From Peptococcaceae bacterium BRH_c4b (GTDB taxonomy: Bacteria; Bacillota; Desulfotomaculia; Desulfotomaculales; Desulfocucumaceae): 64,000 nucleotides of DNA. The notes beneath the pieces were generated by a model that saw only the letters and a program-made list of their open reading frames with translations, had not been told where the DNA came from and did not search any database. The DNA is taken from assembly GCA_000961595.1 (NCBI GenBank), contig LADO01000061.1, forward strand, positions 1 to 64,000. Reading direction: 5' to 3'. Both the position numbers and the translations under genes were made by a program. Of the stretch, positions 1-64,000 are shown piece after piece (position 1 is the stretch's first letter; each line of letters opens with the position of its first letter).

Positions 1-827
1 TCAATACCTTCCTCTGTAATTTTGATTGCTCCTTCTTTTAAAAGTCGACCAATAGCCCTTTTATAGGCACGTTTACTTATGTTTAACTCTGCCTTTATAT
101 AATCAGGAGAGCTATTATCATTGATTAGAAGAGTACCACCACTTAATTTCAACCGATCCATAATCTTTTGCGCATCACTCTCTATTTCATTGTAAGCCTC
201 TTTTCTCAAACTCAATTCCAGCTTACCATCCTCCCTCACCTTTTTAACTCTTACTTCAATGTTGTCATCTACAGTATAATTGCCATGCAATTCATTATTA
301 TGAATTAATCCGTGGTACTTATTGTCCACAGCTACAAAAATTCCAATATCTATATTTATGCTATAAATAGTTCCGCGGACTCTATCATTTTGTTTATATG
401 GTGATTCGGCGCTTAGTAGATTATATATATACATAGTTGCACATATTTTATTACTATTATTAACATACAAACCTACCAAACATAAATCTCCTTTTGAAAT
501 CTTACCCACTTGTTCTCTTAAAGGTAATAGTAAGTCTTTCTGTAGACCCCAGTCTAAAAAAGCACCAAAATTCGTAGTTTCTACTACTCTTAAAAGGCCC
601 AGTTCTCCAATTGTCAGCTTTGGTTTTCTAACCGAAGCTATGGTTTTGTCCTCAGAATCTTTATAAACAAATACCTCTATTTCATTACCTATTTCAAATT
701 CCTGTGGCATCTCATTTTTAGGCAATAAAATATCATCCCTGTCTTTTGCATTTTTACAATTCAGATACGCCCCCATTTCAGTCTTTCTAATTAATTGCAA
801 TTTCTGCATTTTCCCTATTTCTATCAT
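1..827 (-). CDS. cvfB: CvfB/YitL-type S1 RNA-binding protein (3' end cut by window edge)
   Basis: About 275 codons are visible from an ATG at 827 preceded by an AGAAGG ribosome site. The frame stays open to position 1, so the C-terminus lies outside the window. The protein reads as consecutive S1-type beta-barrel segments (roughly residues 1-70, 70-130 and 145-205) followed by a winged-helix-like region with a KRAYKRAIGRLLKEG stretch. This is the layout of the CvfB/YitL family, S1 proteins linked to RNA binding and virulence-gene regulation in staphylococci. The cellular role here is not shown. The gene is more AT-rich than rlmD next to it. Confidence 0.85.
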   Translation of the reverse strand, partial: MIEIGKMQKLQLIRKTEMGAYLNCKNAKDRDDILLPKNEMPQEFEIGNEIEVFVYKDSEDKTIASVRKPKLTIGELGLLRVVETTNFGAFLDWGLQKDLLLPLREQVGKISKGDLCLVGLYVNNSNKICATMYIYNLLSAESPYKQNDRVRGTIYSINIDIGIFVAVDNKYHGLIHNNELHGNYTVDDNIEVRVKKVREDGKLELSLRKEAYNEIESDAQKIMDRLKLSGGTLLINDNSSPDYIKAELNISKRAYKRAIGRLLKEGAIKITEEGI

Positions 828-872
828 CTTGTACCTTCTTTTATTATTTATTGTTTATAGTATAACCGGCTT

Positions 873-2261
873 TCATTTCCTATCTATCCTTACCACACAC
901 TCCACATGGCTAGTCTGCGGAAACATGTCCACCGGCTGAACCTCTTCAACCTTATAGCCGCAATCTACCAGCCTTCGTAAATCCCTGGCCAGGCTGGCTG
1001 GGTCGCAGGACACGTAAATCACCCGGGGCACCTGTGTTTCCCCGATGGTTTCCAGCACCTGGATGTGACAGCCCCGGCGGGGCGGGTCCAGCACCACCAC
1101 GTCCGGCTTGAGTCCACGGCGGACCAGCCGGGGCAGCAGCTTTTCCACAGCTCCCTGGTGAAATTCAACGTTATGAATAGAATTTAATTCAGCGTTTACC
1201 CGGGCGTCCTCCACCGCTTCCGGCACCAGTTCCAGCCCAGCCACCCGGCCCGCCCTGCGGGCCAGGAAAAGGGCTATGGTGCCAACCCCGGAGTAGGCGT
1301 CCACCACTGTTTCCGAGCCGGTAAGCCCCGCATAATCCAGAGCTTTTTGGTACAGTACCTGTGTCTGGGATGGATTTACCTGATAAAAGGATTCTGCGGA
1401 AAGGTTAAAAACCAATCCACCCAGGCTGTCCTGTATGTACGTCCTGCCGTGGAGCAAAAAGGTACTGCCTCCCAAAACCCGGCTGCCGGGAGTGGTGTTA
1501 ATATGACGGAGTACGGATGCAACGCCGTGAGAAGCACCGGCCAGTTCAGAGGCAAACCGTTCCCCATCAGGCCACTCTCCGGGCCCGGTCACCAGCACCG
1601 CCATCATTTGCCCGGTACCCGCCGCTTTTCTCAGCAGCACATGGCGCATTAAACCCTGACCGGTGTCCCGGTTCCAAGCTTTTAAGCCGTAGCTGTTCAA
1701 GATCTCCTGAATTTTATACGCTATATCATTTAAATCCCTGTCCACCAGCAGGCAGCAGCAGTCTGCAGATACAGGCTGGGACATGTCTGAAACGGTTTCA
1801 GCCAGGCGGTGGGAGCCCTCTTCATAGAAGCCCAGCACCAGCCTGCCGTTCTTTTCTTCCACCTGTAGATGAACTTTGTTGCGGTAATGCCAGGGGTTAG
1901 CCATGCCAAGCACAGGCATGACGGGCACGTCCCCCAGGCCGCCGATCCGGCTCAGGCTTTGCCGCACCAGTTCTTGCTTAGCGGAAAGCTGGCCGGCATA
2001 GTCCATGTGCTGCAAACTGCAGCCGCCGCAGTTGCCGAATTTTGCACAGCCGGGTACTGAGCGCCCAGTGACCGGCTCCAGTATATCCAACAACCCGGCT
2101 CTGGCATAATTCTTTTTGACAGCGTCAATCCGCACACGGACCCTTTCCCCGGGCAAGGTAAGCGGCACGAAAACCGCCATGCCCTGCCAGCGTCCCACTC
2201 CCTCTCCGGAATGGTTCAGGTTATCTATGTACAACTCTATTTCCTGTCCACCGGCAAACAT
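873..2261 (-). CDS. rlmD: 23S rRNA (uracil-5-)-methyltransferase, RlmD/RlmCD (TrmA/RumA) family
   Basis: This 462-residue enzyme would methylate C5 of a uridine in 23S rRNA using S-adenosylmethionine. A TRAM RNA-binding domain occupies about residues 1-60. An Fe-S ligand cluster GCAKFGNCGGC follows at about 71-81, then an inserted RNA-binding domain, and a Rossmann methyltransferase with VVDAYSGVGTIALFLA. The VVLDPPRRGC motif and the catalytic cysteine in VSCDPASLARD are both present. The ATG at 2261 has a GGAGG site. Whether the target is U747, U1939 or both cannot be told from sequence, so the exact RlmC/RlmD assignment is open. Confidence 0.95.
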   Translation of the reverse strand: MFAGGQEIELYIDNLNHSGEGVGRWQGMAVFVPLTLPGERVRVRIDAVKKNYARAGLLDILEPVTGRSVPGCAKFGNCGGCSLQHMDYAGQLSAKQELVRQSLSRIGGLGDVPVMPVLGMANPWHYRNKVHLQVEEKNGRLVLGFYEEGSHRLAETVSDMSQPVSADCCCLLVDRDLNDIAYKIQEILNSYGLKAWNRDTGQGLMRHVLLRKAAGTGQMMAVLVTGPGEWPDGERFASELAGASHGVASVLRHINTTPGSRVLGGSTFLLHGRTYIQDSLGGLVFNLSAESFYQVNPSQTQVLYQKALDYAGLTGSETVVDAYSGVGTIALFLARRAGRVAGLELVPEAVEDARVNAELNSIHNVEFHQGAVEKLLPRLVRRGLKPDVVVLDPPRRGCHIQVLETIGETQVPRVIYVSCDPASLARDLRRLVDCGYKVEEVQPVDMFPQTSHVECVVRIDRK

Positions 2262-2302
2262 TTCGCCAACCTCCTCCGGCCTTCAGCAGCCGGCCTTCCT
2301 CG

Positions 2303-2545
2303 TTAAATGCTGAAACCCACCTTCCGGGCTTCCTTTTTCTCCCTTTCTGCTTTGCCCAGAACATATTCTTCGCTGGACAGTTTATTATTCCAGAAAACCC
2401 CCAGATATATATGATCCTCTTCCCTGAGCAGCCTGTTGGCCTCCTCAATAGAATCAACTTTGACCAGTTGGAGAATCCGGCCCTCGCTGGCACTAAAACC
2501 CTGGACGGATTCCATGTCCTTGTCGCCGCAGGAACAACCACCCAT
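2303..2545 (-). CDS. Hypothetical protein, 80 aa
   Basis: A short frame just upstream of rlmD on the same strand. It begins MGGCSCGDKDMESVQG and has a Cys-x-Cys pair near the N-terminus, followed by a mixed alpha/beta stretch with LVKVDSIEEANRLLREEDHIYLGVFW. That middle section reads like a folded domain and contains no low-complexity filler, so I think it is real. I do not recognise the family. A longer overlapping frame on the same strand (2221-2700) lacks such a pattern and is treated as a shadow. Confidence 0.6.
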   Translation of the reverse strand: MGGCSCGDKDMESVQGFSASEGRILQLVKVDSIEEANRLLREEDHIYLGVFWNNKLSSEEYVLGKAEREKKEARKVGFSI

Positions 2546-2696
2546 ACAAATACACCCCCGTTTCCATTTGTTATTAATGTTAACAAATTATATGGACATA
2601 TGAAACAATAATCATACAGAAAGCCCCAATTTTCTTGTGCTAACAACTGGTGGTTACTATCATTCATACCCAAACGGCAAACCCATGGCGAATACG

Positions 2697-2725
2697 TCAC
2701 ACTTGCCGACCGTTAAACATACTAT
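2697..2725 (+). promoter_or_regulatory. Possible sigma-E promoter of cotE
   Basis: TCACACT, 14 bases, then CATACTAT lies about 70 bases upstream of the cotE start. This resembles the sigma-E pattern (ATATT-like -35, 13-15 base spacer, CATACAAT-like -10). The -10 matches well and the -35 only partly. In Bacillus subtilis cotE is transcribed by sigma-E, which fits. Confidence 0.4.
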
Positions 2726-2796
2726 ATTGTGATCGTAAATGTGCGGATTCTGACGCAGACATTTTATTTAAAATTGTCCTAAAGGAGGGGAAAGCA

Positions 2797-3333
2797 GTGA
2801 GTGAAGTTACCGTTGCGGAAAGAAAGTCGAAAGTTTTCCCGAAAGGCGCTTACCGGGAGATTATCACCAAAGCTGTCTGCGGAACGGCCAAGAAGTATTT
2901 CCGCTACAGCCAGCACTTTGTTCCGGCGGAGGGATATGATCCTCATGCTATACTGGGGACATCCATTACCCAGATGCGCTTAAAAGAGCCGGAAATCACT
3001 AATGTAGGTGACAGTGATATAGTCGGGGTAGGGGTAAACGGAATATTTGAAGTACACATATGGTATGCCTACAATAAGGGAAAATCCACTGATCTTATCC
3101 GCCAGGCCATTAATTTTGAGGAAATAATTCCACTAAGCGAGTACGATTTCCAGAGCTTTAATCTAACAGAAGCAAGGGCCATGGTAATTAAACCTCCCCA
3201 GTGCATGGAATCAAGATTGACCGAGGAAGGGCGCATCAAGGTGGATTTTGAGCTGGGTGTGTACGCCGAGGTAATAGGAGAAACCAAAGTCCGGGTCAGA
3301 TTGGCCGGGCCGGGAGACGACGAAGCCAGTTGA
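2797..3333 (+). CDS. cotE: Outer spore coat morphogenetic protein CotE
   Basis: The 178-residue product matches CotE in length (about 180 aa in Bacillus) and in sequence. It starts with YREIITKAVCGTAKKYF and has a central VGDSDIVGVGVNGIFEVHIWYAY segment, which is the hallmark of the family. CotE assembles around the forespore on the mother-cell side and nucleates outer-coat assembly. I chose the GTG at 2797 because AAGGAGGGG sits 7 bases upstream. The frame stays open for 49 further codons upstream, but these look non-coding. The acidic tail GPGDDEAS is typical. A factor-independent terminator follows directly. Confidence 0.93.
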   Translation: MSEVTVAERKSKVFPKGAYREIITKAVCGTAKKYFRYSQHFVPAEGYDPHAILGTSITQMRLKEPEITNVGDSDIVGVGVNGIFEVHIWYAYNKGKSTDLIRQAINFEEIIPLSEYDFQSFNLTEARAMVIKPPQCMESRLTEEGRIKVDFELGVYAEVIGETKVRVRLAGPGDDEAS

Positions 3334-3341
3334 GCACAAAA

Positions 3342-3368
3342 GGAGTCCTTTGGGGCTCCGTTTATTTT
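3342..3368 (+). terminator. Terminator of cotE
   Basis: A 7-bp stem GGAGTCC/GGGCTCC (one G-T pair) with a TTTG loop is followed by a T-rich tract, starting 9 bases after the cotE stop codon. Confidence 0.75.
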
Positions 3369-3469
3369 GCATACATTTTCCATGCTACAGAATACATATT
3401 AAACTTTCCAAAAACCAAAAATATGTATATCAGGGCACGTAAATAACCCATATGTAGCCAGGTGCATTT

Positions 3470-3610
3470 CAATTGCGGTTTTACCGGCAACCCGTTCAGT
3501 CCTGGTTTTCTGACGGGCTGCCTATGCCGCTAAATTGCAAGACGGGTTTTTTACGGCCCTGTGAAAACCCTTCTCCCATATGGGGGGAGGGTTTGTGTTT
3601 CACACAAACC
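3470..3610 (+). promoter_or_regulatory. Structured leader upstream of the SASP gene, with competing hairpins
   Basis: Several strong pairings can be drawn. An outer stem pairs 3470-3478 with 3527-3537. A nested stem pairs 3486-3499 with 3510-3522. Bases 3489-3495 (AACCCGT) can instead pair with 3542-3548 (ACGGGTT), which is followed by a T-run. A 13-bp stem (3565-3577 with 3582-3594) overlaps a 9-bp hairpin (3590-3610) that ends 4 bases before the ribosome site. This alternative-pairing layout resembles an attenuator or riboswitch, but I recognise no known aptamer. It could also be a terminator pair followed by a start-site hairpin. Confidence 0.5.
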
Positions 3611-3627
3611 ATAAAGGGGGAAAAACT

Positions 3628-3864
3628 ATGCTCGTGAGCCGGAACAGAAAAAAGCATAAAACAGAAGCGGAAATGCTTCGCTATAAATTGAAACTGGAAA
3701 TCGCTGACGAACTGGGACTGCTGGAGAAAATAAAAACCGGCGGCTGGGGGGCGTTAAGCGCCGTGGAGGCGGGAAAAATAGGAGGACTCCTGGCGGGCAG
3801 GATAAAGGATAGCACAAATCTGGACGCTGCCCGCAAACTAAGACAACTTAACCTACAAAAATAA
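3628..3864 (+). CDS. Small acid-soluble spore protein, alpha/beta type
   Basis: A 78-residue protein that would coat and protect spore DNA. The basic N-terminus is followed by the SASP core YKLKLEIADELGL, where EIA is the usual cleavage context for the germination protease GPR. The conserved EAGKIGGLLAGRI block comes next, as in clostridial alpha/beta SASPs. The ATG at 3628 follows an AAAGGGGG ribosome site. In-frame codons upstream (from 3580) fall inside hairpins and are not counted. Such genes are normally read by sigma-G in the forespore. The 3' end overlaps pit on the other strand by 12 bp. Confidence 0.88.
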   Translation: MLVSRNRKKHKTEAEMLRYKLKLEIADELGLLEKIKTGGWGALSAVEAGKIGGLLAGRIKDSTNLDAARKLRQLNLQK

Positions 3865-4854
3865 CGAGATGAGCGAATAAGTAATCATAGCCAGCAGTAT
3901 GGTTACCGGCAGGGTAATAACCCAGGCAGTTACAATTTTCTGGGCCGTACCCCACTTGACGCCGGAAAACCTTCTGGAGGAGCCAACTCCCATTATGGCA
4001 GAAGAAATGACATGGGTGGTGCTGACAGGCATTTTTAGCAGTGTGGCTGCCAGAATTACGCAGGCTGAAGTCAAATCGGAGGCGAAACCGCTGGCAGGCT
4101 CCAGCTTGATAATCTTGGTACCAACTGTTTTTATTATTTTCCAGCCCCCGACAGAAGTACCCAAGGCCATGGCAATGGATGCAGACAGCTTTACCCAAAA
4201 GGGAATATCCATGCTGTCCTGGAACCCCCCTGCGATTAGGGCGAAAGTAATGATACCCATCGATTTCTGAGCATCGTTGGTGCCGTGGCTGAATGCCTGC
4301 CAAGCAGCGGTAAAAATCTGCAGTATTCTAAAGCGACGATTCATTTTAACTGGATGGGCATGGCGAAAAATTATTTTAATAAGGCTCATTATAATGTAAC
4401 CGACCACGAAGGCAATAAGCGGTGATAAAATAAGGGCTTGCAGTATACTGAAAAAACCTTTGAAATTCACCGCTGAAAATCCCGCCGCTGCTATTACGGC
4501 CCCGGTCAAAGAGCCTATCAGGGCATGGGACGAACTGCTGGGCACACCGTAATACCAGGTAATCAGGTTCCAGGCGATGGCCGCAAGCAGCGCGGCTATT
4601 ACTATATACAACCCGTTATCCAGATGAAAGGGGTCGGCAATCTTGCTGCCTATGGTTTTGGCCACCCCGGTAAAGGTCATAGCCCCCAAAAGGTTCATAG
4701 ATGAAGCCAGCATAATGGCCACCCGGGGCTTCAGTGCCTTGGTGGATACCGAAGTAGCTATAGCGTTGGCCGTGTCGTGGAAACCGTTAATAAAATCGAA
4801 AGACAGTGCCATGAGCACCACTACCACAGTGAGGATTAAATTGTAATCAGACAT
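3853..4854 (-). CDS. pit: Inorganic phosphate transporter, PiT (PHO4) family
   Basis: A 333-residue multi-pass membrane protein that moves inorganic phosphate with a cation. It has the two inverted PHO4 signature repeats: FINGFHDTANAIATSVST near the N-terminus and FSHGTNDAQKSMGIITFAL in the second half. About ten hydrophobic segments are visible. It ends a run pstS, DUF47, pit on the minus strand, 11 bases from the DUF47 gene, and DUF47 proteins are the usual partners of PiT. The PHO boxes upstream of pstS suggest phosphate-starvation control of the whole set (inference). Confidence 0.95.
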   Translation of the reverse strand: MSDYNLILTVVVVLMALSFDFINGFHDTANAIATSVSTKALKPRVAIMLASSMNLLGAMTFTGVAKTIGSKIADPFHLDNGLYIVIAALLAAIAWNLITWYYGVPSSSSHALIGSLTGAVIAAAGFSAVNFKGFFSILQALILSPLIAFVVGYIIMSLIKIIFRHAHPVKMNRRFRILQIFTAAWQAFSHGTNDAQKSMGIITFALIAGGFQDSMDIPFWVKLSASIAMALGTSVGGWKIIKTVGTKIIKLEPASGFASDLTSACVILAATLLKMPVSTTHVISSAIMGVGSSRRFSGVKWGTAQKIVTAWVITLPVTILLAMITYSLISLFL

Positions 4855-4865
4855 TTTATAACCTC

Positions 4866-5498
4866 TTAAGAGTTTCTCATAATAAGTCCTTCAAGAATGT
4901 CCGCCACATCCTCGCAAAAATCCGAGAAGGATTCCATCATGGTATATAATTCTTTTTTCTTCATTATTTCAATGGGATTAACCGAGGTAGCAAAGAGGGT
5001 CTTCAGGGCGTCGGTCAGCAAGTCGTCAGCAGCGTTTTCCAGATCGTTAATCCGGTGAGTATGTTTCTTCATTTCACCAAGCTTTTTCTGAGCAAGTAGG
5101 TCCACCGCCGCACACAAATTCTCCACACACATACTGATATTCCTGGTAAAAAGGCGCATATAGTCATCTTGCTCCGTGATTTCATAAAGAACTATCCGGG
5201 AAGAGCAAAACTCCAGACAGTCCAGCACGTCATCCAGTTGCAGGGTCAGTCCCAGTATATCTTCCCTCTCCAGCGGGGTAATGAAAGTTTTGTTTAATTC
5301 ATTCATGATCTCGTGGGTATACTGGTCCCCCATGTTTTCCACCATCTTGATCTGGAGCATGTAATTCTCCGCATTATCCAGATCGTTCATCATTTGTATA
5401 TATACATCCGTGGCCAGTTTGATGTTTTTAGTAACCAGCAGAAAGTACTCATAAAATATATTCTGTTTTCTGCGAAACTTTTTCATTATATTCAGCAT
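4866..5498 (-). CDS. DUF47/PhoU-like accessory protein of the Pit transporter
   Basis: A 210-residue all-helical protein of the DUF47 (TIGR00153) family, related to PhoU and typically encoded next to pit, where it is thought to modulate transport. Recognisable segments are FRRKQNIFYEYFLLVTKNI at the start and the acidic helix bundle with LTLQLDDVLDCLEF and RINDLENAADDL. The ATG at 5498 has AGAGGAGA upstream and gives the family's usual length. An earlier ATG at 5564 would add 22 unlikely residues. Confidence 0.9.
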   Translation of the reverse strand: MLNIMKKFRRKQNIFYEYFLLVTKNIKLATDVYIQMMNDLDNAENYMLQIKMVENMGDQYTHEIMNELNKTFITPLEREDILGLTLQLDDVLDCLEFCSSRIVLYEITEQDDYMRLFTRNISMCVENLCAAVDLLAQKKLGEMKKHTHRINDLENAADDLLTDALKTLFATSVNPIEIMKKKELYTMMESFSDFCEDVADILEGLIMRNS

Positions 5499-5575
5499 AA
5501 TATCTCCTCTTACCTCAAACTCCAGATTGTTACGCTTTACTACTTTACTTAATTCATGGGACAACAGATATGTTT

Positions 5576-6355
5576 TCAGTTAATGCGATGCTCATTTATC
5601 ACAGCCTTTCCCTCAGCACCCAGCACGAATTTGATAAAACCCATGGAAGTATCATCGGGACTACTACCGGTAATATAAATAAGCGGCCTGCTGAAAACCA
5701 ATGATTCATTTTTTCCATCGTCAATCATCACCGGCTGTACCTCACCGGTCAGGTATTGTGAAGAAATATATCCAATGGCGTATTTATCCATAGCTACAGC
5801 GGCCTTGACAGCCCCTGTGGATGCCATAACCAAAGCGTTTTCGGTTATTTCTGTATGCCCAATTATTATATCCTTAAAAACATTATAAGTACCTGAACCC
5901 TGTTCTCTGGTAATAACTGTAATAGAAGAGTCCGGCCCTCCAAAAGCTTTCCAGTTTTTTACCCTGCCGCTGAATATATCTTTTATATTATCCTGAGTTA
6001 GATGACTGACTGGAAATTTTGGATTTACAATAACCATAATATTGTCGGTGGTTAACTGATAGTGATTGAATTTATGTTTTTCAGCCGAAGTTAGGGGCCG
6101 TGAGAGCGAACCTATCTCCGCTATACCTCCTGCCACACCCTTTAGCCCCAGGGAAGAATCCCCACCCTGTACATAAATTCTGACATTGGGATGATTTTTT
6201 TCGTACTGCCTGGCCAGTTTTTCTGTTAGCGGCAGCATAGAGGTGGATCCTACAATCTTCATGGTTTCCACAGTTTTTTTGCTGCCATCCAGTCCTGAAC
6301 ATCCGGCAATAGCAAGCAAAAGCGTTGTTAATAAAATTAAAGTAAGCCTGCCCAA
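5576..6355 (-). CDS. pstS: Phosphate-binding lipoprotein PstS (ABC transporter substrate-binding)
   Basis: A 259-residue extracytoplasmic phosphate-binding protein. It has a short hydrophobic signal peptide and a lipobox, AIAGC, so the mature protein starts at a lipidated cysteine. Family motifs follow: KIVGSTSMLPLTEKLA (phosphate loop), GGDSSLGLKGVAGG and TREQGSGTYNVFKD. The start is a TTG with GGAGG 10 bases upstream. No pstC or pstA lies beside it. pstB is 8 kb away. The gene is followed by DUF47 and pit. Four PHO-box hexamers precede it. Confidence 0.93.
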   Translation of the reverse strand: MGRLTLILLTTLLLAIAGCSGLDGSKKTVETMKIVGSTSMLPLTEKLARQYEKNHPNVRIYVQGGDSSLGLKGVAGGIAEIGSLSRPLTSAEKHKFNHYQLTTDNIMVIVNPKFPVSHLTQDNIKDIFSGRVKNWKAFGGPDSSITVITREQGSGTYNVFKDIIIGHTEITENALVMASTGAVKAAVAMDKYAIGYISSQYLTGEVQPVMIDDGKNESLVFSRPLIYITGSSPDDTSMGFIKFVLGAEGKAVINEHRIN

Positions 6356-6423
6356 CTCTCTTATCCTCCGACACGGTAGTTCATCGCAAACGTTTCATGA
6401 TTCTTTGGGAAAAGTAAAACTCC

Positions 6424-6462
6424 TGTTAAGTAATTGTTCATTTCATGTTAAGTTAATGTAAA
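6424..6462 (-). promoter_or_regulatory. PHO box: four TTAACA-type hexamers at 11-bp period
   Basis: On the minus strand the hexamers TTTACA, TTAACA, TGAACA and TTAACA occur with exactly 5 bases between each (plus-strand starts 6457, 6446, 6435 and 6424). This matches the known PhoP box of Bacillus, direct TT(A/T/C)ACA repeats with 5-base spacers. The set lies 69-107 bases upstream of pstS. The PhoP/PhoB-type regulator at 15777 is the likely binder. Confidence 0.82.
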
Positions 6463-6488
6463 CATCAATTTAAAATGACAATGGCAAC

Positions 6489-6518
6489 AAAAAGCCCCCA
6501 CACGCCGGGGGGCTTTTT
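6489..6518 (-). terminator. Terminator of ileS
   Basis: A strong stem pairs AAAAAGCCCCC with GGGGGCTTTTT, with a T-run on the minus strand, 26 bases beyond the ileS stop codon. It also separates ileS from the phosphate operon. Confidence 0.85.
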
Positions 6519-6543
6519 GACACATCTGTTAAAATTTATCTCA

Positions 6544-9330
6544 TTACGCCAGTTCTTTTATCACACCTGCACAGCGCGGGCATAACGTTGGGTGTCCGGT
6601 ATCCGTGCCCACGCCCTGGTGGTACATCCAGCAGCGCTCGCATTTCTCCCCGGCAGCCCTGCTTACCACCACACCAAAATCTTTAATGTCCTCGGAAGCC
6701 AGGGCACCGGGAGGACAATCGGCCTGGTGCAGCTTCAGCCCGGAAACTATAAAGACAGTGGGTAAATCATCCAGCGCGGAGGACAGGAAGTTATAAATGT
6801 CGCCCCGGGCGTAAAGTTCCACCACAGCCTCCAGGGAATTCCCTATCTTCTTTTCCTGCCTGGCCGTTTCCAGGACCCGGGTAACCACGGCTCTCAGGTC
6901 CAGCAGGCGTTCCCATTTCTGCTCCAAATCCGCATCCAGATACTCATCGTTAACCGCCGGCATATCAAGCAGTTGCACACTTTCGGGGGCACCCGGAGCC
7001 TTGGGAATATAACGCCAGATTTCTTCCGAAGTGAAGGCCAGCACCGGGGTCAGCAGCCGCACCAGGGACTGTAAAACATCGTATAGTACGGTCTGAGCCG
7101 AACGGCGGGCCGGCGCATCCGGGGCAGATGTATAGAGACGATCTTTAATCATATCCAGGTACAGGGCGCTCATATCCACAGTGCAAAAATTGTGAACAGC
7201 ATGGTAAACTGTGTGATACTCATAATCCCTGTAAGCCGCCAGCACTTTTTCCACCATTCTGTTTAGCCTGAGCATGGCAAAACGGTCGATTTCCGTCATA
7301 TCACCGTAGGCTACCCTGTCCCGGGCCGGCTCAAAGTCAAATATGTTGCCCAGTAGGAAGCGACAGGTGTTCCTAATTTTCCGGTAGGCTTCGGTTGTCT
7401 GCTTCAGGATGTTGTTCGATACTGCCAGATCGCCCCGGTAATCGGCGGAACTTACCCACAACCTCAGTATATCCGCGCCCATTTGCTTAATAACCTTGAG
7501 AGGATCCACCACATTGCCCAGGGATTTGCTCATCTTCCTTCCTTGTTCATCCACCAAGAAGCCGTGTGTAAGCACTGCCCGGTACGGTGCCTTTCCGGTA
7601 ACCGCCACGGCGGTGGAAAGTGAGCTATTGAACCATCCCCGGTGTTGATCGCTACCCTCCAGGTATAAATCAGCCGGCCAGGTCAGGTTAGGCCATACCT
7701 CCGTCGCTCTCAACACTCCCATGTGACTGGAACCGCTGTCGAACCACACGTCCATTATATCTGTTTCCCTGGTAAAGCTTCCGGAGCCGCAATCCGGGCA
7801 CTTCAGCCCCGGCGGTATCAGCCCGGCGGCCTCCCGGGCGAACCAGACGTCGGATCCGTGCTCCCGGAAAAGTCCCTGCAGATGGGTAATAGTTTCCTCA
7901 TTGATTACCGGCTTGCCGCAATCGTCGCAATAAAAAATAGGGATGGGCACACCCCAGGTGCGCTGGCGGGAAATACACCAGTCTCCCCGGTTAGCCACCA
8001 TATTGTGGATGCGCTCCCGACCCCAGGCCGGTATCCAGCGCACCTCTCCGATAGCATCCAGAGCCGCCTGGCGGAAACCATCCACCGAGGCAAACCATTG
8101 CTCGGTAGCCCGGAAAAACAACGGCTTCTTGCAGCGCCAGCAATGGGGATACTGGTGGCTGATGGTTCCTTCCTTCAACAGGTGGCCATCCTCCTGCAGC
8201 GTTGCAATAACGCCCTTGTTGGCCTCGTTATAATGTTGGCCGGCAAAATCCCCGGCCTCTCCGGTGAAAACACCCCTGGCATCCACCGGGGACAGAATCG
8301 GCAAATCGTAATTCTTACTCACCAGAAAGTCTTCATGGCCGTGACCCGGCGCGGTGTGCACACAGCCCGTGCCGGCGTCCAGAGTCACATGATCCCCCAG
8401 AATAACCAGTGAATCCCGCTCCACAAAAGGATGGCGACAAATCACCCGCTCCAGATCCCTGCCCTTGAACTCCCCGACAACCCTGGCCTCGTCCAGGCCT
8501 GCCGCTTCGGTAAAGGAAGAGGAAAGTTCCCTGGCCACCAAATATTTGTTGCTGCCGGCCTGGAGCAGCACGTAGTCGTAATCCGGGTGCAGGCAGACGG
8601 CCAGGTTGGCTATCAATGTCCAGGGGGTGGTGGTCCAGATTACCAGATAGGTATTATCCTCAGGCAATACACCCCTGCCGTCTTGCACCGGAAATCGCAC
8701 ATAAATGGAGGGGGAATGTTTATCCTGGTATTCCACCTCTGCCTCGGCCAGGGCAGTCTCACAGGAGGAGCACCAGTAAACAGGCTTTAGTCCTTTGTAG
8801 ATATAACCCCGCCGGGCCATTTCCCCGAAAACCCCGATCTGGGCGGCCTCGAAATGGGGCATCAGGGTAAGATAGGGTTTATTCCACTGACCCCTGACCC
8901 CCAACCTCTTAAATTCTTCCCTCTGGATATCCACGAATCCCAGGGCATATTCCTTGCACTTATTGCGAAATTCCACCGCACTGACGCCATGCCTGTTAAT
9001 TCCCAGAGCCTTGATGGCCTGCTGCTCAATGGGCAGGCCGTGGGTATCCCAGCCCGGCACATAGGGCACATCGTAGCCTGCCATGGAGTGATATTTTACC
9101 ACCATGTCCTTTAAAACTTTGTTCAATACGTGCCCCAGGTGGATATGTCCGTTGGCGTATGGCGGGCCGTCATGCAGTATAAATTTCGGCCGCCCCGCAT
9201 TTTTTTGCTGTACCTTGCCGTAGACGTCAATTTCATCCCAGAACTTTAAAAATTCCGGCTCCCGCTCCGGCAAATTTCCCCGCATGGGGAAATCAGTTTT
9301 GGGCAGGTTTAGGGTCTTTCCGTATTCCAT
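6544..9330 (-). CDS. ileS: Isoleucyl-tRNA synthetase
   Basis: A 928-residue class I synthetase charging tRNA-Ile. The HIGH-type signature [12 protein letters not shown] sits at about residues 56-67 and [12 protein letters not shown] later carries the KMSKS loop. The CP1 editing domain has [13 protein letters not shown] and [12 protein letters not shown]-terminal zinc finger with [10 protein letters not shown] and CPRC is present, as in bacterial-type IleRS. The start is the ATG at 9330, which has AGGAGG upstream. The open frame to 9447 crosses the T-box and is not translated. It is controlled by the T-box upstream. Confidence 0.98.
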
Positions 9331-9370
9331 TACACTAACCTCCTGAATTATGATCAAAAAAATATAAAAA

Positions 9371-9645
9371 CCCCGCCCCCGAAGGGACGGGATTATACCC
9401 GCGGTACCACCCTCATAAACGGAACATATTAATAAGCACCACCACAATAGTGCGCCTTTTCCCGCTCACTCGTTATGCCTTTAACGACGGCACCGTCCCG
9501 GCCTACTGGTGCAAACACTTTCAGCGGGCGCCTCCCGGGTGATTTTCAGCAAACCAGCCTGCCCGGCTTCCAGCAGCCCCGGGCTCTCTGCTAAGGCGGC
9601 GATTGCTTACTCCTCCCGCTCAACGGCTTTGACGTATAACACAAT
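9371..9645 (-). promoter_or_regulatory. T-box riboswitch (isoleucine) with terminator/antiterminator
   Basis: The minus strand carries the invariant T-box GGGTGGTACCGCGGGTA (plus 9396-9413). A terminator stem CCCGTCCC/GGGGCGGGG with a T-run (9371-9391) follows just before ileS. The Stem I specifier bulge reads GAAAATCACC, presenting ATC (plus 9541-9543), an isoleucine codon. Uncharged tRNA-Ile would stabilise the antiterminator and allow ileS transcription. Confidence 0.93.
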
Positions 9646-9671
9646 AATTATATAAAAAACGCCATGCGGCG

Positions 9672-9956
9672 TCAACTTAACAGTTTTAACACTTCTTCTC
9701 CGGTTAACCCCATAATGCGCACCATCTTATTGCGCCCTGTATGGCCGGCCACCAGTTCCACCCGCTGCCTGGACACTTTAAATACTCCGGCCAGGAATTT
9801 TAGGCAGGCCTCATTAGCCTCGCCGTCCACCGGCGGAGCGGTAAGCCGCACCTTCAGGGTGTCGTCCATGATCCCTGCCAACTGGTTTTTTGAGGCCCTG
9901 GGCTGGACTTTTATCTTTATAATCACGCCCACTCCGTCTTCCTTAATAAAAAGCAT
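9672..9956 (-). CDS. DUF167 (YggU) family protein
   Basis: A roughly 94-residue protein with the DUF167 core: IIKIKVQPRASKNQLAGI, then LKVRLTAPPVDGEANEACLKFLA and the HTGRNKMVRI end. The function is unknown in any organism I can name, though the family is widespread and sits near ylm genes. The ATG at 9956 with GGGGAG 8 bases upstream is preferred over the upstream start at 9989. Confidence 0.9.
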   Translation of the reverse strand: MLFIKEDGVGVIIKIKVQPRASKNQLAGIMDDTLKVRLTAPPVDGEANEACLKFLAGVFKVSRQRVELVAGHTGRNKMVRIMGLTGEEVLKLLS

Positions 9957-10087
9957 GCCATCATCTCCCCGCCCACCAACAGCCCACACCGGAAAACATC
10001 TACTGACTCCTGAGTTTCATGCAAATCTATTTTCGCAACAATTCAGCAGCCTCTCAAGCATGAGTCAAAGGTCGAAAGTCTAACGTC

Positions 10088-10119
10088 GGGGAAGCAGGAG
10101 AACCGTCCCCTTGCTTCCC
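10088..10119. repeat. REP-like palindrome with GAACCGTCCCC core
   Basis: GGGAAGCA, then GGAGAACCGTCCCCT, then TGCTTCCC forms a hairpin between DUF167 and ylmH. The same AGAACCGTCCCC(A/T)TGCTTC words recur at 53113-53196 and 59141-59160. The bases just before it (about 10050-10080) share CCTCTCAAGCATGAGTCAAA with 42054. Confidence 0.7.
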
Positions 10120-10120
10120 T

Positions 10121-10906
10121 CTATATTAGCCGTCGCAGCGATACAAAAATCCTGCCGCCCCGGGAAACTCCCTTTACTTCAGACACTTCCAGCCTGCCCC
10201 GCCCCCTGAGGGATATAACGTCCCCCTCCCTGACGGCCTTGGAGGAATCCCGGCAGGACCGCCAGTTAAGCTTCACTTTGTCGGCAACAATTTCCGCAGC
10301 CATTTTGGAGCGTGAAACCCCGTAACCTGCCGCTGCCACCGCGTCCAGCCGCAGCGACGCCACGGTGGTATTAACCTCTTTGGCTTTCCTCTCCGGGGAT
10401 GTTAATTCATCTCTGCCGATTTCCTTTACATCAACTTCCCAGCGTGACACCTGAAAAAGGTTGCTTTTAATAAAATCAGCAATCCCCGCTGACACCACCA
10501 GTTGGGCACCCTGGTCGTTAACCAGAATATCTCCCACTTTACCACGTTTTAAGCCCAGACCCAGCAAAGAACCCAGAAAATCTCTATGCGAGGGACGGCT
10601 CTGGCGAAAGTTACCCTCCACCGACAAAAAACCGGCCCCGCCGTCTACTTCCGGCGGTTCAATATAGTCGGGACATATGATCACCATCTGCCGCTCCGCC
10701 TCCAAATAGCCGCCCTCCAGGCCGGACACCAGGCCTGGTATCCTGTCCAGGGCAGAAATAATCAGACCCGTATGATACGGGTCGTAAAAATCGGTAAATT
10801 GAGGTTGATGTTTTCGCCTGACCAAACCGGCCAGATCCATAACCCTGGCCAGCAATTCCCTTCTTTCTCCATCAATGCCACCAAGAAAACTTTCACGGTC
10901 AAACAA
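10121..10906 (-). CDS. ylmH: YlmH family S4-domain RNA-binding protein
   Basis: A 261-residue protein. The N-terminal half is the YlmH-specific domain (FTDFYDPYHTGLI and the GLKRGKVGDILVND motif). The C-terminal 70 residues form an S4 domain with LRLDAVAAAGYGVSRSKMA and KVKLNW. YlmH binds the ribosome and has been tied to ribosome quality control in Bacillus. It sits in the conserved ylm order next to yggT and upstream of ileS, but no divIVA lies between them. Confidence 0.93.
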   Translation of the reverse strand: MFDRESFLGGIDGERRELLARVMDLAGLVRRKHQPQFTDFYDPYHTGLIISALDRIPGLVSGLEGGYLEAERQMVIICPDYIEPPEVDGGAGFLSVEGNFRQSRPSHRDFLGSLLGLGLKRGKVGDILVNDQGAQLVVSAGIADFIKSNLFQVSRWEVDVKEIGRDELTSPERKAKEVNTTVASLRLDAVAAAGYGVSRSKMAAEIVADKVKLNWRSCRDSSKAVREGDVISLRGRGRLEVSEVKGVSRGGRIFVSLRRLI

Positions 10907-10921
10907 TATATCACAACCCGG

Positions 10922-11185
10922 TTACAGCCCTAAGAGCCACAATATTTTAATGATTAGCCTGTTCAATAGTTCCAGGGCAAAAAAAGCCGCAATGGGAGAA
11001 ATATCAATAACGCCTATAGGAGGTATAATTCTTCTAAAAAAGCCCAGCAGCGGCTCGGTAACGTCATATATAAAACGGATTAAGGGGTTATAGGGGTTGT
11101 GCTTTACCCAGGACATAACTATCCGGGCAAAAATCAACCATATATATACCTGAAAAATTATGTTGACAATATCTCGTATACTCAT
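10922..11185 (-). CDS. ylmG: YggT family membrane protein (YlmG)
   Basis: An 87-residue protein with two hydrophobic segments separated by a loop containing HNPYNPLIRFIYDVTEPLL, which is the YggT signature (NP-(Y/x)-NP-...-TEP). It lies in the membrane beside the division machinery in related bacteria. Its exact role is unsettled. It is 15 bases upstream of ylmH and part of the same transcription unit. Confidence 0.93.
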   Translation of the reverse strand: MSIRDIVNIIFQVYIWLIFARIVMSWVKHNPYNPLIRFIYDVTEPLLGFFRRIIPPIGVIDISPIAAFFALELLNRLIIKILWLLGL

Positions 11186-11250
11186 TTTACACTCCTAATA
11201 CCGTAGTCAGAGGCGAAAATTAGCCCTATGGTCAAAGATTATTCAAAAAA

Positions 11251-12078
11251 TCAACTCTTTATACCTGAGGCCAGTTCCCGGGAACGCCGGGTGGCTGCTT
11301 CCACCGCCTTCATGAGAGTGCCCCTGAGACCCGCCTGCTCCAGGGCGTATAGCCCTTCGATTGTTGTTCCACCCGGCGTTGTAACCATTTCCTTCATTTT
11401 GGCAGGGTGGCCTTCTGCTTCTATCAGCATACGGGCTGACCCCAGCATAGTCTGGGCTGCCAGCAGCAGGGCCGCATCTCTGGGCAAGCCCACCTTTACA
11501 CCAGCATCCGACAGGGCTTCCAGGATCAAAAACATATAGGCCGGGCCACTTCCACTCAGTCCGGTTACCGCATCCATCATGTGTTCCGGCAGTTCCACCG
11601 CCCTGCCCACAGCGTTAAATATGGCCATGGCTCTGTCCATATCCCCAGGCCCGGCCTGACTCCCCGGGCACAGGGCACTGACACCCTCACCCACCAGCGC
11701 GGGTGTATTGGGCATAACCCTTACCACGGCCAATGGGGTATTCAGGTAGCTTTCCAGCATGGCCGTGGAAATGCCGGCGGCAATGGAAACCAGGGTCTGG
11801 TCAGGTTTTACCACACCGGCAATCTCTTTTAGAACGGCGCCAGTGATCTGGGGCTTAACCGCCAGAACCATAATATCGACTTCCGGTACCACAGCAGTGT
11901 TGTCCTGAGACGTATTAACACCGTAACTGTCCTGTAAATACTTGAGCCTTGCGGTACTAATATCGGTAATATAAATATTTTCCGGCAGGAAAATACCTTT
12001 CTTCAACAGGCCGGCTAAAATTGCCCCGGCCATGGCGCCTCCGCCCAAAAAGCCAATTTTTAACCCGGATAAGGGCAT
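11251..12078 (-). CDS. proC: Pyrroline-5-carboxylate reductase
   Basis: A 275-residue enzyme making proline from pyrroline-5-carboxylate with NAD(P)H. The Rossmann motif IGFLGGGAMAGAILAG starts at about residue 7. VRVMPNTPALVGEGVSALC and the C-terminal signature AVTGLSGSGPAYMFLILEAL with MVTTPGGTTIEGL are present. The ATG at 12078 has GGAGGGG upstream. A start at 12114 would add 12 residues and lacks a good site. The position between sepF and yggT is usual in this group. Confidence 0.96.
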   Translation of the reverse strand: MPLSGLKIGFLGGGAMAGAILAGLLKKGIFLPENIYITDISTARLKYLQDSYGVNTSQDNTAVVPEVDIMVLAVKPQITGAVLKEIAGVVKPDQTLVSIAAGISTAMLESYLNTPLAVVRVMPNTPALVGEGVSALCPGSQAGPGDMDRAMAIFNAVGRAVELPEHMMDAVTGLSGSGPAYMFLILEALSDAGVKVGLPRDAALLLAAQTMLGSARMLIEAEGHPAKMKEMVTTPGGTTIEGLYALEQAGLRGTLMKAVEAATRRSRELASGIKS

Positions 12079-12106
12079 TAATCCCCCTCCAATACAATTA
12101 AGGTCA

Positions 12107-12174
12107 GGGGACACACCTTCTGATGTTACCTTAATCCCCTTACTTCTTTACATCTTTCACGAAGGAATGTCCCC
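12107..12174. repeat. GGGGACA-type palindromic element, copy 1
   Basis: The ends are GGGGACACACCTTC and GAAGGAATGTCCCC, near-perfect 14-base inverted repeats. The interior is 40 bases. The same ends occur at 12266-12296 and 19399-19449 with interiors of different length. Confidence 0.7.
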
Positions 12175-12190
12175 AATATAGCATATCTTT

Positions 12191-12351
12191 GAGGCCGTTC
12201 AAAAACAAGTATGGCGCGGAAGGAGAAGCCGGACAGCGCGGAGCGTACTGATAGGTCAGCGGTCAGGGGACACACCTCCTTCGGAGGAATGTCCCCAATT
12301 AACACTGGACGGCGAGCCTGACAAAGCCAGACGCAGTTTTTCAACGGCCTC
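12191..12351. mobile_element. MITE-like element with 16-bp inverted ends abutting sepF
   Basis: GAGGCCGTTCAAAAAC at 12191-12206 is matched 15/16 by the reverse complement of 12336-12351. The 161-bp element has no credible gene. A small frame of 72 codons (12126-12344) crosses it but looks random. It holds a nested GGGGACA element at 12266-12296. Its right end touches the sepF stop codon (12352-12354). Confidence 0.7.
12266..12296. repeat. GGGGACA-type palindromic element, copy 2 (minimal)
   Basis: GGGGACACACCTCC, TTC, GGAGGAATGTCCCC: a 31-base hairpin nested in the 161-bp MITE-like element. Confidence 0.7.
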
Positions 12352-12795
12352 CTAGCGTATCCAGGACAGTATCCCTTGTTCCTTAATCTGATCTTTCAAT
12401 TCGCAGGCTATATCCATATTGCTGGGAACGGAAAGAAAAATACCGTTACCCACCTTCTGTAGAGTACCATTCAGGGCATAGGTGCAGCCGCTGATAAAAT
12501 CAACAACCCGCTTGGCCAGTTCCGCGTCGGCCTTTTCCAGGTTAATGATAACCGGCCGGCGGCTTTTTAAATTGTCGGCTATGCCCTGCACCTCATCAAA
12601 GGAGTGGGGCTCCACTACTACCACTTTGAGCTGGCGCTGGGCATGTAAATTGACCACCTGCCCCCTGCGCTTGGCCGGAGTTGTTTCTTCCTCCTCATGG
12701 TAACGGTCATCACGAAACTTTTCGTCTTCCTCCAGTTGCTCCTCTTCAAAACCCATAAACCCGAGCATTTTGTCCATAAGCTTTTTGGCCGCCAT
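12352..12795 (-). CDS. sepF: Cell division protein SepF
   Basis: A 147-residue Z-ring-associated protein that bundles FtsZ filaments and tethers them to the membrane. An N-terminal amphipathic helix (LMDKMLGFMGF) comes first, then an acidic/basic linker, then the SepF core with VVVEPHSFDEVQGIADNLK, RRPVIINLEKAD and RVVDFISGCTYALNG. It belongs to the ylm block. Its stop codon is immediately followed by the MITE-like element, so the 3' flank is recent. Confidence 0.96.
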   Translation of the reverse strand: MAAKKLMDKMLGFMGFEEEQLEEDEKFRDDRYHEEEETTPAKRRGQVVNLHAQRQLKVVVVEPHSFDEVQGIADNLKSRRPVIINLEKADAELAKRVVDFISGCTYALNGTLQKVGNGIFLSVPSNMDIACELKDQIKEQGILSWIR

Positions 12796-12810
12796 GACAA
12801 ATACCTCCTT

Positions 12811-13503
12811 TTAATAACTCCGGGCACCAAAGATGGCTGTGCCCACCCTGATAATGTTGGCCCCCTCTTCCACCGCCACAGTATAATCGTTGCTCATACC
12901 CATAGACAGGTAGTCCATTTGTGCCGGGGGGGATTTTGCACTGATATTTTCTGCTAATAAGCGCAGTTCTGTAAACACCGGCCTTACAGCCTCGGAATTG
13001 TCCGCATAGGGAGCCATGGTCATAAGCCCTTTTATCTGCAACCCCGGCAAACTGGCGGCGTCACTTATAAAATCCACCAGCTCATCCGGGAATAAACCGG
13101 ATTTTGTTGCTTCTCCAGATATATTTACCTGTATCAGCACCCGGGATACCAGCCCCGCCTCAACCGAACGCCTGCTCAACTCTTCTGCCAGTCCCCAGCG
13201 GTCCAGGGAATGAATCAAATGTACCCTGCCAAGTATGGATTTTATCTTATTTGTCTGTAAGGTGCCTATCAAATGCCATTCTATACCCGGGGGCAAAAGC
13301 GGCTGCTTGGCCAGTATCTCCTGCACCCTGTTCTCTCCTAAGGCATCCACACCAAAATCCAGGGATTCCCTGATTACCTCGGCCGGTATGGTTTTTGTTA
13401 CAGCCAGCAGTTTAACCCTTTGCGGATCCCGCCCGGTCCTGGCCGCTGCCCCGGCCACATTTGCCCTTACCCGGGACAGGTTTTCCCTTATCCTGTTTTT
13501 CAT
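12811..13503 (-). CDS. YggS family pyridoxal-phosphate homeostasis protein (YlmE)
   Basis: A single-domain TIM-barrel protein of about 230 residues binding PLP. KLLAVTKTIPAEVIRESLDFG carries the PLP lysine, GENRVQEILAK and WHLIGTLQTNK follow, and LSMGMSNDYTVAVEEGANIIRVGTAIFG ends the barrel (phosphate-binding). The ATG at 13503 overlaps the upstream stop as TGATG. A GTG at 13506 is an alternative. The family keeps free PLP in balance and has no known enzymatic activity. Confidence 0.95.
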   Translation of the reverse strand: MKNRIRENLSRVRANVAGAAARTGRDPQRVKLLAVTKTIPAEVIRESLDFGVDALGENRVQEILAKQPLLPPGIEWHLIGTLQTNKIKSILGRVHLIHSLDRWGLAEELSRRSVEAGLVSRVLIQVNISGEATKSGLFPDELVDFISDAASLPGLQIKGLMTMAPYADNSEAVRPVFTELRLLAENISAKSPPAQMDYLSMGMSNDYTVAVEEGANIIRVGTAIFGARSY

Positions 13504-14462
13504 CACTCCACCCTATCACCTGCCTGGACCCACCGTGGATTCATGATGTAGCGGATTTCAGGCCCCAGTCCGTCTCCGGTTACCAGTGACTCACCATCCG
13601 TACTGCCCTGAACTACCACAGGATGCCATTCCACCCTCTGCCGGCTGGAAATATAAATCCCCCTGGCGCCGTCTTTCTCCACCAGAGCCCCGGTAGGTAT
13701 TTTAAATCCCTTCACCCGTTCCAGCAGCAACTCCATTTTTACATCTCTCAGATGCAATATTTCATCCGGATAATTACTTATCACTGCAAATAGCTCCGTC
13801 TTGTTGGCGGAGGTTTTTACGGCTTCCAGCCTTGCAGCCATTTCCCGGTCCTGCCACAGCAAGGTTATGTTGGACCCCTTTTCAACCTTATCAGAAGCGA
13901 GATTTTTCGGGGCCTGCAGATATACCAGCAAGGGACTGAGGTTATCCACTATCTTTACCACTGGCCGGCCTTTTTCAATGGTATCCCCCTGCCGGCCCTC
14001 ATCTGATATTTTTTGAAGCCGGGCCATTTCCAATGCATCAATATTACCTGGCTTCAAAATATTTTCCAGTCCATCCACGTGAATACAGACCAGACCAGGC
14101 TCTGGAGCCCACAGTTCCACATCATTCCCGCCACCGGATGCATCGGCTCTGGTGGTGATTTTACCTATTACCTGTCCTCCTCTAACCCGGCTGCCCTCAG
14201 CTACCGTCAGCCTGAATCTTCCACCGGCAGGGGCGATAACAGGTGTTTCGTCTTTTATGAGTATGCATTGAACCGGCTCCGCCTTCTTTAAGGTTGCCGG
14301 CACAAGAAATTCTATGCTAATCAGCCTGTGCAAAATTAACTGCCAGGCCTGCCCTCCGATAATATACAGTAAAAAAATTCCGCAGGTAACCAGTATGAAA
14401 GCAGCGGCCCTGTTCCTGCCGCGCACCGTCCGCGTGCTTTGACGGGCAACCTCTTTTTCCAC
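13503..14462 (-). CDS. HlyD/membrane-fusion-type protein
   Basis: About 319 residues with one transmembrane segment near the N-terminus (AAAFILVTCGIFLLYIIGG). A biotinyl-lipoyl-like hairpin follows (VIAPAGGRFRLTVAEGSRVRGGQVIGKI), then a beta-barrel-like C-terminal half. This resembles periplasmic adaptor subunits of exporters, but no ABC or RND partner gene is adjacent. I prefer the GTG at 14462, which has AGGAAGG 7 bases upstream. The frame also runs to an ATG at 14564 without a ribosome site. It is translationally coupled (TGATG) to the yggS gene, suggesting a role beside the division genes. Confidence 0.75.
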   Translation of the reverse strand: MEKEVARQSTRTVRGRNRAAAFILVTCGIFLLYIIGGQAWQLILHRLISIEFLVPATLKKAEPVQCILIKDETPVIAPAGGRFRLTVAEGSRVRGGQVIGKITTRADASGGGNDVELWAPEPGLVCIHVDGLENILKPGNIDALEMARLQKISDEGRQGDTIEKGRPVVKIVDNLSPLLVYLQAPKNLASDKVEKGSNITLLWQDREMAARLEAVKTSANKTELFAVISNYPDEILHLRDVKMELLLERVKGFKIPTGALVEKDGARGIYISSRQRVEWHPVVVQGSTDGESLVTGDGLGPEIRYIMNPRWVQAGDRVE

Positions 14463-14588
14463 GCACACACCTTCCTGCTTATACTGGCCATTCTGCGTAG
14501 TTAAAACCAGCATGACTAAGCTGAAGAAATTAACTGCTAAAATGAAATAATATATATTCGACATATGTATTGGAAAATCCTGCGAGAT

Positions 14589-14618
14589 AAATAAAAACGC
14601 CCTAAAATAAAGGCGTTT
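14589..14618 (-). terminator. Terminator downstream of pstB
   Basis: AAACGCC/GGCGTTT stem with a T-rich tail on the minus strand, about 125 bases after the pstB stop. Confidence 0.75.
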
Positions 14619-14741
14619 GCGGAATCAGTCAGTTTTATTTTATTGCCGTTTTGGCTCTGTTGCATACTAGATATAGACATTTATCGAGAATAAACCACTA
14701 TATATTTTAAATCATTAAATTTTTTTATTGCAAAAAAAATT

Positions 14742-15503
14742 TTACCCAAACCTGCCGGTTATATAGTCTTCTGTCCGGCGGTCACCCGGCCTGGTAAATA
14801 TCTCCTCGGTTTCTCCGTATTCTATCAATTCACCGGTAAGGAAAAAGGCAGTAAAATCAGAAACCCTGGCCGCCTGCTGCATGTTGTGGGTAACTATGAC
14901 AATAGTGTAATCGTTTTTCAGTACCTGAATTAATTCCTCTATTTTTAAAGTGGAAATAGGGTCCAGGGCCGAGCTGGGCTCGTCCATAAGCAGTATTTCC
15001 GGCTCCACCGCCAGCAATCTGGCTATACACAGCCTTTGCTGCTGTCCCCCGGACAGTCCCAGCGCCGGTTTCATCAACCTGTCCTGCACCTCGTCCCAGA
15101 GGGCGGCCCCCCGCAAACTCATTTCCACCAATTCGTCAAGCTGCTTTTTATTCCGCATACCGTGTATCCGGGGGCCATAGGCAACATTATCATAAACTGA
15201 TATGGGAAAAGGATTGGGGCGCTGAAATACCATCCCTACCCTTTTACGCAGGGCCACTACGTCAATGCTGGATTTATATATATCCTGGCCGTCCAACAGC
15301 ACCTTACCCTCTACCCGGACCCCCTCGTACAAGTCGTTCATCCTGTTCAGAACCCTCAAAAAGGTTGATTTCCCGCAACCGGAGGGTCCTATCAGAGCAC
15401 TTATCCTGTTCTCTTTGATACTGAAGTTCACATTGTTAAGAGCCTGAAAATCCTTATAATAGAGGTTGAGATTTTCCACTTCTATTTTGTCGGGCAATTT
15501 CAA
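14742..15503 (-). CDS. pstB: Phosphate ABC transporter ATP-binding protein PstB
   Basis: A 253-residue ATPase of the Pst phosphate importer. Walker [10 protein letters not shown] is at about residue 39, the Q-loop is in [18 protein letters not shown], the ABC signature is LSGGQQQR and Walker B is [13 protein letters not shown]. The RPNPFP stretch is typical of PstB. The permeases pstC and pstA are absent from the window and pstS is 8 kb away in another unit, so the importer genes are split. Degenerate PHO hexamers lie upstream. Confidence 0.96.
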
Positions 15504-15565
15504 TACCTCATTCCAAGCACGAATAAAAATATCTTTGCCATTTTAACAGAGGGATATTATAAGCC

Positions 15566-15593
15566 CGTTACAATTAAGTTAAATTTTAATTAA
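15566..15593 (-). promoter_or_regulatory. Possible PHO box upstream of pstB
   Basis: Minus-strand hexamers TTAATT, TTAACT and GTAACG are spaced by exactly 5 bases (plus 15588, 15577 and 15566), 63-90 bases upstream of pstB. The period matches the pstS box, but the words are weaker matches to TTAACA. Confidence 0.5.
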
Positions 15594-15653
15594 CCGCCTT
15601 GACGAAGATAAACCCGCAGCGTGAGCCTGCCGCTAAAACCTTCACCTCTCAGC

Positions 15654-15728
15654 CCCGGCGGCACCAGCCGGGTACTTTTATCTCACTGACAGCCTGTAAG
15701 ACCCCGTCCTCTAAGGTCGGGGTCTTAC
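15654..15728. repeat. Two hairpins resembling an IS200/IS605 end remnant
   Basis: CCCGGC/GCCGGG (15654-15672) is followed by an 11-bp stem GTAAGACCCCG/CGGGGTCTTAC (15696-15728) whose loop contains CCTCTAAGG. Neither is followed by a T-run in a useful direction. Hairpins with a CTCTAAGG loop and a GGGG(T)-rich 3' arm are common at right ends of TnpB-type elements (from memory). No transposase is left here. Confidence 0.4.
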
Positions 15729-15776
15729 CCCTTCCGAACCCAAGGCTCACTTATATGAATTCCCGGAAGCCCCTGG

Positions 15777-16487
15777 CTAGTTTGCGAGGTCCTTAAACCG
15801 GTAGCCTACGCCGCGTACCGTTTCTATAAACTGTGGCTGGCCCGGAACCTGCTCAAATTTTTGCCTGATATGCCGGATGTGCACATCCACAGTTCTGGAA
15901 TCGCCAAGGTAGTCGTATCCCCATATCTTTTCCAACAGGTAGTCACGGGAGAATACCTTCCCAGGCTCACAGGCCAGAAATCTCAACAGTTCAAATTCTT
16001 TCGGAGTAAGCTCAAGTCCGGTACCGTCCACGGTAACCAGGAATTTTTCCTGGTCGATGACCAGCCGGTTAAAAACCAGCCTGCAGCAGGACTTATCCTG
16101 GGCACTGTCCTCTGCCTCCCTGCTCCGCCTTAATCTGGCTTTGATTCTGGCCACTAACTCCCGGGTGCTGAAAGGTTTGGTCACATAGTCATCCGCCCCA
16201 ATTTCCAGCCCCAGCACTTTATCCAGTTCTTCCGCCCTGGCGCTTAGCATGATGATGGGTATGTTCCTGGTTTGCGGCTTCTGGTTAAGAACTCTGCACA
16301 CGGCCAGCCCGTCCATGCCCGGGAGCATAACATCCAGCAGTATGAGATCGGGAGATTCACTATCGGCTAAGCTCACCGCTGCGTTGCCGTCCGCTGCGGT
16401 AATGACTCTGTAGCCTTCCCTTTCCAGGTTAAATTTAATCAGCTCTACAATGTTTTCTTCATCATCAACTACCAGTATGGTCTGCAC
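15777..16487 (-). CDS. phoP: OmpR/PhoB-type response regulator
   Basis: A 236-residue two-domain regulator. The receiver has acidic pocket DDEEN at about residue 8, the phospho-acceptor aspartate in LILLDVMLPG at about 52 and the lysine in DDYVTKPFS at about 102. The C-terminal winged helix ends with SRTVDVHIRHIRQKF and RGVGYRF. Because pstB is next to it and PHO-type repeats lie upstream of pstB and pstS, I infer a PhoP/PhoB role. The partner kinase is not in the window. Confidence 0.85.
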   Translation of the reverse strand: MQTILVVDDEENIVELIKFNLEREGYRVITAADGNAAVSLADSESPDLILLDVMLPGMDGLAVCRVLNQKPQTRNIPIIMLSARAEELDKVLGLEIGADDYVTKPFSTRELVARIKARLRRSREAEDSAQDKSCCRLVFNRLVIDQEKFLVTVDGTGLELTPKEFELLRFLACEPGKVFSRDYLLEKIWGYDYLGDSRTVDVHIRHIRQKFEQVPGQPQFIETVRGVGYRFKDLAN

Positions 16488-16505
16488 ATTGCTCCCCCTT
16501 CCCGG

Positions 16506-17318
16506 TCACTTGATCATCATCAGGGAGGCCATTCTCCCGCAGGCGCCGGTCTGGCCGCGGTAGGAGAAAAACAGCTCCTGGTTGCAACTTGTACACAACC
16601 CCGTCACCACTATATTATCTTCCCTGAGGCCAGCCTCAACCAGCGCAATCCGGTTAGCCAGCCACAGATTCAGCCGCCACCGTCCCGGAGCTGTCTGCTT
16701 TACCAACTCCGGTCGACCGGCGAAACCCTCTTCTACCCGTTCCAGTACCGGGGCGTCTACTTCGTAGCAGCAAGGGCCAATGGAAGGGCCCACCACCGCC
16801 AGGCAGTCCCCGGGATCCGTGCCGTAATAGCATGACATGGACTGCACCGTCTTAGCGGCTATACGCCCCACGGTCCCTTTCCAGCCGGCATGGGCCAGGC
16901 CTATTGCCCGGCGCACCGGATCCAGCAGCATCACCGGGACACAATCAGCGTAATAGCTGGAAAGCAGCAACCCTTTCTCCATTGTAATCAGCCCATCGGT
17001 TTCGGGGATGGCGTCTTCCATGGAAAGGGAGCCCCTGCCCCGGTGGCCGCTGCTCACCCTGAATATGGTGGTGCCGTGCACCTGCTGCCCGGCTACCAGG
17101 TCCTCCAGGCCCGCTCCCAGGGCACCGCACGCCTGTCTGCGGTTTTCAGCCACAGCGGCAGGGTCGTCGCCCACATGAAAGGCCATATTAAGGGACTTGA
17201 AATGGCCGGCGCTCACACCTCCAATTCTGGTTGTAAAGACATGTTCTACCAGGCCGGTATTGGTGAATATTTCGAAAATCAGGTATTTTATTCCTTCTTT
17301 TTCTACTATTGTATACAA
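16506..17318 (-). CDS. pgeF: Peptidoglycan editing factor PgeF / YfiH laccase-domain protein (YlmD)
   Basis: A 270-residue multicopper-oxidase-like (DUF152) protein. Family motifs in order are FTTRIGGVSAGHFKSLNMA, AGQQVHGTTI, YYADCVPVMLLDP, LAHAGWKGTVGRIA and VVGPSIGPCCYEV, with the conserved His and Cys zinc ligands. In E. coli YfiH corrects misincorporated residues in murein precursors. Other family members act on purine nucleosides. It is part of the conserved ylm block. Confidence 0.93.
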   Translation of the reverse strand: MYTIVEKEGIKYLIFEIFTNTGLVEHVFTTRIGGVSAGHFKSLNMAFHVGDDPAAVAENRRQACGALGAGLEDLVAGQQVHGTTIFRVSSGHRGRGSLSMEDAIPETDGLITMEKGLLLSSYYADCVPVMLLDPVRRAIGLAHAGWKGTVGRIAAKTVQSMSCYYGTDPGDCLAVVGPSIGPCCYEVDAPVLERVEEGFAGRPELVKQTAPGRWRLNLWLANRIALVEAGLREDNIVVTGLCTSCNQELFFSYRGQTGACGRMASLMMIK

Positions 17319-17352
17319 GGACAGGACAATCCCACCCTTTCCTGTAAGGGCA

Positions 17353-18915
17353 TCAGCTTGCCTTTTTCTTGATCTTTTCGATCAACCCATCCAGATTGTT
17401 CAACTGGTTCAATATCTCGGAGTAATTGCTCTCTCCGGCGCCGCCGGCCAGCAGGGACTGCAGTTTTGATGAAACCAGGGCGTGGGCGTTAAGCACATCT
17501 TCCTGGCTATAAATCACGCCGGGGGTAAGCTCAACAGCATCTCGCCACTGCGGCACCGTTACCGGCAGACCCAGCCGTTCCTCGATCAGCCCGGAGAGAG
17601 TTGTGGCCGCTTCGAGCTCCCCGTGCACCAGATAAACCCTCTTGGGCGGCTGCGAGAATTTTTCCAGCCAACGCAACAGCCCGTTTTGATCCGCATGGGC
17701 GGAAAAACCTTCTATACTTCTAATATCCGCCTTGATGGCTATCTCTTCGCCGTGTATGCGGATCTTTTTAGCACCCTCCATAATAAGCCTGCCCTTGGTT
17801 CCCTCAGCCTGGTAACCCACAAACAGCACAGTGGATTCCCGGCGCCACAGATTGTGTTTCAAATGGTGCTTAATCCGTCCGGCATCGCACATGCCGCTGG
17901 CGGACAGTATTACCGCCCCGCCCCTGATATTGTTCAGGGCGATGGAATCCTCGGCGGTTTGAGAAAAGACCAGTCCCGGCATGGCCAGGGGATCCTTGCC
18001 CCGCTTGATTAGTTCCCTGGTTTCCCCGTCAAAACATTCCGGGTGCTTTTTAAAAACCTGGGTGGCCGCAATAGCCATGGGACTATCTATATAAACCTGC
18101 ATAGGCGGAAACTTCTTTTCCGACATCAATAAATTCATATCGTAGAGCAAATCCTGGGTGCGCTCCACGGCAAATGCGGGAATCACCAGGTTGCCGCCCT
18201 TCTTATAGGTTTCCAATAATATTTCATGCAGCAATTCCAGCCGGTTGACGGCATCCTTGTGCACCCTGGAACCGTACGTTGATTCCATGATCACATAATC
18301 GGCCTCCGCTACCTCCGTAGGGTCGTTGATAAAAGGTTTATCTTCCTTACCAAGGTCGCCGCTGAACACCAACTTGGTCTGCTCGCCGCCTTCCCGCACC
18401 CATATCTCTACCATGGCTGAGCCCAGTATATGGCCGGCATCAAGGAAGCGTACCTTGATATTGTCATTCAGGGAAATCATCTGGTCATAATTTACCTTTT
18501 CAAAATAACGCAAACTGTCCCTGGCTTCATCGGCGGTGTAAATGGGGGTAATGAGTTGTTTGCCGGACCGGCTGTTTTTACGGTTTAACCTCTCCACTTC
18601 CATCTCCTGAATATAACCGCTGTCCGGCAGCATTACTTCACACAGATCCGTAGTGGCCCCGGTGGTAAATATTTTACCCCTGAAGCCCTGTTTTACAAGC
18701 TTCGGAATAGCGCCGCTGTGATCAATGTGGGCGTGAGTCAAAAGCACAAAATCCAACCCCGTAGGATTAAAGGGAAAGGGTTGGTAATTTCGCTCCCGTA
18801 GAGCTCTGGAACCCTGAAATATGCCGCAATCCACAAGGATCCTGGTAGCGCCCGTTTCTATCAAATGGCAGGAACCGGTAACCGTACCTGCAGCACCATA
18901 AAATTTCAATCTCAT
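17353..18915 (-). CDS. Metallo-beta-lactamase fold, beta-CASP RNA-processing exonuclease-like protein
   Basis: A 520-residue protein of the CPSF73-like family. The MBL domain has the metal motif THAHIDHSGAIPKL near residue 56 and SGDLGKEDKP, the beta-CASP domain holds IPAFAVERTQDLLY and ILSASGMCDAGRIKHHL, and an RMMBL-type segment contains GFSAHADQNGLLRWL. Such proteins are endo- or exonucleases acting on RNA. The substrate here is unknown. An extra C-terminal tail of about 70 residues follows the core. Confidence 0.93.
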   Translation of the reverse strand: MRLKFYGAAGTVTGSCHLIETGATRILVDCGIFQGSRALRERNYQPFPFNPTGLDFVLLTHAHIDHSGAIPKLVKQGFRGKIFTTGATTDLCEVMLPDSGYIQEMEVERLNRKNSRSGKQLITPIYTADEARDSLRYFEKVNYDQMISLNDNIKVRFLDAGHILGSAMVEIWVREGGEQTKLVFSGDLGKEDKPFINDPTEVAEADYVIMESTYGSRVHKDAVNRLELLHEILLETYKKGGNLVIPAFAVERTQDLLYDMNLLMSEKKFPPMQVYIDSPMAIAATQVFKKHPECFDGETRELIKRGKDPLAMPGLVFSQTAEDSIALNNIRGGAVILSASGMCDAGRIKHHLKHNLWRRESTVLFVGYQAEGTKGRLIMEGAKKIRIHGEEIAIKADIRSIEGFSAHADQNGLLRWLEKFSQPPKRVYLVHGELEAATTLSGLIEERLGLPVTVPQWRDAVELTPGVIYSQEDVLNAHALVSSKLQSLLAGGAGESNYSEILNQLNNLDGLIEKIKKKAS

Positions 18916-19029
18916 TAATGCTCCCCCGTTCGGCTATTTTCGATAAATAATGTATTTATTCCCCCCCACTGCCGTTAATCCCTGCTACCAAGAAACTTTA
19001 GATATTTACTTTTTTAACACAGCCATGGC

Positions 19030-19059
19030 TTGACACCACCGGGCCTTACGATTTATCTT
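19030..19059 (+). promoter_or_regulatory. Possible housekeeping promoter of the FmdB gene
   Basis: TTGACA at 19030-19035, an 18-base spacer, and TATCTT at 19054-19059, about 70 bases upstream of the start codon. The -35 is perfect and the -10 is 4/6. Confidence 0.5.
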
Positions 19060-19126
19060 ATAAGTACAAATAGCCGACGGGCTAATCAGTATTCTTATAC
19101 AAGCATAAGCAAAAGGAGGAAACCTT

Positions 19127-19366
19127 ATGCCCATTTACGAATTCCGCTGCAGCTCCTGTGAGCGCAGATTTGAAAAATTATGCCAACTGGGGGAAACAGG
19201 GAAAAAACTTACCTGCCCCGAATGCGGCGCTCCCAAACCGGAAAGGGTTATGAGCGGATTTGCCCCCAAAAGCGTCGGCAAAAACGGCCTGTCCACCCCT
19301 ATGGGGGGAACCGGCGGCGGGTGCAGCGGGTGCAGTTCCAACAGCTGCAGCACCTGCGGCCATTAA
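19127..19366 (+). CDS. FmdB/CxxC zinc-ribbon regulatory protein
   Basis: 79 residues. MPIYEFRCSSCERRFEKL and LTCPECG form the FmdB zinc ribbon (two CxxC pairs). A glycine/cysteine-rich tail with GGCSGCSSNSCSTCGH may bind extra metal. The ATG at 19127 follows AAGGAGG. The family is named for a formamidase regulator, but most members are uncharacterised. It is one of few plus-strand genes and stands alone. Confidence 0.92.
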   Translation: MPIYEFRCSSCERRFEKLCQLGETGKKLTCPECGAPKPERVMSGFAPKSVGKNGLSTPMGGTGGGCSGCSSNSCSTCGH

Positions 19367-19398
19367 TAATTAACCCCTGCACAGGTATACTGAGGAAA

Positions 19399-19449
19399 GG
19401 GGACACACCTCCATTTGGAGCCCGACTATGGGGCCGGAGGAATGTCCCC
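19399..19449. repeat. GGGGACA-type palindromic element, copy 3
   Basis: Ends GGGGACACACCTCC (19399-19412) and GGAGGAATGTCCCC (19436-19449) match copies 1 and 2. The interior, 23 bases, differs. It sits between the FmdB stop and the shared terminator. Confidence 0.7.
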
Positions 19450-19454
19450 AATAA

Positions 19455-19492
19455 AAAACACCTGCTCCGGTCTAAAACCGGGCAGGTGTTTT
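19455..19492. terminator. Bidirectional terminator between FmdB and LysM genes
   Basis: AAAACACCTGC pairs with GCAGGTGTTTT and an inner CCGG/CCGG continues the stem. A and T runs on the two sides serve both convergent genes. Confidence 0.85.
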
Positions 19493-19497
19493 TGGCA

Positions 19498-20658
19498 TCA
19501 GACTAAGCATTCCAGGAAAACGTCATCCACGGCAACTCCATTATCATTATTGGCCCGGGGCGTGAACCTGAATCTTACCCGGGCGGTGCGGGTTCCGACG
19601 GGCACCCTGCCCGTTGTAAAAGAGAACTGGTTAAACCTGTCGTTGGGAATGAAATTTTCATCATAATCGGGGTCGGACTGGCCGATAGCATTACCGCTCC
19701 CGTCGAAATAAACCACGCTGGTTCTGAGACTGAAATTTCCCCGATCAGGTCTTCCGACTTCCCTTCCCCAGAAGGTCAGCCGGTAAATCCTCTGGGGCAA
19801 TATGGATACCTCCTGGTACAATTCGGCAGCGCGTGCTGGATTGTTTCCCAGCAAGGCAGCAAAACTACCGCTGTGTCTTACGGTGGTCTGGATTACATTG
19901 GCGCCAGACCAGTTTCTGGGAGAGGTGGTAGTGTTCCAGAATTCAAACCCCGGATTTCTTAATAGGTTTACCCCGGCCTGGCAAACGCCCGGGGACGGTG
20001 TGGTGGTTACTGGTGGCGCCGTTGTGGTTGCCCCGGCGCTTATACTAATGGATACAGATACAGAATTGTTCCTCAGTTCCCTGGCTACATTAAATCCCCG
20101 CAGAGTCAGACGCTGGGGGACCACCTGGTTGCCCTGATTATTTCTCTGGTCCCAGTCAAAGCGGAAGCTCTGTGACTGACCGGGCGCCAACACCACAGTT
20201 TCGGTAACCTGGGTAAAAACCCTACCCGCCGAATAGTTCCAGATAACCCGCCCGTTTTGGTTCACCGCCTCGAATTCAAACCTCTGGCCAGTGGGATAAA
20301 AAAGGCGGATTGTTCTCCCCGAAACGTTAATCTTGTTCAGAAAAATGGGAACCCTTTCACCCTGCCGGTAAACCGCCCTGGGAGTGCCAAAAATATACAA
20401 AATACCGTTAAATAACCTGCTGACGAAAGGATCCGCCTCCGCGATTTCCCCGGTGAAGGTACCTTCACCTACATTTGACGGTGTTCCATTAGCCATATCT
20501 TCAAAATCTATTACTAGAACCTGCCCCACATCAATCCGGTTGGGATTGGCAAGATTATTTATTCTCATCAGGCGATCCACCGTCGTATTATAACGTGCCG
20601 CGATGCCGGCAAGGGTATCCCCGCTTTGGACCGTATAGGTAGTAGCCACTTTGAGCAA
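19498..20658 (-). CDS. LysM-domain protein with BsuPI-like and carbohydrate-binding-like domains
   Basis: 386 residues. The LysM domain is at about 6-52 ([20 protein letters not shown]). Residues about 115-200 look like the BsuPI (intracellular proteinase inhibitor) domain, with VAPGQSQSF-like [15 protein letters not shown]. The C-terminal 150 residues ([31 protein letters not shown]) resemble a carbohydrate-binding jelly roll. No signal peptide is visible, so it is either cytoplasmic/spore-located or leaves by another route. The domain reading is from memory and moderate for the last two. Confidence 0.8.
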
Positions 20659-20764
20659 GACCTCCCCCGCAGTTTATTAAAAAGTGCTTATAACATACTA
20701 TGCCGTGTCTGGGAGAAAAGTCACAGAACTGCACGAAATTACCTGGCTATTAATTAAAAATGGA

Positions 20765-20789
20765 AAAAACAAAGGGAGCATGCGCTCCC
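20765..20789 (-). terminator. Terminator of nrdDG
   Basis: GGGAGC, ATGC loop, GCTCCC, then a T-rich tail on the minus strand, 14 bases beyond the nrdG stop. Confidence 0.8.
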
Positions 20790-20802
20790 CTGAGTCACCT
20801 GG

Positions 20803-21312
20803 TTAACCCCAGTAGGCGGTCACCGGAACGGCAAGCCCCTTTGACATTTGCACGTCTATAATGCGCTGGTTGGCAGAGCCCCTGAACGGAAGCTTCAAAT
20901 CCTTCAATTCTTCCACGAAGGGTCCATCCACCAGATAATCCGTAACCTCCAGCAATTCCCCGAAACGCCTGTGGTCATCAGGGTGTTCCAGCAGGTATTC
21001 CCAGGTGTAACCGGTGTAGCTGATTACATCCTTCCCCATTAATCGTACCTGCCTGGCCAGCCTGGCCAGAGGCACGGCCTGCTCAAAGGGCTCCCCCCCT
21101 GAAAGGGTGACGCCTTTGAGCAGTGGATTGGCGGCTACCTGCCTGAACAAATCGTCAATATTCACCATTCTGCCCCCACCGGGCATCCAGGTGTGAGGAT
21201 TGTGGCAGCCCTTGCAGCGGTGCGGGCAGCCCTGGGTAAAGATTACGAAGCGAATCCCCGGTCCGTCCACTACGCTTTCCGCAACCGTACCGGCTATTTC
21301 TACAAAATCCAT
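20803..21312 (-). CDS. nrdG: Anaerobic ribonucleotide reductase activating protein
   Basis: A 169-residue radical-SAM activase that installs the glycyl radical in NrdD. The Fe-S motif is TQGCPHRCKGCHNPHTW, in the CxxxCxxC spacing typical of this group, and GVTLSGGEPFEQ is the SAM-contact GGE motif. It lies 18 bases downstream of nrdD and they are certainly co-transcribed. Confidence 0.95.
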   Translation of the reverse strand: MDFVEIAGTVAESVVDGPGIRFVIFTQGCPHRCKGCHNPHTWMPGGGRMVNIDDLFRQVAANPLLKGVTLSGGEPFEQAVPLARLARQVRLMGKDVISYTGYTWEYLLEHPDDHRRFGELLEVTDYLVDGPFVEELKDLKLPFRGSANQRIIDVQMSKGLAVPVTAYWG

Positions 21313-21330
21313 ACTATCACATCCAATTAT

Positions 21331-24300
21331 TTAACAGCTCTGCCCCTCAAAACCGCAATTCTTTGGCGGCAGGGCTGGTGACAGATGAAAAGATTGTATC
21401 CCATGGGTTATCCGGTCATTCAATTCCGACACCTTGCTGTCGTTAAAGCGGTCCACCGTGCTGAGGTATCCGGTTATCCGCCTTACCCTGCTGATAGCCG
21501 TAGAGCCGCAGGAGGGGCAGTCGTCCTGGTTGATTACCCCCGCCATGCTGCAGGAAGTGCAGAAGTCCACCGGGAAATTAACCGCCGCATAGCCCATATC
21601 GCTGGCAGCCATATGCCGCACGATGGCCTCCATGGCCTCGGTGTTGTTTAGCGGCGGCGCCGCCATCTCCACATAGCTTATGTGCCCGGCGTTACAGTAT
21701 TTGTGATAGGGGCCTTCCAGGCTTATTTTGTCAAAGGAATTGATTATATAGTCAACCGGTATATGGAAAGAATTGGTATAATAGTCCTTGTTGGTTACCC
21801 CCGGGATAATACCGAATTCCTTCCGGTCTAGCTTTACAAAGCGGCCGCTCAGTCCCTCCGCCGGAGTAGCCAGCAGGGTGTAATTGAGATTATATTCCTC
21901 GCATGCCTCATCTATCTTTTTACGCAAAAAGGCTATTATTTCCTGCCCCAGAGCCTGGGATTCCTCACTCTGGCCGTGGTGCCTGCCGGTCAGGGCGGTG
22001 AGGACCTCGGCCAGCCCGATAAAGCCTACCGAAAGAGTACCGTGGACGATTATATCCTCAATGGGGTCATCGGGCTTCAATTCTTCGGAGCCCATGTAGA
22101 GTCCCTGCCCCATTACGAAGGGCATATCCTTTACCTTCAACTTGCCCTGTACCTTGAAGCGGTGGTAGAGCTGGCGTATGGCGAGGTCCAAGGTGCCGGT
22201 AAGCCTCCGGTAAAAATCATCCAGGTTGCGCTCGGCCTTGATCCCCAAACGGGGCAGGTTGATGGTGGTAAAGGAAAGGTTGCCCCGCCCGTCGGTGACC
22301 ACCGGGCCCCGGCGGTTGGCCATCACCCTGGTGCGGCAGCCCATGTATGCCACCTGGTCGCCGTATGCGGCGTTAAAGCTGGAATCCATAAAGCTGAAAG
22401 TAGGATTGAGCCGCTTGGCGGCCACCTTTACGGCCAGTTGAAGCAAATCATAATTGGGATCGCCGGGGTCCTGGTTGACCCCCTTCTTAACCTTGAAAAT
22501 AATATTGGGGAAGATGGGGTTTTCCCCCCTGCCCAGTCCGGCATCATAGGCCAGCAGCAGGTTGCGCACCACCCTGCGGGCAGACTCGGAAGTCTCGGTG
22601 CCGACATTTATAGAAGAAAAAGGGACTTGTGCCCCGGCCCTGCTATGCATAGAATTTAGGTTGTATATAAGGGCCTCCATGGCCTGATAGGTTTCAAAAT
22701 CATCGGCATCCTCCACGAAGGGCGCCATGTCCCTGTCGAAGAAGGCAAAGGACTGCCCCCCGTGCATGTCGTTTTGGGAACTCTGCAGTATTATGGCAGC
22801 CAGGGCCGTGGCCGAGGTGGGCCGTTTGGGCGGCCTGATATGGCCGTGGCCGGTATTAAACCCCTCGCTGAGCAGCCGTCCCAAAGGAATCTGAACACAG
22901 TTATGAACGACATAATCATTTACTGTAAACCAGTGTTCGGCCGTTTCCAAGTCGAACACATAACGATTATAACCAGTCACCTCATCCACTGCCACAACAT
23001 CCTGGGGATCCAGATTCCTTCCCGGAACAGCGAAGGCGTATGTCGAGGTTTGAGTAGTGTCCTTTGCTGAAGAAACTATATTCAAGAAATTCTTCATGCT
23101 TGCAGTATCCATAATGTGTACTACAAAGGTATCGTAATTTCTTGTCGTAACGATGTTTCCATTAACTGCTACACCAGTACCCCTTGTTTCCCGGCGGTAT
23201 AATGTTGCCTCCACTCCTACGCCTTGCAGGAGCAGCACCAGTTTCTTAGCCAGTTCTTCTGATACTGTACAATAAGTAATCCTTTTTTCACCGTAATGAC
23301 CATCACCATCAAAAAGCCCCTGCAGGAAATGAGCCTTTAATTCTTTTGGAGCATTAAAAACAAAGTCAGGTATATCAATGATGCCTGCATTTACTTTTAC
23401 GCCCAGTACATTCTGCAACAGGGCCACATAGACTGAGCCGTTTAGCGATCTGCCCTTTTGTTTATTCTTTAGACTGCTTGTGTACATAACTGTAGTCTGA
23501 TCATTAAACAAGGTTCTCACACAATGTTCGATATCCGCTTGAATATCCGGGTTCTCATTGATGATGGCGATGGAACGGCTTGATGTAGCAACATTAATAT
23601 GCCCTTCCGCGAGAATATACCCTAATAATCTCATTAATTCCGGTACAATGGGCAGGTAGGCAGGCAAGCTTTTAGATCCCTTGGCCGTAGTTACCGTCAG
23701 TTGCTGCTTAACCTCATAAGGGATGTAATAAGTTTCAGCCAGCCTGGCATACTCGTCTCCGCTTAGTGAATTTCCTCCCTTGGAGCTTTGCTTGGTACCA
23801 ACGGTTAATTTGAATTTAAAATCGTCATATTTATATCTTAACCAGTGAATTAATTTCTGCGCGTTTCTTATGGTTATCCCATGGGGAATTTTATCCCGCC
23901 GGGCAACAAATAAATCCAAAACGGGTAATTCCAAAGATTCTTCAAACTCCTGGCAACTGGTCAATAAGCGATCTCCACTGGCAATGTCCTTCACTTGGAC
24001 AAGAAATTCGTTACCAGCCCGCAACACAGGAACTTTATGCTCTCCTGTTAAATGCAAAGGCAACCCTTTTCTGGTCTTGATCCGGTATAAACACTCACCT
24101 TGCCGCAGCTCTCTGCGCATCACTTTATTAATTTTTGTCCAGCCGGTGCGTCCGAGAATCTGATATCCGTCCAGGTCCAGTACTTCCGCCTCTTCTATAA
24201 AATTAACGGCTTCATGATTACCTTCAACTAACGAATTGAAAAAATCGAATTTAACTCTTTTTACTTCACCCTGTCTATCACGAATCATAGTGTATTCAAA

Positions 24301-24822
24301 ATCGGGCACGCAAGTCAATGTTTTTCCGTAGAAGTCTAAATCATGTATGTGCATATCGCCACGCAGGTGGGCCAGGGACATTTCCTCGGGAATTAGCCTG
24401 GTCAGGTAGAATTTTTTGCTGGCCGCGCTGGCAATTTGCAGCATTTTAGCCGAGGGGGAATTGCTGATGTTGGCATTTTCGCGGTTGGTTTCCTCCAGTA
24501 TTTCCTCCACCGCATCCATCAGGTCACCCTTGGCGTCCCGGATACGGGTGCGTTTATCCCGGTGAAGGATGTAGGCCTTGGCAGTACGGGCATGACCCGC
24601 CTCAATCAGCACCTTTTCCACCACATCCTGTACTTCCTCGACTCCGAAAACATTGCCATTGTATAGCTTTTTCAATATTTTCAGTACTTCGATGGTGAGT
24701 TCCATGGCCGTCTGCCGGTCTTCCCCACCTACTGCCCGGGCAGCCTCAAAAATGGCATCGGTAATTTTGGATTCGTCGAAGGATACTTCGCGTCCGTCTC
24801 TTTTTTTGATAACCTTAAACAA
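21331..24822 (-). CDS. nrdD: Anaerobic ribonucleoside-triphosphate reductase, intein-containing
   Basis: 1163 codons: a reductase of about 692 residues interrupted by a 471-residue intein. The N-terminal ATP-cone (residues 1-95) regulates activity. The catalytic core resumes after the intein with CVQIPLGRLLSEGFNTGHGH, in line with the TLTC active-site segment preceding it. Near the C-terminus are a zinc-binding set CTSC/CPSC and the glycyl-radical loop RRITGYLSTVDRFND. It reduces NTPs to dNTPs without oxygen. nrdR is upstream and nrdG downstream. Confidence 0.97.
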   Translation of the reverse strand: MFKVIKKRDGREVSFDESKITDAIFEAARAVGGEDRQTAMELTIEVLKILKKLYNGNVFGVEEVQDVVEKVLIEAGHARTAKAYILHRDKRTRIRDAKGDLMDAVEEILEETNRENANISNSPSAKMLQIASAASKKFYLTRLIPEEMSLAHLRGDMHIHDLDFYGKTLTCVPDFEYTMIRDRQGEVKRVKFDFFNSLVEGNHEAVNFIEEAEVLDLDGYQILGRTGWTKINKVMRRELRQGECLYRIKTRKGLPLHLTGEHKVPVLRAGNEFLVQVKDIASGDRLLTSCQEFEESLELPVLDLFVARRDKIPHGITIRNAQKLIHWLRYKYDDFKFKLTVGTKQSSKGGNSLSGDEYARLAETYYIPYEVKQQLTVTTAKGSKSLPAYLPIVPELMRLLGYILAEGHINVATSSRSIAIINENPDIQADIEHCVRTLFNDQTTVMYTSSLKNKQKGRSLNGSVYVALLQNVLGVKVNAGIIDIPDFVFNAPKELKAHFLQGLFDGDGHYGEKRITYCTVSEELAKKLVLLLQGVGVEATLYRRETRGTGVAVNGNIVTTRNYDTFVVHIMDTASMKNFLNIVSSAKDTTQTSTYAFAVPGRNLDPQDVVAVDEVTGYNRYVFDLETAEHWFTVNDYVVHNCVQIPLGRLLSEGFNTGHGHIRPPKRPTSATALAAIILQSSQNDMHGGQSFAFFDRDMAPFVEDADDFETYQAMEALIYNLNSMHSRAGAQVPFSSINVGTETSESARRVVRNLLLAYDAGLGRGENPIFPNIIFKVKKGVNQDPGDPNYDLLQLAVKVAAKRLNPTFSFMDSSFNAAYGDQVAYMGCRTRVMANRRGPVVTDGRGNLSFTTINLPRLGIKAERNLDDFYRRLTGTLDLAIRQLYHRFKVQGKLKVKDMPFVMGQGLYMGSEELKPDDPIEDIIVHGTLSVGFIGLAEVLTALTGRHHGQSEESQALGQEIIAFLRKKIDEACEEYNLNYTLLATPAEGLSGRFVKLDRKEFGIIPGVTNKDYYTNSFHIPVDYIINSFDKISLEGPYHKYCNAGHISYVEMAAPPLNNTEAMEAIVRHMAASDMGYAAVNFPVDFCTSCSMAGVINQDDCPSCGSTAISRVRRITGYLSTVDRFNDSKVSELNDRITHGIQSFHLSPALPPKNCGFEGQSC
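22900..24312 (-). other. Intein in NrdD with LAGLIDADG homing endonuclease
   Basis: Residues 171-641 of the precursor. The first intein residue is Cys171 (TLT|CVPDFEY) and the last two are His-Asn (YVVHN|C), followed by Cys642 of the extein. Splicing block B is GLPLHLTGEHKVPVL. Two LAGLIDADG-type helices are visible, LLGYILAEGH (about 399-408) and FLQGLFDGDGHY (about 499-510), so the endonuclease looks intact. Removing it restores TLT-CVQIPLG, the normal NrdD active-site sequence. Both splice junction cysteines are present. Confidence 0.95.
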
Positions 24823-24882
24823 GTGTAAGCCTCCTCGATACTGTAATCTGCTTGAGAAAAACCCACTTTCCCCAAAGCCAGG

Positions 24883-25356
24883 CTATTCTTCCTTTTCCTC
24901 GACCCCGACGCCCATAAGCTTCTCTATTTCCCGCACAAAACTGCGGGCATCGTGAAATTCCCGGTAGACCGAGGCAAAGCGTACATAAGCCACCTCATCC
25001 AGGCCGCGCAGTAATTCCATAACCAGTTCGCCTATATCCCTGCTGTCCACCTCGGTTTCAGTCGTTTCCCTCAACCGGCGCTCTATTTTGCTTGCCGCCG
25101 CGTCCATTTCATCCATGGATATGGGGCGTTTCTGACAGGCTTTGGCAAAGCCTGTCAAAAGCTTCTGCCGGTCAAACAGCTCCCTCCGCCCGTCCTTTTT
25201 AACCACCATCAGCGGAAGCTCGTCCAGCCGCTCATAGGTGGTAAACCTCCTGGAGCATTTGGCGCATTCCCTTCTGCGACGTATGGAACTCCCGTCCCCC
25301 GCAGGCCTGGAATCCAGCACCTTCGTATCGCTAAACCCACAAAAAGGGCATTTCAC
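24883..25356 (-). CDS. nrdR: Transcriptional repressor NrdR
   Basis: 157 residues. The zinc ribbon is CPFCGFSDTKVLDSRP and CAKCSRRFTTYER, followed by an ATP-cone (VVKKDGRRELFDRQKLLTGF). NrdR binds NrdR boxes upstream of ribonucleotide reductase genes depending on bound nucleotide. The start GTG at 25356, KCPFCGF immediately after it, matches the family. Codons upstream to 25398 lack homology. I found no clear NrdR box pair upstream of nrdD. Confidence 0.95.
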   Translation of the reverse strand: MKCPFCGFSDTKVLDSRPAGDGSSIRRRRECAKCSRRFTTYERLDELPLMVVKKDGRRELFDRQKLLTGFAKACQKRPISMDEMDAAASKIERRLRETTETEVDSRDIGELVMELLRGLDEVAYVRFASVYREFHDARSFVREIEKLMGVGVEEKEE

Positions 25357-25460
25357 AAAGGCAGCACCCCTTAACAAAAACATAATATAGTATCTCAAGC
25401 AACTATATTATACAACATATTGGGGTTAGGTAAGAAATCGGAAAAACCTGCTAAAAAATG

Positions 25461-25488
25461 AAAAGAGGGATAAATAGCTCCCTCTTTT
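25461..25488 (-). terminator. Terminator of ylmC
   Basis: AAAAGAGGGA/TCCCTCTTTT stem, with a T-run on the minus strand. It lies 60 bases beyond the ylmC stop. Confidence 0.8.
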
Positions 25489-25547
25489 AAAAATATTGTG
25501 TGATTTTCATAATAAATACAATTATGGCAAGTATACAAAAAACAATC

Positions 25548-25847
25548 CTACCAGTATTTGTCGCTAACATAATAGCCGGGGGCTGACCCTTCCCGCCCGC
25601 CATCCTGAGCCGGCCTTAAATCCACCAGTATTACATCAACGCCTATGCGTACAATCCTGTCCCACGGCACCACAATTTCATCTTCCCGGCCGAAAAAACC
25701 CATCAGCCTACCTCCCTGGCCAGGTAGAATAATGGCCGTAATTTTCCCCTCCTCCATGTTTATGTCTATGTCTTTTATGGGCCCCAGCCTCCTGCCGTCA
25801 CCTATATTAATAACTTCCCTCATCCTGAGGTCCGAAATCTTCACCAT
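25548..25847 (-). CDS. ylmC: YlmC/YmxH family PRC-barrel sporulation-linked protein
   Basis: 99 residues. A PRC-barrel core with SDLRMREVINIGDGRRLG, IKDIDINMEEGKITAIILPG and IVRIGVDVILVD matches YlmC/YmxH. Family members occur in endospore formers and are annotated as sporulation proteins without a defined activity. It lies between spoIIR and nrdR. Confidence 0.93.
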   Translation of the reverse strand: MVKISDLRMREVINIGDGRRLGPIKDIDINMEEGKITAIILPGQGGRLMGFFGREDEIVVPWDRIVRIGVDVILVDLRPAQDGGREGSAPGYYVSDKYW

Positions 25848-26023
25848 ACTTTAAACCCCCTCCCGTAAAAGCCTTTTAACCATGGCCAGTTTAACAGCAG
25901 CAGTTATATTCGGACCGAATTTCCCGGCTCACCGCCTACTTTGTGATGGAAGCAATTTTTTCTTTAGTTAATTATATTAAGCCAGGGATTAATTTAAATC
26001 ACATTGCTACAAAAATTGGGAAA

Positions 26024-26056
26024 TAAAAAACGGGGCTCTCTTCATTATTGCCCCGT
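26024..26056 (-). terminator. Terminator of spoIIR
   Basis: ACGGGGC/GCCCCGT stem with TTTTTTATTT on the minus strand, just after the spoIIR stop. Confidence 0.85.
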
Positions 26057-26064
26057 GGAAAGAA

Positions 26065-26847
26065 TTATCCAAAAAATTTATTAAACCAGTGACGGGAATC
26101 CTGATACAGTTCCACCAGTTTAAAACGGAATTTTACTCGCTGCATCTCTTTCGAAGCCTCTGCCGGGACATCAGCGGGCAATTCCATATCCTGTGGAATG
26201 TAGCAGTCAGTAGCTGCCACGGGCAGAGCACCAACCTCACCACCCGCCTCAGCGCCGGAATCCGGCCGGGTTGCGTCCCCTTGCCCGGTGTGCGACTCCT
26301 TTTCTGTCCCGTCAACTTGACCGGCCCTATCAGCGGTGTTCCCGGTAATGCTGGCAGGGTTTACAAAGCAGAGGGGCGGGAACAACACGCACCACCAGTT
26401 GGCCCCCCTGCCCTGACCGATAATCACCCGCACAGCCTCGTATTCCCCGGCAGGAAGGGTTAGTTCCCCACCACTGTTAATATGATAGGTTCTATCCGGA
26501 AACTGGTAATTCCCCATACACACAGCTACGGGATACGCATAGCCCTGCCCGGCGATAACCCGGCCAGCCGCCTCTTTAATGTCCCCCTGGTGCTCCAAAA
26601 CAATTTTCCTGGCCTGCTCTTTATTCTTTACTTCCGAGAGGTAAGGGGTCATGATGCGTACCACCTCATCCCTTACCATGTATTTTAACGCCTGGTCCAA
26701 CGGATTGTTGCTGTTGGCAATAATGTGCAGACGTATATAATTATCCCTGTTTATGCCCTTATGGCCTGAAAGGTACCAAAACCATCCGGCGCCTGCGGAT
26801 ATTGCTGTTAGTATTGCGATCAAGACGACTATTGCCTTTTTCTTCAT
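26065..26847 (-). CDS. spoIIR: Stage II sporulation protein R
   Basis: 260 residues. One N-terminal transmembrane or signal segment (AIVVLIAILTAISAG) is followed by the SpoIIR core: YIRLHIIANSNNPLDQALKYMVRDEVV, CMGNYQFPDRTY, LPAGEYEAVRVIIGQGRGANWWCVLFPPLCF. SpoIIR is made in the forespore and secreted to trigger SpoIIGA cleavage of pro-sigma-E. The segment after residue 170 is a less conserved linker. A sigma-F-type promoter precedes it, as in Bacillus. Confidence 0.94.
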   Translation of the reverse strand: MKKKAIVVLIAILTAISAGAGWFWYLSGHKGINRDNYIRLHIIANSNNPLDQALKYMVRDEVVRIMTPYLSEVKNKEQARKIVLEHQGDIKEAAGRVIAGQGYAYPVAVCMGNYQFPDRTYHINSGGELTLPAGEYEAVRVIIGQGRGANWWCVLFPPLCFVNPASITGNTADRAGQVDGTEKESHTGQGDATRPDSGAEAGGEVGALPVAATDCYIPQDMELPADVPAEASKEMQRVKFRFKLVELYQDSRHWFNKFFG

Positions 26848-26879
26848 AAACTGGTTCCCCTTTTATTTAACTGGATAGT

Positions 26880-26911
26880 TAAATTCTGACCGCAATAACC
26901 GTTATTTATAC
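26880..26911 (-). promoter_or_regulatory. Possible sigma-F promoter of spoIIR
   Basis: Minus strand GTATA, a 15-base spacer, then GGTCAGAATT; matches the sigma-F pattern GYWTA-N15/16-GGNRANANTW with one mismatch, 33 bases upstream of the start codon. SpoIIR is a sigma-F product in Bacillus. Confidence 0.65.
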
Positions 26912-27011
26912 ATATTTGCTTAAATTTTATGTATGATGCCTATCAATCAGCGTCGCGTAGCTCATGAGCAAGGCTCAAGATCACCGCGCCTACCAAAGAT
27001 AGATAATGAAC

Positions 27012-27049
27012 ATAAAAATTCCCGGGGCGGATTTTACCGGCCCGGGAAT
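27012..27049 (-). terminator. Terminator of sigG
   Basis: ATTCCCGGG/CCCGGGAAT with T-run on the minus strand, 12 bases beyond the sigG stop. Confidence 0.85.
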
Positions 27050-27060
27050 CAGGAAGGTTA

Positions 27061-27834
27061 TCATAAATATTTACGCATGTGGCTTAAGGCAGCCTTTTCC
27101 AGCCTGGAGACCTGAGCCTGGGATATACCTATCTCATCGGCTACCTCCATCTGGGTTTTCCCCTCATAAAAACGCAGGGACAGAATGTGCTTCTCTCTAT
27201 CGCTTAATTTTCGCAGGGCGTCCCGGATGGCGATGCCCTCCAGCCAGTTGTGATCGTGGTTCTTTTCATCGCTGATCTGGTCCATCACAAATATAGGATC
27301 GCCGCCGTCATGATATATCGGCTCAAATAGCGATATCGGCTCCTGTATGGCATCCAGGGCAAAGACTATTTCCTCCCTGGGCATTTTTAGTTCCCGGGCA
27401 ATTTCATTAATGGAAGGCTCCCGGGAATGTTTATTCACCAGGGTATCCCTAACCTGGAGCGCCTTGTAAGCCACATCCCGCAGTGAGCGGCTGACCCGGA
27501 TGGGATTGTTGTCCCTGAGATAGCGACGTATTTCACCTATAATCATGGGCACGGCATAGGTGGAAAATTTGACGTTCTGGGACAGATCAAAATTGTCTAT
27601 AGCCTTCATTAGCCCGATGCAACCCACCTGAAACAAGTCATCAACGTATTCTCCCCGGTTGGTAAAGCGCTGGATAACGCTCAGCACCAGGCGAAGGTTG
27701 CCGTTAATCAGCTTGCTCCGGGCGTTTTCATCGCCTTTATGCATGGCTTCAAAGAGGGAGCGCATCTGTGCCCCTGTTAATACCGGGAGTTTTGACGTAT
27801 TAACACCACAGATTTCCACCTTGTTGACCAGCAT
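27061..27834 (-). CDS. sigG: RNA polymerase sporulation sigma factor SigG
   Basis: 257 residues with the sigma-70 family regions 2, 3 and 4. The N-terminus, VEICGVNTSKLPVLTGAQM, is a sigma-G hallmark. Region 2 has DDLFQVGCIGLMKAIDNFD and KFSTYAVPMIIGEIRRYLRD. Region 4 ends with GISQAQVSRLEKAALSHMRKYL. It directs late forespore transcription, including SASP genes. Its own sigma-F-type promoter lies between it and the sigE terminator. Confidence 0.97.
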   Translation of the reverse strand: MLVNKVEICGVNTSKLPVLTGAQMRSLFEAMHKGDENARSKLINGNLRLVLSVIQRFTNRGEYVDDLFQVGCIGLMKAIDNFDLSQNVKFSTYAVPMIIGEIRRYLRDNNPIRVSRSLRDVAYKALQVRDTLVNKHSREPSINEIARELKMPREEIVFALDAIQEPISLFEPIYHDGGDPIFVMDQISDEKNHDHNWLEGIAIRDALRKLSDREKHILSLRFYEGKTQMEVADEIGISQAQVSRLEKAALSHMRKYL

Positions 27835-27880
27835 AGATGACTCCCACCTCTTTTCGATATATGAAACTAACTTTCAGTCC

Positions 27881-27911
27881 TCATTATTGCCTTCACCCGT
27901 TGCCTTTATAC
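27881..27911 (-). promoter_or_regulatory. Possible sigma-F promoter of sigG
   Basis: GTATA, 15 bases, then GGCAATAATG on the minus strand, one base short of a full match to the sigma-F consensus and with the same spacing as the spoIIR promoter. Lies 47 bases upstream of the sigG start and immediately after the sigE terminator. Confidence 0.7.
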
Positions 27912-27917
27912 ATTTCA

Positions 27918-27969
27918 TAAAAACCAAAACCCCTGCCGGGTACCGCAGAGCACGGCGCCGGCAGGGGTT
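27918..27969 (-). terminator. Terminator of sigE
   Basis: AACCCCTGCCGG/CCGGCAGGGGTT, a long GC-rich stem with TTTTGGTTTTT on the minus strand, 23 bases beyond the sigE stop. It isolates sigG from spoIIGA-sigE. Confidence 0.88.
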
Positions 27970-27991
27970 CACCTTATATATATACGCACCG

Positions 27992-28717
27992 CTATTCCAT
28001 CCGGTGCATTTCCTTTTTCAGCCTTTTAATTATCCTCTTTTCCAGCCGGGAGATGTACGACTGGGATATGCCCAGTAAATCCGCAACCTCCTTCTGGGTC
28101 TTTTCCGCCCCGTTGTTCAGGCCGAAACGCAGTTCCATTATCTTTCTCTCCCTGCCGTTCAGTTTTTGCAGGGCCAGATACAAAAGCTTTCTATCCACCT
28201 CGTCCTCTATAAATTTATAAATAATATCATTTTCAGTCCCCAGCACATCTGACAACAGCAATTCATTGCCATCCCAGTCTATGTTCAGCGGCTCATCGAA
28301 GGAAACCTCGGTACGGATTTTATTGTTCCTCCTGAGATACATCAAAATTTCATTTTCTATACAACGGGAGGCATAGGTAGCAAGCTTTATTTTTTTGGCC
28401 GGATCAAAGGTGTTGACTGCTTTGATCAGACCTATGGTTCCTATGGAAACAAGGTCTTCGATACCTACCCCGGTATTCTCAAATTTTCTGGCTATGTAGA
28501 CCACCAGCCTGAGGTTTCTTTCAATAAGCACGCTGCGAACTGCCCCGTCCCCGGCTTCCAGCCTGTTAATCAAAAATAGTTCTTCGTCCGTGGAAAGAGG
28601 TGGAGGAAGAGCTTCACTACTTCCCACATAATGCACCTCTGGATATTCACCCAGCCAGTGCATCACTCGAACCACCGTCAGGCGGAACAATAGTTTAATC
28701 TGCCAAATCGCAGGCAA
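27992..28717 (-). CDS. sigE: RNA polymerase sporulation sigma factor SigE (pro-sigma-E)
   Basis: 241 residues. The N-terminal hydrophobic pro-sequence ([17 protein letters not shown]) and the site [16 protein letters not shown] are the pro-sigma-E hallmarks. SpoIIGA would remove about 25-30 residues there. Region 2 has [20 protein letters not shown] and [18 protein letters not shown]. Region 4 ends with [20 protein letters not shown]. It controls early mother-cell genes such as cotE. It is 27 bases from spoIIGA, an operon. Confidence 0.97.
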
Positions 28718-28744
28718 AGTCCACCACCTCCCATTATTTAATAC

Positions 28745-29665
28745 TCAGGCCGCCGGTGCGCTATCGATTAAATCGGGGTGTAACAGGGCGCTGTACTCCC
28801 GCCCGGGGGCCAGGCTGCTGTTGTGGATCGCCAGCACCGTTTGAACAACCCTTTTTATCCCCCGCTCTGATTTGATTTCCAGGCAGTCCGGGCGGATACC
28901 CAGCAACAAGCCCTTGTCAGTTCCCAGGGATTTAAAAGGTATAAGTCTCAGCCGGTTATTCCATGGTGTGTCGGCCATGGCCGATAACACCAGCATACCG
29001 TCGCTGTATAGTTCCACCGCCGCTTTTAGCGGGGCGGGCAATATATCCCTGACCGCAGCATATTCCACCACCATCACGGGTACACCGGAAACGGGATCTG
29101 TAAGACTGTTGCCAGTGTCCACCAGCCCCTCCACCACCACTTTATTACCCCACAGGCAGATGGTCACGGGCAGTTTCAAAGCATCTTTTTTTAGCCTTCT
29201 GCGAACAATAGCAGGCGCCAGCAGGGCAGCCAGGAGCGTGCACAGCACGGCCAGGGTAAAGGCAGGCCACAAATACCGATTTATAATGGTGAGCACATAC
29301 TTTACCCCGGAAAAATAACCGCCCCGGTAAATGAGATAGGAAAACCCAATCACCATGCCACCCAGCAAAAAAGAACCCAAATAAAAGAAACCCAGACAGG
29401 CAATAAACCGCCTGGCGGGAAGCGGAGCATAAGCCAGGCCGACCATAGCCAGAGAAACGGCTATTTTAATAAAAAAATAAAAATACTGCCCCGTGCCGGG
29501 TAAAAACATCAGAACGGCATACAAACTCCCTAACCCCGCTGCGAGCAGTAAACGGACCCAGCCCCCCCTGATCCCGGTCATACGGCCGGCAACCCAAAGA
29601 ATAATATAATTTACAGCCAGGTTACCTATAAATACATTGTCCAGATATACTACGTTTTCGCCCAT
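28745..29665 (-). CDS. spoIIGA: Sigma-E processing peptidase SpoIIGA
   Basis: 306 residues. Five hydrophobic segments in the first half (for example LAVNYIILWVAGRM and AVLMFLPGTGQYFYFFIKI) anchor it in the septum. The C-terminal half is an aspartic-protease-like domain with VEGLVDTGNSLTDPVSG, holding the catalytic aspartate in DTG. Cleaves pro-sigma-E after SpoIIR contact. Directly upstream of sigE. Confidence 0.95.
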   Translation of the reverse strand: MGENVVYLDNVFIGNLAVNYIILWVAGRMTGIRGGWVRLLLAAGLGSLYAVLMFLPGTGQYFYFFIKIAVSLAMVGLAYAPLPARRFIACLGFFYLGSFLLGGMVIGFSYLIYRGGYFSGVKYVLTIINRYLWPAFTLAVLCTLLAALLAPAIVRRRLKKDALKLPVTICLWGNKVVVEGLVDTGNSLTDPVSGVPVMVVEYAAVRDILPAPLKAAVELYSDGMLVLSAMADTPWNNRLRLIPFKSLGTDKGLLLGIRPDCLEIKSERGIKRVVQTVLAIHNSSLAPGREYSALLHPDLIDSAPAA

Positions 29666-29773
29666 TACAGTCTCCTACAATTTGCCGGGGCGGCCGGCAG
29701 CTATAACCCCTGAAACTACGCTACCAGTATATGGCCGCTCTTGTGCAAATATTACATTTTTGTTTATAACATC

Positions 29774-29813
29774 AAAAAAATAAGCCCTGCATCATATTAT
29801 ACAATGCCGGGCT
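29774..29813 (-). terminator. Second hairpin downstream of ftsZ
   Basis: AGCCCTGCAT/ATGCCGGGCT with one mismatch and TTTTTTT on the minus strand. It lies between ftsZ and spoIIGA. Confidence 0.7.
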
Positions 29814-29895
29814 GGAATAATTTGTCATAAACAGTTTGCTGCGGGAGTTTTTCTTTTCGCTTACTTCTATGGAATTATTTGTTCTCCGTAATATA

Positions 29896-29942
29896 AACAC
29901 AAAACCTTTCCGCCTGGCCAGTACTGGCCAACGAAAAGGTTT
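29896..29942 (-). terminator. Terminator hairpin downstream of ftsZ
   Basis: AAACCTTT/AAAGGTTT arms enclose the perfect palindrome TGGCCAGTACTGGCCA. It starts 22 bases past the ftsZ stop. The T-run is interrupted, so strength is moderate. Confidence 0.6.
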
Positions 29943-29963
29943 GGAAAGCGGTGAATTACAGTA

Positions 29964-31019
29964 TTATCTTCTCCGTAAAAAAGCCGGAATGTCCAGTTCG
30001 TCGTGGGTGCTGAAAGGTTTGAGCACATCCGGTTCCTGTTGCTTAACCTTTTCCCTCCTGCCTGTCATCTGGTCAAAGCCTGTGGCGATAACGGTCACCC
30101 TTACCTCGTCTTCCATACGTTCGTCAATCACCGCGCCAAAAATAATATTGGCCTCGGGATCGGCTGCCTGGGAAATAATTTCAGCGGCCTCGTTCACTTC
30201 AAACAACCCCAGGGATGAACCGCCGGTTATATTCAGCAACACTCCTCTGGCACCCTCGATGGAAGTTTCCAGCAGCGGGCTGGATATGGCCAGCCGGGCT
30301 GCCTCAGTAGCCCTGTTTTCACCGCTGGCGCTGCCTATACCCATCAGCGCCGAGCCTGTTTCTTTCATAATTGTTTTTACATCGGCAAAGTCAAGGTTTA
30401 TTAAACCCGGTACCGCGATCAGGTCGGAAATACCCTGCACGCCCTGACGCAGCACATCATCCGCAATGCGAAAGGCTTCAACGATAGAGGTGTGTTTGTC
30501 GATAACCTGCAGCAGCCGGTCATTGGGAATGGTAATCAACGTATCAACCTTCGCTTTAAGGTTCTGGGTCCCGGCCTCGGCCTGGCTCATGCGCTTCCTG
30601 CCCTCAAAGGTAAAAGGTTTGGTAACCACCCCCACGGTCAGGGCGCCCATCTCCTTGGCCACCTCGGCCACCACCGGAGCAGCCCCGGTGCCTGTACCCC
30701 CTCCCATGCCGGCTGTCACAAAGACCATATCAGCGCCCTTAAGTGCCTGAATGATATCGTCCCGACTCTCTTCCGCCGCTTTTTGACCAATATCCGGGTT
30801 GGCGCCGGCTCCCAATCCTTTGGTGAGCTTGGTTCCAATTTGAATTTTAGTTCCGGTCTGGGAGAGTTGCAGGGCCTGGGCATCGGTATTTACTGAAATA
30901 AACTCGACACCTTTCAGGCCGGCACTTATCATTCTGTTCACAGCATTGTTACCGCCGCCCCCCACACCAATCACCTTTATATTAGCAAGCGGTTCCTGGT
31001 CGAGTTCAAATTCAAGCAT
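29964..31019 (-). CDS. ftsZ: Cell division protein FtsZ
   Basis: 351 residues. The tubulin-like GTPase begins with [18 protein letters not shown] and has the GTP-binding glycine loop [29 protein letters not shown] and the T7 loop [11 protein letters not shown]. The conserved C-terminal peptide [11 protein letters not shown] binds FtsA and SepF. The ATG at 31019 follows GAAGGAGGATATTTA. An ATG 10 codons earlier is ignored because the site lies between them. It is preceded by ftsA. Confidence 0.98.
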
Positions 31020-31049
31020 TAAATATCCTCCTTCGCAGCTTATCCGCAC

Positions 31050-32258
31050 TTATTTTTGTCTGGTAGCCTCGAAAAACTTTATTAAACTTTTCCACATGCC
31101 TCTACGTCCTTTATTATAGGTACGGAATTCATCTTTGCCATAATTTTGCAGCAATCCCACAGCCGCAGTACAACTGCAGTCCTCCGCAGACTTATCCGTC
31201 ATGCCGGGTGTCCTGCTGCTCGCTATCCTCACGGGCATACCAAGGTATTCCGCAGCATATTCATCGAGCCCCTTTAAAGCGGCTCCGCCGCCCGTCAACA
31301 CCAGTCCTCCGGGGAGGACCAAATCAGCAGCCATGCTTTCCACCGCCGCCCTAACCAGATCTAGAACCTCACAAACCCTGGCCTCAATGATCTCTCTGGC
31401 AAATTGGCATTTTATCTCATGGGTGCCGGTATTACTAATCCCCGGCACCTCAAAAGTATCATGGTCAGTCGTACCCAGTCCTGCTTGAATTTTAATTTGC
31501 CCGGCTGCCTCCAGGGTGGTTCTCATCCCCACCGCCAAATCGCCGGTGATATGCTCCCCGCCAACTGGTAGAAGTCTAAACCCCAGCTGGGTGCCATAAT
31601 TGTATACGGCTACCCCGGTGGATACTGCGCCCAGGTCGACCAGTGCTGTTCCCAGTTGCATTTCGGTACTTTTCAGGACCTCTCCGGCAGCTGCCAGAGT
31701 GGACGGGATAAAACTCCGGGGTTGCAGCGATAACCTTTGTAAAACGCCGGTCAGTAAATCTATCAGTTTGCTGTCGACAGTGAGCAGTCCGGCTGTTAAC
31801 TCCAGGCTCTTAAATTTCATGCCCAGAGGTGTCTTTACTACACAGGCAGAGTCAACGGTGTATTCAAAGGGTATAACCTTAAGGATTTGGCGTCCGGAAG
31901 GAATATCTTCAATGGCCACAAGGCGCTGCAGCCTGTCAAGATCGGATTGATTTACCCTGCGGGCACTGCCCGACGTAAACCGGGCCGAAACGGGGTTTAA
32001 TTCGGCAGTATAGCCCGTGAAACCAACCCTAACGGCTGAAACCTTCAATCCTGCGGCTCTTTCTGCTTTTTCAAGGGCTTCTCCTATGCAGTTGGCAAGA
32101 CCATCAGGGTCAGTAATATCACCCCTGCGCATGCCTATAGTAGGACATGAGGCAATGGCTGCGGGTATGCAACTGCCGTAATCATGAGCAATGGCCGCAA
32201 CGATACTGCTGTTGCCAACATCAATGCCAGCAGGGATATATTTTCCTTTTTCGGCCAA
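31050..32258 (-). CDS. ftsA: Cell division protein FtsA
   Basis: About 402 residues of the actin/ATPase superfamily. IPAGIDVGNSSIVAAI (phosphate 1) and LVLTGGGAALKGLDEYA (adenosine) are visible, along with the FtsA 1C-type insert and a C-terminal amphipathic helix GMWKSLIKFFEA that targets the membrane. I chose a TTG at 32258 because GGAGG is 9 bases upstream. A GTG at 32267 is another possibility but too close to the site. FtsA tethers FtsZ to the membrane. Confidence 0.95.
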   Translation of the reverse strand: MAEKGKYIPAGIDVGNSSIVAAIAHDYGSCIPAAIASCPTIGMRRGDITDPDGLANCIGEALEKAERAAGLKVSAVRVGFTGYTAELNPVSARFTSGSARRVNQSDLDRLQRLVAIEDIPSGRQILKVIPFEYTVDSACVVKTPLGMKFKSLELTAGLLTVDSKLIDLLTGVLQRLSLQPRSFIPSTLAAAGEVLKSTEMQLGTALVDLGAVSTGVAVYNYGTQLGFRLLPVGGEHITGDLAVGMRTTLEAAGQIKIQAGLGTTDHDTFEVPGISNTGTHEIKCQFAREIIEARVCEVLDLVRAAVESMAADLVLPGGLVLTGGGAALKGLDEYAAEYLGMPVRIASSRTPGMTDKSAEDCSCTAAVGLLQNYGKDEFRTYNKGRRGMWKSLIKFFEATRQK

Positions 32259-32354
32259 GCCAGGCACCCTCCGACCATACTTTACTTAAAATGTAAAGTT
32301 CAACGCCGCCTTGATTTTCCCCTTTTTATATCTTTAATTCAAAGTAATAAAAAA

Positions 32355-32696
32355 TTATTTTTTTAACAAATGTCGTCTGATTATGGCTAAATTCTGAAAA
32401 AGCCTGACACCGAAGGCCACCACCGCCGCCAGGTATAAATCGATGCCAAGCCTTTCCCCGATGAAGGCAAGGCCTGCGGCTAACAGGGCGTTGCTGAAAA
32501 ATCCGGTAATGAATATTTTGTTGTCGTAGTGATCCTCCATGGCCGCCCTAATACCCCCAAAAACGGAGTCAAGGGCCGCCAAGGCGGCCACGGACATGTA
32601 TTTGGCATAAGCCTGGGGTAATGCCACCGGTATATTAAGCCCTATCAACACACCAAGCAACAGGCCTGTTGCAGCCAGTCCAATTCCGACCCACAC
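32355..32696 (-). CDS. sbp: Small basic protein (Sbp, DUF1290)
   Basis: 113 residues. Three hydrophobic segments are separated by short loops. The GGIRAAMEDHYDNKIFITGFFSNALLAAGLA stretch is diagnostic of the sbp family, found between ftsQ and ftsA in Bacillus and clostridia. Its function is unknown. The start is GTG with GAGGTGG upstream. Confidence 0.9.
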   Translation of the reverse strand: MWVGIGLAATGLLLGVLIGLNIPVALPQAYAKYMSVAALAALDSVFGGIRAAMEDHYDNKIFITGFFSNALLAAGLAFIGERLGIDLYLAAVVAFGVRLFQNLAIIRRHLLKK

Positions 32697-32768
32697 CGGA
32701 AACCACCTCTTTTATTGTTATTTTTTCCTGTCCTACCGGTTTATCCTATCCTGGTTTGTGACCGCCGA

Positions 32769-33458
32769 CTATAACGTCCTGGCATAATTAATGTTCGGCC
32801 TGCCAGTATAAGCAGGTATCACCAGGGATTCCCGGGGCTTGATTTCAATTATGATACCAAGACTTCGCAGGGTTTCTACCAGGCCGTCGGGAATTTCCAG
32901 GGCGCTTTGAAGTCTTTCCTGGTCGCCCAGAGCCAGCACCCTGTAAGGAGGTGACAGCCTGGTAAGATTGACGTTTATAAATTTTCCGGCAAGTCTTATT
33001 TCAGATGTGGCTATAATTCTCTGTCCGTTGACGGACATGGCTTCCGCCCCTGCAGCCCTCAATTCGTTAACCAGACGCAGAATATCCACATCCTGGATAC
33101 TGGACAGCGAGTCGACACCTTCGTTTCCGGGCGGCGTAATAAGCACAACCTCAACACCCGGTCCTTTAACTGCCACGAAACCTGCATAAAAACGCGCTTT
33201 TTCCAATTCGCTCTTGATGGCATCGGCCGCCTGACCCTGCCCCTTGCGGGCCTGTGCCAGCTTGTAATCCAAGTCATTAACCTCATTCTCCAGCTTCTCT
33301 ATATCCTTGTCCGACTGACGCAGTTCTGTAGTCAATTCCTGAGCCCGGTCCGAAGGCACTCCTTGCTCTATAAACCGGTTAGTCCTGAACTGGACGGCCA
33401 GCATAAGCCCCACCACCAGAGCAACCAGGGTGACGGAATAATAAAAAGATTTTTTCAC
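32769..33458 (-). CDS. ylxX: DUF881 protein YlxX-like
   Basis: 229 residues. One N-terminal membrane anchor, a coiled-coil-like segment (ELRQSDKDIEKLENEVNDLD), then the DUF881 domain with GVEVVLITPP, ELRAAGAEAMSVNGQRI and LSPPYRVLALGD. It overlaps the next DUF881 gene by ATGA (33455-33458), so the two are translated together. This matches the ylxW-ylxX pair of Bacillus. Function is unknown. Confidence 0.9.
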   Translation of the reverse strand: MKKSFYYSVTLVALVVGLMLAVQFRTNRFIEQGVPSDRAQELTTELRQSDKDIEKLENEVNDLDYKLAQARKGQGQAADAIKSELEKARFYAGFVAVKGPGVEVVLITPPGNEGVDSLSSIQDVDILRLVNELRAAGAEAMSVNGQRIIATSEIRLAGKFINVNLTRLSPPYRVLALGDQERLQSALEIPDGLVETLRSLGIIIEIKPRESLVIPAYTGRPNINYARTL

Positions 33459-34186
33459 TGCCCCGCCTCCTTTTCATCCGCCGGCCTGGCATATTCGTAG
33501 CTTAGTCCGCCGGAGTAGGCGGGTATAGTAACCTGAGAAACCTTTTTGATGTTAACCTGAATACCCCAATCCTGCAGGTTGTCTACTACTCCTCTCCTCA
33601 TTTTAAGAGAGTTGACCATGTTGTCCGGATCGCCAATGGCCGTAATGACAAAAGGAGGAGTCATCCTCTGATTTTTATTGGTCAGTATGGTGGGCCCAGC
33701 GCAGCGGATTTCACTGGTGCTCAATAGTCTCTGATTGTTTATGGCCAGTGCCTCCGCTCCCGCCGCCTTCAACTCATTCAGTACCTCTAATACGTCCTCG
33801 TCATGCAGCACATACAAGTTTGGGTTTCCACCGGGCTGCACCACCATATTGCTGTCATTCAAAGTGACTTCCACGCCCGAGCCGGTTACACCTGTAAGGC
33901 CGGCCTCAATGCGGTAAAGCATTAACTCATCTTTCATCGAACCAAGTTCAACGCCAGCTGCCACCTTATCCAACTTTTGCCTCAAACCGTTAGCCTGTTG
34001 CTGCAAATCGTCCCTTTTCTCCCGGGCCTCGTTAACCCTGGTGACAAGGGTCTGCGCCCTTTGCACCCCGGGAGTTTTCTGACCCTGCAGGTTACTGGTC
34101 ACCCGGAACTGAACTGCCAGCAGCACTCCTAGCACAAGACCCACAATGACCAGCGCTATATAGTAATTTTGCACTTTTTTAATCAT
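33455..34186 (-). CDS. ylxW: DUF881 protein YlxW-like
   Basis: 243 residues, a paralogue of the next gene: membrane anchor (YYIALVIVGLVLGVLLAV), heptad-rich helix (RVNEAREKRDDLQQQANGLR), DUF881 core with LTGVTGSGVEVTLNDSN, ELKAAGAEALAINNQRL and MTPPFVITAIGD. The ATG at 34186 follows CAGGAGAG. The start at 34234 would add 16 residues. It lies between ftsQ and ylxX. Confidence 0.9.
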   Translation of the reverse strand: MIKKVQNYYIALVIVGLVLGVLLAVQFRVTSNLQGQKTPGVQRAQTLVTRVNEAREKRDDLQQQANGLRQKLDKVAAGVELGSMKDELMLYRIEAGLTGVTGSGVEVTLNDSNMVVQPGGNPNLYVLHDEDVLEVLNELKAAGAEALAINNQRLLSTSEIRCAGPTILTNKNQRMTPPFVITAIGDPDNMVNSLKMRRGVVDNLQDWGIQVNIKKVSQVTIPAYSGGLSYEYARPADEKEAGQ

Positions 34187-34199
34187 ATTATCTCTCCTG

Positions 34200-34940
34200 C
34201 TACTGATCAGAATATTTGACAACGGGGGAACCAACGTAAGAAAGATCGATATAGGCTATTTTTTTGCCTTTTGCCTTCAATTCGCTGAGCACCCGGGAAA
34301 GTACCAGTCCCTTTTTGGGAATGTCGGATGCCGTTCCAAGCCTGCATTGTACCCCGTCCAAAGTGTACAGACAAACATCTCCCTGGGTACCAATATTAAT
34401 CTCCGAAAGCTCGGGCAGCAAAACGGCGGGCAACTGGTCCACAACCCCCAGGGCTACACCCAATCCCTCTCCTTTGACAGGCTTGCCCGGCGGCGGAATA
34501 ACACACTTTAAGCCAGTTATTACAGGCAGGTTACGATCCGAGGGAAGACCCTTCTGTAGATAAACGCCTTCGCTATCTACCTGTGCAAAACCGGCAGAAG
34601 ACGGCAACAGGGCCAGTGGAGTACGCTCGGTTATTTTGATAATTACGAAGGAGGGAAGTTTCCTGCTTAATTCAGCTGATTTCAGCATGGGAATTATTTT
34701 CAGCCGCTCCGAAACTTCATGTAAATTTATTTTAAATATGTTTTCACCCTTATTGACGCCTGCTACAGATATTATTTTTTCAGAAGCTAGAAAATGGTTG
34801 CCTTCTATTACTATATCCTGCACCTCAAAAAGGGGCGAACGTATCAGTATGTATAACGCCAGCAAAGCCACGAGAATAAAAAAAATACTTTCCAAGAGGT
34901 TGTAGCGGCGCTTTTTTTTATGCCTGGCCAATTCCGGCAA
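34200..34940 (-). CDS. ftsQ: Cell division protein FtsQ/DivIB
   Basis: 246 residues. A basic cytoplasmic head (ARHKKKRRYN), one transmembrane helix (FFILVALLALYILI), then the extracellular POTRA domain (FEVQDIVIEGNHFLASEKI) and the FtsQ beta domain with RLKIIPMLKSAELSRKLPS. It joins the FtsL/FtsB complex to bring FtsW and a transpeptidase to the septum. Encoded downstream of murA, as usual. Confidence 0.92.
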   Translation of the reverse strand: MPELARHKKKRRYNLLESIFFILVALLALYILIRSPLFEVQDIVIEGNHFLASEKIISVAGVNKGENIFKINLHEVSERLKIIPMLKSAELSRKLPSFVIIKITERTPLALLPSSAGFAQVDSEGVYLQKGLPSDRNLPVITGLKCVIPPPGKPVKGEGLGVALGVVDQLPAVLLPELSEINIGTQGDVCLYTLDGVQCRLGTASDIPKKGLVLSRVLSELKAKGKKIAYIDLSYVGSPVVKYSDQ

Positions 34941-35268
34941 GATGCCTTCCCCCCCGGCTTAACCCAAAAATATCGTTCCCTGTAACGTACAATAAAATTT
35001 AATAGGCAACTAATTCTTTGCTGCATGATCTTTTTGCAATATTAAACTATTATACCAACCTGCGGAATCATGTCCAATACAGCTGAAGTGCCGAATGCGG
35101 TAATATTTCCGCCTTCCGTTCATCAGCGCACCTTCTTTCGTATAATTCTTTTTCTATTATAATTCTTATTCATAACAGATAAAATTCCTTTTATCTCTTG
35201 ATATTTTTATATATAACAATTTTTCGTAAAAATGTGTCTTCATGTCCCTACTCCCCCGGCGGGCATAT
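34941..35268. other. Gap upstream of ftsQ with no recognised gene
   Basis: 328 AT-rich bases between ftsQ and the small frame at 35294. I see no RNA gene, repeat or convincing promoter here. Presumably it holds the ftsQ operon promoter. Confidence 0.5.
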
Positions 35269-35301
35269 GAAAAAGCGGTTAAACCCATCTGGGCTAACCG
35301 C
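35269..35301 (-). terminator. Terminator overlapping the 3' end of the 79-aa frame
   Basis: GCGGTTA/TAACCGC with an extra CCC/GGG step and TTTTT on the minus strand. The TAG stop at 35294-35296 lies in its 3' arm on the plus strand. It separates murA-side genes from ftsQ. Confidence 0.8.
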
Positions 35302-35533
35302 CGATACCTTTTGACCCACCTTTTATTTTTGAACCAGTTATTTTTTCAAAAGGGTCTCTCCCTTTACCGCCGTTAATTAATTTGCACCGCATCATCCTGC
35401 AGGCAAGTATATTTCCCTCCCTGGCAGTACGGCAACTATATTTGATATCCTCCCTTCCCTTCTTACCTCTGACATGCAGCCTAACAGTCCGGTCGAGCAG
35501 GTAACAGTGTCTTGATTCAAAATTAATAATCAT
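35294..35533 (-). CDS. Small basic hypothetical protein, 79 aa
   Basis: The frame starts MIINFESRHCYLLDR after an AGGTGG ribosome site and ends right in a terminator. It is rich in Lys and Arg and holds four cysteines. I do not recognise it. The ribosome site and terminator placement support a real gene, but codon bias is not decisive at this size. Confidence 0.5.
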   Translation of the reverse strand: MIINFESRHCYLLDRTVRLHVRGKKGREDIKYSCRTAREGNILACRMMRCKLINGGKGRDPFEKITGSKIKGGSKGIGG

Positions 35534-35827
35534 AATTACACCACCTGTATATATTTGTTATTAAATTACCCTTGCTGTAGCTATATGCCCTCATTTGTAG
35601 ATTTATCATATTTTGAGGAGGTTTTACCATCCTCCAATGGTATGATTTTTTTTGTAGTACCACGAAGGAGACTCATACTTCCTATTTAGGCCGGTTTTCT
35701 CACAAACAAAGCCACTGGCGTGCGGCGCGGCTCTATCTCCGCCCGTGGTCATACTTAATTACTTTGATACTTCTTTCCACCCTGACGGTCAGGCCTTGTC
35801 CAAAATGGCACCAAAAAAGAGTCCACA

Positions 35828-37081
35828 TTAACTGTGCACCCTGATGATTCTTGCGCCCAGTGCGCTATATTTTCTTTCCAGCTTTTCATAGCCCCGGTCT
35901 ATATGATCTATATTTTCTATTACGCTGCCGTTGTCGGCGGCCATGGCCGCCAGCACCAGCGCCGCCCCCGCCCGTAGGTCTGATGCTTCCACCACCGCCC
36001 CGCTGAGCTTTGTCACCCCTTTTATTATAGCGGTTTGACCCTCCACCTTTATATCGGCGCCCATTCTCCTGAATTCGCTTACATGTTTGTAGCGGTTTTC
36101 AAAAACCATCTCACTTATTATGCTGGTACCATCTGCCATGGTCAGCAGGGCCATTATTTGAGGCTGCATGTCAGTGGGAAATCCCGGGTAAAACAACGTC
36201 TTTATATCAACGGCTCCGGGCCTGCCCCTGGCTGACACCCGGATGGTGTCATCACCCACAGTTATCTGAACCCCTGCCTCTCTGAGCTTGGCAATGAGGG
36301 ATTCGACGTGCTCCGGAATCACATTGGCCACCGTAACGTCACCGCAGGTAATGGCCGCCGCGATCATATGGGTGCCGGCTTCAATGCGGTCGGGGATAAC
36401 CGTATGTGCTGTGCTCCCCAGGGAGGATACACCCTTTATTTTTATTATATCCGTACCCGCCCCCTTGATATCAGCTCCCATTTTATTAAGAAAATTTTGC
36501 AGGTCTACTATTTCCGGCTCCCTGGCAGCATTCCTGATTCTGGTAATGCCCTTACTTAGGGCGGCCGCCATCATAATATTCTCCGTAGCACCCACACTGG
36601 GCATATCCAGGTGTATTTCAGCTCCCCTGACAATATCGGTCTGAGCCGTTATATAGCCGAATTTCTCCGTTATCCGGGCTCCCAGGGATGTCATGCCCTT
36701 CAGGTGAAGATTCATGGGCCTGGAACCGATATCGCAACCCCCCGGGTGGCTTACAGTCATTTTTTTAAAACGTCCCAGCATAGGACCCAGCACCAGATTG
36801 GACGCCCTCATTTTTCTGGTTAATTCTTCACTGACTTCCCAGCAGTTTATCTGACCGGCATCGACCCGGATAGTGCCGCCTTCCCTGGTCACCCTGGCCC
36901 CCAGGTACTGCAGCACCTCACACATAACATCCACGTCCCTCAGCTGGGGAACCCCGTGAATGAGACTTTCACCTGGGTTCAGCAGGGTAGCAGCCAGTAT
37001 GGGCAAAGAGGCGTTTTTGCTACCGCTGACGTTTATCCTGCCCTGTAGCCGCTGACCGCCTACAACCATAAACCTTGCCAT
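35828..37081 (-). CDS. murA: UDP-N-acetylglucosamine 1-carboxyvinyltransferase MurA
   Basis: 417 residues. First committed step of murein precursor synthesis, adding enolpyruvate to UDP-GlcNAc. NVSGSKNASLPILAATLL near the start, the active-site cysteine in PGGCDIGSRPMNLH (position 115 in E. coli), and DLRAGAALVLAAM at the end match the EPSP-synthase-like fold. Located after murB in a run with murC and murG. Confidence 0.97.
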   Translation of the reverse strand: MARFMVVGGQRLQGRINVSGSKNASLPILAATLLNPGESLIHGVPQLRDVDVMCEVLQYLGARVTREGGTIRVDAGQINCWEVSEELTRKMRASNLVLGPMLGRFKKMTVSHPGGCDIGSRPMNLHLKGMTSLGARITEKFGYITAQTDIVRGAEIHLDMPSVGATENIMMAAALSKGITRIRNAAREPEIVDLQNFLNKMGADIKGAGTDIIKIKGVSSLGSTAHTVIPDRIEAGTHMIAAAITCGDVTVANVIPEHVESLIAKLREAGVQITVGDDTIRVSARGRPGAVDIKTLFYPGFPTDMQPQIMALLTMADGTSIISEMVFENRYKHVSEFRRMGADIKVEGQTAIIKGVTKLSGAVVEASDLRAGAALVLAAMAADNGSVIENIDHIDRGYEKLERKYSALGARIIRVHS

Positions 37082-37096
37082 TCCGCCACCTCCGCC

Positions 37097-38008
37097 TCAG
37101 TCGTCGCCCAATATCTGAACCTCGGGCACCAGCTCAATGTAAAAATGCTGGTATACCTTTTCCCTGACGGTTTCAATCAATTTAAAAACCTCCCCGGCAG
37201 TGGCTCCGCCCAGATTAACGATGAAATTGGCATGTTTCCCGGACACCTGGGCGCACCCCAGTCTCAAACCCTTGCAGCCCGCCATTTCTATCAGGCGGCC
37301 TGCGGAATCCCCGGGCGGGTTTTTAAAAACACTTCCGGCGTTGGGTAAATCATAAGGCTGGGAAGATTTTCTGGCTCGCAGAAAATCTTCCATCTTTTCC
37401 CTGATTTCTTGCCGGGTGCTACAGACCCCCCGGAATACTCCTTCTACTACAATATATGAGGAATTTAACAGATTGCTTTTACGGTAACCGAAACCCAATT
37501 CACTTGCCGGACGCCGGAAATGCTCTCCCCGGGAATCCACCAGGGTAACTTCTTCAACCACTTTACTGACGGATGAACCATTGGCGCCGGCGTTCATTAC
37601 CACCGCGCCTCCCACCGTGCCCGGTATGCCCGCCAGGAACTCAAAACCCCCCATGCCGGCGTTGCAGGCTTCGGCGGCAAGCTGTCCCAGTTTTACCCCC
37701 GCACCTGCGGTTATCATATCATTATTAATGTGCAGGGTGGCCATCCCGGCTCCTACCTTTACCACTATGCCACGGATCCCCCCATCCCGGACCAGCAGGT
37801 TGGTTCCGGCCCCGATTACCGTTAGCGGCAAATTTGAAATGTGGCTGAAATTAATTATACGCTGCAAATCCTCAGTACCCCGCAGGTCCACCAGAAACTG
37901 TGCAGGGCCGCCGATGTGCCAGCTGGTATGCAGGCGCATTGGCTCTTCCACCATGACGGGGCTGGATATGGCTTCCGCCAGTCCCCGGGCCAGGTCTGTT
38001 GCAGCCAT
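37097..38008 (-). CDS. murB: UDP-N-acetylenolpyruvoylglucosamine reductase MurB
   Basis: About 303 residues. FAD-dependent reduction of the enolpyruvyl group. LHTSWHIGGPAQFLVDL, LTVIGAGTNLLVRDGGIRG and FLAGIPGTVGGAVVMNAGA bind FAD. The ATG at 38008 has GGAGGGTG upstream, one base after the murC stop (TGACATG). A longer frame to 38077 overlaps murC and is rejected. Confidence 0.97.
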   Translation of the reverse strand: MAATDLARGLAEAISSPVMVEEPMRLHTSWHIGGPAQFLVDLRGTEDLQRIINFSHISNLPLTVIGAGTNLLVRDGGIRGIVVKVGAGMATLHINNDMITAGAGVKLGQLAAEACNAGMGGFEFLAGIPGTVGGAVVMNAGANGSSVSKVVEEVTLVDSRGEHFRRPASELGFGYRKSNLLNSSYIVVEGVFRGVCSTRQEIREKMEDFLRARKSSQPYDLPNAGSVFKNPPGDSAGRLIEMAGCKGLRLGCAQVSGKHANFIVNLGGATAGEVFKLIETVREKVYQHFYIELVPEVQILGDD

Positions 38009-38009
38009 G

Positions 38010-39395
38010 TCAGACACCCTCCGCAGCCTGCAGCCTGTTAACCAGATCAACACCTGCAGTCCAGATATTACCGGCACCTATGGTCAATATTAAATCTCCG
38101 GGGCGGGCGAATTGTACCAGATAGTCCACGATTTCCTCCCTGGTGGGAAGAAAGGTCACCTGCCTGTTTTCATTGTTTTCTATGGCCTCGGCAATCAGGC
38201 GGGCGCTAACGCCCTCAATGGGCTGTTCCCCGGCGCTGTATATATCACATAGTATGATGACGTCGGCATTGGAAAATGCCGTGCCAAACCGCTCCCACAA
38301 TAGAGACGTCCGTGTATAACGGTGGGGTTGAAAAACTGATATTACCCTGCCTTTAACCACTTGCCGGGCCGCTTTCAGCGTAGCCTTGATTTCACTGGGA
38401 TGGTGGGCATAATCATCCACAACCCTGATTCCCCGGACCTCTCCCATAAGCTGAAATCTTCTTCCGGCCCCGGTGAAGGTTTTTAAAGACCGGGCAATAG
38501 CGCTGAATTCCAGTCCCGCCCAGCGGGCTGCGGCCACTACGCCCAAAGCGTTGGACATATTGTGCACACCTGGTACCGTAAGTTCCAGCAGTCCCAGACA
38601 TTCATTTTTGAAATATACTTCCCCTCTGGAAACCATACCGTTTAACTGCAGGTTACGCAGGGTATAGTCAGCGCCCTGCTCCCGGATGCCGTAAAAAACC
38701 CGGGGTCCGCCATAATCTGCAGCGATTTGCTTTACACCGGGATCGTCCAGACACAATACGGCCAATCCGTTAGAAGGCACTTTGCCTATGAATGTACTGA
38801 AAGCCTCCTGAATCTTTTCCACAGTCCCGTAATAATCAAGATGGTCATCTTCTACGTTGGTTATAATAACCGCTGCGGGATCCAGCTTGAGAAAAGAGCC
38901 GTCGCTTTCGTCCGCCTCAGCCACCAGAAATTTGCCCCGTCCCAGCTTGGCGTTACCGCCAATATCGTTCAATTCACCTCCAACCACTATGGTAGGATCG
39001 AGGCCGTTGTTTTCCAATACCAGGGCCAGCATAGAAGTCGTGGTAGTCTTTCCGTGAGCCCCGGCCACCGCTATGCCCAATTGCCTTTTCATCAGCAGGG
39101 CCAGTAAATCTCCCCGGTGAATAACGGGAATCCCCGTTTCCTCTGCCCGAACCAGCTCCGGGTTATCTTTTTTGATGGCGCTGGACACCACCACCAGCCG
39201 GGCATCCCCTACATTCCTGGCCAGATGGCCGGTATGACAAACAGCTCCCTGCTGCTCCAGCCGTCCGGTTACCTGGGACCCGACCAGATCGGAGCCGCTT
39301 ACTGTATGACCGAGTTCTAGCAGAATTTTTGCCAGCCCGCTCATGCCGGCCCCGCCTATGCCTACAAAGTGCACCCGCTCAGGTATATCTCGCAA
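38010..39395 (-). CDS. murC: UDP-N-acetylmuramate--L-alanine ligase MurC
   Basis: 461 residues. Adds the first amino acid of the stem peptide. VHFVGIGGAGMSGLAKILLE (nucleotide-sugar domain), AVAGAHGKTTTTSMLALVLE (ATP P-loop) and DDYAHHPSEIKATL are signature motifs. Directly upstream of murB. Confidence 0.98.
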   Translation of the reverse strand: MRDIPERVHFVGIGGAGMSGLAKILLELGHTVSGSDLVGSQVTGRLEQQGAVCHTGHLARNVGDARLVVVSSAIKKDNPELVRAEETGIPVIHRGDLLALLMKRQLGIAVAGAHGKTTTTSMLALVLENNGLDPTIVVGGELNDIGGNAKLGRGKFLVAEADESDGSFLKLDPAAVIITNVEDDHLDYYGTVEKIQEAFSTFIGKVPSNGLAVLCLDDPGVKQIAADYGGPRVFYGIREQGADYTLRNLQLNGMVSRGEVYFKNECLGLLELTVPGVHNMSNALGVVAAARWAGLEFSAIARSLKTFTGAGRRFQLMGEVRGIRVVDDYAHHPSEIKATLKAARQVVKGRVISVFQPHRYTRTSLLWERFGTAFSNADVIILCDIYSAGEQPIEGVSARLIAEAIENNENRQVTFLPTREEIVDYLVQFARPGDLILTIGAGNIWTAGVDLVNRLQAAEGV

Positions 39396-39745
39396 TTATT
39401 GATCATCTCCTCCCGAAACGGTCTGCAGCAAATATACGGGGATGACGGCAACCATTTGCCGGTACACCCGGTTGCCTATCCCCTTTGCCTGAAAAAGGGC
39501 CGGAAGATAGGATATATTATGCGCAGCCCGGATAAGGTGTTACTGACGGCGCCTTACCGCTTCCTCCACTCAGCCGGAAGAAACAACCGCCCATAAAAGT
39601 TCGCCGTTGTATTGTCGAAACCTTTGGCTAAAAAGCATTTTCTGATCCTCTAAGAGGATTTCAGAGGAAAGGCATGTCCCATAAGGTAACAGCACTTATA
39701 AATGGTAACTGTTGTATAAATGTTAACTTCTTTGGTAAATAATCA
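39396..39745. other. Gap between murG and murC
   Basis: 350 bases without a gene on either strand that I would accept. Small frames inside look random. No repeat of the 200-bp family is present here, though other mur gaps have one. Confidence 0.5.
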
Positions 39746-40882
39746 CTATTTTCTATTCAGAATTGCTCCCACAAAGTCAAGTATACCGGTTAGCGCCCGG
39801 GGTTTGCCCAGCGACTTGCTGGCCCCTGCCATACCGGCCAGCTTCTCGCAGTCTGCTAACAACCTGCCGGCATGGTTGAACAATACTTTTTCTTCCAGCT
39901 CTTCATCTCGGATTACTACTGCGGCCCCCGCCTTTTCCAGCGCCCGGGCATTGTACTCCTGGTGGTTGCCGGCTGCGTGGGGATAGGGAATCAAAATGGC
40001 CGGCAACCCTATAACGGTAAGTTCCGCCAGGGTCGCCGCCCCCGCCCGGCAGATAACCAGATCGCTGGCCGCCAATGCATTGGGCATATCGTACAGATAA
40101 GGAATAACGGTAATATTCCCATTATTAGCCAGATGTATACCGCTGCTGTCCAATCCCTGCATGAAGGAATCGTGCTGGCGGGGGCCGGTGACGTGCAAAA
40201 AGCGTACATCACCACCCGGCACCCCGAATTCCGGCTTCTCCAGGCAGAACCTTCGCAATAGCCCGGCCATGGTTTTATTTATACTGCCAGCCCCCTGGCT
40301 GCCGCCGAAAGACAGAACAAGGCGGTCTTCTCCCTTCAGACCCAGCTTAGCCCTGGCGACACGGCGGTCCGCCTCCAATATTTCCGAACGTACAGGTAGC
40401 CCGGTGATTTTGGTCCGGGCTCGACGGGAAAAATATTTTACTGAATCCTCAAAGGTAAGGGCGACCCCATCCGTAAACCGGGACAGCATTTTATTGGTGA
40501 TTCCCGGCAGGGCATTTTGTTCGTGAATAAGGGTAGGGATACCACAAAGCCGGGCCGCCAGTACCACCGGCCCGCATACATAGCCGCCGGTGCCCACCAC
40601 GGCTGCAGGTTGTATTGCCCGGATTATTTTACGGGCCTGGCCCACTCCACGGGCCGCACGCCAGGCCACCAGAACATTCGCTGGTGACAGGCTGCGTTTG
40701 AAACCGGCCAGGTTAATGGCCTGGAACGGAAAGCCTTCCCTGGGCACAATGTCCGACTCCATCCCTCTGGTACCGCCAATATAATGAACCCTGGCGCCGT
40801 ATTTTTCCTGCAGTCCCCGGGCAATGGCCAGGGCCGGGTAGATATGCCCCCCGGTTCCTCCCCCGGTAACCACAAAATCCAA
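39746..40882 (-). CDS. murG: Undecaprenyldiphospho-muramoylpentapeptide GlcNAc-transferase MurG
   Basis: 378 residues. A GT-B glycosyltransferase converting lipid I to lipid II on the cytoplasmic membrane face. VTGGGTGGHIYPALAIARGL at the start, LSFGGSQGAGSINKTM and the LVICRAGAATLAELTVIGLPAILIP region (UDP-GlcNAc binding) are clear. Confidence 0.97.
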   Translation of the reverse strand: MDFVVTGGGTGGHIYPALAIARGLQEKYGARVHYIGGTRGMESDIVPREGFPFQAINLAGFKRSLSPANVLVAWRAARGVGQARKIIRAIQPAAVVGTGGYVCGPVVLAARLCGIPTLIHEQNALPGITNKMLSRFTDGVALTFEDSVKYFSRRARTKITGLPVRSEILEADRRVARAKLGLKGEDRLVLSFGGSQGAGSINKTMAGLLRRFCLEKPEFGVPGGDVRFLHVTGPRQHDSFMQGLDSSGIHLANNGNITVIPYLYDMPNALAASDLVICRAGAATLAELTVIGLPAILIPYPHAAGNHQEYNARALEKAGAAVVIRDEELEEKVLFNHAGRLLADCEKLAGMAGASKSLGKPRALTGILDFVGAILNRK

Positions 40883-40909
40883 TATGCAACACCTCTTCCC
40901 GAAGCTTCG

Positions 40910-42016
40910 TCATTTTGGAGTTATATAGCGGGAGATATTTAACAGTACCCCCACCCCCATCAGGGTGAATACCAGCGACGTCCCGCCAAAACTTACAAAG
41001 GGCAGGGTAATACCGGTTACAGGCAGGGTACTGGTGACCACTCCTATATTAATAATAGCCTGCAGTCCGATGCCGGAGACTATCCCCGCCGCCAGCAGGC
41101 TGCCGAAGGAATCCGGCGCGGTTATGGCAATTTTAAAACCCCGCCAGATGAATAATATAAAAAGCACTATTACCAGAGCGCCGCCAATAAAGCCCAGTTC
41201 CTCACCGATTACGGCAAAAATAAAGTCCGTCTGCCTTTCCGGAAGGTATAAGAACTTGGAGTGGCGCCCCTGCCCCAGCCCGGTGCCCAGCAAGCCACCC
41301 GAGCCGATAGACATCAATGAATTTAGTATATGCCAGCCGGCCCCGGAAGGATCTTTTTCGGGGTTTAAAAAAGCCATAAACCTCTGGTAGCGGTATTCCT
41401 CACTAAAAATAGCCGCCATCACCGCCCCAACTCCCGCCATACCAACCGCTGCAAGGTGAAATAACTTCGCGCCAGCCGCAAACAACATTATGAATATGGT
41501 GCCCACCAGGGTTACGGCAGTTCCCAGGTCCGGCTCCAGCAATATAAGCACACCGGCCCCGCCTGCCAGTAATAAAAAGGGCAGCACTCCCTCCATGAAA
41601 TTCTGTATTTTATCCTTTTTAATGGACAGTGCATAGGCCGAAAATACAATCAGGCAAAACTTCACCAGCTCCGTGGGCTGAAAACTATAAAATCCCAGAT
41701 TAAGCCAGCGCTGGGCGCCCAGCCTTGATTCCCCCAGAGGCGTCAGCACCGCCAACAGCATTGCGAAAGCAACGACAAGAAGGTACCTGGACCATCTTTT
41801 GAGTTGTCTGTAATCATATTTAACCATAAATCCCATTACGAACACGCCGATGGCGGCACTCACCAACTGCCTCAATAGAAAGTGAAAAGGATTGTTGAAA
41901 GGCGGAAACATGGCATAATAACTGCTGGAGCTGAAAACCATGATAATGCCTATACTGAGAAGCATCATCACAGTTATAAACAATATGAAATCAGGTGCTT
42001 TGCCTTTGGTAGCCAT
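40910..42016 (-). CDS. ftsW: Lipid II polymerase FtsW/SpoVE (SEDS family)
   Basis: About 368 residues with ten membrane segments. SEDS hallmarks: GESRLGAQRWLNLGFYSFQPTE, LLEPDLGTAVTLVGT, GLGQGRHSKFLYLPERQTDFIFA and LPFVSFGGTSLV. Polymerises glycan at the septum. In sporulating relatives the copy in this position is called SpoVE. The ATG at 42016 follows GGGGGTGGAGCAAC. The open frame to 42079 lies in a repeat and is excluded. Confidence 0.95.
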   Translation of the reverse strand: MATKGKAPDFILFITVMMLLSIGIIMVFSSSSYYAMFPPFNNPFHFLLRQLVSAAIGVFVMGFMVKYDYRQLKRWSRYLLVVAFAMLLAVLTPLGESRLGAQRWLNLGFYSFQPTELVKFCLIVFSAYALSIKKDKIQNFMEGVLPFLLLAGGAGVLILLEPDLGTAVTLVGTIFIMLFAAGAKLFHLAAVGMAGVGAVMAAIFSEEYRYQRFMAFLNPEKDPSGAGWHILNSLMSIGSGGLLGTGLGQGRHSKFLYLPERQTDFIFAVIGEELGFIGGALVIVLFILFIWRGFKIAITAPDSFGSLLAAGIVSGIGLQAIINIGVVTSTLPVTGITLPFVSFGGTSLVFTLMGVGVLLNISRYITPK

Positions 42017-42053
42017 GTTGCTCCACCCCCTATAAGGCACCAGTTTTAGCAAT

Positions 42054-42338
42054 CCTCTCAAGCATGAGTCAAATGTCAAAGTAACTACTCAGAAGTCAGG
42101 AGTCAGAATAAGAGAACGGATTATCGTCTCGAATACTCTGAATTCTGCCCTGAAAATAAGTTTAGGGAAATGTCATCCTGAGCATAAGCGAAGTTGTCAT
42201 CCTGAGCATAAGCGAAGGATCTTGATTCTTCACTACGTTCAGAATGACATAAAGTGTCCTGGATTTTCACACTCTGATGGTGCCGCTTTAGCGGCATGGA
42301 TGTCTGACTACTGATTACTGACTACTGACCTTTGACTT
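42054..42338. repeat. Interspersed ~200-285-bp repeat, copy A (ftsW/murD gap)
   Basis: Contains TGCCCTGAAAATAAGTTTAGGG, then GTCATCCTGAGC(A/G)TAAGCGAAGGATC, TTCAGAATGACATAAAGTGTCC, a CGGCATGG hairpin and 7-base tandem words GACTACT/GATTACT. A 24-base segment with GTCATCCTGAGCATAAGCG is tandemly doubled in this copy. Related copies are at 44873, 46526 and (edges only) 43735. Confidence 0.88.
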
Positions 42339-43694
42339 CCCGGCCAGTTCACTTACTATTTGTTTGAAATAATCTCCCCGCTCCTCATAACTGTTGAACA
42401 TATCCCAACTGGCGCAGGCCGGGGATAACAGCACCACATCCCCCGGGCGGGCGGCCCGGTGGGCCAGCAGAACCGCTTCCCGAAAATCACCGGCCTGTAA
42501 AATGTTTTTTATACCGGCCCTGCGGGCTGCATCCGCCATCTCCGCAGCACATTCCCCAAGGACCACCACAGCCCTGGCCCTGGCGGCAGCCTTACCGGTG
42601 AATTCGGAAAAGTCATTGCCTTTATTCCTGCCCCCGGCAATAAGCACCAGCGGCTGTTCATAGGCCTCCACGGCCTTGATACTGGCATCGGGATTTGTCC
42701 CCTTGGAATCGTTCACATATTTTACTCCGTTAATTTCTGCCACGAATTCCAGCCTGTGGGCCACACCGGTAAAATTGCCCAGGGTTCCGGCCACAGTGGC
42801 AGCGGTAACGCCCATTACTGCTGCGCAGGCAGTGGCCGCCAGTGCGTTTTCCAGGTTGTGCCCTCCGGGTATTTGCAGCTTGTCCGCCGGATACACCACA
42901 GTTTCGCAGCTATTACCGCGAAAAACAATCTGCCCGTCCCTGACGAACGCTCCCTCTTCTAAAATATGCCTGCGGCTGAAAAATATGACTTTTCCTTTGG
43001 TTAAACCGGCCATATTACGGGTTGCCGGATCGTCAAAATTCAGCACTGTAAAATCACCGCTACCCTGATTAGCAAAAATTAATGACTTGGCCCGGGTGTA
43101 GCCTTCCATATCACCGTGCCTGTCCAAATGATCCGGGGTGATGTTAAGCACAGCAGCAACCCGGGGGCGGAAATGCCGCACCGTCTCCAGTTGAAAACTG
43201 GAAACCTCGGCCACGATGATATCCCCCGGGCCGTACTCTTCCACCCGGTCCACCAGAGGCAGGCCTATATTGCCCGCCACCAGTGTTTTATAGCCGGCAC
43301 CCTTAAATATTTCGCCAACCAGGGTGGTGGTGGTGGTTTTACCGTTTGTGCCGGTTATGGCCACTAGTGGTGCAGAGGTATAGACGTAGGCAATTTCCAG
43401 TTCTCCCAGCACCGGAACCCCCCGCTCCATGGCTGAGGCCACGGGTGGTACGGTAGGAGGCACGCCGGGACTTACCACCAGAAAATCGGAGGTGTCTTGC
43501 TCTAATTCCGGGTATCCACCCAGAGCCAGTCCCACCCCGGAGTTTTCCAGGACGTCAAGGGCGCCCTGGAAATATTCGCGCCTTTTGTTATCGGTTAGGG
43601 TTACCAGGGCTCCTTTCCGCTTTAGAAAAGCAGCCACCGCCGTGCCGGTTTTTCCGGCACCAACCACCAGCACCCTTTTGTTCTGTATTTCCAC
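42315..43694 (-). CDS. murD: UDP-N-acetylmuramoylalanine--D-glutamate ligase MurD
   Basis: 459 residues. NKRVLVVGAGKTGTAVAAFL, ATP loop LVAITGTNGKTTTTTLVGEI and VAHRLEFVAEINGVKYVNDSKGTNPDAS are diagnostic. I took the GTG at 43694, which gives a standard N-terminus (MEIQNKRVLVVG). GGGAGG is 13 bases upstream. The final 7 residues (SKVSSQ and neighbours) and the stop are supplied by repeat copy A. It also may start at an ATG at 43724. Confidence 0.95.
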   Translation of the reverse strand: MEIQNKRVLVVGAGKTGTAVAAFLKRKGALVTLTDNKRREYFQGALDVLENSGVGLALGGYPELEQDTSDFLVVSPGVPPTVPPVASAMERGVPVLGELEIAYVYTSAPLVAITGTNGKTTTTTLVGEIFKGAGYKTLVAGNIGLPLVDRVEEYGPGDIIVAEVSSFQLETVRHFRPRVAAVLNITPDHLDRHGDMEGYTRAKSLIFANQGSGDFTVLNFDDPATRNMAGLTKGKVIFFSRRHILEEGAFVRDGQIVFRGNSCETVVYPADKLQIPGGHNLENALAATACAAVMGVTAATVAGTLGNFTGVAHRLEFVAEINGVKYVNDSKGTNPDASIKAVEAYEQPLVLIAGGRNKGNDFSEFTGKAAARARAVVVLGECAAEMADAARRAGIKNILQAGDFREAVLLAHRAARPGDVVLLSPACASWDMFNSYEERGDYFKQIVSELAGKSKVSSQ

Positions 43695-43734
43695 TGTTCT
43701 ATATACGCCTCCCGAAATGAACATTCCGCAAATT

Positions 43735-43830
43735 CAGTCTAAAGTCCAAAGTCTAATGTCTAATGTCCTTTTAGGTGACTTTTAACCTTGAACTTTGGAC
43801 CTTTGACTTTTGACCTTTGACTTGCGACCT
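43735..43830. repeat. Interspersed repeat edge words, copy D (murD/mraY gap)
   Basis: AAAGTCCAAAGT at one end and ACTTTGGACCTTTG at the other form an inverted pair, with repeated CTAATGTC and CTTTGAC words. Only the outer heptamer-type sequence of the family is present. Sits immediately beside the mraY stop. Confidence 0.6.
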
Positions 43831-43832
43831 TA

Positions 43833-44825
43833 TCAGCCAAGACGGTACATTGCAGCGATGCCAAGCACCGCAAACACCATGGTCAATGCGCTGAAAGTCA
43901 GTACGATGCGGTTCTCGCTCCAGTTGCCCAGTTCGAAATGGTGGTGCAGCGGGGCCATGCGAAAAACCCTGCGGTGAAATAACTGAAAGGAAAACACCTG
44001 GATTATTACGGACAGCGTCTCAGCTACGTAAATACCCCCTATAATTAATAGAAACAGTTCACTGCGGGTAGTAATTGCTGCCGCCCCCAGGGCACCGCCC
44101 AGGGCCAGTGAACCCGTATCGCCCATGAAAACCCGGGCGGGATAGTGGTTGTACAGCAAAAAGCCTGCACAGCCGCCGGAAACGGCCGCCATAAGCACTG
44201 CCACACCTGTCTGCCCGGTAATCAGGGCAATGAGTAAAAAGGCCAGGGCAACTATGACGGTAACCCCGGAGGCAAGCCCGTCCAGCCCATCGGTCAGGTT
44301 AACCGCATTGGCACTGCTCAGCATCACCAGCACGGCAAAAAACATGAAACCCCAGAAGCCCAGTTCAAGGGTAACACCTCCCGAGGTGAACAACCCGCTG
44401 AAGGGCAGCACCACATCGGTGCCCCTACCCAGGGTTGACACAGACAGAACGGCCAGCAGCAGGCCAATTAGTATCTGCCCGGATAACTTTTCCCTGGCCC
44501 TTAGCCCCAGCGGCCTTTTCAGGGCAATCTTGATAAAATCATCCAGAAAGCCAATAAGTCCGTAACCAAGGGTAGCGATCAGCACCAATAGACCTTCCGG
44601 GCGATGACAAGAAAATACCGCCCCGGCTACGGCGATCCCGGCTAAAAAAATAATGCCGCCCATGGTTGGAGTTCCTGTTTTGGCAAGATGCCGGGCCGGA
44701 CCGTCATCCCGCACGTTTTGTCCAAATTTTAATCTTTTCAGCACGGGAATCACCACAGGGCACAGGAGGGCCGATACGGCAAAGGAAAGCGCCGCGGATT
44801 CCCAATAAATTTTCATATCTGCCAT
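43833..44825 (-). CDS. mraY: Phospho-N-acetylmuramoyl-pentapeptide-transferase MraY
   Basis: 330 residues with ten membrane segments. Makes lipid I from UDP-MurNAc-pentapeptide and undecaprenyl phosphate. GTPTMGGIIFL, FLDDFIK (catalytic aspartates), ANAVNLTDGLDGLASG and PLHHHFEL are present in order. Encoded between murF and murD. Confidence 0.98.
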   Translation of the reverse strand: MADMKIYWESAALSFAVSALLCPVVIPVLKRLKFGQNVRDDGPARHLAKTGTPTMGGIIFLAGIAVAGAVFSCHRPEGLLVLIATLGYGLIGFLDDFIKIALKRPLGLRAREKLSGQILIGLLLAVLSVSTLGRGTDVVLPFSGLFTSGGVTLELGFWGFMFFAVLVMLSSANAVNLTDGLDGLASGVTVIVALAFLLIALITGQTGVAVLMAAVSGGCAGFLLYNHYPARVFMGDTGSLALGGALGAAAITTRSELFLLIIGGIYVAETLSVIIQVFSFQLFHRRVFRMAPLHHHFELGNWSENRIVLTFSALTMVFAVLGIAAMYRLG

Positions 44826-44872
44826 AGCTGCCCGTATGTTACCGGTCCCCCCGTTTCGTCTTCTTTATTATT

Positions 44873-45068
44873 CAGACATCCATGCCGCGAGCGGCACCAT
44901 CAGAGTATGAAAATCCAGGACACTTTATGTCATTCTGAACAAAGTGAAGAATCCAAGATCCTTCGCTTACGCTCAGGATGACATTTCCCTAAACTATTTT
45001 CAGGGCAGGTATTCAGAATATTCCGAGACGATAAACCGTTCTCTCATTCCGACTACTGATTACTGATT
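44873..45068. repeat. Interspersed ~200-bp repeat, copy B (mraY/murF gap), inverted
   Basis: Reverse-complement of copy A along its length, including the CGGCAC hairpin, GGACACTTTATGTCATTCTG and GATCCTTCGCTTACGCTCAGGATGAC words, and the GTTTATCG segment in the same relative order as copy A. Confidence 0.88.
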
Positions 45069-45132
45069 ATATACGCCCCCACAGAATATGACTCCTGCGG
45101 GCAAAGGTTTCCAGTGAAATGAAAAAAAATGC

Positions 45133-46509
45133 TCACTCTGCCGATAAACCCTTTACTATCTCCTCCATATGCATGGAGCGGGAGCCCTTAACCAGTACCA
45201 CATCCCCGGGCTCCAGCAGATCTTTTAACATCTTTAGCGCGTCATCACCGGAACTAAAATGCGCAGCTCTTTCTTTGGAAAGCCCGGCATTCTGGGCCCC
45301 CTGGTGGATAAATTTGGACAGGTTGCCTACGGTAACCAGGTAATCTATACCCTCTTCGGCAACCGCTTCGCCAACTTCACGGTGCGCCGCCGTGGCCCTT
45401 GCACCCAATTCCAGCATGTCAGCCAGAACCGCCACTTTGCGTCCCCCTCCAGCCACTTCACCCAGCACCTGCAGGGCCGCCCTGGTGGAATAAGGGTTGG
45501 CATTGTAGGTATCGTTGATAATTTTAATACCGCCCGCATCGAGTATCTCCAGGCGCATGGACGAGAGAGCTGCCGAATGTAGCCCCCGGGCTATGCCGGC
45601 TGGGCTTACTCCCATTTCCAATCCCACCGCAACAGCTGCCAGCGAGTTGATAACATTATGCCTGCCGGGCAGGGGTACAAACAGCTCTATCTCCCCCTTG
45701 GGAGTAACCGCCACAAAACGGTTGCCGCCATCTTCGGGCCTGATTTCCCGGGGATACAGGTCCATATCCTCTCCTTCGCCGAAAAACAACACCCTACACC
45801 GGCACCTTGCAGCCTGTTCCCTGATCAGTGGGCTGTTTCCGTGTAGCACCGCAAACCCATCAGAGGGGATATGCTCCAGCAGCTCACCCTTGGCCCGGGC
45901 TATATTTTCCACGCTGCCAAGCCGCTCCAGGTGCGTCTCACCGATATTGGTGACGACCCCGGCGGAGGGAAGAGCCATACGACATAAAAAATCAATTTCT
46001 CCCAACCCCCGCATGGCCATTTCCACCACTGCCGCCCGGTATTCCCCGTTTAGCTGAAGGAGGGTGAGCGGCAGACCTATTTCATTGTTATAATTACCTT
46101 CGGTTTTTAATGTTTTATATGCGGAGGCAAGCACTGCAAAAATTAAATCCTTGGTGCTGGTCTTGCCGGTACTTCCGGTAATACCGATGATCGGAATACC
46201 GGCTAGCTTGCGGTTGTGCCGGGCCAGATCCTGCAGTCCCGCCAGGCTGTCCCGCATCAGCAGTAGAGGAAAGTCCTCCGGGATTACCGGCGGTTCCTCT
46301 TCCACAACCGCCCCGGCGGCCCCAGCCGCTGCTGCAGCCGCCACGAATTTATGACCGTCGAAATTGTCGCCCCGCAGAGCAAAGAAAAGTTCTCCCTCTT
46401 TTATCTTTCTCGAATCAGTGGAAACGAAAGGGATAATCGTTTTTCCCTCGCTACCCTTTAACCCTGCTCCGATAATACCGGCAATTTCCCCAAGGGAAAG
46501 GGGAAACAT
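45133..46509 (-). CDS. murF: UDP-N-acetylmuramoyl-tripeptide--D-alanyl-D-alanine ligase MurF
   Basis: 458 residues. PLSLGEIAGIIGAG, FVSTDSRKIKEGELFFAL, the ATP loop IIGITGSTGKTSTKDLIFA and IINDTYNANPYST are typical. The ATG at 46509 follows AAAGGGTG. The frame to 46527 adds 6 residues. Adds D-Ala-D-Ala to the stem peptide. Confidence 0.97.
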   Translation of the reverse strand: MFPLSLGEIAGIIGAGLKGSEGKTIIPFVSTDSRKIKEGELFFALRGDNFDGHKFVAAAAAAGAAGAVVEEEPPVIPEDFPLLLMRDSLAGLQDLARHNRKLAGIPIIGITGSTGKTSTKDLIFAVLASAYKTLKTEGNYNNEIGLPLTLLQLNGEYRAAVVEMAMRGLGEIDFLCRMALPSAGVVTNIGETHLERLGSVENIARAKGELLEHIPSDGFAVLHGNSPLIREQAARCRCRVLFFGEGEDMDLYPREIRPEDGGNRFVAVTPKGEIELFVPLPGRHNVINSLAAVAVGLEMGVSPAGIARGLHSAALSSMRLEILDAGGIKIINDTYNANPYSTRAALQVLGEVAGGGRKVAVLADMLELGARATAAHREVGEAVAEEGIDYLVTVGNLSKFIHQGAQNAGLSKERAAHFSSGDDALKMLKDLLEPGDVVLVKGSRSMHMEEIVKGLSAE

Positions 46510-46525
46510 AACGCCACACCCTTTC

Positions 46526-46795
46526 ATTCAGGTATTCAGAATTCAGGAGTCAGAATTCAGAATATTTCAAGACGATAAACTGTTCTCTCATTCTGCCCTG
46601 AAAATAAGTTTAGGGAAATGTCATCCTGAGCGTAAGCGAAGGATCTTGGATTCTTCACTTCGTTCAGAATGACATAAAGTGTCCCGGGTTTTCATACTCT
46701 GATGAAGCCGCCGCAGGCGGCATGGGGGTCTGACTACTGACTACTGAGTAGTTACTTTAGACTTTAGACCTTTGACTTTAGACTTTAGACTTTTG
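46526..46795. repeat. Interspersed ~270-bp repeat, copy C (murF/murE gap), overlaps murE
   Basis: Same core as copy A in the same orientation, but the AGAACGGTTTATCGTCT-type segment (46568-46594) is inverted relative to A and B. The 3' edge is a heptamer tract CTTTAGA, CTTTAGA, CCTTTGA, CTTTAGA that is read through by murE. Confidence 0.85.
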
Positions 46796-48267
46796 AGTTC
46801 CTCCAGGCAGCGGACCGCCTCTTCCCGGTCATCAAAATGATATTTTTGCTCCCCGATGATCTGGTAATCCTCGTGCCCCTTGCCGGCTATAATCACCACA
46901 TCCCCCGCCTCCGCAGCAAAAATGGCTTCTCTGATGGCCCTGCGGCGGTCCGGTTCGATGGTGCAGGCAACGGCCGGAGAAACATTGCGGATGCCCTCCC
47001 TGATATCATCAATTATCTTCAGAGGATCCTCTGTGCGCGGATTGTCCGAGGTGACAATGACCCGGTCACTCAAACGCACCGCCAGTTCCCCCATCATGGG
47101 ACGTTTGGCCCGGTCCCGGTCGCCGCCGCAGCCGAAAACAGTGATCAGCCTGCCCCGTGTTATTTCCCTGGCGGTTTTCAATATGTTCTCCAAACCGTCC
47201 GGGGTGTGGGCGTAATCCACAATTACCGCAAAATCCTGACCCCGCTCCACCGCCTCAAAACGCCCGGCCACGCCGGCTACACCCTCAAGAGATTGTTTCA
47301 CCATGTCCGGAGGGAACCCCCGGGCCACACCCACCGTAAAGGCGGCCAGAGCATTATAAACATTAAACATACCTGTCAGCTTTAAATTTAGCCTGGTTTG
47401 CCCACCGGCGCCACTGGCGGTAAAGGAAACGCCCCGGGCTGATATCTCTATGTTCTCGGCCCTGATATCGGCCCGATTATGCACTGCATAGGTATAAACC
47501 GGAACTCTGGTGACCGCAATAATTTTTTCTGCTGCGGGATCATCAGCATTAACCACGGCAAACCTGCCGCCTCTTTGGCCTCCCGGCTCCAGCCCGGAAA
47601 ACAGGGCCGCCTTGGCATTCAGGTAATCATCCATGTCCCGGTGAAAATCCAGATGATCCCTGGAAAGATTGGTGAACACGGCAATATCAAAATCGCAGCC
47701 GGCCACCCGGTCCAGGGCCAGGGCATGGGAGCTTACTTCCATAATGGCAGTATCAACGTTTTCAGCCACCATTGTACTCAGAAGCCCCTGAAGATCGGCT
47801 GATTCCGGGGTAGTGTGACTCACCGGCAAAACCTTTTCGCCTATATAATTGGCAATGGTTCCTATCAGGCCGGTCATTTTTGCAGCCCCGCGGTAAATCG
47901 CCTCAATAAGGCTGGCAGTGGTTGTCTTTCCATTGGTTCCGGTTACCCCGATCATTTCGAGTTTTTGCGAAGGATGGCCGTAGAATGCTGCAGATAACAG
48001 CGCCAGTGCCCGTCTGGTATGGTCAGCCCGGATAACGGCTATCCCCTCCGGTACTGTTACCTTCTTTTTCAGAACTACGGCTGCGGCGCCGGCCTTAACC
48101 GCCTGGTCCACAAAGTGGTGGCCGTCCGTTTTGAAGCCCTCCACCGCCACAAAAACGAAACCGGGCCTTACCTTCCGGGAATCATAGGCTATGCCCCGTA
48201 TATCCGGGTCCATGTTACCCTCTATTCTCATTACTCCTATTCTTTTAATCAGGGTACTTAAGAGCAA
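46741..48267 (-). CDS. murE: UDP-N-acetylmuramoylalanyl-D-glutamate--2,6-diaminopimelate (or lysine) ligase MurE
   Basis: About 508 residues. DPDIRGIAYDSRKVRPGFVFVA, GVTGTNGKTTTASLIEAIY and DYAHTPDGLENIL are diagnostic. DNPRTEDP (at about 405-412) carries the DNPR motif of meso-diaminopimelate-adding MurE, consistent with lysA in this window. I took a TTG at 48267, with GGGGG 9 bases upstream and family-like LSTLIKR after it. An ATG at 48291 lacks a site. The last 16 or so residues, KSKVKGLKSKVTTQ, come from repeat copy C. Confidence 0.95.
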   Translation of the reverse strand: MLLSTLIKRIGVMRIEGNMDPDIRGIAYDSRKVRPGFVFVAVEGFKTDGHHFVDQAVKAGAAAVVLKKKVTVPEGIAVIRADHTRRALALLSAAFYGHPSQKLEMIGVTGTNGKTTTASLIEAIYRGAAKMTGLIGTIANYIGEKVLPVSHTTPESADLQGLLSTMVAENVDTAIMEVSSHALALDRVAGCDFDIAVFTNLSRDHLDFHRDMDDYLNAKAALFSGLEPGGQRGGRFAVVNADDPAAEKIIAVTRVPVYTYAVHNRADIRAENIEISARGVSFTASGAGGQTRLNLKLTGMFNVYNALAAFTVGVARGFPPDMVKQSLEGVAGVAGRFEAVERGQDFAVIVDYAHTPDGLENILKTAREITRGRLITVFGCGGDRDRAKRPMMGELAVRLSDRVIVTSDNPRTEDPLKIIDDIREGIRNVSPAVACTIEPDRRRAIREAIFAAEAGDVVIIAGKGHEDYQIIGEQKYHFDDREEAVRCLEELKSLKSKVKGLKSKVTTQ

Positions 48268-48411
48268 GCAGACGCACCCCCGCTCATACATTTTCTACCA
48301 TATTATTTCCAGTAATCATTTGTTTAATCTGCAACAACGGCGCCGACCCTGGCCGTCACCTGTACAATTCTCAAATAATGCCTGCGGACGGCATCCTGCA
48401 GGCATTATATT

Positions 48412-50598
48412 CTAATCCATGATGTACTCCCAGCTCATAACCGGAGGAGCACTTTCCGGTCCAGATGGTTCATTGATTCCAGGAGGTCTGAATTCCAGCC
48501 TGACGGTACTTTGCCGGTCTACTCCGGTCCCGGGCGCCGGGCTCTGTTTCTCAACCAGGCCGGTTCCCACCGTCTCCAGGTGCAGTCCCAATTCCTCAAG
48601 CAAATCTCCTGCTTCCTCCACCGTCAGACCGGTAAGATTGGGGACAGTCACCTTTTCCCCACCGTCCGGCGCACGGGGAGGAGACAAATCCAGTAATACC
48701 GTGGTGCCGTTCATAACCTTGGCGCCCCCTTCCGGCACCTGTCCGTAAACAATGCTACCTTCTCCTGTTGTCTGGATAGAAAGGCCTGCCTGCCTCAGTA
48801 TCCTCATGGCTTCGCTAACCGGATAATTGACCACGTTGGGTACCGCCACCTCCACCCTGGGAGGTTCATACCAGGTGAGCGGATCCTTGGGTTTCACAAG
48901 TCCCGGCGTCTCGGGTATTTTCATATAATGAAGTATATCCCTGGCAATGGCCTGGAATACCGGAGCTGCCACCACGCCGCCATAATAAACTCCTCCCTGG
49001 GGCTCGGCAATCATCACCAGCAAGGCAAATCTCGGATTGTCCGCAGGGGCAAAACCGCTAAAGGACGCCACGTACCTGCCGCTGACATAGCCCCCATGCT
49101 CACCCACCACCTGGGCCGTACCGGTTTTTCCGGCTACCCGGTAGCCCTCTATAAAAGCGTTAATACCGGTGCCTTTGGCCACAACATTTTCCAACAACCC
49201 TCTAACCTGAGCCGATGTTTCCGGGGACATGATCCTGCCTTCCGGCTGAGGTTCAAATTTTTTAACCACGTTACCCTTATTGTCCAGTATCTCCCTGGCC
49301 ACCAGGGGCTTCATCAATAGCCCCCCGTTAGCCACCGCAGCCGTTGCCCTGAGCAACTGGATGGGTGTAACGGCTATCGACTGGCCGATGGACATGGTGG
49401 CCACATTAAGGTTAGTGACGTTTTTTTCCGGGATGACAATGCCCTTGGCCTCACCTGGCAAATCAATACCGGTTGTCTGGCCGAAGCCAAAACCCCTCAC
49501 ATATTTGTAAAACCTGTCTTTCCCCAGCCCCAGGCCAACCTCGACAAACCCCACGTTGCACGAATTCATGACCACTTCTTCAAAGGTCTGGCTGCCGTGA
49601 CCTCCCGCCTTCCAGCAGTGTATATTGCGATCGGCCACCTTAACATAACCCGGGTCATAAAAGCGGTCATCGTTTTTTACGGTTTTTTCATTAACTGCAG
49701 CGGAAGCTGTAATAATCTTGAAGGTTGAACCGGGTTCGTAATTATACCAGATGGCGGGGTTACGGTCCCAGACACTCTTAGGTACATTTTTCCAGTCGTT
49801 GGAATTAAAAGTTGGCCTGTTGCCCATGGCCAGCATTTCACCGGTTTTGGGATCCATAACCATAACCACGGCAAGCTTGGGCTGATAACGGTCCACTACA
49901 TTATCCAGTTCACGTTCCACGAAATATTGTATAGTTTCATCAATGGTAAGCACAAGACTGTTGCCCTTTTGAGGGGGAATATATTTATGAATGGGGTCAG
50001 GCAATTTGCGCCCCGCAGCATCGTGCTCCACCAGAATTTTACCCGGCTCCCCGCTGAGGGCTTCGTCAAAATTTTTTTCCACCCCCATCAGCCCCTGGTT
50101 GTCTACACCGGTGATTCCCAGCAGGTGGGGGGCCAGAGTTTCATGAATATAATTCCTTTGACTTTCCTCCACCATGTATATCCCTTGCAGTTTTAGTTCC
50201 TTTATTTTGGCAGCCACCACAGCAGGAACTTTCCTCTTGATCCATTCGTAAGAGGACCTGCGGGAAAGTATCTTGAAAAGCTTTTCCCTGTCCATATCCA
50301 GCACCGGCGCCAATATGTCCGCGGTTTTACCCTGGTCCCCGACCTGATGCGGCAAAGCGTAAACCGAGTCCACACTGACGCTGGTAACCAGCTCCTTGCC
50401 ATTGCGGTCATATATATTGCCCCGCATGGCCTCCACCGGTATCTCTCTCATCCGTACATCCATGGCCATTTTTTGCAAATCATCGCCGTGCACGAACTGG
50501 ATCCAGGCCAGCCTGAAGACTAGCCCGCTCAGGGCGAATGCACAGAATAAAAAAAGCCAGGTGAGCCTCTTGCGGACGAGTATGCCCGTTGTGCGCAT
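48412..50598 (-). CDS. spoVD: Penicillin-binding protein SpoVD/PBP2-type with PASTA domains
   Basis: 728 residues. One N-terminal membrane anchor (WLFLFCAFALSGLVF), a PBP dimerisation domain, then the transpeptidase with STFK, SCN (in VMNSCNVGF) and KTGT active-site motifs. Two C-terminal PASTA domains follow (about 590-650 and 655-715). PASTA repeats plus position between ftsL and murE are typical of SpoVD. It is the only class B PBP in the cluster, so it may serve both division and cortex synthesis. Confidence 0.95.
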   Translation of the reverse strand: MRTTGILVRKRLTWLFLFCAFALSGLVFRLAWIQFVHGDDLQKMAMDVRMREIPVEAMRGNIYDRNGKELVTSVSVDSVYALPHQVGDQGKTADILAPVLDMDREKLFKILSRRSSYEWIKRKVPAVVAAKIKELKLQGIYMVEESQRNYIHETLAPHLLGITGVDNQGLMGVEKNFDEALSGEPGKILVEHDAAGRKLPDPIHKYIPPQKGNSLVLTIDETIQYFVERELDNVVDRYQPKLAVVMVMDPKTGEMLAMGNRPTFNSNDWKNVPKSVWDRNPAIWYNYEPGSTFKIITASAAVNEKTVKNDDRFYDPGYVKVADRNIHCWKAGGHGSQTFEEVVMNSCNVGFVEVGLGLGKDRFYKYVRGFGFGQTTGIDLPGEAKGIVIPEKNVTNLNVATMSIGQSIAVTPIQLLRATAAVANGGLLMKPLVAREILDNKGNVVKKFEPQPEGRIMSPETSAQVRGLLENVVAKGTGINAFIEGYRVAGKTGTAQVVGEHGGYVSGRYVASFSGFAPADNPRFALLVMIAEPQGGVYYGGVVAAPVFQAIARDILHYMKIPETPGLVKPKDPLTWYEPPRVEVAVPNVVNYPVSEAMRILRQAGLSIQTTGEGSIVYGQVPEGGAKVMNGTTVLLDLSPPRAPDGGEKVTVPNLTGLTVEEAGDLLEELGLHLETVGTGLVEKQSPAPGTGVDRQSTVRLEFRPPGINEPSGPESAPPVMSWEYIMD

Positions 50599-50640
50599 AA
50601 CGCTCCTCCTCAGATGTGCCCACCCGAAGGCTTGACCAAT

Positions 50641-51150
50641 CTATCCCCGTATATGCCCCATAAGATTTACAAAAGCCTGGAGCATACTGTTTTTCTGCTT
50701 TGCCTGCGGCCTGTCCTCAGCAACCCCCTGGTCCGGTTTCTTTTCTTCAGCATCGTCACCGGGCGCTGCCGGCCGGCCGGCATTTGCTCCCAGATCAGTA
50801 TTGACCAGCACTACGTTTTTATTATCCGGACTTACCATTCCCAGTTTTTTGGTGGCTATCTTTTCCACGTAATCCAGGGATGTCAGCCGCAAAATTCCTT
50901 CGTCTAGCTGATTTGTTTCCTGCTGAAGTATGGCAAGTTCCTTTTCCAGACGGTATATCTTATAACCTGTTATTAGCACCTGGCTGTAGTAAAACGCGAT
51001 CATAATTCCGGTGCAAAAGATTATACACACCAGTCCGGTAAGCATAACCTGGCCTTTACGGGGTAGCGGGCCACGCCGCGGACGCCGTGCTGTCCGGCGG
51101 TCTTCCTCGGGCAGGCTATAATGCTCGTACCGCTCTTGCGCTACTATCAC
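50641..51150 (-). CDS. ftsL: FtsL-like septum formation protein
   Basis: 169 residues. A basic cytoplasmic head, one transmembrane segment (TGLVCIIFCTGIMIAFYY), then a coiled coil (YRLEKELAILQQETNQLDEGI) and LDYVEKIATKKLGMV, as in FtsL/DivIC. An extra disordered, acidic tail of about 60 residues is unusual. It sits between rsmH and spoVD, the ftsL position. Identity rests on position and topology as the family is weakly conserved. Confidence 0.8.
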   Translation of the reverse strand: MIVAQERYEHYSLPEEDRRTARRPRRGPLPRKGQVMLTGLVCIIFCTGIMIAFYYSQVLITGYKIYRLEKELAILQQETNQLDEGILRLTSLDYVEKIATKKLGMVSPDNKNVVLVNTDLGANAGRPAAPGDDAEEKKPDQGVAEDRPQAKQKNSMLQAFVNLMGHIRG

Positions 51151-51157
51151 AGCTTAT

Positions 51158-52144
51158 TCACGCTCCAGTCTGTTTAGAACTTGCCACTTTTTCAATTATC
51201 CTGAGCCGGGCGCTCCTGGCCCGGGGATTTTGATCCAGTTCCTCAGCACCGGGAATTATGCCCCGGGGTGCTATATCCCGTATTTCTGCTTCCCTGCCAC
51301 AGGCACAAACCGGAAAATCCCTTGGGCAAATACAGGGTTTTGCCATTTTCCGAAAAGTCTCTTTGACTAGCCTGTCCTCCAGAGAATGAAAGGTTATTAC
51401 ACAGAGACGGCCCCCCGGCATAAGGCGTTCCACTGCCGCGGTGAGGGCTTCCCTGATAATGCCCAGCTCATTATTCACCGAAATCCTGATGGCCTGAAAG
51501 GTTCTTTTGGCCGGGTGGGGCCCTTCCCTCCTGGCTCTGGCCGGTATGGCCATTTTGATTATATCCACCAGCCGGGTAGTGTTTTCGATGGGAGACTTCT
51601 CCCTTTCAACCGCTATAAATGCAGCTATTCTGGCTGCGAATTTTTCCTCGCCGTAGTTTCTGATTAGCCGGGCCAGTTCCTTCTCCGGCAAATTGTTGAC
51701 AATATCTCTGGCGCTGACCGCCGCATCCCTGTCCATGCGCATATCCAGGGGAGCATCATGCATGTAACTGAAGCCCCGCGCCGGGTTGTCCAGCTGAAAT
51801 GAACTCACCCCAAAATCGAACAATACACCATTTACCCCTGGCACACCCAAATTATCTAAAACCCCGGCCAGCTGGCTAAAATTACTTCTTACCAGGGTGA
51901 CCCTGTCACCGTAAGCAGCCAGATTTATAGTTGCCGCCGCTATGGCATCCCCATCCTGATCCAGCCCTATGAGCCTGCCGTCCGGTGCTGATTTTTCCAG
52001 TATTCCGGCGCTGTGCCCGCCGCCGCCCAGGGTACAGTCTACATATATCCCCCCCGGAGCAGGCTTTAAGCCCTCCAGCACCTCCCGCAGCAGTACAGGA
52101 ATATGTGAAAAGCCTATGTTTTTTGTCTGTCCATCAATCACCAT
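51158..52144 (-). CDS. rsmH: 16S rRNA (cytosine1402-N4)-methyltransferase RsmH
   Basis: About 328 residues. [16 protein letters not shown] (SAM loop), [22 protein letters not shown] and [13 protein letters not shown] match RsmH (MraW). The ATG at 52144 gives a normal N-terminus ahead of [13 protein letters not shown]. The frame continues to 52264 but overlaps mraZ and is rejected. The old name mraW is common. Confidence 0.96.
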
Positions 52145-52182
52145 TCCATCATTCTTTTCCCGCCTCGAGCCAGGCCGCCCGT

Positions 52183-52620
52183 TTAAATCCCCAGGTCGAA
52201 CCCCCCGATTTTTTCCGCTATTTCCTCCAGCGAACCGGCGGCACTTTCGTTGTACTCCTGCCACCTGGCCGCTGACCAGATTTCAACCCTGGACGATACC
52301 CCTATAATCATGGTTTCCTTATCAAGCCCTGCGTATTCCCTGAGATTAGCGGGAACCAATATTCTCCCCTGTTTATCCACCTCACAGTCGGTGGCACCGG
52401 CAAACAAAAAGCGGCTAAAAGCCCTGGCATCCTTCATGGTAACGGGAAGGGAACGAATTTTTAGTTCAAGAGCGGACCATTCTTTCATGGGGTAAACAAA
52501 AAGGCACCCGTCCAGCCCCTTGGTCAGCACGAATCTGTCTCCCAGATCCTCGCGAAAGCGGGCGGGCATGAAAAGTCTTCCCTTAATATCAATGGCATGT
52601 TGAAATTCTCCCATGAACAT
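52183..52620 (-). CDS. mraZ: Transcriptional regulator MraZ
   Basis: 145 residues with two AbrB-like halves: [18 protein letters not shown] and [19 protein letters not shown], each with the DxxGR loop that contacts DNA. First gene of the dcw cluster, it binds repeats upstream of itself. Five such repeats lie at 52631-52680. Confidence 0.96.
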
Positions 52621-52630
52621 TTACAGTCTC

Positions 52631-52680
52631 ACCCCACCGCGCACCATCTTGCCACCACTTTGCACCACTTTCCCCCACTT
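52631..52680 (-). promoter_or_regulatory. MraZ operator: five direct repeats at 10-bp period
   Basis: Minus-strand words AAGTGGGGGA, AAGTGGTGCA, AAGTGGTGGC, AAGATGGTGC and GCGGTGGGGT follow each other without gaps, 10 bases each. This agrees with known MraZ sites, TGGG-containing direct repeats at 10-bp spacing (E. coli). It lies 10 bases upstream of mraZ, so binding probably represses it. Confidence 0.85.
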
Positions 52681-52745
52681 ATTCTATGTAAAAAAAATAA
52701 ATCCTTCTATATTTATAAAAAAATAAAAATGTATAATCCAGAGAT

Positions 52746-52773
52746 AAAAAAAACCCGGCGCGTTTGTGCCGGG
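52746..52773 (-). terminator. Terminator between the fdh relic and mraZ
   Basis: CCCGGC/GCCGGG stem with TTTTTTTT on the minus strand. It would end transcription coming from the formate-dehydrogenase side, now a relic, and insulates mraZ. Confidence 0.8.
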
Positions 52774-52917
52774 ACCTTCTTCAATCAGCTCCAGTTTATT
52801 TAGTTAATTCCCTTGAGGTTTTTAGCAATAGGGGTCAGGCTTGACTTTTTAATTTATTGGATTAATTGCATATAAATTTTTCCATCTTCTGAAAACCCCT
52901 GGTTGTTCTTTCTGGGG

Positions 52918-53109
52918 TCACTGAATGCCCCCCTGCTCCAGCCGTTCATAGGATATACCGCCGTATGACGGGGCAAGGGACGCTATTTCTTTCATTATGT
53001 CCGCAGCCGAGTCATAACTCATGGGATAGCCCATGGCGATGTCCACCTGGCATGAAATCTGCCATTCCGGTCTGGCATCGCCCACCGGGTCGATGGTCTT
53101 GCATACTCT
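52918..53109 (-). pseudogene. Relic of formate dehydrogenase alpha subunit, C-terminal end (copy 1)
   Basis: A 63-codon frame ends with a stop at 52918 and reads ...KTIDPVGDARPEWQIS, then AMGYPMSYDSAADIMKEI and SLAPSYGGISYERLEQGGIQ. This matches the C-terminal region of molybdopterin formate dehydrogenases. It is cut at 53109 by a stop at the REP cluster. The section 53007-53127 is duplicated directly at 58816-58924 with some divergence, bracketing the island. Confidence 0.8.
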
Positions 53110-53112
53110 CTA

Positions 53113-53196
53113 ACGGAAGCATAAGAACCGTCCCCATGCTTCCGTCCATGCTTCCGTCAGAACCGTCCCCATGCTTCCGTCCCCATGCTTCCCCAT
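53113..53196. repeat. Cluster of REP-like GAACCGTCCCC units
   Basis: ACGGAAGCATAAGAACCGTC and following bases make at least one full palindrome. Two further partial units repeat CCCCATGCTTCCGT. Matching half-units are at 58911-58926 and 59141-59160 and a complete one at 10088. Confidence 0.75.
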
Positions 53197-53491
53197 GACC
53201 GTTTCAGCTGATGAGTTCATCCGAAGGTTTCTCTTTCACATCTTACCCGTCAGGTTTATGAAGATTAGGCATTATGGGCTACTCGGCAATCGCAACAAAA
53301 CCACTAAACTGTATCTTTGCAAAAAGCTGACGGGTACGCTTGTTATACCGTTTGAAAAAGCTTCTACCCTCCAGCTCATACAAAAAATCATCGGTAAAGA
53401 TGCTTCGAAATGCCCCAACTGTGGTTCGGACAAACTCAGTCGGTATATTGGCTTTGGAAACGCTCCGCCAATTGCCACTCAAACTGCATAA
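53195..53491 (+). pseudogene. IS91-family (Y2) transposase, C-terminal relic
   Basis: 99 codons: ADEFIRRFLFHILPVRFMKI, RHYGLLGNRNKTTKLYLC and CPNCGSDKLSRY match the C-terminus of IS91/IS801-type transposases. The catalytic tyrosines and N-terminal part are missing. It starts directly at the REP cluster, so the element was broken there. IS91 relatives mobilise neighbouring DNA by rolling-circle transfer. Confidence 0.78.
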
Positions 53492-53730
53492 CTCTAAAAT
53501 CATGCCCATTTTGGGGAGGGGGAAGCTATGTCCATTTTACTACATTTTAAAGAATTTTCTTCATCGTGGTATTCCAAAAGTACTGTTCCAATACCTTGAA
53601 CATCTTATTTTTGCGGAGGGTATGAACGATTAAAACTCCATAGATCGTGCTTCTACCACCGCAGTTTCGTGCTATTGACTTAGAATAATGGGAAGCTAGA
53701 TTATGGTATATTGTACTTTAATATATATTT

Positions 53731-54930
53731 TTAGTAATAATAAGAACGCATTTCACATTCATAATCGTATATAGCAGAAAGCATAGAGTCACAACCATCT
53801 AAAAAATTAAATATTCCTTGCATCCAGCTATGTATATTGTTAATATCTATCGTCTGGTTAGAAAATCTATACTGTAATCCATAATTAATAGGATACCTGA
53901 AAGCATCCCCTTTCTTATCTATTTCATCTAATTTTTTGATATACGTTTCCGCTATTTCAATTTGAGATAGATCTTCTTGACTAGTTTCTGCATAATGTTC
54001 AATAACAGGCTTAACATTTTTCCATAAATCCTTGTATAAGAAATGACTATTCTTTTTAGACCTTTTTATATGGTAAGAAACACAAACTACATTTTTAGCA
54101 TATAATAGCCTTTTTAAACTAAGTTCAATTGCGTTACGAAGCAAGAAGGCAACTGGAAAAAACAATTGTGCTTTTGGCAAACCATTAGGGCGAGAAAAAA
54201 TATAAGCTGCGACATTTGAATATCCTTCAATCTGTTTATAAAAACCGTCACTCCACGGAGATTCATATAACTGGCAGTTCCCAAATCCGTGTGGTGCAAA
54301 ATGTAAAAAATTTGTACTCATGGTGCAATCAATATCGGCTTGATATTTCAAGGGATCATGATTTGGTGCTACGCATTTAAATAATATTGAATAACATTGC
54401 TCAAATCCATTTGCCATACGTACAACGTCAAGGAAGTTATCAGAATAATTGCTAAGAAACTCGTCTTTAAATGGATACCTAAATAAATCCGATCCTCTAT
54501 CAATATATTCCATATTTGTTAAGTATTCGTTAATCCAATTTATCTCATCGGCATTAAGTGGAATAACCGGTAAGGCCGACTTGTAATATGTAAACAAAGC
54601 CTCAGTATTATGTTTATATTGGGTAAAAGCATTTGTGATTTGATAGTTATTGTTTATACTAGGTATAATTAGTGCTTTACATAACAACTCAATGGCTTGC
54701 CTATACATATACATGCCTGGGAGGAACCACATATCGCTTTTTATGTTGTCATGGCCGGAATTCACAATTTCCGAAAGTGTTGCATGAGCGCACACAAAAT
54801 ATGACTCTGCCATTAAGATAAAATCATCATAGATGTTATTAGTCCAGGTAATGTGCGCTGTATATGCCGGACTTTTTATATCATAAAAATCGCTATCAGT
54901 AGCTAACCAAAATTTATCAGGCTTTATCAT
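53731..54930 (-). CDS. Unknown protein with two HEPN-like repeats (island gene F)
   Basis: 399 residues. Two halves share a pattern: RQAIELLCKALI (77-88) with KHNTEALF and RGSDLFRYP (145-153), and RNAIELSLKRLL (265-276) with SHFLYKDLW and KKGDAFRYP (339-347). This helical R-x-A-(I/V)-E-L arrangement resembles HEPN-type folds, but the RxxxxH nuclease motif is not seen. Function unknown. The ATG at 54930 shares one base with the upstream stop (TAATG), with GAGG 5 bases before it. AT-rich unlike the flanking core genes. Confidence 0.78.
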   Translation of the reverse strand: MIKPDKFWLATDSDFYDIKSPAYTAHITWTNNIYDDFILMAESYFVCAHATLSEIVNSGHDNIKSDMWFLPGMYMYRQAIELLCKALIIPSINNNYQITNAFTQYKHNTEALFTYYKSALPVIPLNADEINWINEYLTNMEYIDRGSDLFRYPFKDEFLSNYSDNFLDVVRMANGFEQCYSILFKCVAPNHDPLKYQADIDCTMSTNFLHFAPHGFGNCQLYESPWSDGFYKQIEGYSNVAAYIFSRPNGLPKAQLFFPVAFLLRNAIELSLKRLLYAKNVVCVSYHIKRSKKNSHFLYKDLWKNVKPVIEHYAETSQEDLSQIEIAETYIKKLDEIDKKGDAFRYPINYGLQYRFSNQTIDINNIHSWMQGIFNFLDGCDSMLSAIYDYECEMRSYYY

Positions 54931-55988
54931 TAGCACCTCGTTTTATTGTTTTGACTTATAATCCTGATGATATTAACGGTTGTTGTAACAGCGCTATAAC
55001 ACAATTCTGCATCTAAAGATGTAGCTGTGCGATTATGTGTTAGCTCGTTAGAAAAATCTATTGCTGTTTTAGCAAACTTTAATTCACGAGGGTTATCTCT
55101 ATGTTTAAGACAATAGTTAATATAGGCTTCAAGCATTCTCTTGGAATCAGCCTTTCCAATGTCTGTTCCGTCTGCAGATGGATGCTTATCCTTATCGAAT
55201 ACTAATTGGGCTAAAGTTATTAAAACCTCTCGACCATACATTCCGACAGATTGGTAATCTTCTGTTATAGAGGCACTTACCAGTACTTCTTTCATTCTTA
55301 TAATCGCATTATCGACTTTTTCCCAGCCTATCGGTATGTAAACTGATAAAGAATTGTCCTGCACTTTAGAGTTGGTTACAATGCTGATAATTTCAGAATA
55401 TAAATCTTTTATATATGTTCTGCGGCTTTGATAGGTGGTAAGCTTTTTTTCATTGTAATCATTATAAAAATCCCATAAATCTTCATATTTGTTAGGATTT
55501 GTTAAACATATCTTTTTTAATAAGGAGCAAAGATATTGATGTTCTGTCTTATACTGTTCATTGATATCTTGTATTCTTAACACGCCTGTTCCGACTTTGG
55601 TTAAAACTTCTTTTTCATGCTCCAACTTTTCAAGAATAGTCTGTTTGCTTTCAGTAGCATCAAGGGCTTCCCAATCAACAAAGTGTTCTATCTTTGCAAC
55701 AAATAACACATGCTGGATAACATCTGACTCATCACGATAAAAGCTATGCAGTGCTGTCTCGACGATTTCTTGATAGGTTTCTTTGTTATCATAAATTCCG
55801 AAGTAATCATCAAAATTCAGCTGGAAAACCAAATCATAAAAATCAATTCCACCATTCCAATTGTCATGATAACGCCATTCCATCACATATTCTGACTTTT
55901 TGATTAATTCTATTATTTGTGTATGCTTGCTTAATCTTAAATTTTGGATTATCATTGAAACTATTTTATCTAACAGTTCTGCAGCCAT
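54930..55988 (-). CDS. Unknown helical protein (island gene E)
   Basis: 352 residues, mostly helical. The C-terminal 110 residues carry YGREVLITLAQLVF, DSKRMLEAYINYCL and ELTHNRTATSLDAEL, a pattern recurring in uncharacterised bacterial proteins. I know no name for it. The N-terminal half has a Trp-rich segment (WRYHDNWNGGIDFYDLVF). It is translationally coupled to gene F and likely part of one complex with it (inference). Confidence 0.75.
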   Translation of the reverse strand: MAAELLDKIVSMIIQNLRLSKHTQIIELIKKSEYVMEWRYHDNWNGGIDFYDLVFQLNFDDYFGIYDNKETYQEIVETALHSFYRDESDVIQHVLFVAKIEHFVDWEALDATESKQTILEKLEHEKEVLTKVGTGVLRIQDINEQYKTEHQYLCSLLKKICLTNPNKYEDLWDFYNDYNEKKLTTYQSRRTYIKDLYSEIISIVTNSKVQDNSLSVYIPIGWEKVDNAIIRMKEVLVSASITEDYQSVGMYGREVLITLAQLVFDKDKHPSADGTDIGKADSKRMLEAYINYCLKHRDNPRELKFAKTAIDFSNELTHNRTATSLDAELCYSAVTTTVNIIRIISQNNKTRC

Positions 55989-56172
55989 ATCTGTACCTCG
56001 TTATTATATTTCCAAAAAATAATTGTTCCAATTTTGTTTCATTTACTCTCAGTAGGTGGAAACTTGTTTTTGGGCTTCACCTATTTTATCAAAAATAGAA
56101 GACAATTTGCTAGTTGTCATAATTTTGATTCACATTATTAGCCTAATACCTATCCAGTTCACCTGCGTCCCG

Positions 56173-57081
56173 TTAAAACAGCATATCAAGCAAATCATCG
56201 GTATTTGTTCGGTATATATCGGCTATGTATCTCCCAATACCATCAAGACCAGGAAATAAAGCTTTTTCATTGATTCCGCAAATATTCAATTGCTTTAATA
56301 TGCTGTATTTATAGCATGACGATATTTTAAATTGAAATATAAAGCGCGTATCGTATAATTTTTCATATCTTATGCCTTCTGGGGATAAAACCATATATTC
56401 GTTTTCGGTGATCATTTCCCCTAAAGGGCGAGTATCTGTTCCCCAGATCAGAAAACGGCTACTCTGTGCTATCATGCGTTGATCAATATAGTAGGGAATA
56501 TAAGAAACCGGTCGTTTCATCTCGATTTTCTGAGGATCATAATCAAAAGAGCCTTTCATTTCAGCAATCATAGAATTGATAATTTGCTGTTTGCTGATGG
56601 GCTCGTTGTGTATAACAAAATCGGACTGCCTGTACCAATGACAAAAGTTTGTTTCGTTCATAACCCAAACTAAACCATCTGTTTCTGACTTATCCTTACA
56701 ACAAAAGTACAGAGCCACCAAAGGATTAGACGTAAAATCCAATAGTCGTGTTGGAACACCAAAATGCTGAGCATATTCCATCCACAATAAATAATCATCT
56801 CTTTGTATATTAGAAATGTAACTGCTAGCTTCTTTTATAAAGTGGCTTAGTATTTCATATTCATGAGCACAATACAATTTTGCATTGCCTGAAATACCAC
56901 TTTCATTCAGAATGATTTCTCGGTATATTCCGGGAAGTAATGGATAAGAACTATTACATACGCCACGGTAGGAGAAGTCCATTTCTTTCGCTGAGTGAGA
57001 AAACTGAAGTTTTAATTTTTCCAGTACAACCATAAACTCTTTTAGCGAGTTAATTTCATGCGGTTGCATATTGTGCACCAC
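56173..57081 (-). CDS. FRG-domain protein (island gene D)
   Basis: 302 residues. FSYRGVCNSSYPLLPGIYR at 36-54 and YAQHFGVPTRLLDFTSNPLVALYFC at about 103-127 are the FRG domain signatures (Phe/Tyr-Arg-Gly). The family is found in defence islands and phages and some members are believed to be toxins. The catalytic chemistry is not known to me. A start at Met5 is also possible. Confidence 0.88.
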   Translation of the reverse strand: MVHNMQPHEINSLKEFMVVLEKLKLQFSHSAKEMDFSYRGVCNSSYPLLPGIYREIILNESGISGNAKLYCAHEYEILSHFIKEASSYISNIQRDDYLLWMEYAQHFGVPTRLLDFTSNPLVALYFCCKDKSETDGLVWVMNETNFCHWYRQSDFVIHNEPISKQQIINSMIAEMKGSFDYDPQKIEMKRPVSYIPYYIDQRMIAQSSRFLIWGTDTRPLGEMITENEYMVLSPEGIRYEKLYDTRFIFQFKISSCYKYSILKQLNICGINEKALFPGLDGIGRYIADIYRTNTDDLLDMLF

Positions 57082-57140
57082 CTTATGTGTTACGCTTTAG
57101 TTTTTAACATTATTTGTTAAATCCATAAAGTCTGCAATTA

Positions 57141-58031
57141 TCAATGACCCCTTTTTTTCCATTTCAATAAAGTTATCAAATAGATAAAAACTGAAAATAA
57201 TCCAATTGCAAATATTCCGATTGCAGAACATTTTACAATAAAATAATAGCGATAGTTTTCAGTACTAAATGGAATAAATATAAGAGGTGTAAGAACACCA
57301 AATAAAGAAAATAGACCAAATACAACAAGTCCACTTTTCATGCCTTTTGGCTTTTCTAAAGCATTTTTTCGTGCCAATAGTTGGTGCCTTTGGATTTTCA
57401 ACCACTCAATAGAAGCATTCGCTTCGTTCATCTCATCTCTTGTTTTCTGATACCAATGACCGTTTAGTCTTGGCAAATTATCCGAAACAAAATCCGCAAT
57501 TGGCAAGTTTATGGAATAAGGGGAACCTGCTCTTTCTTGCTCTCGATGTATCCGCTCAATATACTTTACTGCGTATTTACACACAGTATATTCAAAATCC
57601 GCTTCAATCTCGGCTGCTAAAATATTTGGCACTCCGTCATCGTTTACTTCTTCATCTGTATTAATAAGAACATCAAAAAGCTTTTTACTAATTTTGACTG
57701 CTCTACTCCAATAAGGATTTAATTCTTCCTCAGAAATATTTAGGCGTGCTTCTTTTTTATACACCATATCCAATGATTGTCCTAAAACGGCACTCTCTAT
57801 ATTTTCCTTTATAAAGTCTAAAGCATCATCTTCGTCAAGTGCTTCCTTTGCTTCAATAGCCTTCTTCGACTTGAAACTAATTTCTTCTTCAATCTCGAAG
57901 AGGCGCGCAAGGACTTCCTCACGCTCAGTACTTAATGCGATGAGTTTGCTTGCGATAAAGCCACCTACAATTGCAATTACGGTTGCAGAACATCCTGCAA
58001 TCGTAGTTAATAAATTAGTCAATTCAAGCAT
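57141..58031 (-). CDS. Unknown membrane protein with three transmembrane segments (island gene C)
   Basis: 296 residues from the ATG at 58031 (GGGGA 8 bases upstream), which places the first membrane helix (IAGCSATVIAIVGGFIAS) at the start. A charged helical part of about 200 residues follows, then two membrane helices (GLVVFGLFSLFGVLTPLIFI and AIGIFAIGLFSVFIYLITLL). A start at 58121 is open but adds 30 unlikely residues. Not a family I recognise. Confidence 0.75.
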   Translation of the reverse strand: MLELTNLLTTIAGCSATVIAIVGGFIASKLIALSTEREEVLARLFEIEEEISFKSKKAIEAKEALDEDDALDFIKENIESAVLGQSLDMVYKKEARLNISEEELNPYWSRAVKISKKLFDVLINTDEEVNDDGVPNILAAEIEADFEYTVCKYAVKYIERIHREQERAGSPYSINLPIADFVSDNLPRLNGHWYQKTRDEMNEANASIEWLKIQRHQLLARKNALEKPKGMKSGLVVFGLFSLFGVLTPLIFIPFSTENYRYYFIVKCSAIGIFAIGLFSVFIYLITLLKWKKRGH

Positions 58032-58145
58032 ATGTACGTCCCCATTCTGCTCATCAAAACTGTAATTCCAACTTCCCTTTATAGACATTTTAGTTTCACT
58101 TATCCAACATAAGTAAAACAATTAAATTTAAAAGCCACCTATAAA

Positions 58146-58343
58146 TTATTGAAAATTAAAGTGTGTTCCACCAAAAAGTATACCGGCTATCAGTAGAAGT
58201 CTGAAAGCTTGCCAGAACGTAATTTCTTTTAGATTGAACACCTGAGGTATGGTAATATTCCAAAGCCATTGAAAAAGAAAAGTCACTAGAAATAATAGAC
58301 CAATACCTAAGACAATTAAGAGAATAATATTGGGAAGTACCAA
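58146..58343 (-). CDS. Small membrane protein, 65 aa (island gene B)
   Basis: Two hydrophobic segments flank the loop WLWNITIPQVFNLKEITFWQAFR, which looks conserved and recurs in small membrane proteins of other bacteria (from memory). Ends GGTHFNFQ. Lies 114 bases upstream of gene C on the same strand. Confidence 0.7.
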   Translation of the reverse strand: MVLPNIILLIVLGIGLLFLVTFLFQWLWNITIPQVFNLKEITFWQAFRLLLIAGILFGGTHFNFQ

Positions 58344-58416
58344 TATTTCACTTCCTTTACCAAGTGTCGTAACACATTTTCATCCAATGTTAGCACCGCC
58401 ACAGACGGCATGGGGG

Positions 58417-58611
58417 TTATTTTAATTTTTCTTCCAAGAGTTTTCTAATCTCTGTCAATTCAGTGGCTATCTTTTCGATATTCTTGAAAGAAGTTGATCG
58501 AGAAAACAATAGTTTGAAAATCAATACGGGAATAACAATTATAACAACAATTAATAATAAGAAGTTATAAATTTGGACTATTAGGGTCGCATTCAGCATA
58601 ATAATCACCAC
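58417..58611 (-). CDS. Small membrane protein with coiled-coil tail, 64 aa (island gene A)
   Basis: One transmembrane helix (IYNFLLLIVVIIVIPVLIF) is followed by a charged helix (NIEKIATELTEIRKLLEEKLK). It is the first frame of the minus-strand run. A second ATG four codons in is also possible. Small size keeps confidence moderate. Confidence 0.6.
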   Translation of the reverse strand: MVIIMLNATLIVQIYNFLLLIVVIIVIPVLIFKLLFSRSTSFKNIEKIATELTEIRKLLEEKLK

Positions 58612-58815
58612 CAGGTTATTGTTAGATTTTTTTACAATATTAGGTTACACCGGATTACATATTGTTGCAAGATTTTTATTGCACATTAAATTAACTTCAA
58701 ATGAGCAAATGCTTCCGTACAGCAATAATCCGAACCTCTTGTCTGCAGACCACAGGAAAACTTCCCTTTTTAGATTCATTCCACGCAAAAGAACTCCCCC
58801 GGCGGGAGGAAACCT

Positions 58816-58906
58816 CCGAGTTATAACTCATGGGATAGCCCATGGCGGTGACCATCTGCCAGTCCGGTCTGGCTTCGCCCACCGAGTCGATGGCCTTGCG
58901 TACTCT
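58816..58906 (-). pseudogene. Relic of formate dehydrogenase alpha subunit (copy 2)
   Basis: About 30 codons read RVRKAIDSVGEARPDWQM, TAMGYPMSYNSE and then lose similarity. Compared with copy 1, 12 bases are missing net. The surrounding 58816-58924 is the right-hand direct repeat of 53007-53127. Confidence 0.78.
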
Positions 58907-59021
58907 CTAATGGAAGCATAAGAAGAAGGAAATCACAACTTGAATATGGAACATTGTAATAAAACTTTATTTCCATCTACTCTGATAATCATTACAAAAA
59001 CTCTGCGACTTCCATCTTCTC

Positions 59022-59136
59022 AGGCAATCAAAAATTTTGCGCTGTTTAGTATAATTAACAGACTTTACTTTTAGTGAATCAGGTAGTGCTCTAATAGATC
59101 ATGTAGTGTTATTCAGCGCAAAACTTCCGATTGCCT
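59022..59136. mobile_element. MITE-like 115-bp element with 23-bp inverted ends
   Basis: AGGCAATCAAAAATTTTGCG.. at 59022-59044 is the near inverse of 59114-59136, about 20/23 matches. The 69-base interior has no gene. It lies between the right fdh relic and the TA remnant. Confidence 0.65.
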
Positions 59137-59184
59137 ACTTAGAACCGTCCCCATGCTTCTGCGCGTAGGAAACCTTTGGAAAAC

Positions 59185-59227
59185 AAAAAATCCCTTACCT
59201 TAAAATTTTAAGTGTAAGGGATTTTTT
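59185..59227. repeat. Long AT-rich palindrome ending the toxin remnant
   Basis: AAAAAATCCCTTAC and GTAAGGGATTTTTT flank an inner TTAAAATTTTAA. The 43-base sequence forms a near-continuous hairpin with T-runs on both strands. It may be a terminator or an element end, and the toxin frame stops inside it. Confidence 0.65.
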
Positions 59228-59538
59228 AGTTTGTAATGAGGGGTCACATTGTAATCTTCGCTGATCACCACCAGCACCGGTCGACGTTTTGCTCCTGTTT
59301 GATCAGAGAAGTAGAAAAGGGCAGTTGCAATTTCATCTGGTTTCAGCAGCATAGGCCTTATCGACCTCCTTATTGTCCCAATCGTCAACATCTGACGCGG
59401 GTTCTGGAGAGGTATGGCCAATTTTTTCTGCAAGATTTGCAAAAGTTTCGTCTGCTGCTCTACAGGCAGCGTTTCCACCTTTTTTAACTTAACCCGCCAG
59501 AAGTCCCCTTCCTGAGCCTTCATAGCTTGCGATAGCAA
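59200..59538 (-). pseudogene. Remnant of a PemK/MazF-type toxin and its upstream partner
   Basis: The toxin-like part starts at an ATG at 59352 after AAGGAGG and reads LKPDEIATALFYFSDQTGAK, then RRPVLVVISEDYN: the N-terminal 35 or so residues of a PemK/MazF toxin. It then runs into the palindrome and stops, so the C-terminal two thirds are missing. Upstream in the same frame is VETLPVEQQTKLLQILQKK, which looks like the tail of an antitoxin, itself clipped near the IS element. Confidence 0.65.
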
Positions 59539-59628
59539 GGACGAAGGTGGGGGATGAATGGCGGGGCAGTATAAGAATCAGCAGCTAAAACACTTGTTCT
59601 GTTTTGGTTCGTCTGGTATAATATAACT

Positions 59629-60033
59629 ATGAAATACACTATAGATAAAGGTTGCCACTCAGCCTACTCACTACGGTTCCACTATGTTTGCTGCGTCAAA
59701 TACCGGCGCAAGGTACTCAAACCGGAGGTAACAGAGCACCTAAAAGAGGTAAATATAAACATTGCCGGTAGGTTTGGCGTGCAAATAATAGAACAGGAAA
59801 CCGATATGGACCACATTCGCATAATTTTCGCCTCTAAGCCGGCAGTTCAGCTTTCCAAATTCATCAACACATTGAAGTCTACCTCGGCCAGGTTGATATT
59901 CCGTGACTATCCGGAGATTAAAAAGCAATTGTGGGGCGGCAGTTTTTGGTCGCCAAGCTACTTCCTTTCAACCGTAGGGGAGGTGAAGCTCGAAGATGTC
60001 AAAAGATACGTTCAGTCTCAAGGAAATGCGTAA
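59629..60033 (+). CDS. tnpA: IS200-type transposase TnpA, probably inactive
   Basis: 134 residues. Y1 HUH transposase fold with YSLRFHYVCCVKYRRKVL and KRYVQSQGNA, in which Tyr is the catalytic residue (YVxxQ). The HUH motif, usually HxH in DHIHILF or similar, reads DHIRIIF here: CGC at 59818-59820 codes Arg where CAC would give His. One transition explains the change. Metal binding should be impaired (inference). Confidence 0.88.
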   Translation: MKYTIDKGCHSAYSLRFHYVCCVKYRRKVLKPEVTEHLKEVNINIAGRFGVQIIEQETDMDHIRIIFASKPAVQLSKFINTLKSTSARLIFRDYPEIKKQLWGGSFWSPSYFLSTVGEVKLEDVKRYVQSQGNA

Positions 60034-61120
60034 CTACAAATTTCGCATATACCCGGATCAAGAGCAAGAGCAAAAGCTGACAAAATGGCTGGAAACCTGT
60101 AGGGTAATATATAACTCAGCCCTGGCGGACAGAAAGAACCACTACTATCGAAACAGCAAGGGCTTGAGCAGAACCAGGCAGCAGGTAATCCTGAAGGCTG
60201 ATAAAGAGAAACATGATCAGGTAAAAGCCATACACTCCCAAGTAGCCCAGGAAGTGTTGTTTCGCGTAGAACGGGCCTTCAATAACTTTTACCGCAGGGT
60301 AAAAACTGGAGAAAAGCCGGGCTATCCCCGCTATAAAGGACCGGGGCAATATAAATCCCTTACCTATACCCAATTCGGCAACGGAGTGGGTGCATCGTTT
60401 CAAGATGGTATGCTTAAACTTTCCAAAATCGGCATGGTTAAGACTATCATACACCGGGAGATTGCCGGCAAAATAAAAACTTGCACCATCAAAAAAGAGT
60501 ATTCCGGTAAATGGTACGCTGTACTGGCAGTAGAGGAATACCCGGTTTTGTACTCACCGAACTGTCAGGCAATCGGGATAGACGTGGGGGTAAAGGAATT
60601 TGCCACGCTATCAAACGGTGAAACCATATCCAACCCCAAACACCTGATAAAGTCGGAGAAAAAGCTAAAAACACTGCAAAGAAGCGTATCCCGCAAAAAG
60701 AAAGGCTCCACAAACCGTATCAAGGCCAAAAAGAAACTTGCCCGGCACCACGAAAAGGTGCGTAACCAGCGTAAAGACTTCCACCACAGGGTATCCAGTA
60801 AGTTAGTCTGGAAGTACGGCAAGATAGCAGTGGAAGACTTGCAGATACAGAACATGGTAAAGAATCACAACCTGGCCAAAAGCATAACTGACGCCGGGTG
60901 GGGCGAATTTGTCTCAATGCTTACCTATAAGGCTGAAAGTGCCGGTAGGGAAGTAACAAGAGTAATGCCCCATGGCACCAGTCAGCAATGCAGTCGGTGC
61001 GGGAATATCGTTAAGAAAGACTTGTCCGTGAGAACCCATTCATGCCCACACTGTGGTCTAGTATTGGACAGGGATCATAATGCAGCTATAAACATTTTGT
61101 ATAAGGCGAAAGCCTCATAG
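59996..61120 (+). CDS. tnpB: RNA-guided endonuclease TnpB (IS605 OrfB)
   Basis: 374 residues. The RuvC catalytic set is intact: Asp in IGIDVGVKEF (196), Glu in IAVEDLQIQNM (280), Asp in LDRDHNAAIN (360). A zinc ribbon has Cys 332, 335, 350 and 353. The ATG at 59996 has GGGGAGGTG 10 bases upstream. The family-typical start is Met11 at 60026 (MRNYKFRIYP), overlapping the tnpA stop. TnpB proteins cut DNA guided by an RNA from the right end. Confidence 0.93.
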   Translation: MSKDTFSLKEMRNYKFRIYPDQEQEQKLTKWLETCRVIYNSALADRKNHYYRNSKGLSRTRQQVILKADKEKHDQVKAIHSQVAQEVLFRVERAFNNFYRRVKTGEKPGYPRYKGPGQYKSLTYTQFGNGVGASFQDGMLKLSKIGMVKTIIHREIAGKIKTCTIKKEYSGKWYAVLAVEEYPVLYSPNCQAIGIDVGVKEFATLSNGETISNPKHLIKSEKKLKTLQRSVSRKKKGSTNRIKAKKKLARHHEKVRNQRKDFHHRVSSKLVWKYGKIAVEDLQIQNMVKNHNLAKSITDAGWGEFVSMLTYKAESAGREVTRVMPHGTSQQCSRCGNIVKKDLSVRTHSCPHCGLVLDRDHNAAINILYKAKAS

Positions 61121-61266
61121 TTTGCAATAAAAATCTTGCCGCCGGAACGGTGGTATATGCCTTGGGAGTTAGGCCCGCTGGGGCTTACGATGAACCAGGA
61201 ACCTGATGAACTTTGCTTTGCCCCTGGAAGCCCCTTCCTGAGCATAGCGAAGGGAGGGGTAGTTCA
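61121..61266 (+). ncRNA. Candidate omega RNA / right end of the IS605 element
   Basis: The 146 bases after tnpB contain GCCGCCGGAACGGTGG, GGCCCGCTGGGGCTTACGAT and a 9-bp hairpin (CCCCTTCC with GGGAGGGG) ending near GTAGTTCAC. Known TnpB elements produce their guide RNA from this position, with the guide beyond the right end. Structure and boundaries are inferred only. Confidence 0.55.
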
Positions 61267-61424
61267 CGCATTCCTCTAACTCTTTGGTCATCACATTCAC
61301 CCAACTTTGATTATACCACAGGGGTAGTCTTGCCATAATGTTACTGAGGCATTTTTGGGTTAAAATGCAGTGTTCAGTGGCGTATAACATATCTCATTGT
61401 CAGTTGTAAACCTCGCGGGAACAT

Positions 61425-62678
61425 TTATAGCCCGGAAAAATCCAGGGTGGCAAAATAATCATCAATGGTTTCCGCCCGCCGGATTAACTCCACGCTTCCA
61501 TCCGCTTTCAGCAGTAGTTCAGCGGACCTCAGCTTGCCGTTATAGTTAAAACCCATGGCATGTCCGTGCGCCCCGGTATCGTGTATAACCAGAATATCCC
61601 CTATTTCCACCACGGGCAGTTTGCGGTTAATGGCAAACTTATCATTGTTCTCACATAGGGAGCCGGTGACGTCGTATATAGAGCCGTGCGTCCAATCCTC
61701 CTTGCCCAGCACCGTTATGTGGTGGTAGGCACCGTATATGCCGGGCCGCATCAGGTTAGCCATGCAGGCATCAAGTCCTACGTAATTTTTATAAATTTCC
61801 TTCTTATGCAGGACGGTGGCCACCAGATAACCATACGGACCGGTAATCATCCGCCCGCTTTCCATGGCCAACTTCAGCGGGTGCAGACCATTAGCCACAA
61901 TTTTTTGTTCATAGACCTTCTTGATACCTTTACTGAGATTAAAAAGATCAACGGCTTCCTCGACCGGACGGTAGGGTATGCCTATTCCGCCGCCAAAATT
62001 CACCAACTCCACCTTTATACCCAGGGTGCTGTAAATTTCAACCACCAGTTCAAACATCATGTTAGCCGTTTCTATGAAATAGTCCGGGTCCAGTTCATTG
62101 GAAATTACCATGGTATGCAGGCCGAAACGCCTGACACCTTTAGCCTGTGCTATTTTGAAGGCATCAAAAAGCTGCTTGCGGGTGAGCCCGTACTTTGACT
62201 CCTCCGGGTTGCCGATAATGGCGTTGCCGCCTTCGCGCAGCGGGCCGGGATTATACCGGAAACACAGCAACTCCGGTATGCCGGCGTGTTGGTCCAAATA
62301 ATCGATGTGGGTTATATCATCCAGATTGATTATGGCTTTCAGTTCCCTTGCCTTGACGTAGTCTATGGCCGGGGTATCATTGGAGGAAAACATAATTTCC
62401 CCGCCGCAGATCCCAGCCCTTTCCGCCAGCATGAGCTCGGATAGTGAACTGCAATCCGCGCCGCATCCCTCTTCCTGCAATATTTTCAATATATACGGGT
62501 TGGGTGTGGCTTTTACCGCGAAAAACTCTTTGAATTCCGGCACCCAGGAAAAGGCCTCCAGAAGTTTACGGGCATTGGCCCGGATGGCCGCCTCATCGTA
62601 AATATGAAACGGAGTAGGGTATTCTTTTATAATATCCAGCAATTGTTCCCTGGTGAAGGGCAATTTTTTTTCTGCCAT
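61425..62678 (-). CDS. lysA: Diaminopimelate decarboxylase-family PLP enzyme
   Basis: 417 residues of the alanine-racemase-fold decarboxylases. EFFAVKATPNPYIL carries the PLP lysine. NFGGGIGIPYRP binds PLP phosphate. SLCENNDKFA gives the active-site cysteine from the second subunit. AHGHAMGFNYNGKLRSAELLL is C-terminal. It would make lysine from meso-diaminopimelate. It is a longer-than-usual N-terminal form, so a related specificity is possible. Confidence 0.88.
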   Translation of the reverse strand: MAEKKLPFTREQLLDIIKEYPTPFHIYDEAAIRANARKLLEAFSWVPEFKEFFAVKATPNPYILKILQEEGCGADCSSLSELMLAERAGICGGEIMFSSNDTPAIDYVKARELKAIINLDDITHIDYLDQHAGIPELLCFRYNPGPLREGGNAIIGNPEESKYGLTRKQLFDAFKIAQAKGVRRFGLHTMVISNELDPDYFIETANMMFELVVEIYSTLGIKVELVNFGGGIGIPYRPVEEAVDLFNLSKGIKKVYEQKIVANGLHPLKLAMESGRMITGPYGYLVATVLHKKEIYKNYVGLDACMANLMRPGIYGAYHHITVLGKEDWTHGSIYDVTGSLCENNDKFAINRKLPVVEIGDILVIHDTGAHGHAMGFNYNGKLRSAELLLKADGSVELIRRAETIDDYFATLDFSGL

Positions 62679-62807
62679 CCTTACAAGTCCTCCAGTTTAA
62701 CAGTGTGACTATTACGCAATAAATTATATAGTCGATTAATGCAATAAATCAACCCCACCTTCGCAACTGAATCTGCTCTCCGGCCGAAATATTCCTCACA
62801 ACAACGC

Positions 62808-63611
62808 CTATATCCGGGTAAAGGTCCTGTTCCGCTCCCGGAAAAGGGCAACTTCACTATACCCGGCATCTTTCAACAATTCCAGGGCCAGTCTAAAGCC
62901 CCAGCCTACCTGTTCCGGCTGGTGGGCATCGGAGCCGGTGGTTACCGGAACTCCTTTTTTTCTGCATTCAACCAGGAATTCCCTGGCCGGGTACATCTCA
63001 GCCGCAGCCATTCTCAGCCCGGCGGTATTTAATTCCACGCATACCCCCGCCTCGGCAAAGGCCAGGGCCGCCTCCCGGTATAAATCCAAAGGCGGCTTCG
63101 CAAGCCGGTGACCGAACTTTTTAATTAAATCGGGGTGAGCGATAATATCAAACAACCCGGATTTTGCCGCCGCACACAATTGCTCAAAATACAGGGCATA
63201 AAGCTCATCCAGGTTCCGTTGTTCGTATTCATGCATCAAATCGGGATTGTCATATCCCCAGCCGTCTATATAGTGAACCGAGCCAATTACATAATCAAAA
63301 GGATACGTTGAAAGTATGCTTTTCAGATCCCCCTCGGAGCCGGGGATAAAGTCTGCCTCCACCCCCAGCCGGATTTCCGGTACCGGAGTTGTTTCCCTCA
63401 ATGACAGGACCCGCTGCACGTAAAAAGGAAATTCCTCGTCTGCCATGGCCAGACCGGGATTCCTTCCCTCTTCCGGCAGCCAATACATGGGAATGTGGTC
63501 GGCAAAGCCTACCTCTATCAGGCCCTGCCGCTGCGCTTCCATTATGTATTCGCTCATACTGCCGCTAGCATGTCCACAACGGGCTGTATGCCAGTGATAG
63601 TCAGGCATCAT
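62808..63611 (-). CDS. hisJ: PHP-domain phosphatase, histidinol-phosphatase-like (HisK/HisJ)
   Basis: 267 residues with the PHP metal-binding motifs: DYHWHTARCGHASG near the start, GFADHIPM, GVEADFIPG, GSVHYIDGWGY, DIIAHPDL and GSDAHQPEQVG. It would remove phosphate from histidinol phosphate. No other histidine genes are in the window, so a different phosphoester is possible. It overlaps the next gene's stop by four bases (ATGA). Confidence 0.88.
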   Translation of the reverse strand: MMPDYHWHTARCGHASGSMSEYIMEAQRQGLIEVGFADHIPMYWLPEEGRNPGLAMADEEFPFYVQRVLSLRETTPVPEIRLGVEADFIPGSEGDLKSILSTYPFDYVIGSVHYIDGWGYDNPDLMHEYEQRNLDELYALYFEQLCAAAKSGLFDIIAHPDLIKKFGHRLAKPPLDLYREAALAFAEAGVCVELNTAGLRMAAAEMYPAREFLVECRKKGVPVTTGSDAHQPEQVGWGFRLALELLKDAGYSEVALFRERNRTFTRI

Positions 63612-64000
63612 TTTCCGGCCAACTCCTTCACCATATCTCCCACCTGCCCGGCCAGTATGTATATACGTCCGGCCAGGTCCGGTTCCAACAAACCTGTGCC
63701 ACAGGCAGGGGTAATAATTGATTGGCTTAGCAGCAGCTCTCTTGCAATTCCCCTTTGCCCCAGTTCGCCCCAGATGCCTTCCAGCCTCTCCAGCAAGCTG
63801 CCGGGACTTTCACTAAAAGCACTGTCGTTGGTGGGCACAATACCCCAGGCTACCGTGCCGCCCCGCTGCAAGTATTTTTTCATCTCCCGGGCGAAAGGCA
63901 GCAATGAATCTGCAAAGCTGTATACGTCCAGGTTAACTATCTCCAGGTCGCTTTCATAGAGTATGGACCAATCGATGGCGTCGCAAGAATGTACCCCCGC
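63608..64000 (-). CDS. MetE C-terminal-like (UROD/MetE superfamily) protein, 5' end beyond window
   Basis: 130 residues are visible, entering from the right edge in frame. GVHSCDAIDWSILYESDLEI, LDVYSFADSLLPF and GGTVAWGIVPTNDSAF resemble the C-terminal catalytic barrel of cobalamin-independent methionine synthase, in which the His and Cys bind zinc. A later cysteine in IITPACGTGLL also fits. It may be one of the short MetE-like proteins and not a full enzyme. The true start is not visible. Confidence 0.75.
   Translation of the reverse strand, partial: AGVHSCDAIDWSILYESDLEIVNLDVYSFADSLLPFAREMKKYLQRGGTVAWGIVPTNDSAFSESPGSLLERLEGIWGELGQRGIARELLLSQSIITPACGTGLLEPDLAGRIYILAGQVGDMVKELAGK

Follow-up and report, generated by a model that had tools for sequence, protein, structure and literature searches.

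The nrdD gene in the stretch of Peptococcaceae bacterium BRH_c4b that we analysed (the window: 64,000 nucleotides, positions 1 to 64,000 of contig LADO01000061.1) very probably (at roughly 0.93) encodes, judging from its sequence, an intein that splices in cis and contains a homing endonuclease of the LAGLIDADG type. The nrdD frame at 21331–24822 on the minus strand has no internal stop, and its product matches the NCBIfam equivalog PRK07111 with 1033.5 bits against a cut-off of 764, the exteins matching Pfam NRDD and ATP cone. A NrdD profile score above cut-off, a glycyl-radical motif and an adjoining radical-SAM activase identify the host as a class III NrdD. The +1 nucleophile of the intein, a Cys, aligns with Cys79 of T4 NrdD, a catalytic residue of the active site, in agreement with the first-pass annotation, which had placed the insertion at a highly conserved active-site point. 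The GCR Cys of the C-extein aligns with T4 Cys290, and the C-extein also carries the glycyl-radical motif RITGYL. The host gene, its activase and the intein are laid out as follows:

20803–21312, minus strand: nrdG, radical-SAM activase, directly downstream of nrdD (Fer4_12, Radical_SAM; named from its position)
21331–24822, minus strand: nrdD, precursor of the class III (anaerobic) ribonucleoside-triphosphate reductase, 1163 aa from a TTG start (PRK07111)
24313–24822, minus strand: N-extein, 170 aa, with the ATP cone and the first part of the NrdD domain, ending in GKTLT
22900–24312, minus strand: intein, 471 aa, in frame within nrdD
24277–24312, minus strand: block A, CVPDFEYTMIRD, with nucleophile C1
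24037–24048, minus strand: block B TxxH motif, TGEH, residues 89–92
23668–23961, minus strand: segment after block B and before LAGLIDADG motif 1, residues 118–215, delimited by alignment with the mini-intein
23596–23628, minus strand: LAGLIDADG motif 1, LLGYILAEGHI, residues 229–239
23293–23328, minus strand: LAGLIDADG motif 2, FLQGLFDGDGHY, residues 329–340
22900–22965, minus strand: C-terminal splicing blocks F/G, RYVFDLETAEHWFTVNDYVVHN, with penultimate His470 and terminal Asn471
22897–22899, minus strand: +1 Cys codon, the NrdD active-site Cys by alignment with T4 NrdD Cys79
21331–22899, minus strand: C-extein, 522 aa followed by the stop codon, carrying the GCR Cys and the glycyl-radical motif RITGYL

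The intein extends from the C of TLT/CVPDFEY to the N of VVHN/CVQIPLG, exactly 471 codons, and the insertion is in frame, leaves the host frame intact on both sides and is absent from close homologues (G004 and others). Its initial description as intact-looking held up for the frame, C1, TGEH, H470-N471 and the +1 Cys. Both LAGLIDADG motifs reported at that stage are present with their acidic residues, and E236, G237 and D335–G338 do not vary across the six aligned full-length inteins. Searched alone, the intein matched Pfam LAGLIDADG_3 at residues 325–400 (59.3 bits, cut-off 22.5) and Intein_splicing at residues 46–471 (41.2 bits, cut-off 35.8), and the AlphaFold model of the full intein was poor (pLDDT 55). 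The segment at residues 118–215, missing from the mini-intein in the alignment, is possibly part of a DNA-recognition module.

The usual block A consensus, CLxxDT, is typical of inteins rather than defining. The departure from it that had been pointed out is real: CVPDFEY fits the consensus only at C1, and the Intein_splicing match, starting only at residue 46, leaves block A unrecognised; since the defining position 1 is present, we did not count the mismatch as excluding an intein. Because CVPDFEY is constant in 6 of 6 full-length inteins and reads CVPDFEF in the mini-intein, the deviating block A is best understood as a lineage trait of these inteins, not decay.

The same insert was found at the same nrdD site in 7 of 113 genomes of the class searched, one of them (G087) carrying a natural mini-intein of 169 aa without the endonuclease. 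On an NrdD tree of 38 rows, the intein falls in five places, with 5 state changes; the tree and the extein comparisons omit 7 of 45 NrdD entries, which did not pass the motif filter (two copies in G014, and G021, G079, G063, G067 and G069). G004, of the genus of the window organism, carries this nrdD uninterrupted, at 91% extein identity, and G098, of the genus of the carriers G096 and G097, likewise has no intein. Some of these related anaerobes are cultured. In two near pairs, dN/dS was 0.14 and 0.17 for the endonuclease part, 0.18 and 0.16 for the splicing part, and 0.14 and 0.08 for the exteins; the endonuclease part is under purifying selection. GC3 was lower in the intein than in the extein in 7 of 7 carriers.

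In keeping with the earlier view that NrdD is essential, the organism's own genome gave no match to a reductase of class I or II (PF02867 or TIGR02505), and NrdD appears to be this bacterium's only DNA-precursor-making enzyme; splicing is therefore probably essential for growth. We infer that splicing occurs because NrdD is apparently the sole reductase and the sequence is under purifying selection, and because the intein interrupts a catalytic Cys of this enzyme, splicing would be directly tied to viability. Known inteins splice through acyl shifts, Asn cyclisation and ligation. By analogy, the NrdD precursor would fold, Cys1 and the +1 Cys would drive the acyl shifts, Asn471 would cyclise, and ligation would rebuild the TLT-CVQ strand with its catalytic Cys. 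The endonuclease should cleave nrdD alleles that lack the intein within these conserved codons, so that the intein is copied in, and lineages could afterwards retain the intein, lose it or lose the endonuclease alone, as in the G087 mini-intein. The scattered distribution is consistent with homing, and the window intein and its relatives present stages of such a life cycle (empty, full and endonuclease-free) at one nrdD site in related anaerobes. Splicing, cutting and the direction of transfer are put forward here as predictions.

The intein could instead be a post-translational switch, with splicing that depends on redox conditions, temperature or nucleotide state and thereby controls how much active NrdD there is, a reading close to the first-pass suggestion that it gates NrdD maturation. 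It does interrupt a catalytic Cys of the one reductase that was detected, and a review (PMC7765530) reports other inteins whose splicing is conditional. However, the scattered presence and the intein-free close relatives G004 and G098 argue against a switch, as does the lack of any Cys in the ten N-extein residues preceding the junction, on which ground a redox switch acting through an N-extein Cys was rejected; C264, the sole Cys apart from C1 that all six full-length inteins share, lies in the endonuclease part and is absent from the mini-intein. We accordingly found the gating suggestion unsupported and regard a switch as highly improbable. A degenerate intein that has lost splicing and leaves NrdD inactive seems scarcely credible: the unusual block A, unmatched by the Pfam profile, speaks for it, but the near-constancy of that block down to the mini-intein, the purifying selection, the intact reading frame and the lack of another reductase in the genome all point the other way.

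More weight attaches to the possibility that the intein is not mobile now, having been inherited from the class ancestor and lost many times, with the endonuclease kept for some other reason. Synonymous differences between host families in the intein are near or at saturation (pS 0.68–0.87), as such antiquity would have it, and the approximately unbiased (AU) tests stop short of proving transfer, the host grouping G000+G006+G007 reaching p=0.054 on the intein data and the alternative not being rejected on the extein data (p=0.353). On the other side stand the retained endonuclease motifs, the selection on the endonuclease and the pairwise identities: the G000 intein is 76–77% identical to those of family f16 and 67% to its own family, whereas its exteins show 81% and 86%, respectively. 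The conflict between the intein and extein trees is only suggestive of transfer, and we hold purely vertical inheritance to be unlikely. Across eight comparisons, no donor-like tract indicative of flank co-conversion was seen in 20-codon windows, and the 20 codons after the junction were variable in 8 of 8. Near copies of the intein were found neither in viral contigs, where there was one weak match (L115) over 58 residues, nor in the plasmids searched, and the phage records yielded only two distant relatives.

Those two, the NrdD inteins of Aeromonas phage vB_AceP_PAc (OP718284) and Fusobacterium phage phiKSUM (OR492276), occupy the same site before the active-site Cys and align over 92% of the window intein, endonuclease part included, at 28–30% identity; they differ in having phage hosts and in their block A (CIDEEGW and CVDPTTT). 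The only PDB sequence match at E up to 0.001 was the intein endonuclease PI-PkoII (2cw7; E 6e-15), with its best stretch at window intein residues 219–387 and a different block A; it is archaeal and belongs to another host protein. The best curated match was the intein-containing tetraether lipid synthase Tes (NCBIfam NF045703; residues 18–468), a different host protein, at 89.5 bits, nowhere near the 1700 bits that the family requires. Putative NrdD inteins or an intein trace are mentioned for Clostridium phage c-st and Lactococcus phage 949 in PMC3653736, and are likened to the window intein by their description as nrdD insertions, not by site or sequence. Neither the window intein nor the standalone genes presented below were described in the literature searched (PMC3653736, PMC2795772, PMC7765530 and PMC5784728 included; InBase and subscription papers were outside its scope).

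Of 12 genomes from another class, 11 contain a standalone gene of about 170 codons that is homologous to the intein splicing domain. These genes (L096–L104, L113 and others) lie behind ylmC at all 8 loci with ylmC in view, a position held by nrdR-nrdD in 20 of 20 NrdD loci checked, and no NrdR turned up in any of the 12. The corresponding neighbourhood of the window reads:

24883–25398, minus strand: nrdR, repressor, directly upstream of nrdD
25548–25847, minus strand: ylmC/ymxH-like PRC-barrel protein gene, synteny anchor
26065–32267, minus strand: spoIIR, sigG, sigE, spoIIGA, ftsZ and ftsA, synteny anchors (sigG and sigE named from gene order)

Relative to the intein, the standalone genes start three codons ahead of the Cys1 position and stop shortly past the C-terminal splice site. 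They lack the endonuclease, the terminal Asn (absent in 10 of 10 proteins with a readable end, whose frames run on for about a dozen residues at most) and exteins, including a C-extein with a +1 nucleophile, and so do not qualify as functional inteins. With dN/dS of 0.18–0.22 in four near pairs, they are under purifying selection, which speaks against pseudogenes. The relationship to the intein splicing domains is supported by hhalign (probability 99.7, E 5.7e-26). Support from the fold is middling: the standalone model has pLDDT 72, its best Foldseek match is a mini-intein (E 1.7e-5, TM 0.49), its best VIA match is an intein (Z 8.0, rmsd 4.0, 126 aligned), and no Pfam or NCBIfam match exceeded the cut-off.

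A chance likeness to any intein is contradicted by the standalone profile, which, run with E up to 10 against every ORF of the analysis, matched only the standalone proteins themselves, the NrdD inteins at the window intein's site (site a) and the two phage inteins; it did not match inteins at NrdD sites b and c or in RecD-, IMPDH- and NrdJ-like genes (these gene names judged by eye). Among 398 genomes of the phylum, a sample without the other six site-a carriers, a profile of standalone genes and mini-intein retrieved only the 11 known standalone genes and the window intein. In the splicing-domain tree, which omits G283, G421 and G441, inteins split from standalone genes with support 92/93, the tree being unrooted with long branches and no starred branch, and silent on direction; alignments A2–A4 omit the contig-cut G421, and A2 and A3 also G283.

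We favour, with moderate confidence, the reading that the splicing domain of this NrdD intein became a captured host gene behind ylmC, with nrdR and nrdD lost there, class-wide. The direction would be from intein to host gene; the reverse, in which a host Hint gene invaded neighbouring nrdD, is less likely, given that phage NrdDs also have the intein state and that the standalone gene was found in one class only. If capture is the true account, a selfish protein-splicing element founded a new non-splicing family beside division and sporulation genes, a case of an intein splicing domain becoming a conserved host gene, and domestication of inteins for non-splicing use becomes testable. The yeast HO endonuclease is linked to inteins. 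HO (PMC7282813) offers a precedent for a relative of a homing element becoming a free-standing host gene, but it is a working endonuclease, whereas the standalone genes keep the splicing fold only. A common promoter-like sequence, TTGAAA-N17-TATACT, lies upstream of 9 of the 11 standalone genes, in two of three families.

The nrdD intein of the window is itself a further member of an already known kind of element. The first-pass annotation had reported a 471-residue intein with two LAGLIDADG helices and splice residues, and all of these are borne out:

21331-24822, minus strand: nrdD open reading frame, 1163 residues
22900-24312, minus strand: intein, 471 codons, exact in-frame boundaries
Intein residues: C1; TGEH at 89-92; VVHN, then Cys (+1)
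Intein residues 229-239 and 329-340: LAGLIDADG motifs

Without the insert, the NrdD flanks read GKTLT-CVQIPLG, the same as in intein-free relatives, and the NrdD of genome G004, of the same genus, has the uninterrupted GKTLTCVQIPLGRL across the junction. Pfam recognizes LAGLIDADG_3 (59.3 bits) and Intein_splicing (41.2 bits) above their cut-offs. The intein is 42.7% G+C, compared with 50.0% for the N-extein and 55.2% for the C-extein, and in all seven carriers of an insert at this site its third-position G+C is lower than that of the exteins. The block A noted earlier as unusual is indeed CVPDFEY, not CLxxDT, and the Pfam match begins only at residue 46; because the motif is identical across the six full-length inteins in the alignment and nearly the same (CVPDFEF) in an endonuclease-free mini-intein, it is a trait of this allele rather than damage. 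Separately, the NrdD C-terminus (21331-21400) runs about 22 residues beyond the end of its relatives (THG, then IQSFHLSPALPPKNCGFEGQSC), which looks like the loss of a stop codon.

In a phmmer alignment, His470, Asn471 and the +1 Cys fall on residues 77-79 of T4 NrdD, so the +1 nucleophile is the counterpart of Cys79, an active-site Cys. Estimated to be 100% complete, the genome (3.6 Mb in 66 contigs) yielded one NrdD match and no match to the class I/II reductase large-subunit domain PF02867 (controls positive in 11/14) or to the monomeric class II reductase TIGR02505 (8/14). Splicing would therefore very probably be needed for growth, a point in favour of a working intein rather than a broken one; the earlier idea that the intein gates NrdD maturation found no support. 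A PF14890 search detected no other intein in this genome, the window intein itself also falling below the cut-off there.

Among 113 genomes of the class searched with the whole precursor, 98 gave some match, a few merely weak and partial, and seven carry an insert at this site. Six of these retain the endonuclease (G000, G006 Desulfovirgula Tomsk_2_57_21, G007 Peptococcaceae HOT.CON.130, G029, G096 and G097 Pelotomaculum UBA10960). The seventh, G087 (Pelotomaculum sp. UBA5255; locus L015, 3001-3507), has a natural 169-residue mini-intein with the splice residues kept and the endonuclease part gone, which might serve as a compact splicing tool. Mapped onto a 38-sequence NrdD extein tree, intein presence requires five changes. 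The G000 intein is 76-77% identical to those of G096/G097, from another family, and 67% to those of G006/G007, from its own, with extein identities of 81% and 86%, respectively; intein identities are thus out of step with host relationships. AU tests were weak in both directions (intein data, host grouping, p=0.054; extein data, alternative, p=0.353). Between families, synonymous divergence is close to saturation, so any transfer was not recent. For the endonuclease part, dN/dS in two closely related pairs (0.14, 0.17) resembles that of the splicing part (0.18, 0.16) and is little above that of the exteins (0.14, 0.08), indicating that the endonuclease is still under selection.

Two phages, Aeromonas phage vB_AceP_PAc and Fusobacterium phage phiKSUM, have relatives covering 92% of the intein in their NrdDs, at 28-30% identity and with the insertion point likewise just ahead of this Cys (SPLTN|C, PQPN|C); in phiKSUM, the remainder of nrdD is annotated downstream in further frames. 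No near copies were found in the searched viral contigs or plasmids.

Searching 398 phylum genomes with a profile of the six full-length inteins (A1) gave matches in 26, including weak ones to endonuclease parts, and also turned up short open frames matching only the splicing domain. These encode free-standing Hint/intein-like proteins, about 165-185 residues long, present in 11 of the 12 genomes of one other class, across three families, and missing from G400 (77% complete).

Standalone splicing-domain genes
Loci: L096-L104, L113, L140-L149, L155
Genomes: G224, G189, G331, G257, G283, G307, G354, G377, G421, G148, G441

Their kinship to the window intein is well supported. Aligned by hhalign, the intein family and seven standalone proteins match over intein residues 1-119 (probability 99.7, E 5.7e-26), and in a single comparison one such protein is 37% identical to the mini-intein (E 3e-34). 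A profile of the standalone proteins (A3) matches the bacterial inteins at this NrdD site (E 1e-30 to 1e-36) and the phage NrdD inteins (E 1e-20 and 1e-16), and none of the other inteins available for comparison, with E values up to 10 allowed; a profile of ten standalone proteins plus the mini-intein found, across the 398 genomes, those 11 and the window intein only. An AlphaFold model (pLDDT 72, pTM 0.63) best matched a TFIIB mini-intein in Foldseek (E 1.7e-5, TM 0.49) and the RadA intein in VIA (Z 8.0, rmsd 4.0, 126 aligned); these values are middling, and it is sequence comparison that carries the claim of kinship.

Cys1 is retained in all nine standalone proteins of families f79 and f88 and gone from both of family f54; the block B His survives in 6/9 of the former, with Gln in three. 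None of the ten proteins whose end is readable has the terminal Asn, and the frames stop within about a dozen residues. In their present form, the proteins are without what splicing needs. Some have a more canonical block A (CVSEDT, CLPENT), and four closely related pairs give dN/dS values of 0.18-0.22.

The gene order sigE, sigG, (spoIIR), ylmC, nrdR, nrdD is found in the window and in all of 20 further, hand-chosen NrdD loci (three, G281, G147 and G239, from outside the class), with nrdG next within the fetched stretch in 13. The other class shares this order as far as ylmC, after which comes the standalone gene in 8/8 f79/f88 loci that include ylmC, about 1 kb away in L144 and L145; in the ninth, 798 bases separate the gene from a contig end. 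In the two f54 genomes it comes immediately after ftsZ. Behind it, 10/10 loci reaching that far have an HlyD-like gene (with pgeF intervening in three), and the genes around the standalone gene hint at a cell-envelope or division setting. A search for NrdR in the 12 genomes, several of which are incomplete, gave no match (controls positive in 9/14). Intein-free nrdD with nrdG lies elsewhere in G224, G189, G331 and G257; G377 has a partial nrdD and G441 only a distant NrdD, and in G307, G283, G354, G421 and G148 the sole match is the standalone gene itself.

Most likely, the standalone genes are what was left by the loss of a nrdR-nrdD block: an intein-bearing nrdD would once have stood behind ylmC in the other class, the block would then have been lost from that place, and the splicing half of the intein would have remained as a gene. 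We infer the direction, from intein to gene, because the intein state is more widespread, phages included, the splicing residues are lost and the chromosomal place is shared.

The nine f79/f88 genes share a promoter-like sequence directly upstream: TTGAAA (TTGAAT in G189), 17 bases and TATACT, with a Shine-Dalgarno-like motif after it, GGAGG in eight and GGGGG in G224. A looser form of this pattern, which was defined only after inspection of the sequences, occurs once per stretch in these nine, always at that place, once in the 64-kb window and in neither f54 stretch. A possible small hairpin over the Shine-Dalgarno (CGCCT-GCTGG-AGGCG; e.g., L146, L147, L155), exact or near-exact in the nine loci, could mean translational control.

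Other inteins were also encountered. A different one, starting with Ser, occupies a second NrdD site, NSMH|S ... HN|SRAG, in L024/L080 (G033), L081 (G039), L079/L023 (G079), L109, L111 and L112. In the second NrdD copy of G014 (L075), an intein-like insert lies at a third site, between YMG and CRSRVM, at a Cys aligned with T4 Cys290, and ends with Gln (HIGQ|C), not Asn. Genes that by eye resemble RecD-like helicases also carry inteins: in L077 (G021), the open frame stops within the insert, and in L076 (G014), the junctions read IHK|C ... HN|CQGSE.
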